From: a virus
IMG/VR virus record: IMGVR_UViG_3300048927_000364
Coordinates: 1-40,632 of that record
Length of the DNA stretch: 40,632 nucleotides
Direction: 5' to 3' (one strand)
Shown here: positions 1-40,632 of the stretch, one piece after another
How the letters are laid out: each line of letters begins with the position of its first letter
Position numbering within the stretch: position 1 is the first letter of the stretch
Translations under genes and position numbers: made by a program
The notes under the pieces: model-generated
Seen by the model: only the letters and a program-made list of their open reading frames with translations
Told to the model about the DNA's origin: nothing
Databases searched by the model: none

Positions 1-2
1 GC

Positions 3-161
3 GAGCCCGAGGCCTATTCCTGGCACCGCGGGTCGCCGGACCCGAACAGCACCCTCTACTGGCTGGCGCTGAGAGATTGCCTCTATCGCCACAGCTTCGT
101 GGATCGCGGCGCCTATGCCTATCCGACGACGGCGGTATTCCGGAATTTTCTGGATCGCTGA
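3..161 (+). CDS. C-terminal end of a host protein (partial)
   Basis: An open frame enters from the left edge and stops with TGA at 159-161, giving 52 residues (for example SWHRGSPDPNSTLYW and a TAVFRNFLDR end). Codon choice is typical of a GC-rich chromosome. It lies outside the left attachment repeat and ahead of the tRNA terminator, so it belongs to the host. I do not recognise the family from this fragment. Confidence 0.6.
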   Translation, partial: EPEAYSWHRGSPDPNSTLYWLALRDCLYRHSFVDRGAYAYPTTAVFRNFLDR

Positions 162-249
162 CGGCCGACAGGTCAATTCGGCTCGCGGAACATTGCTTGG
201 GACAAGCAGGCGCCGCGACCAGATGAGCGCAGCTCGACAAAGCGAAACT

Positions 250-280
250 AAAAAGGCCTTTCGATTACTCGAAAGGCCTT
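250..280 (-). terminator. Host terminator of the tRNA-Val transcript
   Basis: A 12-bp perfect stem (253-264 with 269-280) with a 4-base loop is followed on the minus strand by a T run. It lies just left of the tRNA 3'-end repeat, where the tRNA transcript would end before integration. The prophage now separates it from the tRNA promoter. It could also serve the host gene ending at 161 as a bidirectional terminator. Confidence 0.75.
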
Positions 281-289
281 GCTTTTCAG

Positions 290-345
290 CGAATTAGGAT
301 GGTGGGCGTGACAAGGATCGAACTTGTGACCCCTACGATGTCAAC
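290..345. repeat. attL: 56-bp direct repeat of the tRNA-Val 3' end
   Basis: Identical base for base to 40511-40566. It contains the 3' part of tRNA-Val (anticodon region to CCA, read on the minus strand) and a few bases downstream. After position 345 the sequence departs from the tRNA, so this copy is a truncated tRNA and not a working gene. Confidence 0.95.
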
Positions 346-366
346 TTTCAGCCCCCTAGCGGAAAG

Positions 367-380
367 CCCGGAACTCCGGG
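367..380 (-). terminator. Possible weak terminator or structure after integrase
   Basis: CCCGGA-AC-TCCGGG is a short perfect inverted repeat between the integrase stop (487) and attL. On the minus strand it is followed by CTTTCC, a weak T tract, so it may end the leftward operon. It could equally be a structural element of attP. Confidence 0.3.
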
Positions 381-440
381 GATTCTACGCTTCGTAAATC
401 GTCGTTTTCGGCACTATGTTGCTACGGTGTTCCGCTTTTC

Positions 441-466
441 AGGTTTGGCGAACCTCAGGAGCACTA
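441..466. promoter_or_regulatory. Candidate integrase arm-type site (left)
   Basis: A 26-base element containing the near-palindrome AGGTTTG-G-CGAACCT followed by GGAGCACTA. It matches 40442-40467 at 23 of 26 positions in the same orientation. The two copies lie inside the two phage arms, 95 bases from the left core and 43 bases from the right core. That placement fits the arm-binding sites of a tyrosine integrase; the function is inferred. Confidence 0.55.
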
Positions 467-486
467 CGTAGCAGTTCGTCTTTGAT

Positions 487-1533
487 TTAATTGGCATTCG
501 CTGCAATTAGGGGGCCAGAGGTTCGATATGTTGGCTTTCCGTCATTGCGCGTCATGTCCAATGTGTCTGCAAGATCGCGAAGATGCTCCGGGCTATACCG
601 GGCATAGACCTTTTCCGTGATCCTGCTGTTTGAGTGCCCGAGAAACTGAGCGATCCGCGTCATCGAATGACCATCTTCAGCAAGCCAGACGGCCGCCGAA
701 TGCCGGAGCATATGCGGTGAAACGTCGTCGAGCTTTGCAGCTTTGGCCGCTGCCTTCAGTCCTTTCTTGATCGACTTCACCTGAACGCCGGCCCATTCGA
801 TGACGAATGGCGAGAGCGCGGCCGCCTGGCTCGTTTTCAACTCCTTGAGCAAGGTCTCGTTCATCGGGACGGTTGCGCGGCCTTTTCGGCGTGTCCGGTC
901 GAACGGGTTGCGGAGATTTATCAGTCGGCGCTCGAAGTCCACCCGGTCCCAGGTCAATTCCAATGCCGCGGCGTTGCGGGCGCCGGTGCCAATCATCAGC
1001 AGGATCGCCAGACGGATGTGCGGCACCTTGGCCGCATCCATCAACTTCATGACCTCTTCCCGTTTCAGATACCCTTCCTTCGGATCAGGCTTCGCCGGCC
1101 GCTCGATATGCGGCGCCCGCTCAATTAGGCCGTTTTTCTCCGACCAGACCAACACCGTGCGCAAATGCCCCAGTTCGGTATGGATTGTTCCGTCCTGGAT
1201 GCCGGCCTTCCGACGCTCCTCCGTGTGAGCGCGGCAATCGAGCACGCTTATCGCCACCCCCTCCATTTTCCCAAAACGTGCTTCCATGGCCTTCCATGTA
1301 AATTTCATGGTCGTGACCACGGCGCGGCCTTCCTTGTCGATCAGGTAGGCCTTCCACAGGTCATCAACTGTCGTGCCTTTCGGCCGGGTCAGCTCCGCGT
1401 ATCGAGACGCGGCGAGGCGGGACGCCTCTTTCTGGTCTGTGGTTCCAAGGCGATAACGGCGGCGCAAGCCGTCGGGCTCGTCCCATGTGACGCAAAACTC
1501 CCCTCGGAGTCGCGTGAGTCTCCATTCTGACAT
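487..1533 (-). CDS. int: Tyrosine site-specific recombinase (phage integrase)
   Basis: This 348-residue protein has the tyrosine recombinase catalytic set: R186 in GTGARNAA, H274 and R277 in HMLRH, H300 in QFLGH, and probable nucleophile Y310 in VYARYSP. The N-terminal half would hold the arm-binding and core-binding domains. It should join attP to the tRNA-Val attB and, with the HTH protein upstream, reverse this. It is the last gene of the leftward operon, next to attL. Its ATG lies 145 bases inside the preceding gene in another frame, an unusually long overlap. The early region is therefore controlled by the leftward operator promoter at 3795-3823. Confidence 0.95.
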   Translation of the reverse strand: MSEWRLTRLRGEFCVTWDEPDGLRRRYRLGTTDQKEASRLAASRYAELTRPKGTTVDDLWKAYLIDKEGRAVVTTMKFTWKAMEARFGKMEGVAISVLDCRAHTEERRKAGIQDGTIHTELGHLRTVLVWSEKNGLIERAPHIERPAKPDPKEGYLKREEVMKLMDAAKVPHIRLAILLMIGTGARNAAALELTWDRVDFERRLINLRNPFDRTRRKGRATVPMNETLLKELKTSQAAALSPFVIEWAGVQVKSIKKGLKAAAKAAKLDDVSPHMLRHSAAVWLAEDGHSMTRIAQFLGHSNSRITEKVYARYSPEHLRDLADTLDMTRNDGKPTYRTSGPLIAANAN

Positions 1534-1688
1534 TTCTCGAACATCTCCACGTCTTCAGGTTTAATCCTCAGAAGCTTGCCGCCAAGACGAAAGGCCGGCA
1601 GCGTCCCGCAAGCGATAAGCTTGCGAACGTGACGTTCGGAGCATTCCCAATGGTCGGCTAGGCTCTTCGGAGTGAACGGCCTGGTCAT
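1389..1688 (-). CDS. Small HTH protein, probable excisionase
   Basis: The 99-residue protein begins with a MerR/excisionase-like helix-turn-helix: KSLADHWECSERHVRKLI, then a wing FRLGGKLLRIKPEDVEMF, all within residues 8-50. The last 45 residues are low in complexity and overlap the integrase start. Its ATG overlaps the stop of the upstream gene as ATGA at 1685-1688, so translation is coupled. Position directly before int suggests a recombination directionality factor. A role as a plain transcription regulator is not excluded. Confidence 0.8.
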   Translation of the reverse strand: MTRPFTPKSLADHWECSERHVRKLIACGTLPAFRLGGKLLRIKPEDVEMFEKCQNGDSRDSEGSFASHGTSPTACAAVIALEPQTRKRRPASPRLDTRS

Positions 1689-2014
1689 GGGCTCTTCTCC
1701 CCGTTATCCACAGGCGGTTCGCCCATCAGCGAATGAAGAAATATCCTCAGGACGTGCTCGCCGCCGTGTGTGCAGTCCTTGATGCTGTCGAAGAAATTTT
1801 CATCTTCAAGCGCCAGCCGCACTTTCGCCCGAACTTCATCGAGCGTCTGACATGGTTGCCGGATGACCACCATTTCCGCGGCTTCCTTCGCCTCCCATTC
1901 GCTGCGAGGGTCGGTTTGGCGATCGGTTGAAAGTTGTTTGAGGAAGGCTTCGTCCGCAGTCTTGTATTGCGAAATTAAGTCGGTAAGCGCGAAGTTCGTT
2001 TCCATCGAGGCCAT
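1685..2014 (-). CDS. Small protein, paralogue of the operon's first gene
   Basis: The start is placed at the ATG at 2014, one base after the upstream stop codon (TGAGATGG); a longer open frame exists but its extra N-terminus is only the shadow of the neighbour. The 109-residue product contains QPCQTLDEVRAKVRL, which lines up with TPCHSPDDVQAKIRY in the gene at 3321-3767, followed in both by an acidic/His stretch and LHSL or LQSL. The two are related, so this looks like an old duplication within the operon. The function is unknown. ATGA overlap joins it to the excisionase-like gene. Confidence 0.7.
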   Translation of the reverse strand: MASMETNFALTDLISQYKTADEAFLKQLSTDRQTDPRSEWEAKEAAEMVVIRQPCQTLDEVRAKVRLALEDENFFDSIKDCTHGGEHVLRIFLHSLMGEPPVDNGEKSP

Positions 2015-2015
2015 C

Positions 2016-2375
2016 TCAAACAGCTTTAGTTGCAAGGGGATTGGCGGCGAGTTCATCCAAGGTGGACTTGTTGAATTCTTGGCACCAGGCCTCAAACTGG
2101 ATAATTGTCGCAAGACGCCTCTCGCCGTCGTTGTCGAAGGTGTTAGGCCGTTCCCGAAGGGCATCGATGATGTTGCCCCTTTCTTCAGAAAGGTACTCTT
2201 GGAACTTGCCGAGGTAGGCCTCGGCGCGGGTCCGGCTTCCATCCAGACAAATGACATAGTGAAGAGCCATGTTGGCGGTCTCTTCCAGATTATCGAGGAT
2301 CCGATAGAGGCGGCAAAGGTCGTTGATTGAAAGGTCGGCCGCGTTCAGGCGGGGCGGCGTGATGTGCTGGCTCAT
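2016..2375 (-). CDS. Hypothetical protein of the leftward operon
   Basis: A 119-residue, mostly helical acidic protein with no signal peptide (for example LCRLYRILDNLEETANMALH). The start ATG overlaps the stop of the upstream Tat-signal gene (2372-2375), and its own stop is followed at once by the next start, so it is translated as part of a tightly packed operon. I do not recognise the family. Such genes are usually accessory in rhizobial prophages, and it is not needed for integration as far as known families show. Confidence 0.7.
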   Translation of the reverse strand: MSQHITPPRLNAADLSINDLCRLYRILDNLEETANMALHYVICLDGSRTRAEAYLGKFQEYLSEERGNIIDALRERPNTFDNDGERRLATIIQFEAWCQEFNKSTLDELAANPLATKAV

Positions 2376-3250
2376 TGGGCGCTCTCCAGCTTCTGGCTCT
2401 GCGCTACATCGAGGACCGACTGAATGAACTGGGCAATTTCGGCTAAGATGCCGCCGGTAGCGATCGTGTTGCCGAAAAGCTCATTCGACTGGAGTACTCG
2501 TGCCTTGATGCAGAGGCCTTCGTGTGTGAAGGCAGGGATCATGGATATCGCTGCGCAACACCGAAACACTTGTCGGTCGGCATAGGCCACGCGCAGCTGT
2601 ACCTGCCGAACGCCGGATACTTCGATCAGGCGAGCCGTTTCGGATTCGTATGCGAGAGCGAGGTCAAGGCGCTTTTCCCATATAGCGATACTGTCCTGGA
2701 GCCAGACGCGATTGCGGTCCAAAGCCTTTTCAGTGCGTCCTTTCGGTGTTTGTCGCGAATAATTGGTAATATATTCTTCCGCTTCCGTCGAAGTAATGAC
2801 TTGAAAACATTGTTTTTCATTCTTCTCTCGATATTTGCGAGATAGTCTCTTGGTAAGGTCGGCCGTATCTCGCATCATGAAACGGCCGATAATGTCGCGC
2901 TCGGCCTTGTCGTTGCGCCCATAGTCTCGATGAGCGTTAAATCCCCATAGGAGCTCTTCTGGAGCGAGAGGCCAGAGGTGGCGCCACTCGTCTGCCAGCC
3001 ACGTCAGTGCGTCTTGCGCCTCTGCCATTTCGGCACGAGCGGCTATGAGAGCATCATGAGCCTGAAGTAAGTCCGGATTTTCATGTACCCCTTCCATGCC
3101 CAAGGAAGGCTCCGCAGCGGCGTGAGCTGCTTTTGGACTGCCCAGAACTGTGGGCACCGCCGACGCCGCCGCTAACCCCGGCAGCGCCGAAAGAAAAGAT
3201 CTGCGAGTGGTGGACATAGCTTCGCTGGCGGCCGGAATCGGTCGTGTCAT
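2372..3250 (-). CDS. Tat-exported protein of unknown function
   Basis: The first 44 residues form a twin-arginine signal: STTRRSFLSAL at residues 13-23, a hydrophobic Ala/Leu/Val stretch and an AHA cleavage site near residue 44. The start at 3250 has a GGAG ribosome site 7 bases upstream. The mature part (about 248 residues) is helical and charged, with WLADEWRHLWPLAPEELLWG near residues 84-103. It would be folded in the cytoplasm and exported to the periplasm. An exported protein inside an int/xis operon is odd and suggests cargo. The molecular function is unknown. Confidence 0.75.
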   Translation of the reverse strand: MTRPIPAASEAMSTTRRSFLSALPGLAAASAVPTVLGSPKAAHAAAEPSLGMEGVHENPDLLQAHDALIAARAEMAEAQDALTWLADEWRHLWPLAPEELLWGFNAHRDYGRNDKAERDIIGRFMMRDTADLTKRLSRKYREKNEKQCFQVITSTEAEEYITNYSRQTPKGRTEKALDRNRVWLQDSIAIWEKRLDLALAYESETARLIEVSGVRQVQLRVAYADRQVFRCCAAISMIPAFTHEGLCIKARVLQSNELFGNTIATGGILAEIAQFIQSVLDVAQSQKLESAQ

Positions 3251-3320
3251 TGTCTTTCTCCAGTTTAGAAATGTTGCCGCGGATCAGCCGCAGCGCTGCA
3301 TCAGCCTGCGGACTTACGCA

Positions 3321-3767
3321 TTATGCAGGAAAAGTTTTTTCAGCGGCGATCTCTGCTTCGCGTGCGTATGCGTGTAGGGGATCCTGAAGCAGCAAGGATT
3401 GAAGCAGCCGTCGCACGCCATCCATGTCGTCGGCTAGGCCATACTGCTCGTGGCTGAGGCATTCGATCAGGCTCGATCGCTCGCCGACGCTGCCGTGCAT
3501 GAAATATCGGATCTTCGCCTGGACATCGTCGGGGCTATGGCAGGGCGTGCGGACGAGGGCATCGAAGCGCTTGACCTCGATGGCGTGCGTCTCCTCGGCT
3601 GCTGCATTATCGATTGCGACTCCGGCATTGGTGAATTGTGCTTCATCGGCGTGGACCGCGTCTAAGTGAGCGTTGATCGCAGAGGAAACATCGCTGCGTC
3701 GCAAACGGTCAAACAGCAGGGTGCCGGCGATTTCTGAATTCAGTAGCTTTTTTGGGTGCGATTCCAT
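3321..3767 (-). CDS. First gene of the leftward operon, unknown function
   Basis: A 148-residue acidic soluble protein. Residues 75-130 contain TPCHSPDDVQAKIRY and LLQSLLLQDP, matching the shorter protein at 1685-2014. The ATG at 3767 has GGAG 5 bases upstream and lies about 20 bases after the predicted start of the operator-controlled promoter at 3795-3823. As the first gene under repressor control it could be an early leftward phage function, but no known family is visible. Confidence 0.75.
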   Translation of the reverse strand: MESHPKKLLNSEIAGTLLFDRLRRSDVSSAINAHLDAVHADEAQFTNAGVAIDNAAAEETHAIEVKRFDALVRTPCHSPDDVQAKIRYFMHGSVGERSSLIECLSHEQYGLADDMDGVRRLLQSLLLQDPLHAYAREAEIAAEKTFPA

Positions 3768-3794
3768 GTGCGCTCCATCGGTTGAGATGGAGCA

Positions 3795-3823
3795 AACATA
3801 TCGGATGAAATTTCAGTCGTCAA
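3795..3823 (-). promoter_or_regulatory. Leftward promoter (PL-like) of the int operon
   Basis: On the minus strand TTGACG (3823-3818) is separated by exactly 17 bases from TATGTT (3800-3795). An operator TGAAATTTCA (3806-3815) lies wholly in the spacer. The predicted transcript would start near 3788 and give the gene at 3767 a leader of about 20 bases with its own ribosome site. Confidence 0.75.
3806..3815. promoter_or_regulatory. Operator OL1: TGAAATTTCA
   Basis: A perfect 10-base palindrome between -35 and -10 of the leftward promoter. Binding here would block RNA polymerase directly. The same motif recurs at 3835-3844 and in degenerate form on the other side of the repressor gene. Confidence 0.7.
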
Positions 3824-3832
3824 TTATATTTG

Positions 3833-3846
3833 AATGAAATTTCATT
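3833..3846. promoter_or_regulatory. Operator OL2: AATGAAATTTCATT
   Basis: A perfect 14-base palindrome centred 29 bases from OL1 and upstream of the leftward promoter. It overlaps the repressor stop codon (3842-3844). Spacing near three helical turns would let two repressor dimers bind on the same DNA face. Confidence 0.7.
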
Positions 3847-4663
3847 TGACCAATTGAAAGGGATGGATGTCGCGGAGGATTCTGACCACAATACCCCTCA
3901 CCCTTATCGCATAGCCTCCTGCATCGTAGCAGTTTCGATCCTCACTATCGGGAATGTCGGTAATATTGATTGTCAAACGGCGCGTGGGATTCCTCGTATC
4001 TTCGCCACTTTCATTTAAGGAAACGCCATTTGGATGGCCAAGGAGATGGATACGAGCGCCATCGCGCTGCACTATTCGCAGGCTGTTTTCCGAAAGTCCA
4101 ACGGCAGGTAGTTCAACTCCACAATAAACTATGGAGCCGTGCTGAAGTGGGATGGATCGATTGTCCTTTCCAAACCTTCCTGGGCCTGCAACGGTGGCTA
4201 TATCGCCATCTTGTATACCTAAGGCCGAAAGCGAGCGATCAGCAATGAAAACGCCAAAAACGGGCCATTCGGGATAATCCATACTTCTAAACAGGCTGTA
4301 GTAGCGCTCGGTTGACGCGATCCTATTGCGTCGTGTTTCACGATCTTCAAAAACACCGGTTTTGGCCTCTTCTGTTATGTTCATCCAATGCGCAGGGCCT
4401 GCTTGATGATGATCACGAGGCGTTTCTTCCGTCGTTTCAAATGTGTGATCTGGATCGATGCTGGCGCCTACCAGATAAGCAAGCGAACATTGAAGAACAC
4501 CAGTAAGTTTCTCGAGCGTTGCTAATCGAGGACTGCCAGAATTACCTGACAAAATATCGGTTATCGCCGATCGGCCTAGGCCAGCTTCGACGGAGGCAGA
4601 TGCAGCGCTCTTCCCAAGCCTTTCAAGGCGACTGCGGATTCTTCCGGATAAATCGTTTTCCAT
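3842..4663 (-). CDS. Phage repressor, HTH plus S24-like C-terminus
   Basis: The start is taken at the ATG at 4663, preceded by AAGGAAAG, giving 273 residues; a longer frame to 4723 lacks a ribosome site. Residues 5-60 form a Xre/CI-type helix-turn-helix (SASVEAGLGRSAITDILSG, then LATLEKLTGVLQCSLAYLVG). The C-terminal half has an S24/LexA-like pattern (VFIADRSLSALGIQDGDIA, later GIVVRILRDI), but I cannot identify a convincing Ser/Lys cleavage pair. The gene lies between two operator pairs and is transcribed toward OL. It should maintain lysogeny by shutting both flanking promoters. Confidence 0.85.
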   Translation of the reverse strand: MENDLSGRIRSRLERLGKSAASASVEAGLGRSAITDILSGNSGSPRLATLEKLTGVLQCSLAYLVGASIDPDHTFETTEETPRDHHQAGPAHWMNITEEAKTGVFEDRETRRNRIASTERYYSLFRSMDYPEWPVFGVFIADRSLSALGIQDGDIATVAGPGRFGKDNRSIPLQHGSIVYCGVELPAVGLSENSLRIVQRDGARIHLLGHPNGVSLNESGEDTRNPTRRLTINITDIPDSEDRNCYDAGGYAIRVRGIVVRILRDIHPFQLVK

Positions 4664-4702
4664 GATGTCTACTTTCCTTGATTGCGTAGGAAAAATCAAA
4701 AC

Positions 4703-4712
4703 CGAAATTTCA
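4703..4712. promoter_or_regulatory. Operator OR2: CGAAATTTCA
   Basis: Nine of ten bases match the TGAAATTTCA palindrome. It lies between the repressor start and the rightward promoter, so it may also govern repressor synthesis. Its centre is 32 bases from the next site. Confidence 0.6.
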
Positions 4713-4723
4713 GTAGCATTCAC

Positions 4724-4751
4724 TTGCTAATGAATGATTTTTCAGTATGAT
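4724..4751 (+). promoter_or_regulatory. Rightward early promoter (PR-like)
   Basis: TTGCTA (4724-4729), a 16-base spacer and TATGAT (4746-4751). An operator-like TGATTTTTCA lies in the spacer, mirroring the leftward promoter. The -10 ends only 9 bases before the ATG at 4761, so the mRNA would start at or within a few bases of the start codon. Confidence 0.7.
4735..4744. promoter_or_regulatory. Operator OR1: TGATTTTTCA
   Basis: A degenerate copy (8 of 10) of the TGAAATTTCA palindrome, placed directly before the -10 of the rightward promoter. The weaker match compared with OL1 may give different repressor affinities on the two sides. Confidence 0.5.
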
Positions 4752-4760
4752 TAAAAAATC

Positions 4761-5033
4761 ATGGAAAACGAGCTCAGAAAAATTCTCCTCGACACCGCGT
4801 GCGCCTTTGCGAAAGCATCCGACTGCGCCGTGTCCACCGTTTCGCGCCGGGTGAAGAATAATCCTAACTTCTTCTCCCGTATCGAAGACACCACGACAAG
4901 CTTCACCTTGAGGACATACGACGAGGTCATGCGGTGGTTCGCTTCAAATTGGCCCGAGAAGAAGCAGTTACCGCTCGGCTTGATGAAGTGGATGGTTGAC
5001 ACCAGCTATACCAAAGACGAGGTCTCCGCATGA
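4761..5033 (+). CDS. Cro-like early regulator candidate, leaderless
   Basis: This 90-residue protein is the first gene rightward from the repressor. Residues 8-45 could form a helix-turn-helix (AFAKASDCAVSTVSRRVKNN), followed by a second helical part DEVMRWFASNWP. No ribosome site precedes the ATG, and the predicted transcript start lies about 3 bases upstream, as in leaderless phage repressor mRNAs. Position opposite the repressor suggests a Cro-type role, but sequence alone does not prove DNA binding. ATGA overlap couples it to the next gene. Confidence 0.7.
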   Translation: MENELRKILLDTACAFAKASDCAVSTVSRRVKNNPNFFSRIEDTTTSFTLRTYDEVMRWFASNWPEKKQLPLGLMKWMVDTSYTKDEVSA

Positions 5034-5284
5034 CGGCCCCTCGCTCACACACACGCGGATGCGCGCGGCGCACAACGAACGTCGCCAATGATGATCTTCC
5101 GTCGCTGGAAGCTCAAATTGAGGCTTGGGACGCATATGTCTCCGCGCAAAGCTTGGCTCAGTCGACGGGCGATGTTGAGGATGGCATTGCTGCCGGTCGC
5201 GCATGGCGTCGGTGGCTTGATCTCTTCATGACGTCCGTGCAGCGGAACTTCGTCGACGGCCCGCGCGGAGGAGTAATTGGATGA
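5030..5284 (+). CDS. Small early protein, unknown function
   Basis: The 84-residue product has a basic N-terminus and a central acidic helical part (LPSLEAQIEAWDAYVSAQSL, later GRAWRRWLDLFM). Its start and stop overlap both neighbours by four bases (ATGA), placing it firmly in the early operon between the Cro-like gene and the helicase. The family is not recognised; a helicase-loading or regulatory role would be guesswork. Confidence 0.7.
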   Translation: MTAPRSHTRGCARRTTNVANDDLPSLEAQIEAWDAYVSAQSLAQSTGDVEDGIAAGRAWRRWLDLFMTSVQRNFVDGPRGGVIG

Positions 5285-6708
5285 CGGCTGCGCTGGCCTC
5301 TAATTTCATTGCTGAGATCGAGCAAGAAATTCTCGGGTCTTTGCTGATGGTCAGCGGCGTGACGACGGTGCTGGGTGTCGTAAGGCCCGAGCATTTCGTT
5401 GAGCCCTTGCATCGCCGTATATTCGAAAACATGCTCCTGGGGCACGATCGATACGGCAGCTCCAGCATCGCCATCGTGTTCAAGTTGTTTCCTGAAGACG
5501 AGGCAGCACAGTGGAGCAAGTCGCTTGGGCGCCCCCTGTCTGCATATCTAGCCGCTCTCGCTTCGAACACCGTTCACGGCGTTGCCGGGTTTAAAAAAAG
5601 TATCCCAAATCTCCTTTCGCAATCCGCGCGGATAGGTCTGGCAGTCGAGGCCGAAAACATCGCGGCTGCGGCGAATGACCCTGGCGTCGACCCGAGCGCA
5701 CTGATCCGCAACGCAACGCGGGCATTCGACGATATCGCATCCAGACTTCGTGGCAGCAATCGCGGCCGGACCCGCCACTCTCTGCACGAGGCTGCTACCG
5801 CCGCGCTGATCGACGTGGAAACCGCCATGTTCCGCGGCGACGGCTTGACCGGCGTCACGTGGGGACTGAGCGAGGTAAACCGCTCGACGGGCGGATTGCA
5901 GCGCGGCGAAATGACTGTGCTTGGCGCCCGACCCTCAATGGGCAAGACTGCCGTCGGTCTTTCCGTCGCCATCAAGGCTGCCAAGAAAGGGCACGGCGTC
6001 GCGTTCATGTCGCTGGAGATGGGCGCCAAGCCCCTGTCGTTGCGCGCCATGACCGATATCGCCTTCGACTGGAACGTGCGCGTCCCCTACAGCGATTTGA
6101 TTACCGGCAAGGTCGATCCGAAAGATCTTGAGGCTATCCGCTCCGCAAATCAGGATCTGGACGCAATGCCGCTCTGGATCGAAGAGCAGTCCGGTATGTC
6201 CATTTCGGACATTGCCGTGAAGTTAGAGCGGATCAAGGACGTTGCCGAGCGCAGCGGGCACACGATCGATTTGCTTGTCGTCGACTACCTGCAGCTCGTC
6301 GCGCCGTCATCGCGGTACCAAGGCAATCGTACAGCCGAGATTACCGAGATATCGGCTGGCCTGCGAAACCTCTGCAGGGAAGCTGGCGTGTCGTTGCTGG
6401 CGCTGTCGCAGCTTTCGCGCCAGGTCGAAACGCGTGAGGACAAGCGTCCGATGCTCTCCGATCTTCGCGAATCTGGTGCGATCGAGCAAGACGCCGACAC
6501 CGTCATCTTCCTCTTCAGGGAAGCCTACTACCTGTCGAAGGGGAAGGGGAAGGATGCCGACGCAGAGATGGAGCGCCTCGATCGACTAGAGCAGGTAGAG
6601 AACAAGCTCGAATTCATCATCGCCAAGCAGCGCAACGGACCCGTCAGGACCGTGGATCTATTCATCGATATCGCCTCGTCGGCGGTGCGAAGCGCTGCGA
6701 GGATCTGA
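5281..6708 (+). CDS. dnaB: DnaB-type replicative helicase
   Basis: At 475 residues it has the normal DnaB length. The N-terminal domain (residues 9-110, EQEILGSLLMVSG and FVEPLHRRIFENM) is followed by a RecA-like ATPase with Walker A GARPSMGKTA near residues 214-223, Walker B DLLVVDYLQLV near 330-340, and the arginine-finger part LRESGAIEQDADTVIFLFRE. It unwinds DNA at the phage fork with ATP. Lying before the initiator-like gene, it suggests theta-type replication using a phage-owned helicase. The start overlaps the upstream stop as ATGA. Confidence 0.95.
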   Translation: MTAALASNFIAEIEQEILGSLLMVSGVTTVLGVVRPEHFVEPLHRRIFENMLLGHDRYGSSSIAIVFKLFPEDEAAQWSKSLGRPLSAYLAALASNTVHGVAGFKKSIPNLLSQSARIGLAVEAENIAAAANDPGVDPSALIRNATRAFDDIASRLRGSNRGRTRHSLHEAATAALIDVETAMFRGDGLTGVTWGLSEVNRSTGGLQRGEMTVLGARPSMGKTAVGLSVAIKAAKKGHGVAFMSLEMGAKPLSLRAMTDIAFDWNVRVPYSDLITGKVDPKDLEAIRSANQDLDAMPLWIEEQSGMSISDIAVKLERIKDVAERSGHTIDLLVVDYLQLVAPSSRYQGNRTAEITEISAGLRNLCREAGVSLLALSQLSRQVETREDKRPMLSDLRESGAIEQDADTVIFLFREAYYLSKGKGKDADAEMERLDRLEQVENKLEFIIAKQRNGPVRTVDLFIDIASSAVRSAARI

Positions 6709-6712
6709 CCAG

Positions 6713-7546
6713 ATGAAGCAGTCAGCTCAACTTAAGGTCAAGAACTGGGAACAGTTTCAGCACTACAAAGACCGCAATCCGCCGTGGATTAAGCTGCATT
6801 TTGCCCTGCTTTCCAGCGAGGACTGGGTGACGCTAGACGATGCTAGCAAGCTGCTAGCAGTTGTGTGCATGCTGATCGCGTCCCGAAACAATGGGATGGT
6901 GCCGAATAATCCTGCCTACCTCAAGCGGGTTGCATACCTAGATCGCGTTCCAAAGCTTAAGCCTTTGATTGATTGCGGTTTTCTTGAAGAAATGCAAGCG
7001 GATGATAGCACGTTGCAAGCGGATGCTAGCGGTGCGCAAGCGGATGCTAGACCAGAGACAGAGACAGAGGAAGATAAGAAAGAATCTATGTCCGAAACGA
7101 GTTCGGACGCTGCGCCAAAAAAATCAAAACGGGTGAGCTATCCGGATGCCTTCGAGGCCTTTTGGAAAGCGTACCCAACGACGGTGAACATGTCGAAGAA
7201 GGAAGCCTTCGACGAGTGGAAGAAGCTCGACGAGCAAGATCGGCAAGCTTGCCAAGCCGGCATTGCCGGATATTGCGCCTTCCTCAAGAGCAATCCCAAT
7301 CATCCGACCATCCACGCTTGCCGGTTCATCAGCAAGCGTCGTTTCGAGGGTCATGCCGAGGCGCAGGCAGCACCGGTCGTCGATGTTGCCGTTTGGACGA
7401 AACGCTTGAACTACGCCCGGTCGAAACGGATCTGGGACTCGCTGAAATGGGGGGCGTTGCCGCACACGCCGGGATGCCTCGCCCCCGCAACCCTCCTCCA
7501 ACCCGAAGACGGCGCCGGCTGGCGCGAGTGGGAGCAGGCAGCATGA
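6713..7546 (+). CDS. Phage replication initiator-like protein
   Basis: The 277-residue protein has an N-terminal winged-helix-like domain (residues 1-90, NWEQFQHYKDRNPPWIKLH, typical of phage replisome organisers) and a C-terminal domain beginning YPDAFEAFWKAYP, then KKEAFDEWKKL and HACRFISKRRFEG. The linker carries a QADDSTL-QADASGA-QADARPE repeat. The two-domain form and its place after the helicase fit a lambda O or DnaD-like role: binding the origin and recruiting DnaB. The repeated DNA in the linker may be that origin. The start is four bases after the helicase stop. Confidence 0.8.
   Translation: MKQSAQLKVKNWEQFQHYKDRNPPWIKLHFALLSSEDWVTLDDASKLLAVVCMLIASRNNGMVPNNPAYLKRVAYLDRVPKLKPLIDCGFLEEMQADDSTLQADASGAQADARPETETEEDKKESMSETSSDAAPKKSKRVSYPDAFEAFWKAYPTTVNMSKKEAFDEWKKLDEQDRQACQAGIAGYCAFLKSNPNHPTIHACRFISKRRFEGHAEAQAAPVVDVAVWTKRLNYARSKRIWDSLKWGALPHTPGCLAPATLLQPEDGAGWREWEQAA
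6994..7056. repeat. Three 21-bp iteron-like repeats in the initiator gene
   Basis: GCAAGCGGATG begins at 6994, 7015 and 7036, a strict 21-base period; the units continue ATAGCA, CTAGCG and CTAGAC. A purine- and A-rich tract follows (7057-7130). Iterons within the initiator gene followed by an easily melted tract are the layout of lambda-type origins. The repeat is in frame (7 codons), so protein-level repetition is the alternative reading. Confidence 0.55.
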
Positions 7547-7740
7547 CCGGCAACGACTTCGAATTCACCAACGTTGATAGCTGGGCGCGCGGCGTCCGGC
7601 ATGCTTTCGTCATCTCCGTCTCACACGGGAAGGGCGGCAATGGTGACGTGCCCCCAACGACACGATCTGCACCGCCGGCGATACGCGATCCGCTTTCGCG
7701 CATCGGCAAGGAAACGCAAAATCCAGGGGAGGATCGCTTC

Positions 7741-8841
7741 ATGAACGGAGATATATCGCCGATTGTGATTTATAGTCGTCCATCTTGCAACCGAGGCGTC
7801 CTTATGAGCGATTCAGACTTGCAGACATTTTCCATTTTCGATGATCGACCAGCGCCGAATTTTATCGACGGGTGGCGGCAGTACATTATCGATACAGGGG
7901 CGCCGGAAAAGTATTCTGGCGTTTCGACCAGCAAGCCAGATCGTTCCGCGAACGTGGTTCTCCTATCGGACGAGATCCGTGTCCCGACGGCGATGCGGCC
8001 GGGTGGGGACAAGGTACCTTGCCCGATTTGCTCCCCCAATGCGGGGAAGTTTGGGAAAGGTCGCATGGCTTATTTCCCTGACGATAGCGCCGTTCGCTTT
8101 ATCGGACATGACTGCGCCAAGAAGCATCTCGGGTCGAATTACACCGAGGCGGAGCGCCTCTTCAGGATCGAGGCACAATGCGCGTCAATCATTACGCTTT
8201 GGCCAAAGCTGCAAGCTCTTCTGCCTCAGTTGAGCCCGGTGGTTGATGGTCTCTATGTCGTCGGCAAGCGTTTGGGCGAAATGCGATTTTACATCGAAGT
8301 CCAAGCGTCCGGTTTCGCAAACGCTTTTTACCGCGACTTAGTCTCGATCGGATCTCGAGTTGTCACATCGCAGGATGCTGCAGCTAAATCCCATGCAGTC
8401 AGGGGGCTGGGGTTTTTGGCCGAAGAATTCAGTCCGGACAAAGATGCCCAGAAGCTTATCGATATTTGCCGGGATATTCGTTCGCCGCTTCCAGGATGGC
8501 AAGTGGGAGAAGGAGACAGTGCGGCATCAAAGGAAATCACCAAACGCGGCCGCTCGGCCATTCGGCGACTACGCGAGATGGCAGCGCTTAGGGATCAGAT
8601 AGAGGAAGCGTCGCAATTCTTTGATCCTCTCAATCTCCGGCTGCTGGAGCAGTGGAGGGCGTCCGGAAACTCGCCTTTCACCGTGATCCGATTTGAACGT
8701 GATGGCGATCGAGTTGGTGGCGTGATCGAGAGTTATGCCGGGAGATACGAATGGTCGGTGGCTTTCCCGAGCGATTTGATGGGAAAGCTTCCGAAAAAGG
8801 AAGAGATAACAGCGCTGAAGTTGATGGAGGTTCTCGGTTGA
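7741..8841 (+). CDS. Early protein with a Cys/His zinc-finger-like motif
   Basis: The chosen ATG at 7741 has GGGGAGG 7 bases upstream; an in-frame ATG at 7543 overlaps the initiator stop (ATGA), and one at 7804 is also possible. From 7741 the protein has 366 residues. CPICSPNAGKFGKG and then IGHDCAKKH, about residues 94-130, form a C-x2-C ... H-x2-C-x4-H pattern that could bind zinc. The rest is mixed helix and strand without a known fold. It lies between the initiator and the NusG-like gene, so a replication or transcription role is likely, but I do not recognise the family. Confidence 0.75.
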   Translation: MNGDISPIVIYSRPSCNRGVLMSDSDLQTFSIFDDRPAPNFIDGWRQYIIDTGAPEKYSGVSTSKPDRSANVVLLSDEIRVPTAMRPGGDKVPCPICSPNAGKFGKGRMAYFPDDSAVRFIGHDCAKKHLGSNYTEAERLFRIEAQCASIITLWPKLQALLPQLSPVVDGLYVVGKRLGEMRFYIEVQASGFANAFYRDLVSIGSRVVTSQDAAAKSHAVRGLGFLAEEFSPDKDAQKLIDICRDIRSPLPGWQVGEGDSAASKEITKRGRSAIRRLREMAALRDQIEEASQFFDPLNLRLLEQWRASGNSPFTVIRFERDGDRVGGVIESYAGRYEWSVAFPSDLMGKLPKKEEITALKLMEVLG

Positions 8842-9500
8842 ACAAGGTCAAGCAAACAGGGATTTCCACAGCTGAATCATGGTATCTGATCCGGGTAGTA
8901 CCCGGCGGCCAGAGAATGGCCCGCGCCCTAGATGGTGCCTCCGAGCATAGGATCGGCGAAACTTTGCTTGAGCGCGAGTGTCGTGAAAAAGGCGTGGCCG
9001 TGTTCACGCCGTCGTTTTGGACGGTCGTACGCCATCAGCGGACGAACAGGCTGATCGAAAAGAGGTATCCGTTGTTCCCAGGATATTGTTTCGTGCAAGT
9101 CGCCGGAGCGGGCTTCGACCCTATCAGAAGGTTCAACTATGTTTCGCACTTCATGCGCGGCGGCGGTCGCTACGGTATGGCGTCGTTTACCGATAGAGAT
9201 ATGGTGATGCTCTACGTCGCCGATCAAGAAGCGCGCGATACGCATCAGACGATGAAGAAGAACGGCGAGGCCGATGTGCGCGAGCATCGCCGAAAAGAAC
9301 TAAACCGCCAAATCGGCCTCATATTTCCGAAAGGTCGTCGCAAGAAGATCCCGCTTCGGGTCATGGCCGAGTCCGCCATCAACGGCCTGTCTGCTAAAGC
9401 GAAAGAAAGGTGCAAATCCCTCCTCAAGGAGCTGGAGCTCTTGGAAAGGGAAGAGACATCTTGCAATGATTTGAAACAATCGTTAAATTCTGCAGCGTGA
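8838..9500 (+). CDS. NusG/RfaH-like transcription antitermination protein
   Basis: Translation probably starts at TTG 8838, which overlaps the previous stop (TTGA) and has GGAGG 7 bases upstream; this gives 220 residues. Residues 15-110 match the NusG N-terminal domain: SWYLIRVVPGGQRMA, a long insert, then KRYPLFPGYCFVQV. Typical NusG has a KOW domain at the C-terminus; here it is replaced by a basic helical tail with a leucine/glutamate-rich end. NusG-family NGN domains bind RNA polymerase. As the last early gene before the late region it may let polymerase pass terminators in the late genes (inference). Confidence 0.8.
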   Translation: MNKVKQTGISTAESWYLIRVVPGGQRMARALDGASEHRIGETLLERECREKGVAVFTPSFWTVVRHQRTNRLIEKRYPLFPGYCFVQVAGAGFDPIRRFNYVSHFMRGGGRYGMASFTDRDMVMLYVADQEARDTHQTMKKNGEADVREHRRKELNRQIGLIFPKGRRKKIPLRVMAESAINGLSAKAKERCKSLLKELELLEREETSCNDLKQSLNSAA

Positions 9501-9553
9501 TTTGGTGTTTCAGTCGGACCTTCTTCGGAAGATGACCAATTCGACGGCCCGAT

Positions 9554-9606
9554 CCCCTGCCGAACCTTGCATTCGGCGCGACGGGGGAGATGTGTCCTTT
9601 TTTCAT
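9554..9606 (+). terminator. Possible early-operon terminator region
   Basis: After the NusG-like gene a stem of CCCC plus GCCGAA pairs with TTCGGC plus GGGG (9554-9587), and a T run follows at 9598-9603. The T run is about 10 bases too far for a standard terminator. A smaller CTTC-TTCG-GAAG hairpin at 9520-9531 lies just before. This 173-base gap seems to hold no gene. Confidence 0.3.
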
Positions 9607-9673
9607 CACAACGCGGGCCGGAACAATAGCCGAAAGGTGAACTGAGGGGTTGTCGCTGGACCGCGCCCGATGA

Positions 9674-10012
9674 TCACTTATAGCACGTGATTGTCGCCCA
9701 TCTATAACCGCAATTGTTGCCACTTTGGCCCCAAATGGACTTGCTATAGATGCCGCACTGTGCGCCTTTGTTGACCCCACAAATCTGCTGGCAGGCATAA
9801 TTAGGCTCGAACCCACTGTTACCGCCGTCACCGCAATGAAAAATGGTTGTAACCTCTGGAAAATCAGACGGTTTGGTATTGGAAGCAGTGCAATGACTGT
9901 CGTATTCGCCCCAGCAGGTGTTCTCCACCCGACTTTGCGCATGGGCTGGCAAAATGCCCGACAGAAACCCGAGAAATGCAACAGCAAGAAGTAGCATCTT
10001 GGACATCGTCAT
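9674..10012 (-). CDS. Secreted cysteine-rich small protein
   Basis: A 112-residue protein with a clear Sec signal peptide (MLLLAVAFLGFLSGILP, cleavage AHA-QS at residue 25). The mature 87 residues hold eight cysteines, enough for four disulfides (TCWGEYDSHC, FHCGDGGNSG, YACQQICG, AQCGIY, NNCGYRW, TCYK). A second ATG at 10006 has better spacing from AGGAG. It is leftward, flanked by other exported proteins, and likely lysogenic cargo acting outside the cytoplasm. The family is not recognised. Confidence 0.8.
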   Translation of the reverse strand: MTMSKMLLLAVAFLGFLSGILPAHAQSRVENTCWGEYDSHCTASNTKPSDFPEVTTIFHCGDGGNSGFEPNYACQQICGVNKGAQCGIYSKSIWGQSGNNCGYRWATITCYK

Positions 10013-10035
10013 GTCTCCTAATGGTTGAAGTTTTC

Positions 10036-10065
10036 ATTTAATTCACCTCAACCTCCAGGTGTCAA
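10036..10065 (-). promoter_or_regulatory. Candidate promoter of the Cys-rich protein gene
   Basis: On the minus strand TTGACA (10065-10060), an 18-base spacer, then TTAAAT (10041-10036), about 25 bases before the start codon. The spacer holds a CACCT...AGGTG inverted repeat (10044-10061) that could be an operator. Confidence 0.5.
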
Positions 10066-10192
10066 CGTATCAATTAAGCGTACTGGGAATCCGCAAGGCA
10101 AACGTATACATTGAGAGGTTTTACCGGCGCTGGATAATTCAGGTGATCCGAGTTCGCCATGTCTCTATAGACCAATAATTTTGACGGGGACG

Positions 10193-10642
10193 TTATGGAA
10201 ACCCCGGTACGAGCCTTTGGACAGGCCCCGGTAGGGTTCTGATGGGGCCCGGGAGACGCTGGAGTAAACTGGGCACGGGGTTTGATGATCGTCCTGACAA
10301 CCCTGGAACGCCGAGTGGAAGCCCTGGCGCTCCAGGCGGCAACCCTGGGAGGCCACCAGTACCTGGGGTCACTTGCGGAATTGCCTTGAGCACTTGCTCC
10401 AGCAGTTGAAGAGGAGCGGTGACCGCGTTCGCCACATCCGACACGGCTTTCGCGACGGGTTGGGTCTTATCTGCGAGTTCATTTGCCTTGTCCACGAGGT
10501 CGCGAGCATTGTGAAGTTCAGTCACCCATTTCTGTGGTGGCGGCGGTATGAGTTCGTATCTGCCCGCAACGATGACCGCCATATACAGGGTGCCGAGAAA
10601 GACCCAGATCTTCAAGAAGAACGTAATAAGTTCTTTGATCAT
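10193..10642 (-). CDS. Membrane-anchored protein with Pro/Gly-rich tail
   Basis: The start is the ATG at 10642, preceded by AAGGGG; longer frames lack one. The 149-residue product has one membrane helix (residues 6-28, FFLKIWVFLGTLYMAVIVAG), a helical middle with VDKANELADKTQPVAKA, and a tail from about residue 92 rich in G-L-P/G-x-P triplets (GLPGLPPGAPGLPLGVPGL) then RLPGPIRTLPGPVQRLVPG. The tail resembles a short collagen-like or polyproline segment. It is probably anchored in the inner membrane; function unknown. Confidence 0.7.
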   Translation of the reverse strand: MIKELITFFLKIWVFLGTLYMAVIVAGRYELIPPPPQKWVTELHNARDLVDKANELADKTQPVAKAVSDVANAVTAPLQLLEQVLKAIPQVTPGTGGLPGLPPGAPGLPLGVPGLSGRSSNPVPSLLQRLPGPIRTLPGPVQRLVPGFP

Positions 10643-10810
10643 GACGCGCCCCTTATTTGGATGCGCGATTCTGTGCCTCAGCACCAGATGAGTCGAGTGG
10701 TAGTGCAACCGTACCGGCTAGGCAATTAGGATGAGAAATCAAATATAGGTTGCTTAGAAACCTAATTAGACGAACCCGTTTCGGCGCGGATCTAAGTCCA
10801 GACTTCGCAA

Positions 10811-10841
10811 AAAAAGGCCCGGCAGATAACCGGGCCTTTTT
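10811..10841 (-). terminator. Bidirectional Rho-independent terminator
   Basis: AAAAAGGCCCGG pairs with CCGGGCCTTTTT around a 7-base loop; both strands have a T run. On the minus strand it sits just after the His-rich gene (stop at 10853). It also protects the next gene at 10642 from read-through. Confidence 0.9.
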
Positions 10842-10852
10842 GTTGGAAGCAG

Positions 10853-11068
10853 TTATCGGCAAACACGCTCTACTGTTACGATCCTATGGCCGTGGTGCCA
10901 ACCGACCATTCGCTTTGTAAAGCAGTCGTGGCGATGACGGTTATGGCCCCAATCGCCGTGGTCATAATGGCGATGGTGGTGGTAATACCCGTCATCGGCC
11001 AGCGACGGGGCGGTCGTGGCGACGAGCGAGGCCAAGGCTACTGCTGAAGCGATAAAGAACTTGTTCAT
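10853..11068 (-). CDS. Small exported histidine-rich protein
   Basis: A 71-residue protein with a Sec signal peptide (NKFFIASAVALASLVATTA, cleavage about residue 24). The mature 47 residues include 11 histidines (YYHHHRHYDHGDW, WGHNRHRHDCF, WHHGHRI) and two cysteines. Such His-rich periplasmic peptides often bind copper, nickel or zinc; that is inference here. GGAGG lies 6 bases before the ATG. A promoter with an operator palindrome lies upstream and a strong terminator downstream, so it is an independent transcription unit. Confidence 0.8.
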   Translation of the reverse strand: MNKFFIASAVALASLVATTAPSLADDGYYHHHRHYDHGDWGHNRHRHDCFTKRMVGWHHGHRIVTVERVCR

Positions 11069-11145
11069 GGATTTCCTCCGAACATTTTGCTCTTGTACAA
11101 CGTCCTAGGGGTGACGTTGGTTCGACCCTAGACCCAAAGGGATGA

Positions 11146-11174
11146 ATAAAGCCTGACGTTAGCGTTAATGTCAG
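11146..11174 (-). promoter_or_regulatory. Promoter with operator dyad for the His-rich gene
   Basis: CTGACA (11174-11169), a 17-base spacer and CTTTAT (11151-11146), close to the rhizobial sigma-70 consensus CTTGAC-N17-CTATAT. The spacer and -35 overlap an inverted repeat, TGACATTA-ACGC-TAACGTCA (11154-11173), an attractive site for a dimeric regulator. Confidence 0.6.
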
Positions 11175-11194
11175 CTTCAGGTGGCGAAGAGATG

Positions 11195-11229
11195 GGGAAG
11201 AGGTGACATCTATCCGCCGGCGCTACGGC
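11195..11229. repeat. 35-base dispersed repeat, copy 1
   Basis: Shares GGGAAGAG-n-TGACATCTA and GCTACGGC with 12299-12333 (29 of 35 bases identical, same orientation). Both copies are intergenic in the accessory gene cluster. The role is unknown. Confidence 0.6.
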
Positions 11230-11402
11230 GTCGCTTCCCTGCACCAATCCGAGCGGCTGCATTCATCAGCAGAACCGGAACGCAGAATGATGACTGCTCC
11301 GGCTAGTCGGTTAAACGGCAGGGGAAAGCCCACGTAGACTGCCACCCTTCGGGGCCGATTATGGTGCGCTCGGTAAATTTGGCACTCATGCTTGAATTAC
11401 AA

Positions 11403-11627
11403 TTACATCATTATCATCGTCGCCAGCAGTTCAATGAACCCCATAGGGGAATAAGCAAATGGCGCGCTGACCACGAGACCAACAAACCCAAGCGCAATGG
11501 CTGCAACCAGGCCATGCTTATGCCAGCCGTAGGTGGCGCCGAAGCCTACAGCGGCCGCGATGATGATAAATGCCCAAACACCTCGAAAGATGATCCGGAT
11601 CCACGACGCGGCAGCATCTGAGGTCAT
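11403..11627 (-). CDS. Small two-helix membrane protein
   Basis: The ATG at 11627 with GGAG 6 bases upstream gives 74 residues; a longer frame has no ribosome site. Two hydrophobic segments are seen: IIFRGVWAFIIIAAAVGF (about residues 11-28) and LVAAIALGFVGLVVSAPFAY (about 40-59). There is no signal peptide cleavage motif, so it should stay in the inner membrane. The family is not recognised; small membrane proteins of this type are common prophage cargo. Confidence 0.7.
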   Translation of the reverse strand: MTSDAAASWIRIIFRGVWAFIIIAAAVGFGATYGWHKHGLVAAIALGFVGLVVSAPFAYSPMGFIELLATMIMM

Positions 11628-11728
11628 CGAGTTCTCCTGACGGTCTCGTATGGTTTTCACATCGGAGGGCACGCACCAGGTTGCACGCAGCCCGATTGGC
11701 ATAAAAACTGCTCGGATTTTTGATTAAC

Positions 11729-11905
11729 TCAGCCGCGTTCGGTTGCAAGGCGCCGAAGGATAACCATTGCCGCAGATCTGATATCTTCGGACCTGTAATC
11801 GTCGCTATCAATACCTTGGCGCACCATCAAGTCACCAACGTCGTTCGGGTCTTTGTAACGATACGTGGACACGTTCGTATTTGTGGGGCGGTGTATGAGC
11901 GTCAC
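11729..11905 (-). CDS. Short ORF with GTG start, possibly a frameshifted gene
   Basis: From GTG 11905 the frame encodes 58 residues (MTLIHRPTNTNVSTYRYKDP, GIDSDDYRSEDIRSAAMV) with believable composition. No ribosome site precedes it. Immediately upstream in another frame, ATG 11948 with GGATAAGA encodes MKPVTEDQFEICR then TGA at 11909-11907. Joined by a +1 shift they would read as one protein of about 72 residues, like small rhizobial proteins that pair QFE, H-PT and DYR motifs (from memory). This could be a damaged gene or a recoded one. Confidence 0.45.
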   Translation of the reverse strand: MTLIHRPTNTNVSTYRYKDPNDVGDLMVRQGIDSDDYRSEDIRSAAMVILRRLATERG

Positions 11906-11964
11906 ATCATCGACAAATTTCGAATTGGTCTTCTGTCACCGGCTTCATTCTTATCCGCTTTCGG

Positions 11965-12210
11965 TCAGTTCCGACGAATAGGCATGTACGGGATCGCGAG
12001 CGCTCTGCCGTCGATTGTGTGGCTCTGGATTAGAACCCGCACCGGCGTCCCGTTAAAATCGCTGGTGAGTTCGACGTGTTGGGACGCATAGGCGTCCCCC
12101 AAATACAACGAATGACCCTCTAGCAGCAGGCCACCGTTATGTGGGCCTAATATCGTTACCGGCATCGAAGTATTGTTGTTCTTGATCGCAAGCCTAGCAT
12201 TCGGGGTCAT
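11965..12210 (-). CDS. Small hypothetical beta-rich protein
   Basis: The ATG at 12210 follows GAGGAG by 6 bases; the longer frame upstream is a shadow of the gene on the other strand. The 81-residue product alternates polar and hydrophobic residues (LAIKNNNTSMPVTILGPHNG, PVRVLIQSHTID), suggesting a small beta-sheet domain. It is leftward like its neighbours. I do not recognise it. Confidence 0.65.
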   Translation of the reverse strand: MTPNARLAIKNNNTSMPVTILGPHNGGLLLEGHSLYLGDAYASQHVELTSDFNGTPVRVLIQSHTIDGRALAIPYMPIRRN

Positions 12211-12298
12211 GGGCGTCTCCTCGACATTGTCAACGGATTCGAGGTGGGCATGCGAGTTCCCAGTTGCAAGTCGCCAATTCGCCGAAAGCAACGAAATT

Positions 12299-12333
12299 GG
12301 GAAGAGCTGACATCTACGCGCCCATGCTACGGC
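12299..12333. repeat. 35-base dispersed repeat, copy 2
   Basis: Second copy of the element at 11195-11229, same orientation, with a divergent centre. It lies about 60 bases upstream of the Gp49/Gp66-family gene, so it might carry a promoter or regulatory site, but no clear -35/-10 pair is visible. Confidence 0.6.
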
Positions 12334-12391
12334 ATAACTCCTGGTCGGGCTTTTTGATTCCAGATTGAAACTCAGATTGAAGGATAGACAG

Positions 12392-12721
12392 ATGTCCAAG
12401 GATGAACAGCAGATTGAAGCCGAGATCCAGGCGAAAGGCTTGAACGCCCCGCGGCTGAACCCGCAGATGATCGATAACACCATTGTCTCCGCGCAATACC
12501 ATGTGTTCCCCGGCACGACGCTGACCCTGTGTGCGCTTACGCTGCGCAATGGCTACATTGTGACCGGCGAGAGCGCCGCAGCATCTCCGGAGAATTTCAA
12601 TCAGGAAATCGGTCGCAAGATCGCCCGCGACAATGCGCGCAATAAGATTTGGGCGCTGGAAGGATATCTGCTTCGGCAAAAGCTGTCGGAAGCTGCCGAA
12701 GTCCATCATCTTAGCGACTAA
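12392..12721 (+). CDS. N4 Gp49/Sf6 Gp66 family phage protein
   Basis: The ATG at 12392 is preceded by AAGGATAG. The 109-residue protein has the family core: LTLCALTLRNGYIVTGES, then SPENFNQEIGRKIARDNARN and KIWALEGYLLRQ. This family is widespread in phages and prophages; its biochemical role is not established. It is the only rightward gene in the accessory cluster and ends overlapping the stop codon of the convergent gene by 4 bases. Confidence 0.85.
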   Translation: MSKDEQQIEAEIQAKGLNAPRLNPQMIDNTIVSAQYHVFPGTTLTLCALTLRNGYIVTGESAAASPENFNQEIGRKIARDNARNKIWALEGYLLRQKLSEAAEVHHLSD

Positions 12722-13023
12722 CCCGTCGAGGTTTCATCGGAAGCAAACGTGGCAGCAGTGTAGTCCGCTACAATCCACTTCTCAACGGTGATCGTTCTTG
12801 CAAGCGTTTTCTCTGCTGCTGACTTTATTGCTTTAAAAGACGCAACGGCGGCGTCTCTGTTGGTGAACTCACCAACGAGAGTTGTGTTTGGCAAACGATA
12901 CCATTTTTTGTCAGACGCAAAAAGCCAAGGTGACCAACCGTTCGCTTCCGCGGCGGTAAGATATGATGCATGCGGGTCCGGACGCGTCTCTTTAAGATCG
13001 TAGCATGCGATGTATCTCGTCAT
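12718..13023 (-). CDS. Small protein, possible ferredoxin-like (SinR/Cas2-like) fold
   Basis: The 101-residue protein starts with a strand RYIACYDLKE and ends with VEKWIVADYTAATF, with a helix DAAVASFKAIKSAAEKTL between strands. This beta-alpha-beta pattern and the YDL motif recall the protein at 27955-28233, although overall identity is low. AGGAG lies 7 bases before the ATG. Function unknown; the fold assignment is inference. Confidence 0.65.
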   Translation of the reverse strand: MTRYIACYDLKETRPDPHASYLTAAEANGWSPWLFASDKKWYRLPNTTLVGEFTNRDAAVASFKAIKSAAEKTLARTITVEKWIVADYTAATFASDETSTG

Positions 13024-13160
13024 TTTCCGCTCCTTTGTTGAGGAAACACGAGATGACGATCCTTCGCTGGTTCACAAGCGTCGGTATTGCATCGCGCTCG
13101 GTTGTTCAACTTTCCCACATTTTCCACAGGAGGATGCAATGGTTAGTCAATGCCACGTAG

Positions 13161-13376
13161 TTATTTAGCCTCATACCATCCGTGACGCACGGCACTAATG
13201 CATTCTCCATAAGTCTTGAGAATGTAACTTTTATCCGCCGTGGTCCACCCAGGTGATAGATCTCCCATCGATCCATAGGTTGCCTTCTTTTCGACGTCCG
13301 CGATCATCTTGAATAGCCTGAAGGCAACCTCCTCCGGTGAGTTCTCACCGATGTGAACGACTGGTTTCTCCGACAT
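13161..13376 (-). CDS. Small acidic hypothetical protein
   Basis: A 71-residue protein (VVHIGENSPEEVAFRLFKMI, TTADKSYILKTYGECISAVR) with AAAGGAG 5 bases before its ATG. It is probably helical and cytoplasmic. I have an impression of similar small proteins in rhizobial prophages but cannot name a family. It diverges from the terminase gene, with 146 bases between that must hold the late promoter and its own. Confidence 0.7.
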   Translation of the reverse strand: MSEKPVVHIGENSPEEVAFRLFKMIADVEKKATYGSMGDLSPGWTTADKSYILKTYGECISAVRHGWYEAK

Positions 13377-13522
13377 TGTAGCTCCTTTCTGAGTTGTAGA
13401 GGCATCAGACTACGGTCGCCTCTGAGTCGCAATGCACGGTTTGAGTTATCCCCGTTATTCCCGCAACTCACCGGACGAAGCACAGGCTGAACCAACCCAC
13501 CGGCGGATCAGGAGGCGGAGAC

Positions 13523-13999
13523 GTGACCGGCAGACCATCAGACTTTACGCAGACGATTGCTGACGCGCTCTGTGAGCGCTTGGCCGGCGGTGAAAGCCTC
13601 AAGTCGATCTGCCTCGCCGATGACATGCCTCATCGCGCGACTGTGTTTCGATGGCTTGGCACACACGACAGCTTTCGCGACATGTACGCGCGCGCTCGCG
13701 AAGCCCAGGCTGACGCCCTGTTCGACGAGATCCTGGATATCGCCAATACGCCGATCACCGGCGAGAAGACGAAGGTAGACAAGGACGGCAACGTCGTTGA
13801 GATGACCAAGGCGGATATGATCGAGCATCGGCGGCTGCAGATCGACGCGCGCAAGTGGATGGCCGGCAAGCTCCGTCCGAAGGTCTATGGCGACAAGCTC
13901 GATATCGACCTGAACAGCAAGGTCAACTTTGTCATCAATGCCAAGCCTATGACAGAGGCCGATTGGCTGAAAGAGCATGGATCAGACGACGATAAGTAG
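13523..13999 (+). CDS. terS: Terminase small subunit
   Basis: Starts with GTG 13523 after AGGAGG. The 158-residue protein has an N-terminal helix-turn-helix typical of small terminases (CERLAGGESLKSICLADDMP, HRATVFRWLGTHDSFRDMY) and a helical oligomerisation part with QIDARKWMAGKLRPKVYGDK. It should recognise phage DNA and feed it to the large subunit, whose start lies 22 bases inside this gene. It opens the late operon. Confidence 0.9.
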   Translation: MTGRPSDFTQTIADALCERLAGGESLKSICLADDMPHRATVFRWLGTHDSFRDMYARAREAQADALFDEILDIANTPITGEKTKVDKDGNVVEMTKADMIEHRRLQIDARKWMAGKLRPKVYGDKLDIDLNSKVNFVINAKPMTEADWLKEHGSDDDK

Positions 14000-15473
14000 G
14001 ACTGCATGGGCGCCTCAGGCCGGCCCGCAGACCGCACTTGTCGATTGCCCGTTCCGTGAGGTGTTCTTTGGTGGCGCGCGCGGCGGCGGAAAGACTGACG
14101 GCGTTCTCGGCAAATATGCGATCAAGGCCGCGACATACCGATCTGCCTTTAATGCGATCTTCTGCCGGCGCGAGCTGCCGATGCTGGATGATGCGATCGA
14201 GCGCAGCAAGGAAATATACGGCAAGATCGGTGCCGATTGGAACGAGCAGAAGAAGACGTGGGTGTTTCCCGGTGGTGGTCGGCTCCGCTTCCGCCCACTT
14301 GAGCGCGTTCAGGACGCCGATAAGTATCAGGGCCAGAACGTAACGGATGCCTGCGTCGAGGAAGCTGGCCTTTATCCTGACCCGAAGCCGATCGACAGAA
14401 TGTTTGGCGTTCTGCGATCTGCCAAGGGTGTTCCGACGCAACTGATCTTGACCGGTAACCCTGGGGGTGCTGGGCAGCACTGGATCAAGCAACGGTATAT
14501 CGACCCAGCGCCGAACGGCATGAAGCTGCTGACACGCAAACTACCGAACGGCAAGGAGCATCGCTACGTCTTCATTCCGAGCCGGATCGAAGACAACAAG
14601 CTCCTGCTGGAGAATGACCCTGACTACATCAACAACCTGTATCTGGTCGGCTCTGATCAACTGGTGAAGGCATGGCTCTCTGGCGACTGGAACGCGATCG
14701 AGGGAGCATTCTTCGACTGCTGGGATACTCGAAAGCACATCGTTCGTCCTTTTGCGATCCCGAGCGACTGGACTCGATTCCGATCAATGGATTGGGGATC
14801 AGCCAAGCCGTTCTCGGTTGGATGGTGGGCAATCGCTGGCGATGATCATCCGACGGAAACCGGTGTCATTCCTCGCGGAGCCATCGTCCGATATCGCGAA
14901 TGGTACGGCTGCAAGGCCGGTGAGGCGAACGTTGGCCTGAAGCTGACAGCGGAAGAGGTTGCCCGCGGTATTGCACAGCGCGAGGGCGCGAAGTTCGATC
15001 CAGACACGAAGGTGATGATCGAGAACCCAACCGAGAAGGTCTCGTATGGTGTTCTCGATCCTGCAGCCTTTGCCGAGGATGGCGGCCCATCGATCGCAAG
15101 CCGCATGATGCGTGAGACGAAGTTCAAGGTGATGTTTCGTGCTGCCGACAATGCCCGCGTGTCGCAACGCGGCGCTATGGGCGGCTGGGATCAGATGCGC
15201 GCCAGGCTCAAGGGTGACGGTGAGCGACCGGGATTGTTCGTATTCTCAACCTGCACAGACTTCATCCGGACGGTGCCACTCCTGCAGCACGATAAAGATC
15301 GGCCCGAAGATCTCGATACCGACGCCGAAGATCACGTTGCTGACGAAGCGCGCTACGGCTGCATGTCCCGTCCGTATCTGCCGCCGAAGAGAGACGAGCA
15401 GCCAGCGCAAAAGCATCAAGACTACACGCCGCGCAATAGCGGTGCGGATGCCGGGGATTGGATGACATACTGA
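13977..15473 (+). CDS. terL: Terminase large subunit
   Basis: A 498-residue packaging motor. Walker A FFGGARGGGKTD lies at residues 29-40, and a Walker B-type segment DACVEEAGLYPD near residues 124-135. The C-terminal half is the nuclease domain, with acidic residues in RSMDWGSAKPFS (about 265-276). It cuts and pumps DNA through the portal using ATP. The start overlaps terS by 23 bases and the stop overlaps the portal start, so translation is coupled. Confidence 0.95.
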   Translation: MDQTTISRTAWAPQAGPQTALVDCPFREVFFGGARGGGKTDGVLGKYAIKAATYRSAFNAIFCRRELPMLDDAIERSKEIYGKIGADWNEQKKTWVFPGGGRLRFRPLERVQDADKYQGQNVTDACVEEAGLYPDPKPIDRMFGVLRSAKGVPTQLILTGNPGGAGQHWIKQRYIDPAPNGMKLLTRKLPNGKEHRYVFIPSRIEDNKLLLENDPDYINNLYLVGSDQLVKAWLSGDWNAIEGAFFDCWDTRKHIVRPFAIPSDWTRFRSMDWGSAKPFSVGWWAIAGDDHPTETGVIPRGAIVRYREWYGCKAGEANVGLKLTAEEVARGIAQREGAKFDPDTKVMIENPTEKVSYGVLDPAAFAEDGGPSIASRMMRETKFKVMFRAADNARVSQRGAMGGWDQMRARLKGDGERPGLFVFSTCTDFIRTVPLLQHDKDRPEDLDTDAEDHVADEARYGCMSRPYLPPKRDEQPAQKHQDYTPRNSGADAGDWMTY

Positions 15474-17425
15474 TGAATCAAACAGACTATTCGGCTGGTT
15501 CGTCTCCGTCACAGGGGCCGACAGCCTCGACGCTTCCGTCTGCCCAGTCGTTCGCCAATCACGCGAAGCTGAAGAAGCAATATCTCGACTATCTTGGCTT
15601 GAAAAACGAGGAAATCAAAGAGCAGCAGAACGCGCGACGCTACTATCACGGCGCCCAGTATACGGCTGATCAAATCAAGGTTCTCAATAAGCGCAAGCAG
15701 CCTGTCGTCACGTACAATCGCATCGGGCGCAAGATCAACAGCCTCGTCGGGTTGCTTGAGCAGCAGAAGCAGGATCCGCGAGGGTTCCCGCGTACTCCGA
15801 AGCACGAAGAGGGCGCCGAAGTTGCGACAGCCGTGCTCCGGTATGTCTGCGATGAGCAGGATTGGCAGACAAAGGCGCTTCTGAGCGGGCAAGATGGCGC
15901 TGTCGACGGTCTAGCCGGCGTCGAGATCATAATCGAGCGCGGAGATCAGGGTGACCCCGAGATCGGGATCGAGACGGTTGATGCAGCCTCGTTCTTCTAT
16001 GATCCGCGCTCTCTCAAGCCGGACTTCTCCGATGCGCGTTACATGGGCGTCGGGAAGTGGGCTGACGAAGAAGCTGCGATCGAGATGTTCCCGGATAAAG
16101 CCGCTGAAATCAGCGCCTCGTTGGAAAACGGCTCCGAGCTGACCAGCGATCCGGACAGCGACAGCAAATGGTTTGCGAACGGCGAGACATCGAAGCGTAT
16201 CCGCATCGTCGACCATTGGTACATCAAAAACGGCGAATGGTTCTGGTGCATCTATACGGGCTCCATGATCCTGGCCGAGGGTCCGTCTTATCTTCGGAAC
16301 GAGAAGAACAAGACGATCTGCAAATACATCATGTGGTCGGCGGCGATCGATCAGGACGGAGACCGGTACGGCTTCATTCGCAACATGAAGTCCAGCCAGG
16401 ACGAGGTGAATGCTCGGCGCTCCAAGGGTCTGCATACGCTCAACTCTCGGCGAATCATCGTCGAGAAGGGTGCCGTCGACGACATTGAGCAGACACGACG
16501 CGAGGCTGCGCGGCCCGATGGAGTAATCGAGGTCGCACCCGGTGCCACACCACCAGTGTTCGACGACGCGGCCAGAGGCCAAGAGTTGCAAGGCCAGATG
16601 GCATTCCTTGAGGACGCCAAGAACGAGATCGAGAACTACGGTTTCAATCCGGCTCTTATGGGGCAGGGCGTGCAGGATATGTCAGGGCGCGCTATCCAGT
16701 TGCAGCAGCGTGCCGGCGTTGCCGAGCTTGGGCCTTACCTTTCATCGAATCGTGGCTGGAAGATCCGCGTCTATCGAGCGATCTGGGGCGCCGTTCAGCA
16801 GCATTGGACCGGCGAGCGCTGGATCCGCGTCACCGATGACGACAAGGTTGCCCAGTTCTTTGCCGTCAATCAGTTATCGATCGATCCGCGCACCGGTAAG
16901 CCGGCCATCGTGAACGCCCTTGGTTCGCTCGATGTAGACATTATCCTCGACGAGGGTCCGGATAGCGTCAACATGCAAGGCGACGCGTACGACACCTTGT
17001 CCATCATGGCTCAGAAGGGGATTGCGGTTCCACCGGAGCTACTGATTGAGCTGTCGCCGTTGCAGGGATCTATCAAGCAACGTGCGCTCGCCATCCTTCA
17101 GGAAGCCAAGCAGCAGGCCGCACAGCCTAACCCTATCGCTGTTGCTCAGGCGCAAGCTGAATTGCAACAGACGCAGGCCGGCGCGCAGTTGAAGCAGGCA
17201 CAGGCAGCTAAAGCCATGTCTGAGGCCAGCAACCCGAAGCAGCCGAACGCTCCGAATGACCTTGATGTCGTCCGCAGCGTTGCCGAGATCCGCAATACCA
17301 ACGCGCAGACAGCAAAAACGCTCGCCGACGCGCGAAAATCGAATGTCGAGGCAGAATTGAAGCCAATGCAAGCGGTGAATGAAGCCGCGCGGACGCGTCA
17401 GCAGGCTCAAGCCAACCTCACATAG
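15473..17425 (+). CDS. Portal protein (P22 type)
   Basis: The ATG at 15473 overlaps the terL stop (TGATG); a TTG in frame at 15458 is less likely. The 650-residue protein is about the size of P22 gp1. It has ARRYYHGAQYTADQIKVL, then KRKQPVVTYNRIGRKINSLV near residues 60-85, characteristic of P22-type portals, and a Gln/Ala-rich helical tail (about 545-645) like the barrel of that family. It forms the dodecameric ring at one capsid vertex for DNA entry and exit. Confidence 0.9.
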   Translation: MNQTDYSAGSSPSQGPTASTLPSAQSFANHAKLKKQYLDYLGLKNEEIKEQQNARRYYHGAQYTADQIKVLNKRKQPVVTYNRIGRKINSLVGLLEQQKQDPRGFPRTPKHEEGAEVATAVLRYVCDEQDWQTKALLSGQDGAVDGLAGVEIIIERGDQGDPEIGIETVDAASFFYDPRSLKPDFSDARYMGVGKWADEEAAIEMFPDKAAEISASLENGSELTSDPDSDSKWFANGETSKRIRIVDHWYIKNGEWFWCIYTGSMILAEGPSYLRNEKNKTICKYIMWSAAIDQDGDRYGFIRNMKSSQDEVNARRSKGLHTLNSRRIIVEKGAVDDIEQTRREAARPDGVIEVAPGATPPVFDDAARGQELQGQMAFLEDAKNEIENYGFNPALMGQGVQDMSGRAIQLQQRAGVAELGPYLSSNRGWKIRVYRAIWGAVQQHWTGERWIRVTDDDKVAQFFAVNQLSIDPRTGKPAIVNALGSLDVDIILDEGPDSVNMQGDAYDTLSIMAQKGIAVPPELLIELSPLQGSIKQRALAILQEAKQQAAQPNPIAVAQAQAELQQTQAGAQLKQAQAAKAMSEASNPKQPNAPNDLDVVRSVAEIRNTNAQTAKTLADARKSNVEAELKPMQAVNEAARTRQQAQANLT

Positions 17426-17555
17426 GAGCCGCCATCCTGAAGGGCGACCATCGGGCGCTGGTCCGCATCCAGCAGAGTGCCGCCGACTTCATGGGCGATA
17501 GCCGCCGCCAGGCTCAAGGGCGATCCGTGAAACCTCCCACGAATTGGAGACTATA

Positions 17556-18443
17556 ATGGCCGTAAACTCGGAATTGAATGAGCTGTTTTCTGATAGCGTC
17601 TCGGCGCCTGAGGTCACAGCAGACGCACCAGCACCCACACCATCACCAGTAACTGAGCAGCCAGCCGTCGCACGCGACGATCAGGGCCGTTTCGCCACCA
17701 GAACGCCAGAGGAAGCTCCGGCTCCTGTTGTCGAGCAGCCAGTTGCAGCAACGCCGACCGAACAGCCGCAGCATACCGGCAATGTTCCAGTCGGCGCCGT
17801 GAAGGCTGAACGCGAAAAGCGGCAGGCAGCCGAGGCAGACGCTGAAGCTCTCCGCCGTGAAGTCGCGGAACTGCGCGGAATGGTCGTGGCACGGCAGCAA
17901 CCTGCTCCGCAGCCGCAACAGGAAGAGCGCCCGATTGCCCTCTGGGATGATCCCGACGCCTATCTGCAAAGCCAGCTCACGCCGTTCCAGCAGCAGATGC
18001 AGGAAATGCGCGAGGAGCTATGGGAGTCGAAAGCTGCAGCCGTCCATACGCCCGATGCCGTACACGCGGCCAAGGCAGCGGCGGAAAAGCTGTTCGGCAC
18101 ACCGGAAGGGAAGGTTCTGCATCAGCAGATTACCTCCGCCGGCGGCAATCCCTTCGACAATCTGGTGAAGTGGCACAAGCAGCAGCAGGCGATCGCTCGG
18201 GTTGGAGACGACCCGGATGCATTCGTTCAGGCTGAACTTGAAAGGCGTCTCGCTGATCCAGCCGAACAGGCGAAGATCCTCGAACGCATCCGCACTGGTG
18301 CAGCATCCAATCCGCCCACGGCCCAGCCCGTCACAAGCCTTCCGCCCTCTCTCAGTCGTCTTCCGTCCGGTGGAAACGCCGCGGCCGACAATGACATGAG
18401 CGATAGCGCGCTATTCAGCCACGCAACCAGCGGCAAGCGGTAA
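17556..18443 (+). CDS. Scaffolding protein
   Basis: The ATG at 17556 has GGAG 7 bases upstream. The 295-residue protein has a Pro/Ala-rich disordered N-terminus (residues 15-75), a coiled coil (KAEREKRQAAEADAEALRRE, about 88-107), Gln-rich linkers and an acidic helical end. This composition and the place between portal and capsid are those of phage scaffolds, which assemble the procapsid and then leave. The 130-base gap before it (17426-17555) keeps one frame open without a good start; I do not call a gene there. Confidence 0.85.
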   Translation: MAVNSELNELFSDSVSAPEVTADAPAPTPSPVTEQPAVARDDQGRFATRTPEEAPAPVVEQPVAATPTEQPQHTGNVPVGAVKAEREKRQAAEADAEALRREVAELRGMVVARQQPAPQPQQEERPIALWDDPDAYLQSQLTPFQQQMQEMREELWESKAAAVHTPDAVHAAKAAAEKLFGTPEGKVLHQQITSAGGNPFDNLVKWHKQQQAIARVGDDPDAFVQAELERRLADPAEQAKILERIRTGAASNPPTAQPVTSLPPSLSRLPSGGNAAADNDMSDSALFSHATSGKR

Positions 18444-18484
18444 CGCCCTGCGAGGCGCCGCGCCCGTCTTGAAAGGACCATCCC

Positions 18485-19645
18485 ATGGCCGTCTCTACGG
18501 TTCAGGACAATAATAAACTTGTCCAGTACACCAAGGAAATCAACCGCGAGTTCGTTCGCGAAAACCTGTTCTCGCCCTACATGGGCCAGGATCTGACCGC
18601 TATCATCCGCATTCGCCAGGAGTTGAAGAACGGCGGCGAGCAGATGAACATTCCGCTTGTCACGAAGCTTCGCGGCAAAGGGAAGGGCGCTGGCACCCTC
18701 GTCGGCAACGAGGACAAGATCGACAACTACGGCATGCGCTTGTGGATCGATTGGGCGCGCAACGCCGTCACCATGAAGAAGAACGAGATCCAGAAGGACT
18801 CTGCTGACCTGTTCGGCGAAGCGAAGCCGCTTCTCTCGGATTGGGGCAAGGAGCGTCAGCGCGACGACCTGATCGCCGCCTTCATGGCCCTTCCTTCGGA
18901 AACCGCTCCCGCAGGGCTCGGCTCTGACGACGGCAACACCGTCAACGGTATCAGCTACGAGGCTGCTACTGCCGCGCAGCGCAATACGTGGAATGCCGAC
19001 AATAGCGACCGCATCCTCTACGGTAACGCGATTGCAAACTACAATGCCACCCATGCCACGGCGCTGGCCAACATCACGACAGCAGCCGGCAAGTCCAGCG
19101 CTGCGTCGCTCACCTTGGCGAAGCGCATGGCTGAAAATGCGGTTCCGGCAATCCGGCCGTATAAGACTGCGGACGGCTATCAGTGGTACGTCTATTTCTG
19201 CGGCTCGAATGAATTCCGCGATCTGCAGAATGACGCCGACATCAAGACGGCGAACACTAATGCCCGAGCTCGTGAAGGCAACGGCATCGACAAGAACCCG
19301 CTCTTTGTCGACGGCGACCTGCTCTATGATGGCATCATCATCCGCAAGGTGCCGGAAATCACCCTGTACGTTACGCAGGTTTGGACATCGTTGCAGACGG
19401 CTGGCAACAGCGGATCGCGTGTCGAACCCGGCTTCCTCTGCGGTCAACAGGCGGCAGTCCTTGGCTGGGGCCAGATGGCAAAGCCGACCTTCCGCAAGGA
19501 AGATGACTATGGCTTCATTCAGGGCGTCGGCACTGAGATGGCCTACGGTGCAGCGAAGATGTTCAAGAAGCACCCGATGGACGGCACGGCACTGAAGCAG
19601 TGGGGCGTCGTCACCAAGTTCAGCAGCGCCGCGCAGGACGCTTGA
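18485..19645 (+). CDS. Major capsid protein, N4-gp56 family
   Basis: The 386-residue protein follows a clear GAAAGGACC ribosome site. It matches the N4-gp56 capsid family by its N-terminal part (YTKEINREFVRENLFSPYMG, then IPLVTKLRGKGKGAG) and the WARNAVTMKKNEIQK segment. These proteins have the HK97 fold and build the shell. A 488-codon open frame on the opposite strand over this gene is a shadow of its codon bias. Confidence 0.93.
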   Translation: MAVSTVQDNNKLVQYTKEINREFVRENLFSPYMGQDLTAIIRIRQELKNGGEQMNIPLVTKLRGKGKGAGTLVGNEDKIDNYGMRLWIDWARNAVTMKKNEIQKDSADLFGEAKPLLSDWGKERQRDDLIAAFMALPSETAPAGLGSDDGNTVNGISYEAATAAQRNTWNADNSDRILYGNAIANYNATHATALANITTAAGKSSAASLTLAKRMAENAVPAIRPYKTADGYQWYVYFCGSNEFRDLQNDADIKTANTNARAREGNGIDKNPLFVDGDLLYDGIIIRKVPEITLYVTQVWTSLQTAGNSGSRVEPGFLCGQQAAVLGWGQMAKPTFRKEDDYGFIQGVGTEMAYGAAKMFKKHPMDGTALKQWGVVTKFSSAAQDA

Positions 19646-19707
19646 TGAACGGCTAGGGCGGCTTCTGTCGCCCTTTTTCTTTCCCTCACTCATGAAAGGG
19701 CACGACG

Positions 19708-20097
19708 ATGCCTCTCAATGCCAACACCTCGGCGCGTGACGCCGGCTTTCAGAATGTGCAGTACTATCGCAAGCGCATCCAGTTTTCGGACGGTGTGCTG
19801 ACATGGAAATTCAAAATTCCGGCCGGCGCCGTGATCCTCGCGCCTCTGACAGGGGTTGACGTTCAAACCGTCTTCAACTTCGGCACGAACAACCGCGTTC
19901 AGGTCGGCGATGCCAGCGGCGTATCCAAATATGGCCTGAACCTGTCACTGCTTGCTCTCGGTTTCGTGCCGATCGCCGTTGCGGTGGGCCACAAAGTCAC
20001 GGTCGACACCGATATCGTGTTCACCGTCGACAACAGCGGCACGGCAGCAACGACCGGCGATGCCGAGCTCGTTCTTGCCTTCATCCCGGCAAACTGA
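19708..20097 (+). CDS. Probable capsid-associated structural protein
   Basis: The 129-residue protein sits right after the capsid gene, where decoration or head proteins are usual. It is predicted to be mostly beta strand (VLTWKFKIPAGAVILAPL, KVTVDTDIVFTVDN) with no charge clusters or helices. A decoration role is inferred from position only. The 62-base gap before it contains GGCGG-CTTCTGT-CGCC with a T run, a possible weak terminator after the capsid gene. Confidence 0.75.
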   Translation: MPLNANTSARDAGFQNVQYYRKRIQFSDGVLTWKFKIPAGAVILAPLTGVDVQTVFNFGTNNRVQVGDASGVSKYGLNLSLLALGFVPIAVAVGHKVTVDTDIVFTVDNSGTAATTGDAELVLAFIPAN

Positions 20098-20108
20098 GGG
20101 GCGCGACG

Positions 20109-20453
20109 ATGGTCAAGGTCAAATACCTGCCGGAAGCCGGCACTCCCGACGAAACCGAGACACTGAATCATAAGTTCAGCGCTCGACGCGCTACCGATGT
20201 CACCGATGAAGCGGTTCTGGCCGTTCTTCGGGGAAATCCGTTCTTCCAGGTTCTGGATGACGACAAGGCCTCACGGCCACCCGCTCCGGCACTCAAGGCG
20301 GCGACTACGCAGCTTGCCGCAGTCGAACAGGACGATGGCACATTTGCCATCACGAACGGCGCCGACCTTATCAAGGAAGGCCTGACCAAAGAAGACGCAG
20401 ACGCTTTCAACGCTCTGTCCGACGAGGACAAGGCCGAATACGTCGCTGCCTGA
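20109..20453 (+). CDS. Hypothetical head-region protein
   Basis: The 114-residue acidic protein starts with a short beta part (MVKVKYLPEAG) and ends in a helical acidic segment (LTKEDADAFNALSDEDKAEY). It lies between two structural genes with short spacers, so it is probably part of the virion or its assembly. No family recognised. Confidence 0.75.
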   Translation: MVKVKYLPEAGTPDETETLNHKFSARRATDVTDEAVLAVLRGNPFFQVLDDDKASRPPAPALKAATTQLAAVEQDDGTFAITNGADLIKEGLTKEDADAFNALSDEDKAEYVAA

Positions 20454-20473
20454 TCAAAACGGAGCGTGGCACG

Positions 20474-20815
20474 ATGAAGACGAGACAAGACCTGATTCTT
20501 GCCACGCTAAAGCTCCTGCAGGCTGATGGTGGCCTTGGGCAAGATCCACCGCCTGAGAATGTGCAGGATATCGAAGGCATCATCGACGGAAAGCTCGAGG
20601 AGTTGAGTGACCGCGGGATTTACGGCGCGAACGATCCAAACGAATTCGAGGATAAGTTCATCAATCCGTTGGCGACGATCCTGGCGAATGAAGCTGCGCC
20701 TTCGTATGGGCAACCGCGAAACGAGGCGTCAAACCAGACTGCCGAAAGCACTCTGCGTCAGCTTCGCAACTCGACCTATGTGCCCGGCTCCGTTCTGCCG
20801 GTGGAATATTTCTGA
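20474..20815 (+). CDS. Probable head completion protein, P22 gp4-like
   Basis: A 113-residue protein (RQDLILATLKLLQADGGLGQ, FINPLATILANEAAP). Order just before the gp10-like gene and the helical N-terminus with a loop matches the P22 gp4 tail accessory family, which seals the portal. Its length is shorter than P22 gp4 (166), so the assignment is tentative. Start codon of the next gene overlaps its stop (TGATG). Confidence 0.65.
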   Translation: MKTRQDLILATLKLLQADGGLGQDPPPENVQDIEGIIDGKLEELSDRGIYGANDPNEFEDKFINPLATILANEAAPSYGQPRNEASNQTAESTLRQLRNSTYVPGSVLPVEYF

Positions 20816-22239
20816 TGGCAGACATCATTTTCCCGACAAGTACGGCGCCAGGCGCTCGCCCGGGCGAAGGTTCTGGGCGCCTGATCAATTGCTATGCCGA
20901 GCCGTTGGAGCAGGGATCTCGCAACAGCTTCGCACGTCGGCGCGCTCCTGGCCTGTCTCCTGTCGCCACCACGACGCACAACGGCTGCCGCGGCTTTCAC
21001 TTCTATAACGGCGATCTCTTCGTCGCGCAGGCTGACCGGCTGTCCCGGGTCAATATCGTCTCCGGTTCATTCGTGGTGACGGATATCGGCGAGCTGTCCG
21101 GCACGAAGCGTGTCACCTTCGCCCGCAACAACAAAGCGCCCGTTGCTGATATCGTCTGCGTGACGGAGAACGGCGCTTTCATCGTGACCCGCGATGCGCC
21201 ACCAGTCGCCTATCCGGACGGCGATCTGCCGCAGCCGATCAGCGTGACGTTTATCGATGGCTATTTCGTCTTCACGATCCGTGACGGTCGCTATTTCGTG
21301 TCTGCGCTCAATGACACAGCCGTGAGTGCCTTGGACTTCGGCAAAGCGGAAAGTCACCCGGGCGGTTTGCTCAACGCCTTTGGCTTCGGTGAACAGCTCG
21401 TGCTCTTCGGACCTTCCGGCATGGAGTTTTGGCAGAACGCCGGTAACGCCACCGGTACGCCGTTCTCGCGCACCGCGGTATTCTCCAAGGGCCTGGCTGA
21501 CACGTTCGCCGTTGCCGGGAATGAGGATGGTTTCTCAAGCTTGATCTTCGTCGCCGATGATAATGGCGTCTATCGGCTCGATGGCGGATATCAGCCCACC
21601 AAGATTTCCGGACCGGATCTCGACCGCCTGATTGAAGCCGTCACGGACAAATCGACGATCGATATGACTGTGGCCGTCACCTCCGGCCATATGTGGGCGA
21701 CAGTGACCGGGCCGACGTTCTCATGGACTTACGAGCTTGCCACCGGCTTCTGGCATGAACGGGCGAGCTATCTCGACAATCACTGGCGTGGCGTGTGCTC
21801 GGTCAAGGCCTTCAATGGCTGGGTTATCGGTGACCGAACCACGGCGAATGTGTGGAAGCTTGACCCGAACTACGCCAAGGAGGGCAGTGCTGCACTCGTG
21901 CTCAGTGCGATTTCCCTGCCGACGGCCAATTTCCCGGATCGCATCGCCATTCCGCGTGCCGATTTCGATGTGATTGTGGGTCAAGGCCTTGCGGCGGGTG
22001 ATGAGCCGATCGAAACCGATCCCGTTTGCCTGATTTCATGGTCTGACGACGGCGGGAATTCCTTTAGTACTCCCTTGCAGCGTCCACTTGGACGACTGGC
22101 GACGCATCGAACGCCTCTCGTCATCAACCGGGCCGGCATGTCGAGCCGATACGGCCGCGTCTGGCGCATCGACGTTTCCGATCCCGTCTATGTCTCGATC
22201 TTGGGCGGCTCGCAAGAGGCAACACCGGTTTCGAACTGA
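20815..22239 (+). CDS. Packaged DNA stabilisation protein, P22 gp10-like
   Basis: The 474-residue protein is the size of P22 gp10 (472) and begins like it (RPGEGSGRLINCYAEPLE). Repeated strand-turn units such as ADIVCVTENGAFIVTRD and FIDGYFVFTIRDGRYFVSA fit a beta-propeller. It extends the portal-gp4 channel and keeps packaged DNA inside. Both borders overlap neighbours by one base. Confidence 0.85.
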   Translation: MADIIFPTSTAPGARPGEGSGRLINCYAEPLEQGSRNSFARRRAPGLSPVATTTHNGCRGFHFYNGDLFVAQADRLSRVNIVSGSFVVTDIGELSGTKRVTFARNNKAPVADIVCVTENGAFIVTRDAPPVAYPDGDLPQPISVTFIDGYFVFTIRDGRYFVSALNDTAVSALDFGKAESHPGGLLNAFGFGEQLVLFGPSGMEFWQNAGNATGTPFSRTAVFSKGLADTFAVAGNEDGFSSLIFVADDNGVYRLDGGYQPTKISGPDLDRLIEAVTDKSTIDMTVAVTSGHMWATVTGPTFSWTYELATGFWHERASYLDNHWRGVCSVKAFNGWVIGDRTTANVWKLDPNYAKEGSAALVLSAISLPTANFPDRIAIPRADFDVIVGQGLAAGDEPIETDPVCLISWSDDGGNSFSTPLQRPLGRLATHRTPLVINRAGMSSRYGRVWRIDVSDPVYVSILGGSQEATPVSN

Positions 22240-22400
22240 TGGCTTCCACTCTCGCTCCTCTTCCGCAACTGCCGGTCCCGACCGAGCGAATTGCAGACCC
22301 ACAGACCGGCCGCATCAATCAGAACTGGTACCGGTATCTGAAGGCGCTCGACCAACACATTCGCGAAGCTGAAAAGCGCATCGCCGCCTTAGGAGGCTGA
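22239..22400 (+). CDS. Small phage structural-region protein
   Basis: This 53-residue gene starts at ATG 22239, sharing the A of the previous stop. It reads APLPQLPVPTERIADPQTGR then NQNWYRYLKALDQHIREAEK. Short proteins combining an IxDpqTG turn with a W-x-x-(F/Y)L helix are common next to phage tail genes. Its role is unknown. Confidence 0.7.
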   Translation: MASTLAPLPQLPVPTERIADPQTGRINQNWYRYLKALDQHIREAEKRIAALGG

Positions 22401-22402
22401 CT

Positions 22403-23092
22403 ATGGGATTTCTCGACAGCCTGACAGGCAGCAATATCGGTAAGGCGACGACGAAGGCGATCGGGCAAAACGGCGTTTTGCTGAATAACTTCCAGAACGC
22501 CGGCAACAGCATTATTGATACCGGTGAGGCAAAATCGGCCGCTGCGCTAGATCAGGCCGTTGGCAACTATGATCCGTATCTAGCCGCCGGCAAGAGCGCG
22601 ACAGGCATGTATTCCGATGCACTCGGTCTCAATGGCGCCGATGGCAACGCGGCCGCTACATCCGCGTTTCAGGCGGGTCCCGGCTATCAGTTCTCGCTTG
22701 ATCAAGGCACACAAGCGGCGCTTCGCGGGGCGTCGGCCGCAGGGATGCTCAATTCCGGCAATACGCTGACGGCGCTTTCTCAGTTCGGAACAGGCCTCGC
22801 CAATCAGGAATACGGCAGTTGGCTAGATCGCCTGAACGGACTTTCTGGGCAGGGACTAACCGCGGCCAATGGGGCATCTGGTGTGCTCGGAAACAAAGCA
22901 TCTCTCTATCAAGGGACTGCTGATGACCGCCTTGGCCTAACGAGCTCGGTCGCTCAGGGGCAAATGGGCCTCAACAACGATCTGGCTGCAGTCAAAGAGC
23001 AGCAGGCGCAGAATAGCGGCGGCTTCCTTGGCAAATTGCTTGGAACTGGCCTCAGTCTTGGCACGAAAGCCGCCACCGGAGGATTGTTCTGA
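22403..23092 (+). CDS. DNA ejection (pilot) protein candidate
   Basis: The 229-residue protein is Gly/Ala/Ser/Gln-rich and helical (ALDQAVGNYDPYLAAGKSAT, GPGYQFSLDQGTQAALRGAS) with AGGAGG before its ATG. The 'PGYQF ... G..A....ASA.G.L.SG' segment is typical of podophage internal or DNA-transfer proteins. It likely leaves the head before the genome and helps form the channel through the envelope. Confidence 0.75.
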   Translation: MGFLDSLTGSNIGKATTKAIGQNGVLLNNFQNAGNSIIDTGEAKSAAALDQAVGNYDPYLAAGKSATGMYSDALGLNGADGNAAATSAFQAGPGYQFSLDQGTQAALRGASAAGMLNSGNTLTALSQFGTGLANQEYGSWLDRLNGLSGQGLTAANGASGVLGNKASLYQGTADDRLGLTSSVAQGQMGLNNDLAAVKEQQAQNSGGFLGKLLGTGLSLGTKAATGGLF

Positions 23093-23328
23093 TGTCGGTC
23101 ACTCTTCCAAAGCCCGATCTGTCGTGGCTTGGTCAGCTATCCGGCGCGATTGCTCCGCAACAGCAGCAAGCTGGACAGATGACGGCGAACGGCTATTTCC
23201 CGCCGGCGCCCGCTGCCGGGCAGCCCCAGCAGTCGGGCGGCTTCTTGAGCCAACTGATGAACAAGCTTCCGCAAAATCAATTCTCGGTCAATCCGATGAT
23301 GAACACCAACTTCCGTCTTGGAGGCTGA
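23092..23328 (+). CDS. Small Gln/Pro-rich protein of the ejection cluster
   Basis: A 78-residue protein (LSWLGQLSGAIAPQQQQAGQ, GGFLSQLMNKLPQNQF), its ATG overlapping the previous stop. Its N-terminal motif, Pro-x-Pro-(D)-x-SWL, is like that of the following large ejection protein (TPDRSWLDSLTNSLG), so it may be a short paralogue or be packaged with it. Function is inferred from position. Confidence 0.65.
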   Translation: MSVTLPKPDLSWLGQLSGAIAPQQQQAGQMTANGYFPPAPAAGQPQQSGGFLSQLMNKLPQNQFSVNPMMNTNFRLGG

Positions 23329-23331
23329 CAG

Positions 23332-25443
23332 ATGGCGATTGCCAACCTTCGCGTCCCGATTACGCCTCTGCCGACGCCAGATAGGTCGTGGCTCGATAGC
23401 CTAACGAACTCGCTCGGGAGTGCGATCGATACCGCTGCGCAGAACAAGGCTTTTGAGCAGAACGTGATCCCGGCGATCACCGGGACGCCCGCGCCGCAGC
23501 AGCAGCCGGGATTCCTTGGCCGTCTCTTCGGGCAACAGGGTATTCCCGCGCCTACCGCGCAGCGCCAGATCGCAGCGACCAATCCAGCGCCGGTGCAGGG
23601 CAGTGTAGCAGCCGGAACGCCGAACGATATCCAGAACCAGTTCATCGACACAGCGAGGAACGGTCTTGATCTGGGTGACGGCAAGCGCATTGCGTTGACG
23701 AACCCATACGGTTTGGCGGCTCTTGCTGCCACTGGTCGAGCTGAAAGCTCTTGGGATCCGTCGAAGGTCAACGCTGCTTGGGCGGATCCATCCCAGAGTG
23801 GGCAGGCAGGAACGGCAGGCGGCATTCTGTCCTGGCGGAACGAACGCCTCGCCAACTTGCGCAATTATGCTCAGTCGCAGGGCGCCGATCCGTCGAACAT
23901 CAGTCCCGAACTGCAGGCGAAGTTCTTCCTTCAGGAGGATCCGACGCTCATTCAACGCTTGAATGCCGCGAAAAGCCCGCAGGAGGCCGCGAGCATCATG
24001 GCGAATGCTTGGAAGTTCGCCGGATATGATCAGGCCGGTGGCGAGGCCGCTCGCCGTTCTGCACTGACGCAAAACTACTATTCGACGCAGTTCGCGAATG
24101 CCCAGCCGTCGGCAGCCGCGGCCGCCGCCGTCTCACCGGCCGGCCCGACGCAGGTTGCAAGCCTTGATCCCTCGATCGGACTTCCCGCACCGGGCGCAGC
24201 CGCAGAGATGCGCGCCACCAATCCGGCTCCGGCTGCATCTGGGTTTGATCCTGCCACGGCGACGCCTGCCCAGTTGAACGCCGCGCTCAGTCCCAGCCAA
24301 GCCGCGCAGCCCGGATATGTCGACCCGACCGTGACGACAGCCTATCGTCAGCCACAACAGCAGACGGCAGGAATTGCGCCCGTCGCGCCGGCTGCCGCCA
24401 GCGCCGCACCGGATCTGATCGCCTCGGCGCAGCCTGTCAGCCGGCAGAACGTCTCGAATGAGGCTATCGCGGCCATGGTGCGCAATCCCTACACACGGCA
24501 GACGGGTTTGCAGCTCTGGCAGCAGGTTTTGACGGGCAAGACGGCCCAGCCATGGTCTTTCGTGAAGCTCGATGATGGCACGCTTGCTCGGGCGAACCAG
24601 TCGACCGGCGAGGTTCAGAACCTTGGCAAGTTTGCAAGTGGCAAAAAGGATCTTCTCAGCAACGGGAAGGGTGCCTTCTACGATTCCGAGAATAATCAAT
24701 GGATTATCCCGCCTGATGGTGCTGCGGGCAGCGATAAGGAATTCTTCGGAACGACGGTGCCGTATTACGATGCGAACGGCGCACTGCACTATCGCCAACT
24801 CTCAAAGAGCGGCGATGGCAAGGATCTCGATTTCGGTCCTGGCGCAACCGCCGCTCCTCCGACGCGCACGATCGACACCGGGACGGAACTGGTCACCGTT
24901 GGCCCTGGTGGTCAGGAAATATCGCGTGTTCCGAAGCAGAACTACCAGAAGGCCGTTGAGGACGCTTCAGGCAACGCAACCGGCAAGAACGTCGTTGAGG
25001 CGAAATCCGCACTCCCTACGATAGAGGGTGCCGGAAACCAGATGCTTGCCACGATCGACAGCCTCTCAAGCGATCCATATCTGCCGAACATGCTGGGCAA
25101 GAAGAGCTATCTTCCGAATTTCACCACTGAATCCCAGCGTGTCCAGTCGAAGATGGACCAGATCGGCGGCCAGTCCTTCCTTCAGGCCTACAACACCCTT
25201 CGGGGCGGCGGTCAAATCACGGAAGTCGAAGGCAAGAAGGCCACCGATGCCATGGCGCGGCTCAACACCGCTCAGAGCGAAGCTGATTATCGGGAAGCGC
25301 TCGGCGAACTGCGCGACATCGTTGTCCAGGGCATCGCACGCGCTCGCCAGAAAGCCGGCGTGGGTAGTGGCAATCAGATGGAACAACCTGCACCTCAGGG
25401 CAATACGACATCTTCCGGTGTCAAATGGAGCATTGAAAAATGA
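23332..25443 (+). CDS. Ejection protein with phage tail lysozyme domain
   Basis: The 703-residue protein has a peptidoglycan hydrolase domain around residues 125-250: LAALAATGRAESSWDPSKVN (with probable catalytic Glu), AGGILSWRNERLANLRNYA, then a helix bundle ending ARRSALTQNYYSTQF. This is the layout of virion-associated tail lysozymes. Long Ala/Pro/Gln linkers and a C-terminal helical domain follow. It should be injected and open the cell wall during entry. The stop overlaps the next start (ATGA). Confidence 0.85.
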   Translation: MAIANLRVPITPLPTPDRSWLDSLTNSLGSAIDTAAQNKAFEQNVIPAITGTPAPQQQPGFLGRLFGQQGIPAPTAQRQIAATNPAPVQGSVAAGTPNDIQNQFIDTARNGLDLGDGKRIALTNPYGLAALAATGRAESSWDPSKVNAAWADPSQSGQAGTAGGILSWRNERLANLRNYAQSQGADPSNISPELQAKFFLQEDPTLIQRLNAAKSPQEAASIMANAWKFAGYDQAGGEAARRSALTQNYYSTQFANAQPSAAAAAAVSPAGPTQVASLDPSIGLPAPGAAAEMRATNPAPAASGFDPATATPAQLNAALSPSQAAQPGYVDPTVTTAYRQPQQQTAGIAPVAPAAASAAPDLIASAQPVSRQNVSNEAIAAMVRNPYTRQTGLQLWQQVLTGKTAQPWSFVKLDDGTLARANQSTGEVQNLGKFASGKKDLLSNGKGAFYDSENNQWIIPPDGAAGSDKEFFGTTVPYYDANGALHYRQLSKSGDGKDLDFGPGATAAPPTRTIDTGTELVTVGPGGQEISRVPKQNYQKAVEDASGNATGKNVVEAKSALPTIEGAGNQMLATIDSLSSDPYLPNMLGKKSYLPNFTTESQRVQSKMDQIGGQSFLQAYNTLRGGGQITEVEGKKATDAMARLNTAQSEADYREALGELRDIVVQGIARARQKAGVGSGNQMEQPAPQGNTTSSGVKWSIEK

Positions 25444-27611
25444 CCGTTCTGAACATCGGTGGACAGAAAGTCACGGTCGATGACAGCTTTGAGAAGCTGG
25501 CACCAGATCAGCAGCAAGCAACGGTCGAAGAAATCGTGAAGACGCTTGGCGGTGGGCAGAATGCAGCACCAGCGTCCCAGCAGGACAATAGCGCCGTCGT
25601 GCCTGGCAAGGCGGATACCGGCGTCGGCAGGCTGATAACTGGAGCACCGACCGATCCGCGCGATAGTCTCGCAGGCCGAGTTGACGCATTTGGGCGTGGC
25701 GCCGCTGATACGCTTTCTTTCGGCCTCGCAGACGAGCTTGCTGCCCAGATGAAGAGCGGCCCGCTTTCGGTGCAGCGGCCGCCTGACGAATATTACAACA
25801 GCGGCATCTATGCTGGTGCTTACAATCCCCTCGGTGCCATCGCGCGCACCCTGAATGCTCCCTTTACATCCGACACAAAGAACGCTGATTACGATAAAGC
25901 TCTTGCCGATGAACGAGCCATCAACGCCTCCGACGAGCAGAACCGCGGCGGGTATCGAATTGCGGGTCAGCTGACCGGCGGTGTTGCCGGCGGCGCTGGT
26001 TTGGCGAAGAGTGGTCTCTCTCTGACAGCGAACGCCATCAATCGTGGTGCTAGCCTTGGACGCGTCGCGGCAGCTGGCGCGGGCGAGGGCGCCATCCTTG
26101 GTGGAGCGCAGGGCTTTGGCAGCGGCGAAGGGGGCTTTCTAAACCGGCTTCAGAGCGGCGGGATTGGTGCGTTAGTTGGCCTTGGCACCGGCGCTGTCGC
26201 TCCGTATGTGACGGCCGGTGCCGGCTCGTTCCTCCGTTCCCTTCTTGCGCCGGTCACATCTCGTCTGAACCCGACACCCGCTGCAAACCGCGCGCTGGGC
26301 ACAGCGATGCAGCGTGCCGGGCTGACGGCCGATGACGTGGCGGACTCGATGCAGTCGGCGAACAACGATGGACAGCAGGGCTATGCTGCCGCCGACGCCA
26401 TCGGCAACGCTGGCCAACGGATGCTTTCGACCGTGGCACGCACGCCGAACGATGCGCGTCAGGAAGTCGTCAACCAGCTCCTGACACGTCAGGCAGGGCA
26501 GGGCGAGCGCTTGTCGAATGCTATCGCGGAAGGCTTTGGAGCTCCGGACACGGCGGCGCAGCGTGCAGCATCGCTGACCGGTGCACGAGACGCCGAAGCC
26601 AATCAGCTTTACGGTGCAGCACGTCGCGATGCAGGCGCGGTGAATGTCTCGCCTGTTCTGGATACGATTGACCAGACCCTTTCGCCAGGTGTCAACCAGA
26701 TCGTCAGCCCGCGCGACAATATCGGCAATGACACAATTGAAGGAGCACTTGCGCGCGTCCGCAGCATGCTTTCCGACGGCAGGTCACAGGTAACGGACTT
26801 CAATACCCTGTTTCGTGCCAAGATGGACGTTGACGACATGATCCAGCGCGCCACCAACCAGGGAGCAAACTGGCGTGCGAATGCGCTCGGGCAGGTCCAG
26901 CGTCAGATTAACAATGCGCTTGCGGATGCATCACCATCGTATCGGCAGGCTGCCGCCAATTATGCGGAGCGGAGCGGCGTTATCGATGCCGTGGACGCCG
27001 GAACCGCCGCCGCCTCCGGCCGTACTCGTGCCGCAGACAATATCGCCGGATTTAACGGAATGACGCCGGATCAGCAGCAAGCTTTCCGCGCCGGCTACGC
27101 TGATCCCCTGATTACCCGCGTGGAAGCAGCTGCCTCGTCGCCGACCACGAACAAGGCTCGCATGCTGATGACGCCAAAGTATTCGAGTGAGTTTCAGGAG
27201 TTCGCAGCTCCGGGAATGGCTGATCAGCTTGGCGACCGTGTGGCGCGCGAACAGCGTATGTTCGAGACGATGAACCAAGCGATTGGAGGCTCACGCACCG
27301 CGGACAATCTTGCGGACATGTCGGATGTGGCGAACTTCGACCCGGCCGTGCTGTCGAACCTCTTCAGTGGGAATCTAAAGACAGCAGCAGTTCAAGCTGC
27401 AGTGCGGGTTTTGAACGAAGGAAAGGGCATGCCGCCGCGCGTCATCGAGCGTATCGGCCGGGGCCTGATGGAAACCGATCCCCAGGCGGCACGCAATCTT
27501 CTCAGCGTCGCCGGCAGCAAAGTGACTTCTGATACCGCAAAGCGAGGAATGGCTACTGCCATCTTGAACAATCTTACATCAACGGTGCCGGGAAGAGCTG
27601 TCGCGAACTAA
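25440..27611 (+). CDS. Large internal ejection protein
   Basis: At 723 residues it is the largest gene. A short N-terminal domain (VTVDDSFEKLAPDQQQATVE) is followed near residues 180-275 by a long Gly/Ala-rich hydrophobic part (GVAGGAGLAKSG, GALVGLGTGAVAPYVTAGAG) able to cross membranes, then a long helical C-terminal half. Such a design is usual in podophage internal core proteins that form the trans-envelope DNA conduit. Its stop overlaps that of the convergent gene. Confidence 0.8.
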   Translation: MTVLNIGGQKVTVDDSFEKLAPDQQQATVEEIVKTLGGGQNAAPASQQDNSAVVPGKADTGVGRLITGAPTDPRDSLAGRVDAFGRGAADTLSFGLADELAAQMKSGPLSVQRPPDEYYNSGIYAGAYNPLGAIARTLNAPFTSDTKNADYDKALADERAINASDEQNRGGYRIAGQLTGGVAGGAGLAKSGLSLTANAINRGASLGRVAAAGAGEGAILGGAQGFGSGEGGFLNRLQSGGIGALVGLGTGAVAPYVTAGAGSFLRSLLAPVTSRLNPTPAANRALGTAMQRAGLTADDVADSMQSANNDGQQGYAAADAIGNAGQRMLSTVARTPNDARQEVVNQLLTRQAGQGERLSNAIAEGFGAPDTAAQRAASLTGARDAEANQLYGAARRDAGAVNVSPVLDTIDQTLSPGVNQIVSPRDNIGNDTIEGALARVRSMLSDGRSQVTDFNTLFRAKMDVDDMIQRATNQGANWRANALGQVQRQINNALADASPSYRQAAANYAERSGVIDAVDAGTAAASGRTRAADNIAGFNGMTPDQQQAFRAGYADPLITRVEAAASSPTTNKARMLMTPKYSSEFQEFAAPGMADQLGDRVAREQRMFETMNQAIGGSRTADNLADMSDVANFDPAVLSNLFSGNLKTAAVQAAVRVLNEGKGMPPRVIERIGRGLMETDPQAARNLLSVAGSKVTSDTAKRGMATAILNNLTSTVPGRAVAN

Positions 27612-27844
27612 ATCCTTGGCCGCTTCTGCTTCCAGGACTCGGGGACCTTGTTGCCACTGACCTCAATCGCCCAAGCGGCTAAAACGCCACCGGCTCCCAC
27701 GCCACCAAGGAACGACGGCCAGCTCAGTTGGCCAGTGAACAGGTTGACGCCGATCACTGTCAAAATGATCGGAAACACCCAACGCCACGGGCCCGGCGTC
27801 CGGTCAATCTTCGGCTCTTGCGGATCGTGATCAATGGTTTGCAT
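27608..27844 (-). CDS. Small membrane protein on the reverse strand
   Basis: A 78-residue protein with two hydrophobic stretches (WVFPIILTVIGVNLF, FLGGVGAGGVLAAWAIEV) between a charged N-terminus and a basic end. It runs against the late operon, next to a second leftward gene, so it can be expressed in the lysogen. Its stop overlaps the ejection gene stop by 4 bases. Holin-like or superinfection-exclusion roles are possible, but nothing shows which. Confidence 0.7.
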   Translation of the reverse strand: MQTIDHDPQEPKIDRTPGPWRWVFPIILTVIGVNLFTGQLSWPSFLGGVGAGGVLAAWAIEVSGNKVPESWKQKRPRI

Positions 27845-27954
27845 GCTGGCACATTACACGAAAGAGGTGAGAAATGAAGATCTCTGGAAGCGCAATATCC
27901 CCGTTGCCGAACCAGCTCGATACCATGGAACTGGTCGGAGAGCTTTCCGGTACT

Positions 27955-28233
27955 CTATGGCGTGAACCAAATGGCGTTTATCGCATCGATGGGCGGGTGA
28001 TCCCAGTTGGTCACAAGGCCGCCTTGGGCGTTGATGACAGCCAGTTTGTCATTGGCGTCCATGACGGCCAAGACATGAGTGTAGGCTTGTTGGGGTTCGA
28101 GGGCGGTGTGCACATAAAATAGAGAATACTGAAATTGGTGCCATTGCCCCAAGCTTTTGATGCGATCCCTTACTGCATCGTAATTTTGACCGGGGCTCAT
28201 CAAGTCATAAGCTATGAACAGATTGGATGCCAT
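27955..28233 (-). CDS. SinR/Cas2-like small ferredoxin-fold protein
   Basis: The 92-residue protein has NLFIAYDLMSPGQNYDAVRD, then IKSLGQWHQFQYSLFYVHT and AVMDANDKLAVINAQGG: the strand-helix-strand pattern, the I-x-YDL start and the N-DxL-x-V end of the small SinR-family proteins, which databases also label Cas2-like. There is no cas1 or CRISPR array, so adaptation is not implied. AAGGGAGG precedes the ATG. A Cas2/VapD-like fold could mean nuclease activity, but this is not shown. It is leftward cargo in the late operon. Confidence 0.75.
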   Translation of the reverse strand: MASNLFIAYDLMSPGQNYDAVRDRIKSLGQWHQFQYSLFYVHTALEPQQAYTHVLAVMDANDKLAVINAQGGLVTNWDHPPIDAINAIWFTP

Positions 28234-28296
28234 TTTCCCCTCCCTTAGTTGCGCGAACTACTGAAGCAGGAACACAAGTAAGAGTCGAGTCAGCAA

Positions 28297-28321
28297 GGCG
28301 GTTCTTCGGAGCCGCCTTTTT
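28297..28321 (+). terminator. UUCG-tetraloop terminator before the tail fibre gene
   Basis: GGCGGTTC-TTCG-GAGCCGCC with a canonical C(UUCG)G loop and five T on the plus strand. It lies 15 bases before the tail fibre start, so it would stop late transcription there unless antitermination occurs. Confidence 0.85.
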
Positions 28322-28335
28322 CTATGGAGAATCGA

Positions 28336-29274
28336 ATGGCCGGTTTTTGGAACCAGTCCAATACCCAGATTCATGACGCGAACGGGAAGCCCTTCATCAA
28401 TGCGCGGGCATATTTCTACAAGGGCGGCACATCGACCCCGATCACCGTTTACAAGACCTATTCCCTTGGCTCGATCAATGCGCATCCAAACCCGGTTGTG
28501 ACGAATGGCAATGGCTATTTCCCGCCGGTGTTCTTCGATGAGGCTGACGGCTTCTATCGCGAGCGCTTGACGACGGCTCAGGGTGTCGTGATCTACGACG
28601 TTGACGGCATCCCGATCATCGGCCCGTCGGCCGGTGGAGGTGGTGGGGGCGACAATCCGGTTGATCCGAACTCTGTCCTGATCACTGGCGACATGATCGC
28701 CGGCTATCGGGAGGGGCAGCGCAACGGCTTTGTGCGCGCCAATGGTCGAACGATCGGTGCGGCCATCTCTGGAGCTTCAGAACGGGCTAACTCGGACACT
28801 CAGCCGCTATTCGAGTTCCTTTGGAACACTGACACGACGCTCGCTGTCGTCGGCGGCCGCGGTATCAGTTCGCTTGCAGATTGGACCGCGAACAAGCAGA
28901 TGACGTTGCCTGACTGGCGCAGTCGCGCCCTCATCGGCACCGATATCATGGGGAATATCGCCGCAGGCATCATCACCGGGGCGGTTCTCGGCTTCGGCAC
29001 TGGCGAGACTGCCCATACGCTGACGGCTGCTGAGATGCCGAACCATGCGCATCCACTCTCTGATCCAGGTCATGACCATTCTTGGGGAAATAGAGCGCAG
29101 CCTTTTGCCATAACCCCCGGCAACTTCGGTTCGTATGCGCAAGGTGGACCGGATCCAAGCGCCCTGAGAACGTACTCGAGCTTTACCGGTATCACCATGA
29201 GCGCAGTTGGCGGTGGTCAATCGCACAACAACGTTCAGCCCTCCCGCGCCCTCACGATCTACATAAGGCTCTGA
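28336..29274 (+). CDS. Tail fibre protein with tail collar domain
   Basis: The ATG at 28336 follows GGAG. The 312-residue protein begins with a short beta domain (FINARAYFYKGGTSTPITVY) that attaches to the tail. After a poly-Gly linker (about residues 102-107) comes a collar-type domain: NKQMTLPDWRSRALIGTDI, GTGETAHTLTAAEMPNHAHP and the end HNNVQPSRALTIYIRL. It should contact the host surface or carry the receptor-binding tip. Confidence 0.85.
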   Translation: MAGFWNQSNTQIHDANGKPFINARAYFYKGGTSTPITVYKTYSLGSINAHPNPVVTNGNGYFPPVFFDEADGFYRERLTTAQGVVIYDVDGIPIIGPSAGGGGGGDNPVDPNSVLITGDMIAGYREGQRNGFVRANGRTIGAAISGASERANSDTQPLFEFLWNTDTTLAVVGGRGISSLADWTANKQMTLPDWRSRALIGTDIMGNIAAGIITGAVLGFGTGETAHTLTAAEMPNHAHPLSDPGHDHSWGNRAQPFAITPGNFGSYAQGGPDPSALRTYSSFTGITMSAVGGGQSHNNVQPSRALTIYIRL

Positions 29275-29276
29275 CG

Positions 29277-29621
29277 ATGTACGAAGCAAACTTTGCTCCG
29301 GTGTCAAACCGCGCGGACTGGTTTGGTACGATCGAGCTTGTCAACGATGACACAAGCGAGGTCCTGACCGATCTTTCCGATGTGTCGGTGCTCATGGAAC
29401 TGCGGAGCCGCAATCCGCCATGCCGCGTGCTGTCCGCTTCAACCGAAGACGGCCATATCGAGACATCGACAGGCATTATCCAATGGCATTTCACGGCTGA
29501 CGAGATGCGCGGGCTCCGGCCTGGCACCTACGAAATCGGTATCACCATCACGCGCGAAGACTTCACCGAGCAGGAGCTCGTCGGCTCCGTTCCGGTCATA
29601 GACGGGATTGTCAGAACATGA
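29277..29621 (+). CDS. Small tail-associated beta protein
   Basis: The 114-residue protein (NRADWFGTIELVNDDTSEVL, IIQWHFTADEMRGLRPGTYE) looks like a single beta-sandwich of the kind found between phage baseplate and fibre genes. Its stop overlaps the next start (ATGA at 29618). It is probably a tail adaptor or fibre-attachment protein; that is inferred from position. Confidence 0.7.
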   Translation: MYEANFAPVSNRADWFGTIELVNDDTSEVLTDLSDVSVLMELRSRNPPCRVLSASTEDGHIETSTGIIQWHFTADEMRGLRPGTYEIGITITREDFTEQELVGSVPVIDGIVRT

Positions 29622-31156
29622 GCCAAACTTCGTTGAAGATCCGCATCGTTCCGCGGTTCCCGGCAAAAATCGATGCGACCGACGGTATCAAGGTTGTGCG
29701 CAGCGGCGTCGATCTGGTCGTCAAATCCGACTATGGTGACCTCGTACAGGTTCCGAGCGTCACCAATCCCGACCGGACGTTCATGCTGGCCTGGGATTCT
29801 GACATCGACAATTACCAGGCGATGTCTTTCACCAACATCATCAACAACATCCAGGATGCCATCATCGGGCCTCCACTGGCTGCGATCGACGCCGCAAATC
29901 CCGGCGCCAATCAGGCAATCTATTTTACTGATGTCGGCGTTGCTTCGACGTATACCGTCTCATCGTATGTTCGCGGAATATCGAATGCTGCCGATGCGCC
30001 TACTTTTCTCTCAGGAATCGGCGCGGCTACGGCAGCACAGGGCGCAAAGGCTGATACAGCGCTTCAGCCAGGGGAAGCCGCAACTCCTGCGCAGGGAACG
30101 AAAGCCGACAATGCTCTCCCCAAATTCAATAGTCAGTTTCTGGTAGGCGCATCGCGCTATGCCACATCACTGAACTTCCGCGTGGACAATACCTCGTGGG
30201 TGGCAGCCAACACGGTATCAGGCAAGAATGTCTATGCAGGCGCGGCGGCAATTGATGGTTTCTCGTGGGTTGAGGACATTATGCCCGGCACCGAGCAACC
30301 AGGAGTGATCAGCAGCTACGCTAGATCCCCCAACGGGAACTATGCTTCTGTGGCGGCCGCAAGGTCCAGCGACAACGCGTCACTGTCCCGCCAGAACATC
30401 ATTGGCCACGTCGCGGTCGCCATGGTGGATAACCCCACAGTCGCCCACAACGTCTGGGGCAAGTACACCCACGCTTGGTATGCGGCTGGTGCGAAGGATG
30501 GCAGCTTCCTCCTAGGCGAAGAGAACTCCATCTGCAATCTTGGCCCCGCAGGCACCCTTCTCGCACCCTTCGATCTGGTTGCTGGTGGTGCTAATGGGAA
30601 CAATGACCAGAAGGCAAACCTCCGGCTGACTGCAGGCACGGGCATAGCGTCCAACAAGGTGTCTTGCGCGCTCCAGATCACTAACAATAACGCGCAGTTT
30701 GCTAGCGGGATCGTCTTTGGGTCTGGTGCACTGGACAGCTCAAGTGGTTATGCTCCCGGCATCTCTATGCCACAGAACGTAGGGATTAGCTTTTATGCTG
30801 CCTCCAATACCAACCTGCTGTGGCGCATCTTCTGCAACACAGGCTCAGTGGTGTCTCCGGGCGCCCTGATCTTCGGGGATGGCGTCACGGAGCTTTATGC
30901 TTCCAACCTCGATCTTGGGACGTCCGGGAAATACTTCTCCATCGCTGGAACCAAGGTGGTCGGGGCTAGGGCGACGGGGTGGGGAGCTGACAATGGTACC
31001 TCCCTGCGGAATACCATGACGACCTACGCGGCGACGGCAGAAGCCACATACACGCAAGCAACCATCCAGAGCCTTATGGACAACGTGCGCAACCTTAGCC
31101 GCACCATCAAGGCTCTCAAGGATGACCTTATCGCCCACGGCCTCATAGGAGCCTAG
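29618..31156 (+). CDS. Tail fibre/spike protein
   Basis: The 512-residue protein has an N-terminal attachment domain, a linker with repeated QGAKADTALQPG and QGTKADNALP (about residues 138-168) characteristic of fibre shafts, a long beta-rich middle (residues 175-440) and a conserved C-terminal tail (VVGARATGWGADNG, then SRTIKALKDDLIAHGLIGA). The middle shows unlike codon and residue use (Asn/Ser/Ala-rich) as expected of a variable receptor-binding part. It likely decides host specificity. Confidence 0.85.
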   Translation: MSQTSLKIRIVPRFPAKIDATDGIKVVRSGVDLVVKSDYGDLVQVPSVTNPDRTFMLAWDSDIDNYQAMSFTNIINNIQDAIIGPPLAAIDAANPGANQAIYFTDVGVASTYTVSSYVRGISNAADAPTFLSGIGAATAAQGAKADTALQPGEAATPAQGTKADNALPKFNSQFLVGASRYATSLNFRVDNTSWVAANTVSGKNVYAGAAAIDGFSWVEDIMPGTEQPGVISSYARSPNGNYASVAAARSSDNASLSRQNIIGHVAVAMVDNPTVAHNVWGKYTHAWYAAGAKDGSFLLGEENSICNLGPAGTLLAPFDLVAGGANGNNDQKANLRLTAGTGIASNKVSCALQITNNNAQFASGIVFGSGALDSSSGYAPGISMPQNVGISFYAASNTNLLWRIFCNTGSVVSPGALIFGDGVTELYASNLDLGTSGKYFSIAGTKVVGARATGWGADNGTSLRNTMTTYAATAEATYTQATIQSLMDNVRNLSRTIKALKDDLIAHGLIGA

Positions 31157-31163
31157 AAGACAC

Positions 31164-31355
31164 ATGAAGCTTGACAGTGAAAATGATCGCCAAATGCTTC
31201 TCGATATCATCGGAAGCTCTGCAATTCAGGGAAAGGCTGTGTTCCAAGTTGCGGACTTGGTCAGGCGCATTCAGGTAGCCGGGATCGAAGTACCCCCTGC
31301 TTCCTCAATTGATCGCATCGGCGCTACTCATGTGAGTAGTGGTCCAACCGACTAA
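31164..31355 (+). CDS. Small protein after the tail fibre
   Basis: A 63-residue protein (ENDRQMLLDIIGSSAIQGKA, VFQVADLVRRIQVAG) read 7 bases after the fibre gene, helical and charged. The position and the 'D...LL..I......G..V..V..L' pattern recall small proteins following fibre genes in other rhizobial prophages. No function is known to me. Confidence 0.65.
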   Translation: MKLDSENDRQMLLDIIGSSAIQGKAVFQVADLVRRIQVAGIEVPPASSIDRIGATHVSSGPTD

Positions 31356-31391
31356 TTAGTTTCCTGCACGAACATACGACTACGAGCTTGT

Positions 31392-32051
31392 CTAGAGCGG
31401 TATGGCCGCCTTGCGCAGTTCATCGCTAATTTCCAGCATCAATAGAACTATATCGGCGAAAGAAAGCTCTGAATCGATTATATGTCGCCCGTGGTCTGCT
31501 GGCGATATCGTGTAGGCGTGCCAAGTCACCGGTTTTGCTGAGGGATTTGTTATATTTACCTTGCCACCATGCGAGCACGCGTTGCGAATGACCCGGGCGA
31601 AATTGAATAACGACGGCCATTGCTGCGAGTCCGCTCCGTAAAGAGTTTTAACCTTATCGAGGTAGCGATCCCAAAAAATCGAAAACGTCCCGCTGATAAA
31701 AAAGACTATTCCAGGAAATTGTGCGGTCTCTTGGATATTTCCGCTATCTATTGCCCGCTGGTGCTCCTGCATCGCCGTTATTGGATCGTTGTCACCGATA
31801 ACAATTTGGATATCTGGTGAGGGCCGCTTCTCGATGGCGCGCATTATGGCTCCGTCTTGAATATCAATGGGCACGGTAATCTTGATGCCATGAATATTGC
31901 TTAACAGCTCGAACCTTTTTGGAAGATTCCGGCTGCTGTAGGCAGCTATAACCACGCACCATGTCTCTAGGTACATTTGGATGTGGTACATGTAGTCGTG
32001 GATATGGTCCTTGCCACTCTCAAGTTTAATCATTCCCCGCCTAGACAACAT
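31392..32051 (-). CDS. HEPN-like protein, candidate defence ribonuclease
   Basis: The ATG at 32051 with GAGG upstream gives 219 residues; ATG 32033 (AGGCGGGG) and GTG 32066 are alternatives. Near residues 156-161 stands RNACSH within FNFARVIRNACSHGGKVN, the R-x4-H motif of HEPN RNases with the usual polar residue after Arg, on a predicted helix. The rest is helical with a hydrophobic patch (GIVFFISGTFSIFW). HEPN proteins often cut RNA in abortive infection or toxin systems. It runs against the late operon and is less GC-rich than its neighbours, suggesting acquired cargo. RNase activity is inferred. Confidence 0.7.
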   Translation of the reverse strand: MLSRRGMIKLESGKDHIHDYMYHIQMYLETWCVVIAAYSSRNLPKRFELLSNIHGIKITVPIDIQDGAIMRAIEKRPSPDIQIVIGDNDPITAMQEHQRAIDSGNIQETAQFPGIVFFISGTFSIFWDRYLDKVKTLYGADSQQWPSLFNFARVIRNACSHGGKVNITNPSAKPVTWHAYTISPADHGRHIIDSELSFADIVLLMLEISDELRKAAIPL

Positions 32052-32238
32052 ATCGCTCTGCCTCACTTGCCGATCAGTCCGATTTAATCTCGCAATAGAT
32101 TTACTTCGATTTAATTTTATCTGCAGGCTTTTGACTCGGTAGCCTCCTTAATTGCTTCAGGAAGCAACCAAGAACGCAGCTCGGCGAGCTGTCTTCACGT
32201 AAGAGAGCTTAGATAGTCATCCAAAAAAGGAAAATACT

Positions 32239-32337
32239 GTGAAACTCGTCCCGAATGCGGGCCGGGTGCTTAAGCGTTCCTCCACGATGAACGGCTGGCT
32301 TCTTCCAAGCTCGCCGTTGATTGATCCGAACTGGTGA
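32239..32337 (+). pseudogene. Decayed 5' fragment of a holin-like gene
   Basis: From GTG 32239 (AAGG upstream) the frame encodes 32 residues, KLVPNAGRVLKRSSTMNGWL and on to a TGA at 32335-32337. It lines up with KLIPEWRGVLRRAWSIRLIV of the membrane protein at 33152, which is the intact version of this type. The membrane part is lost. The fragment lies in the 300-base gap between the HEPN-like gene and the lipoprotein, as if those cargo genes had been inserted into an older lysis locus. It could still be translated as a short peptide. Confidence 0.4.
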
Positions 32338-32355
32338 ATGAAGTTCGACCGCAGG

Positions 32356-33045
32356 TTATCGATCTGATGAATTCTGCATTGTACAAAGAGTGCCCCTTGG
32401 GCAGGTAAAATGGACGCCGCCATTTCCATCGCTGGATGAGCGTTCCCCGTTATTATTACCGCTGTTTTGAGAGTTTCCCGGGGTCAGGTTTGCCGGCGTT
32501 GGCTTGGAATTACTCATCGTACACAACGTTCCGGGAGGGCATTGAAACGTCATCGTTGGGATACCGGTGTTGGTCTGCTCATTGCTGCCGCCGCTGTTGG
32601 TGTTATTCTTCGCCGGCTTCTTCTTTTGAGCCTGAGGCCTGAAGAGCGTGTAGTAGCCCTTCGTCATGTCTGCAGATGCGATATTCTTGAATGTGACCGT
32701 TATTGTGTTTCCACGGTTTGCATTCGAACCTTCCTGCCCTTGAATACTGCCTCCAATGGTACCGCCGGCAGCTGAAACCGGTATTGCAGCCACGTTCAGC
32801 TGCGCGCCGCCTGAATTAGATGCGGCTGCCGCGACCTGGAACTGAACCTGCACCTCATCGACCATCAAGCCAAGTCTTTTGTCTGAAGAGTATTGATCTT
32901 GCGCGTGGTGAAGTGACTTCGAGACATCTTGAATTGCGCCATCCAGAGATATTTCGCTTGGTTTCACAATTTCACTCGGCGTGAAGCTGGCGCAGCTCGC
33001 CAATGCCGACGATATCAGCGTTAAAATAGCAAGCGCTTTGCGCAT
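32356..33045 (-). CDS. Lipoprotein with repeated CPxGTLCTM motif
   Basis: The ATG at 33045 has AGGGG 7 bases upstream. A lipoprotein signal ends in LASC (Cys at residue 18). Residues 25-130 form a domain (VDEVQVQFQVAAAASNSGG, GNTITVTFKNI) that recalls the trypsin-co-occurring Trypco2 type; this is tentative. A disordered Asn/Ser/Gly-rich part follows, containing FQCPPGTLCTMSNS, and the C-terminus repeats it as FTCPRGTLCTMQNSS. Each repeat has two Cys five residues apart. The protein should be anchored in the envelope. A leader hairpin may mask the ribosome site. Confidence 0.75.
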   Translation of the reverse strand: MRKALAILTLISSALASCASFTPSEIVKPSEISLDGAIQDVSKSLHHAQDQYSSDKRLGLMVDEVQVQFQVAAAASNSGGAQLNVAAIPVSAAGGTIGGSIQGQEGSNANRGNTITVTFKNIASADMTKGYYTLFRPQAQKKKPAKNNTNSGGSNEQTNTGIPTMTFQCPPGTLCTMSNSKPTPANLTPGNSQNSGNNNGERSSSDGNGGVHFTCPRGTLCTMQNSSDR

Positions 33046-33048
33046 CAC

Positions 33049-33087
33049 TGTTCCCCTGGTTGAACGAACTATGATCGCCGGGGAACA
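33049..33087 (-). promoter_or_regulatory. Leader hairpin that may mask the lipoprotein RBS
   Basis: TGTTCCCC (33080-33087 read on the minus strand) pairs with GGGGAACA (33049-33056) across 23 bases. The 3' arm contains the GGGG of the lipoprotein's ribosome site, so folding would limit translation. It could instead be a protein-binding dyad. Confidence 0.4.
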
Positions 33088-33151
33088 GAATTAGTCTATC
33101 GCCACAAAAGGCGATGTCTCTACCACTCTTGGACAATGGAAGGTTTCGGGT

Positions 33152-33442
33152 ATGGACCGAGCGAAATTCTTCGCGGCGGTGCGGAAACGCGTTGCCAATC
33201 TATTCAAACTGAAACTGATTCCGGAATGGCGCGGCGTCCTTAGGCGCGCATGGTCAATTCGTCTGATCGTGATCGCCGGCATTCTGTCCGGCTGCGAAGT
33301 CGGCCTCCCTTACATCAATGAGCTGACCGAGATTCCTCGTGGTGTCTTCGCTGCTCTGACAATCATCGTCTGCGCCGGTGCATTCATTGCCAGAACCGTG
33401 GCGCAGGAAAACTTCAGGGAAAAGCCCAATGCCGAACAATAA
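33152..33442 (+). CDS. Membrane protein, probable holin
   Basis: A 96-residue protein with two membrane helices (SIRLIVIAGILSGCEVGLPY about residues 35-54; GVFAALTIIVCAGAFIARTV about 64-83), a basic N-terminus and charged end. The motif RAWSIRL-(x)-SGxEVxLP is typical of a family of small rhizobial phage membrane proteins next to endolysins. It precedes and overlaps the endolysin by 14 bases, which supports a holin or pinholin role for releasing the SAR endolysin. Confidence 0.75.
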   Translation: MDRAKFFAAVRKRVANLFKLKLIPEWRGVLRRAWSIRLIVIAGILSGCEVGLPYINELTEIPRGVFAALTIIVCAGAFIARTVAQENFREKPNAEQ

Positions 33443-34031
33443 GCTTCGCGCCACGCCGCGGGCCAAGGCCCTCATTGCTTCGATCGTGGCACTCGCCGTC
33501 GGCGGCTACGTCACGATCTTTCCGGGTCAGCCGAAGGTTCACGATGATACCGCCCTGGCGATCAAGACCGCGATGCCGTGGGAAGGGCGCCAACTCGTCG
33601 CCTATTTCGACCGGATCGCAAAGCCTCCGGTCTGGACCATCTGCGATGGCGATACCGACGATGTTCAGCCGGGATTGGTCGAAACGTCTGCCGGATGCGA
33701 CCAGCGCACGGCGATGAAGATGGAGAAGCGGTACCGGCCGGCTCTCGTCTCCTGCGTCGACAAGTGGGATGATCAGCCGCTCTCCTGGCGCGGTATGATG
33801 CTTTCGCTCTCGTGGAGCATCGGAGTTGTCGGCGCTTGCAACTCGACCGCCAAGCGCGTCGTCAACGACGCGATCAGGCTCGGCAAGCAGCCGGACTATC
33901 TTGCGAGCTGCAATGCGGCCATCGCCTTCAACAAGGCCGGCGGCCGGATGATCGTCGGCTTGGCGAAGCGCCGCGAGATGGGTGATGCCTCCCGCATAGG
34001 GGAAGGCGAGCTTTGCGTGAGTGGCCTCTGA
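33429..34031 (+). CDS. SAR endolysin, glycoside hydrolase 24 lysozyme
   Basis: The ATG at 33429 gives 200 residues. A weakly hydrophobic N-terminal helix rich in Ala/Gly (ALIASIVALAVGGYVTIF, residues 14-31) fits a signal-arrest-release anchor. The lysozyme triad is E52 (PWEGRQLVAYF), D61 and T70 (VWTICDGDT), with a short insertion between D and T. It cleaves cell-wall glycans after release from the membrane, so it does not need a large-hole holin. A helical domain SWSIGVVGACNSTAKR follows. Start overlaps the holin gene; stop shares a base with the spanin start. Confidence 0.9.
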   Translation: MPNNKLRATPRAKALIASIVALAVGGYVTIFPGQPKVHDDTALAIKTAMPWEGRQLVAYFDRIAKPPVWTICDGDTDDVQPGLVETSAGCDQRTAMKMEKRYRPALVSCVDKWDDQPLSWRGMMLSLSWSIGVVGACNSTAKRVVNDAIRLGKQPDYLASCNAAIAFNKAGGRMIVGLAKRREMGDASRIGEGELCVSGL

Positions 34032-34393
34032 TGTTCGGGATCCTCGATTACCTCAAGCTCGCCGCCGGCGCCGTCGTGGGCGGTTTCCTCGTCTATGTCT
34101 TCATGAGCCTCGTCAACGTCCGGGCCGCCGAACATCGCGCTCGCGAAGGCTACGTGCAACTCGCCGAGAAGACGACAGAGGAAGCCAAGGCGGTCGAAAT
34201 GGAACGCCAGCGCAACGCCGCCTCGCAGGCCCTCGACGATGCCCGCAAGCGCCAAGCCGCAGACGAAGCCTCCCAGATCGCTAAAGACGCCCAAACCGAT
34301 ATCGAGGTTGCCGACTATGAAAAGAAGCTGGCTGGTGCCAATCGTCAGTGCGTTGCCGATCCTGATGATGTTGAATTCCTGCGCAAGCACTGA
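34031..34393 (+). CDS. Inner-membrane spanin (Rz-like)
   Basis: Starts at ATG 34031 overlapping the endolysin stop (TGATG). The 120-residue protein has one N-terminal membrane helix (LAAGAVVGGFLVYVFMSLV) and then a periplasmic coiled coil rich in Ala/Glu/Lys/Gln (about residues 30-100). With the nested lipoprotein below it should bridge and fuse inner and outer membranes in the final lysis step. Confidence 0.85.
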   Translation: MFGILDYLKLAAGAVVGGFLVYVFMSLVNVRAAEHRAREGYVQLAEKTTEEAKAVEMERQRNAASQALDDARKRQAADEASQIAKDAQTDIEVADYEKKLAGANRQCVADPDDVEFLRKH

Positions 34394-34625
34394 GCGTCTG
34401 AAGAGCGCCGCAGTAGAGCAGGGGAAGATCGCCGCCGGCCTGCATCTTCCAGATCTTCCTGAGGATTGTCGGAACCAAGAAGCCCATGCCCGCGTAGAGG
34501 TAGGTGATGAGCTCCGTTCGGTACTTGTGAAAGAGCGGAGTGCCTTGAACCGCGCCAATGCCCGCGTAGGGCGCTGTGCTGCTTTCTATGACGACACCCA
34601 GATCAGCTTCGAAAGGAGTTCCTGA
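34317..34625 (+). CDS. Outer-membrane spanin lipoprotein (Rz1-like), nested
   Basis: The ATG at 34317 is inside the Rz-like gene in another frame (77-base overlap, then it continues past its end). The 102-residue protein has a lipoprotein signal with LNSC (Cys 22). The mature part (LKSAAVEQGKIAAGLHLPDL, DCRNQEAHARVEVG) is longer than typical lambda Rz1 and less proline-rich. Partner for the inner spanin by position and lipobox. Confidence 0.85.
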   Translation: MKRSWLVPIVSALPILMMLNSCASTERLKSAAVEQGKIAAGLHLPDLPEDCRNQEAHARVEVGDELRSVLVKERSALNRANARVGRCAAFYDDTQISFERSS

Positions 34626-34717
34626 TGTCGGCCTACAAGCCTCTTATCCTGTTTTTTATCTCTGCCGGCCTTCTCATCTGTGTGATTGGCATCGGCTTAG
34701 CCTCCATGCTGCAGTGA
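34625..34717 (+). CDS. 30-residue single-helix membrane peptide
   Basis: ATG 34625 overlaps the o-spanin stop (TGATG) after GGAG. The product is nearly all membrane helix (PLILFFISAGLLICVIGIGL). Translational coupling and place in the lysis cassette make it likely real; it could be a holin regulator or antiholin, which is inference. Confidence 0.6.
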   Translation: MSAYKPLILFFISAGLLICVIGIGLASMLQ

Positions 34718-34727
34718 AAGATCCGAG

Positions 34728-35099
34728 ATGACCCCACCCGAAATCGATGCCGCTGTCCATAAACAGCTGGGGGAACTCGTTGCCGGCGTCCGGTCCCTAC
34801 AGGAGGCGAACCGACGTCTCGAGGACATGATTAGGCGATCGGACGATAAGTCCGAGGAAAGTAGATCAAGGGTCCATAAGCGAATGGACGAGATGGTCGA
34901 TCGCGTTGGGAAGGTGGAAACGACTATCGTCACGGTTCAGGAGGACATCTCCGAGATGAAGCCGGTCACAGACGATGTGAAACGGTGGAAACTTATGGGC
35001 CTCGGCGCCCTCGGCATGATCGGGATCGCCGGCATGGCCCTTGGGGTGTCATTTGCTGACGCTCTGAAGCGGATCGCGCTCGTGGTCATCGGCAAATAG
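34728..35099 (+). CDS. DUF1515-like membrane protein of the lysis region
   Basis: The 123-residue protein has an N-terminal coiled coil (VHKQLGELVAGVRSLQEANR, then RSRVHKRMDEMVDRVGKVET), the characteristic EMKPVTDDVKRWKLMGLGAL and a C-terminal membrane helix (GMIGIAGMALGVSFADAL). This matches the rhizobial DUF1515 type as I remember it. It lies after the spanins and may act in holin control; the function is not established. Confidence 0.75.
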   Translation: MTPPEIDAAVHKQLGELVAGVRSLQEANRRLEDMIRRSDDKSEESRSRVHKRMDEMVDRVGKVETTIVTVQEDISEMKPVTDDVKRWKLMGLGALGMIGIAGMALGVSFADALKRIALVVIGK

Positions 35100-35102
35100 T
35101 TT

Positions 35103-35204
35103 GTGCGCTGGGGCGCTTTTGTCGTCGGCGTCTGCGCCATGTGGATCGCCGATCTAATCTTTGAGGCAATGATGCGATGGATCAAGGGCGGCCGGTCGAA
35201 TTGA
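35103..35204 (+). CDS. 33-residue membrane peptide with GTG start
   Basis: From GTG 35103, four bases after the previous stop, the frame encodes RWGAFVVGVCAMWIADLIFE then a basic end. It is one membrane helix with positive residues on one side. No ribosome site is evident, so it would depend on coupling to the upstream gene. It resembles other tiny membrane proteins of this lysis cassette. Confidence 0.45.
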   Translation: MRWGAFVVGVCAMWIADLIFEAMMRWIKGGRSN

Positions 35205-35228
35205 ACTATCGGGGTCTGGCCGAATAGC

Positions 35229-36185
35229 CTAGGGCCGGAGATTGGGTTGCGAATTCGCTTTTCGAGTACGCCGGCGGACCATTCTCCAAGCCGTGTAGCA
35301 GGCCGTTCCTATTGTCCCCAGCGTACCGAGCATCGCCGCGATTGCTACGGCCGCGCTTTGAACTGTAGAAAACGTTGCAGCAACCTGGCCCACAAAGCTG
35401 GCTCGAACTTTCACGATGAATGGGAATTGTTCTACCGGAACCTCAATTGTTTTTTCGCCGATCTTAATTCGTTGCTCCAAGTTGAAGAGCACCGTTTTTT
35501 CGCCTGGCGTCTTAGCCGTGACTGTCCATGTCCAGATCGACGGCGCAGTGCTAACCAAAGTTTTCCATCCTGCGTCCTGAGCAACGTATTCCAAATCGCC
35601 TGTCACCAATGAAGCAGAAACTTCGCGAGACGATTGAATGGTGGTGTTCATGATGGATGACGCCGGCAACTTGCGGCCCAAATTGTCCAGCCCCATCGTC
35701 GAACCATCTTGCTTCTCTGCTTGGATTGCGAAGGTGACCAAATAGGACTTGTACAGTCGCATATCGGTCTCCATGTGGATGTCGGCTCTTGATTTTAAAC
35801 TGGCGTGTGCAATGGCGTCTTCCAACGGATCCTTCGCGGTAGTTACGTTGGTGTCATCGCCGGCTGCTGGATTTCCTGCTGATGACGGTGTGACGTTATC
35901 CGGCGTTTGAACACTATCAGATTGTACGGGCCGACTGATTTTGCCCTCAGCACCGGCATTGACGGTGTAATTGGGAGATGGAGATAAGCTTATACCCCTG
36001 GAATGGATCGGTGGCGCAGTAGCTGCGGGAGCGGCTGACGTGGTAGCCATTCGGTCTTCAGCGAAGTCAGAAGTTGAGGCCGGCCGCGATTGGGGTCTGA
36101 AAAACAAGACGCCGCCACCAATGATCCCAACGAGCACGAGTGGTGCTGTTGTTGCAATCAAGACGATCTTCCAACGTCTTTGCAT
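35229..36185 (-). CDS. Two-helix membrane protein with beta-sandwich-like domain
   Basis: Start at ATG 36185, with GGGGG upstream; in-frame ATG 36221 and TTG 36236 are alternatives. The 318-residue protein has a membrane helix at residues 7-29, a disordered Ser/Thr/Pro part to about 115, a beta-rich domain at about 140-265 (DMRLYKSYLVTFAIQAEK, SREVSASLVTGDLEYVAQ, WTWTVTAKTPGEKTVLFNLE), a second membrane helix near 285-305 and a basic end. The 'MR...Y.V ... S.eV.A.L.G ... W.W.V.p..pG' pattern occurs in bacterial accessory proteins I cannot name. Leftward, so likely lysogen-expressed cargo. Confidence 0.7.
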   Translation of the reverse strand: MQRRWKIVLIATTAPLVLVGIIGGGVLFFRPQSRPASTSDFAEDRMATTSAAPAATAPPIHSRGISLSPSPNYTVNAGAEGKISRPVQSDSVQTPDNVTPSSAGNPAAGDDTNVTTAKDPLEDAIAHASLKSRADIHMETDMRLYKSYLVTFAIQAEKQDGSTMGLDNLGRKLPASSIMNTTIQSSREVSASLVTGDLEYVAQDAGWKTLVSTAPSIWTWTVTAKTPGEKTVLFNLEQRIKIGEKTIEVPVEQFPFIVKVRASFVGQVAATFSTVQSAAVAIAAMLGTLGTIGTACYTAWRMVRRRTRKANSQPNLRP

Positions 36186-36428
36186 GAGTACAACCCCCAG
36201 GGGCGAAAATTTCTCATGCATGCGACTATTAGTCAATTAATCCATTTGAACAGCAGGTGGTTCGGCGCGGGAGGCTGCGCCGACTGATTAAACGAGCCTG
36301 ATGGGCTGGTGGTCGCCAGCCTGTGTAAGTGGCGAAGGCTGGGACGGACTTAAACGCGATCGGAGTTGGAGAAAGCACAATGTGGGTCGCGCCTTCCCTT
36401 TTTGATCGTCAGCCGCTATCATTGGAGC

Positions 36429-36608
36429 ATGCAGGAAAAGTATGTCATCCACGAAGATGAAGACGGCACCTTCGCGATCCTCGACGCCAAGTCGTATGAG
36501 GTGGTCGAGAGATCTGGCATGATACTGCAAAATATGCCGTGGTACTGGGTGGATTCCCTTATCGGTCTACTTGAAGACCTCGACCGTCACAAAGAGATGC
36601 CGAACTAG
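36429..36608 (+). CDS. Small acidic hypothetical protein
   Basis: The ATG at 36429 gives 59 residues (QEKYVIHEDEDGTFAILDAK, WYWVDSLIGLLEDLDRHKEM). The GGAG site is too close to the ATG to be ideal. The composition is soluble and acidic. It stands alone between two leftward genes, flanked by about 240 and 230 bases without genes. Family unknown. Confidence 0.55.
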   Translation: MQEKYVIHEDEDGTFAILDAKSYEVVERSGMILQNMPWYWVDSLIGLLEDLDRHKEMPN

Positions 36609-36836
36609 CGAAGTGCCCTAACCTTTGAAATTCAAAACGTGGGCCGCGTAAAAAGAGACGCGCCGAAGCGGGTTTCATTATCAGCAAGGAAGCAGTTTCT
36701 TGTCGGGCTCGGTTGCCACGTACCCTCAACAGCGGCTGAGCAATGCGAAGGGCATATTGTCGAGGCGATCGATCTCTGCCAGAGGCATTCGCGGTCTTGG
36801 AAAAATGCGGCCCTTCCCCATTGCCTCCGACGCGAC

Positions 36837-37226
36837 TCACACAATTCCATTTTCGTCGGCATATCGAACAATTCGTGGTGGCGTATCATCGGATTCTCTA
36901 ATGCCGTTGATGATTCGCTGAAACACTTCGGGGTGCCAATCGTCTTTCGTCAAATAGTAATTCAGGTCAACAAACTTCCCAATTCGGTCTGCACGCATTG
37001 TCTCGGCCAGGCGGTAGAGAATATAGCTCGGATGTTTGACGAACGGATGGTCGCCAACGTGTAATTCGCAAGCTGGATCGTGATACTTTCCGGGCCTAAT
37101 CGACGTCACATTCATTACCAAGCACTGCTGGTGCGCGCATGGGTCATTCATCACAGCATAGAGATGATGGACCTCATTAACCGGCCCAATATAGGATGCA
37201 GCGCGGTAGGGAACGTAACCAGTCAT
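36837..37226 (-). CDS. Probable toxin partner of the Panacea antitoxin
   Basis: The 129-residue protein is translated from an ATGA overlap with the upstream Panacea gene, the usual antitoxin-toxin order. The N-terminal two thirds look like a small beta-barrel (VHHLYAVMNDPCAHQQCLVM, NVTSIRPGKYHDPACELHVG, DHPFVKHPSYILYRLA), with a helical end. The GDHPFxKHPSY motif and MND opening are reminiscent of SH3-like PemK/MazF-type folds, but I see no proof of RNase residues. Function as a toxin is inferred from gene pairing. Confidence 0.65.
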   Translation of the reverse strand: MTGYVPYRAASYIGPVNEVHHLYAVMNDPCAHQQCLVMNVTSIRPGKYHDPACELHVGDHPFVKHPSYILYRLAETMRADRIGKFVDLNYYLTKDDWHPEVFQRIINGIRESDDTPPRIVRYADENGIV

Positions 37227-37798
37227 GCAGCTCTGAATGCAGCGACCATACGACGCTCGTTCTGAAGGTCTTCAGCCAGCTCGACCGGATCAGCTTTTTC
37301 AAGGACATGAAAGATGGTAGCAAGCTCAATTGGAATGGACGTATTGCCAGGGTTCTTCCATTCAGGGCAAAAGTCGTGCGTCCAGTCTGCCAATTTGAAC
37401 TGATCGATGTTTTTGAATCGCTGCCAGGTTTCTTCCAAAACTTTCAGATCCCCGCGGCTAAGCTCATCGAGATCCGACAAGTCGAGTTGCTGAGCAAGAG
37501 GCAGATCGTCATGGCGTCGAGTCGAAATAAACTCATGCCAATCTTCCTGGCGAGTGGGCGCGACACCGTTCATGTAACTGTAGGTGTAAGAATTCACCGG
37601 CCCGAATTTCATCGACACATAGCTATCGTTCGTAATCGGAAAGTCGCGAAGCTCGATACTCAAACGATCCGCGAGATAGATGAGCTTTGTCGCCTTCAGG
37701 ATATTGATTGCGCCACCTGATTTTAAGGCAAAGAAAGCCGTTACCTGCGCAGCCTTACGGGTCAAAAACCAAACGGGAATATTCGGGACGAAGGTCAT
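37223..37798 (-). CDS. Panacea (SocA-like) domain antitoxin
   Basis: The ATG at 37798 (AAAGG upstream) gives 191 residues; the longer frame begins with TTG 37864. Residues 9-75 carry the Panacea/DUF4065 pattern: AQVTAFFALKSGG, ILKATKLIYLADRL, then NDSYVSMKFGPVNSYTYSYM. These domains neutralise varied toxins by direct binding. A C-terminal helical part (residues 100-190) may hold the partner-binding surface. The pair lies at the prophage right end, a typical place for immunity or maintenance genes. A TTGACA (37853-37858, minus strand) upstream is a possible -35. Confidence 0.8.
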   Translation of the reverse strand: MTFVPNIPVWFLTRKAAQVTAFFALKSGGAINILKATKLIYLADRLSIELRDFPITNDSYVSMKFGPVNSYTYSYMNGVAPTRQEDWHEFISTRRHDDLPLAQQLDLSDLDELSRGDLKVLEETWQRFKNIDQFKLADWTHDFCPEWKNPGNTSIPIELATIFHVLEKADPVELAEDLQNERRMVAAFRAA

Positions 37799-38046
37799 GG
37801 ACCTTTCACTCTTTTCATCCGGCACTGTGGCACGATTAGAACCTATATGTGATTTGTCAATCAAGTGTAAAGATGACCGAAAGAGCTAGCGTTTGGGTCG
37901 GCATTCAACTCAATGAAATTGAACGACGATTTTTCCAGCCTCCCCAAGTGAGCCTCCGCGGAAAGCTTGCGCCCATTACAGCCCACCACGTGAGGCCACG
38001 CTATTTCTAGTCGCGCAAAAGTCGAGTCGTTGGGAAGCGGGTCGTG

Positions 38047-38343
38047 CTAAGTGAAAATCCCGGCCACTGTGGACAAGGCACTTAGAGCGACCGCGGCGCC
38101 AGTCCAAGCAGCAGCGACCCTATTCAGCCGGCTGACCTTGTTGGCACTTTCGAGGACGCCGACAATCCAATGGGTGTTGGCGGTGTTTGGATCCAGGGGT
38201 TCAATCGCGTTTGGGGTCCGTGCCCATAGCGGCAGCGTCTCGACCACGCTTGAAAGATACCAGTAACGGACGCTAACGAAACCTGCGCCTGCGCTTAGAA
38301 GACCCAACGTTGCGCTGATCCATTTCGCCGAGTCTTCAATCAT
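38047..38343 (-). CDS. Small two-helix membrane protein
   Basis: A 98-residue protein with hydrophobic helices at residues 8-30 (WISATLGLLSAGAGFVSVRY) and 76-96 (AAAWTGAAVALSALSTVAGI), separated by a Pro/Asn-rich loop. AAGGAG precedes the ATG. Both ends probably face the same side. It could be an exclusion protein, but no family is recognised. The 248 bases to its left (37799-38046) hold no clear gene. Confidence 0.65.
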   Translation of the reverse strand: MIEDSAKWISATLGLLSAGAGFVSVRYWYLSSVVETLPLWARTPNAIEPLDPNTANTHWIVGVLESANKVSRLNRVAAAWTGAAVALSALSTVAGIFT

Positions 38344-38389
38344 TCCAATTCTCCTTAATGTCTACGCAGGTAGCTCGGCGATCCATGTT

Positions 38390-38671
38390 TCAAGACGCCG
38401 CTGTCTCGTTCCTCTCTTCGTCGCGCTTGCGTTCTATAGCCGCAAGCTTTGCGCGAGCATGCTCTAGATCTTTCCACGCCTCCCATTGGGCCAATGATGC
38501 GAAACCTTCTGGTTGTCGCTCATAATGCGTTTGCTTTTGCGTACTTGAGATTTCGGGAGAAACGCCAACCTTCTTCCCGTCGATCTCCATCCACACCGTC
38601 ACGCCTTCGCGTTTGGCGACCTTGGCCATGCATCTCAAATCGGCTTCGCTAATGAATGCCCTCTTGGTCAC
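38390..38671 (-). CDS. Small hypothetical protein of the right-end operon
   Basis: The 93-residue protein begins SEADLRCMAKVAKREGVTVW and MEIDGKKVGVSPEISS, then a charged coiled coil (HARAKLAAIERKRDEERNET). The first part resembles small proteins that often come just before site-specific recombinase genes on rhizobial elements (memory-based). No recombinase follows here. ATGA overlap with the gene upstream. Confidence 0.7.
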   Translation of the reverse strand: MTKRAFISEADLRCMAKVAKREGVTVWMEIDGKKVGVSPEISSTQKQTHYERQPEGFASLAQWEAWKDLEHARAKLAAIERKRDEERNETAAS

Positions 38672-39165
38672 CGGTCCTGTTTCCTTCTCCTTCCAAACTT
38701 CGCAGCTTTATGACCTGCGTCAGCTCGCGCTTGCTTCTCTCGCAACTTCAAGAGAGCGGCATAATCTCCTTCTGGCAGAGCGCCGAGGGAAATCTTCGCT
38801 TTGGGTTTGGCGGCCTCGATGATTGCCTCAATATCTGCTGGCATCAGGAACATAGCCTTTCCGATGATTCGGCACGCGCCGAGCTTGCGCGCTTTCTCAC
38901 GAAGCGTTCGCTCAGAGACGGCTATCCCTTTTGATTGAAGTATAGCCACCGCGGCGTGAGGCGTCAGGGCCTCAGAAAGCTTTAATCTGTTCTCGGCGTC
39001 GGCAGCCACTGGTTTCTCGTCAGGCTCTATCAAACGAGCGGGCGACACGCGCTCGCGCTTCTGTCTTTCCTCAGCAGCATCTATGCGAGCTTGTCTACGA
39101 GCAAGAGCACGAACAAAATTGAGTAGGGCTTCCTGCGCTTGGTCCGGCAATTCAGAAAATTCCAT
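38668..39165 (-). CDS. HTH DNA-binding-like protein of the right-end operon
   Basis: A 165-residue protein with a helical basic N-terminus (AQEALLNFVRALARRQARID) and a central MerR/excisionase-like helix-turn-helix (residues 68-112: TPHAAVAILQSKGIAVSERT, then GACRIIGKAMFLMPADIEAI). The C-terminus is strongly basic (KAAKFGRRRKQDR). It probably binds DNA. It is cotranscribed with the genes on both sides (8-base gap and ATGA overlap) and could control the operon or recombination. Confidence 0.75.
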   Translation of the reverse strand: MEFSELPDQAQEALLNFVRALARRQARIDAAEERQKRERVSPARLIEPDEKPVAADAENRLKLSEALTPHAAVAILQSKGIAVSERTLREKARKLGACRIIGKAMFLMPADIEAIIEAAKPKAKISLGALPEGDYAALLKLREKQARADAGHKAAKFGRRRKQDR

Positions 39166-39173
39166 GATCGCAC

Positions 39174-40364
39174 TCAGTCATCCCAGGAATTCACTTTAGG
39201 AGCAGGATCGCCTTCTGGATCAAAGAATGGATCGGGCTCGGCATAAAGTTCAAGCTCAACCAATCTCTCTTGGATTCGCTCAACCGTCGTCTTGTTTTCA
39301 AGATCGGCGAGCCGTTGCGTAGCCCAAACAATCATCCGAGCATAATCAGCGGGTATTTCCCCGTACTGTGGGACAGCTGATATCGTTGCTCGGAGATCAT
39401 CCACCTCGCGACGAGCGTCAGCGATCCATTTCAAGAAGCTAAGCCGGTCGTCTTCACGTTTTTGGCGCAGTTCGACCAGTTGTCTCCGATGGCGCATACG
39501 CAGGCGCAGCTCTTCTGCGTGTCGACGCCGTTTGTCGCTTTCACCATTAGCTATATGATTGATGCGGAAGCTTTCAACGATCTGAGGAACCAATTCTTCT
39601 AGCCGCCGCTGATCGGTGTCAGTCCAATTTTTTGCGACACCCTCCGCGTCGCCCCAGATTTGGAGATTCAGCCGCCCTATGTGTTTAAGCTCGTATTGCT
39701 TCCACCCGTATTTTGAGTCGGTCGTAATCTGCTTTCGCGGGGCTGTAATACGAAAATCGACCTTCGTACCGTCTTTCGTGAATCCGAGGCGGCTGCTCAG
39801 GCAATCAAAGGAAAACCCGAACGGCTGGAGTTCGGCGTGGATGCGGCCCAGGAGTGCTCCAACGCGATCGACATCAGCAGGAGTGACTTTTGTCCATCTC
39901 AGCGAAATATAGCCGTCGCGGTCAGGCTTACATTTTCGAAACTCGGCGACGAAGGCCTTTACATTTCCTTCCAACTTGACCGGTGTCGACATAGAAGGCG
40001 GAGCGACGGATTTGGGAAGTTCATCGACTGGGGCTGGTGCGACAAGGGCTTCGTCTTTTTGCCTCGGCTCTGCTCTTATGGTAGCCAACGCCTGAGCAAG
40101 GTATTCGCTCTGCGGAGTGGCAGACTTGCCGCCGATGTGGACGGTTTGAAGGCCCGTATTGTCGACCGCCCTTAGGGGAGTGCGTTTTGGCTTCTGGCCG
40201 GCCTCGATCTTAGCCCAGTATCCTCGCGGTGGCACCGGAATCAGATGTCTTGCACACGTCTTAGCCAAGCCTTTATCCGACAATCCAAAATCTGCAGCAA
40301 GCTTCTGCATCGGAGTGGACCAGACAAGCTCGTGCAATTCTTCCCTAGAGTAGGTTCGTTTCAT
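39174..40364 (-). CDS. Conserved hypothetical protein, YSREEL..LVW type
   Basis: The 396-residue protein starts with an HTH-like domain typical of a widespread but uncharacterised proteobacterial family: YSREELHELVWSTPMQKLA, then GLSDKGLAKTCARHLIPVPP and RGYWAKIEAGQ. The middle (residues 130-260) is mixed alpha/beta, and residues 265-370 form a basic coiled coil (RRRHAEELRLRMRHRRQLVE). It is the first gene of a three-gene leftward operon next to attR. The N-terminus suggests DNA binding; the function is unknown. Confidence 0.8.
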   Translation of the reverse strand: MKRTYSREELHELVWSTPMQKLAADFGLSDKGLAKTCARHLIPVPPRGYWAKIEAGQKPKRTPLRAVDNTGLQTVHIGGKSATPQSEYLAQALATIRAEPRQKDEALVAPAPVDELPKSVAPPSMSTPVKLEGNVKAFVAEFRKCKPDRDGYISLRWTKVTPADVDRVGALLGRIHAELQPFGFSFDCLSSRLGFTKDGTKVDFRITAPRKQITTDSKYGWKQYELKHIGRLNLQIWGDAEGVAKNWTDTDQRRLEELVPQIVESFRINHIANGESDKRRRHAEELRLRMRHRRQLVELRQKREDDRLSFLKWIADARREVDDLRATISAVPQYGEIPADYARMIVWATQRLADLENKTTVERIQERLVELELYAEPDPFFDPEGDPAPKVNSWDD

Positions 40365-40441
40365 CCCAACATCCTCTGCCGTCTGAAAGGAAGCAAAAGG
40401 GGATGTTGTGAGTCAAGTCACTGTATAGGGGAATCACTCAG

Positions 40442-40467
40442 AGGTTTGTCGAACCTAGGGAGCACTA
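40442..40467. promoter_or_regulatory. Candidate integrase arm-type site (right)
   Basis: Matches 441-466 at 23 of 26 bases in the same orientation, with the near-palindrome AGGTTTG-T-CGAACCT. It lies between the right-end operon and the right core, as expected for the second arm of attP. Confidence 0.55.
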
Positions 40468-40470
40468 TGC

Positions 40471-40501
40471 AAAAAGGGCTTCCGGTTTCCCGAAAGCCCT
40501 T
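40471..40501 (-). terminator. Phage-supplied terminator for tRNA-Val
   Basis: On the minus strand an AAGGGCTT/AAGCCCTT stem, extended by GG/CC pairs across one mismatch, is followed by TTTTT. It lies within the prophage just after the tRNA 3' end. It takes the place of the host terminator at 250-280 that integration moved 40 kb away. Confidence 0.8.
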
Positions 40502-40510
40502 AGTGTACAA

Positions 40511-40595
<85 letters not shown>

Positions 40596-40632
40596 ATCCG
40601 ATGGCGGCGCATAGATCACAAAACCTTGGTTG

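Follow-up and report, generated by a model that had tools for sequence, protein, structure and literature searches.

The segment at positions 3,795–4,751 of the window (the whole 40,632-base viral stretch that we analysed) is very probably the region that controls immunity in a temperate phage, where dimers of a 273-residue repressor would bind four operators of the AMTGAWWWWTCAKT type and silence two divergent promoters, PL and PR (Table 1). The hosts of the phage are very probably alphaproteobacteria, and its nearest named relatives are rhizobial. An earlier reading made from the letters of the window (the sequence-only reading) had proposed an OL/OR switch here, and this proposal held: four sites flank the repressor gene, with one of them inside each predicted outward promoter, and they are matched in six relatives.

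Table 1. Coordinates of the predicted features of the immunity region and its neighbourhood in the window
Feature	Position	Strand	Description
Leftward genes under PL	487..3767	-	ORF 3321-3767; Tat-motif ORF 2372-3250; ORF 2016-2375; xis-like 1389-1688; integrase 487-1533
PL leader hairpin	3772..3793	-	5' end of predicted PL transcript; 3' arm with GGAG ribosome-binding site of ORF starting at 3767
Leftward promoter PL (predicted)	3795..3823	-	TTGACG-17-TATGTT (3823-3795); 3806 in spacer
Outer left operator OL1 (candidate)	3806..3815	none	TGAAATTTCA, in PL spacer; 22.3 bits, matrix of six other loci
Inner left operator OL2 (candidate)	3835..3844	none	TGAAATTTCA, overlapping repressor stop codon; 24.3 bits, top score of window
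Repressor, 273 aa	3842..4663	-	HTH_3 N-terminal domain; LexA/UmuD-like C-terminal domain; R196 in place of catalytic lysine
Place of third right operator of relatives	4668..4677	none	35 bp from inner site; empty here (-14.9 bits)
Inner right operator OR2 (candidate)	4703..4712	none	CGAAATTTCA; 18.7 bits; counterpart in 6/6 relatives
Rightward promoter PR (predicted)	4724..4751	+	TTGCTA-16-TATGAT; 4735 in spacer; ATG nine bases after
Outer right operator OR1 (candidate)	4735..4744	none	TGATTTTTCA, in PR spacer; 23.8 bits, second in window
Cro-position gene, 90 aa	4761..5033	+	PHROG 7669; predicted five-helix HTH-like protein
Rightward replication genes	5281..7546	+	DnaB-like helicase 5281-6708; replication protein 6713-7546

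Exact matches to TGAAATTTCA occurred in the window only at 3806 and 3835, the perfect left pair of the sequence-only reading, and the right copies that it had called degenerate differ from this 10-mer by one mismatch (4703) and two mismatches (4735). The whole-window search that it proposed confirmed the exact left pair and gave no enrichment of matches with up to two mismatches (16 found versus 17.3 expected). The letters alone are therefore weak proof for the right sites, and we accepted these because of their position and conservation. The pattern YGAWWWWTCR was seen twice in each flank, versus 0.02–0.07 expected.

Relatives were found by alignment of the N-terminal 84 residues of the repressor. 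Searches with the full-length repressor returned no relatives from viral collections, genome collections or phage records because the search patterns sat in variable parts, which the N-terminal alignment cured. A genome search at the family level added one more close relative (L026) besides the already known locus of Rhizobium sp. Leaf453 (L014), and a genus-level search added no further relative. Six relatives are independent (L010/L015, L014, L016, L019, L020 and L021; L011, L012, L017 and L018 are of the same type as L014), so that with the window seven loci carry this repressor type, a modest sample. All six have a pair of sites on either side of the repressor at matching places. The centre distances of 29 and 32 bp in the window were as previously stated, while their description as about three helical turns did not hold for the left pair: 29 bp is 2.8 turns, and the left spacing is 28 or 29 bp (about 2.7–2.8 turns) in all seven loci. 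On the right it is 30–32 bp in six of the seven and 22 bp in L016.

When a symmetric matrix built from the other six loci was scored on the window (leave-one-out; the poor inner right site of L019 entered the matrix set by position), the four sites came out on top (Table 1), and the next-best place in the 40.6-kb window reached 11.2 bits, a gap of more than 7 bits. The four sites likewise took the first four ranks in every one of the six relatives, in L019 by a narrow margin, and the consensus is roughly AMTGAWWWWTCAKT. By the same matrix, the idea that stronger left sites give tighter control of int and xis was not supported: the outer right site scored higher than the outer left one. Nor are the right sites simply weaker, as TGATTTTTCA is the commonest form and serves relatives as the outer left site. 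L010 and L020 share with the window a weak site, GGAAAAATCA, which in the window stands at 4689 and 14 bp away from its inner right site, yet this site is not general and we rejected it.

The symmetry of two plus two sites is present in the window but is not general. A third right site lies at the repressor start, exactly 35 bp beyond the inner site, in L014, L016, L019 and L020 and, in weak form, in L021, and the 35-bp site also occurs in loci with other operators; at that place the window and L010 have none. As this site is common in relatives and lost here, the arrangement of the window looks, by comparison, like a reduced form of three plus two. Within repressor codons 4–7 (4646–4655) there is a weak operator-like stretch, GGATAAATCG (9.3 bits, rank 7 in the window), which is common to the window and L010, the latter likewise without a third right site.

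The promoters were inferred with an E. coli-type consensus, and as the sequence-only reading had it, one copy per side lies between the -35 and the -10 of a predicted outward promoter. Throughout the seven loci, the outer left site follows a TTGACG whose spacer is 17 bases long, and the outer right site stands in a PR-like pair; the mean promoter scores (of 12) were 9.0 and 8.1, respectively, versus 6.45 in shuffled flanks. Scored as promoters, the inner sites of the seven loci were close to background. This includes the candidates for the repressor's own promoter at the inner right site, none of which could be assigned. A possible second leftward promoter at about 3835 (TGGTCA-18-TATAAT) is absent from relatives and was rejected as a shared feature.

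The PR layout extended to 26 of 26 loci, Rivra and phiLM21 among them, each with a candidate operator in a 16–18-base spacer (the phiLM21 PR palindrome was chosen separately and did not score as a palindrome in the 26-locus survey). Left pairs with other letters are mostly 29 bp apart, with 30 bp in L013 and 32 bp in Rivra; L056 and L065 have fewer sites, and the left side of L049 and L050 is too noisy to judge. In phiLM21 (L034), GTAGCG-CGCTAC palindromes at 3912, 3947 and 5252 lie in the left and right promoter spacers and are candidate operators of that phage. In Rivra (L022), the annotated start of RIVRA_53 (3956–4243) falls inside the promoter region, and a likelier start is the ATG at 4001, six bases past TATAAG.

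In the window (4746–4763) and in 26 loci, the PR -10 ends 5–11 bases ahead of an ATG, and the first rightward message is thus probably leaderless. This ATG opens the gene in the cro position, which is marked by PHROG 7669 genes in 25 viral contigs. The model of its 90-residue product has five helices (pLDDT 88); among structures, it is matched best mostly by regulators of the XRE type, all weakly (E >1), and a role as Cro is plausible. The repressor and cro-position genes open with nearly identical bases, ATGGAAAACGA (4653–4663 and 4761–4771), an inverted repeat of start codons that extends to 15 bp in L014.

The repressor reading frame is as first described, and the site at 3835–3844 overlaps its stop codon. 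Its C-terminal part has a weak sequence match to LexA and a fold match to LexA/UmuD (predicted model of modest confidence, mean pLDDT 69). In the seven loci the serine of D-x-S144 is invariant, and LexA K156 aligns with an invariant arginine, R196. Around residue 103, T, V, I or S takes the place of the alanine in the Ala-Gly cleavage site, and all seven relatives lack an Ala-Gly pair; the repressor alignment contains neither a self-cleavage site of the lambda CI type nor a Ser-Lys dyad. Judged from this alignment, the repressor presumably does not self-cleave by the usual route.

The gene layout agrees with the proposed division of the regulon, with int, xis and a Tat-motif gene in the leftward run and dnaB and a replication protein on the right. 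The Tat-motif ORF (292 residues) has a twin-arginine motif, TTRRSFL, at its start and no Pfam or PHROG match; a start homologous to its own comes straight after PL in L019. The predicted PL transcript begins with a hairpin, CTCCATC-loop-GATGGAG, whose 3' arm contains the first gene's ribosome-binding site. It was found in ten loci (window, L010, L014, L016, L019, L020, L021, L026, L002 and L003; z -3.2 to -5.1), several of them with unrelated first genes, and it matched no Rfam family. L026 keeps all seven pairs despite changes on both sides of three pairs, which are compensating. The hairpin is retained while first genes and repressors differ between loci.

Can the sites be assigned to the repressor? 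Natural exchanges between phages bear on this. L002 and L003 have a DnaB 73–76% identical to that of the window and a similar first left gene, and they carry other repressors; neither flank of the repressor has such sites. Where the recognition helix reads GKTAVRD (L026 and L042) instead of GRSAITD, the operators are GGGGAAATTTCC (L026) and ATGGATTTATCCAT (L042). In these comparisons the operators travel with the repressor, both sides together. A different assignment, that the cro-position protein is the main ligand of the palindromes or competes for them with the repressor as Cro does with CI, draws on its small size, its HTH-like character, its position at the PR start in 25 loci and a putative recognition helix that varies in part between loci with different operators. 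However, the cro-position helix of L042 is nearly that of the window (STVSRRVKND), yet its operators follow the different repressor helix, and in structure the cro-position protein resembles XRE proteins weakly. We hold this assignment to be possible but rather doubtful; its second half, competition, is compatible with operators bound by the repressor. A host regulator that controls the prophage is very improbable as the owner of these sites: TGA-N4-TCA palindromes are short and could fit other regulators, but the sites change along with the phage repressor between phages of similar replication genes, and nearly all copies per locus sit at the repressor flanks. Chance AT-rich palindromes, with which the absence of a window-wide excess of the 10-mer would agree, have a negligible probability and are refuted by the comparative result, since doubled sites in each flank recur across the seven loci at an almost constant left spacing and the four sites stand clear of any other place in the window. 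Sequence and comparison establish that the sites exist, that they are conserved, that they stand in the promoter context described and that they are exchanged together with the repressor.

On the preferred reading, that of a repressor acting at all four operators, a dimer bound at an outer site, between -35 and -10, would block RNA polymerase. Silencing of PL would turn off int, xis and their neighbours, and silencing of PR would turn off the cro-position gene and then dnaB. The inner sites would probably take a second dimer cooperatively, on the left at the fixed distance of 28–29 bp and on the right at 32 bp, in the region upstream of the repressor gene itself, where autoregulation may occur. 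A loop between OL and OR may form, and the cro-position protein may act as an antagonist; like binding itself, these steps are inferred. As a tentative and rather uncertain addition, there may be a translational layer (a leaderless PR message that begins at its AUG or a few bases ahead of it, and a PL hairpin that sequesters the first gene's ribosome-binding site), together with a repressor that is not SOS-cleavable, its LexA fold retained for dimer contacts and its peptidase lost. If the peptidase was lost, an antirepressor or some other signal would be required for induction.

Switches of this kind are already known from lambda, from N15 and phiKO2 and from rhizobial phage 16-3. Lambda has three plus three operators, about 23–24 bp apart. 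Like lambda, the window has a repressor gene flanked by candidate operators that overlap predicted divergent early promoters, an HTH repressor with a LexA-like C-terminal fold in its model, and a second, HTH-like gene first on PR; unlike lambda, it has spacings of 29 and 32 bp and an arginine in place of the peptidase lysine. An FNR-like reading of the palindromes was set aside because of their spacing. In the immB region of N15 and phiKO2, three OR sites lie between repressor and cro, and there are two OL sites (PMC4488713), a count equal to that of most relatives of our phage; their operators differ from those of the window, and the N15 OL sites are upstream of repA (PMC4488713). PY54, of the same group as N15, produces cro mRNA without a leader and retains only OR3 after loss of its other OR sites (PMC4488713), whereas in the window two OR sites remain and the lost one is that at the start of the repressor. 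The C repressor of 16-3 has oL1, oL2, oR1 and oR2 (cited in PMC12429752), two plus two on the two sides as in the window. The letters are different: the PR of 16-3 is printed as TTGACGACTCATCACAACAATTGTAG, TTGACG at -35 followed by an ACAA-TTGT palindrome (PMC3694467), versus TGAWWWWTCA here. A protein search with the repressor in a phage collection that may not include 16-3 gave no repressor match. Agrobacterium phage Rivra and Sinorhizobium phage phiLM21 also carry palindromes in the PL and PR spacers (GTGGGATGYRTCCCAC and GTAGCGATAATCGCTAC, respectively), both unlike those of the window and with repressors of other types.

New here are the operator letters, a LexA-like repressor domain with no catalytic lysine, a PR message that is probably leaderless, and a conserved hairpin that covers the first ribosome-binding site on the left. 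The last two features, and the HTH-like gene in the cro position, had gone unremarked in the sequence-only reading. For phiLM21-like prophages, a 2025 paper (PMC12429752) reports no match to operators of either the lambda or the 16-3 type and gives their own operators as not found. The layout described above, a palindrome in a PR spacer 5–11 bases before ATG with left pairs 28–32 bp apart, can serve as a search and provides rhizobial and other phages of this group with candidate operators that can be tested. As it does so in 26 loci, including phiLM21, immunity groups could be predictable from sequence.
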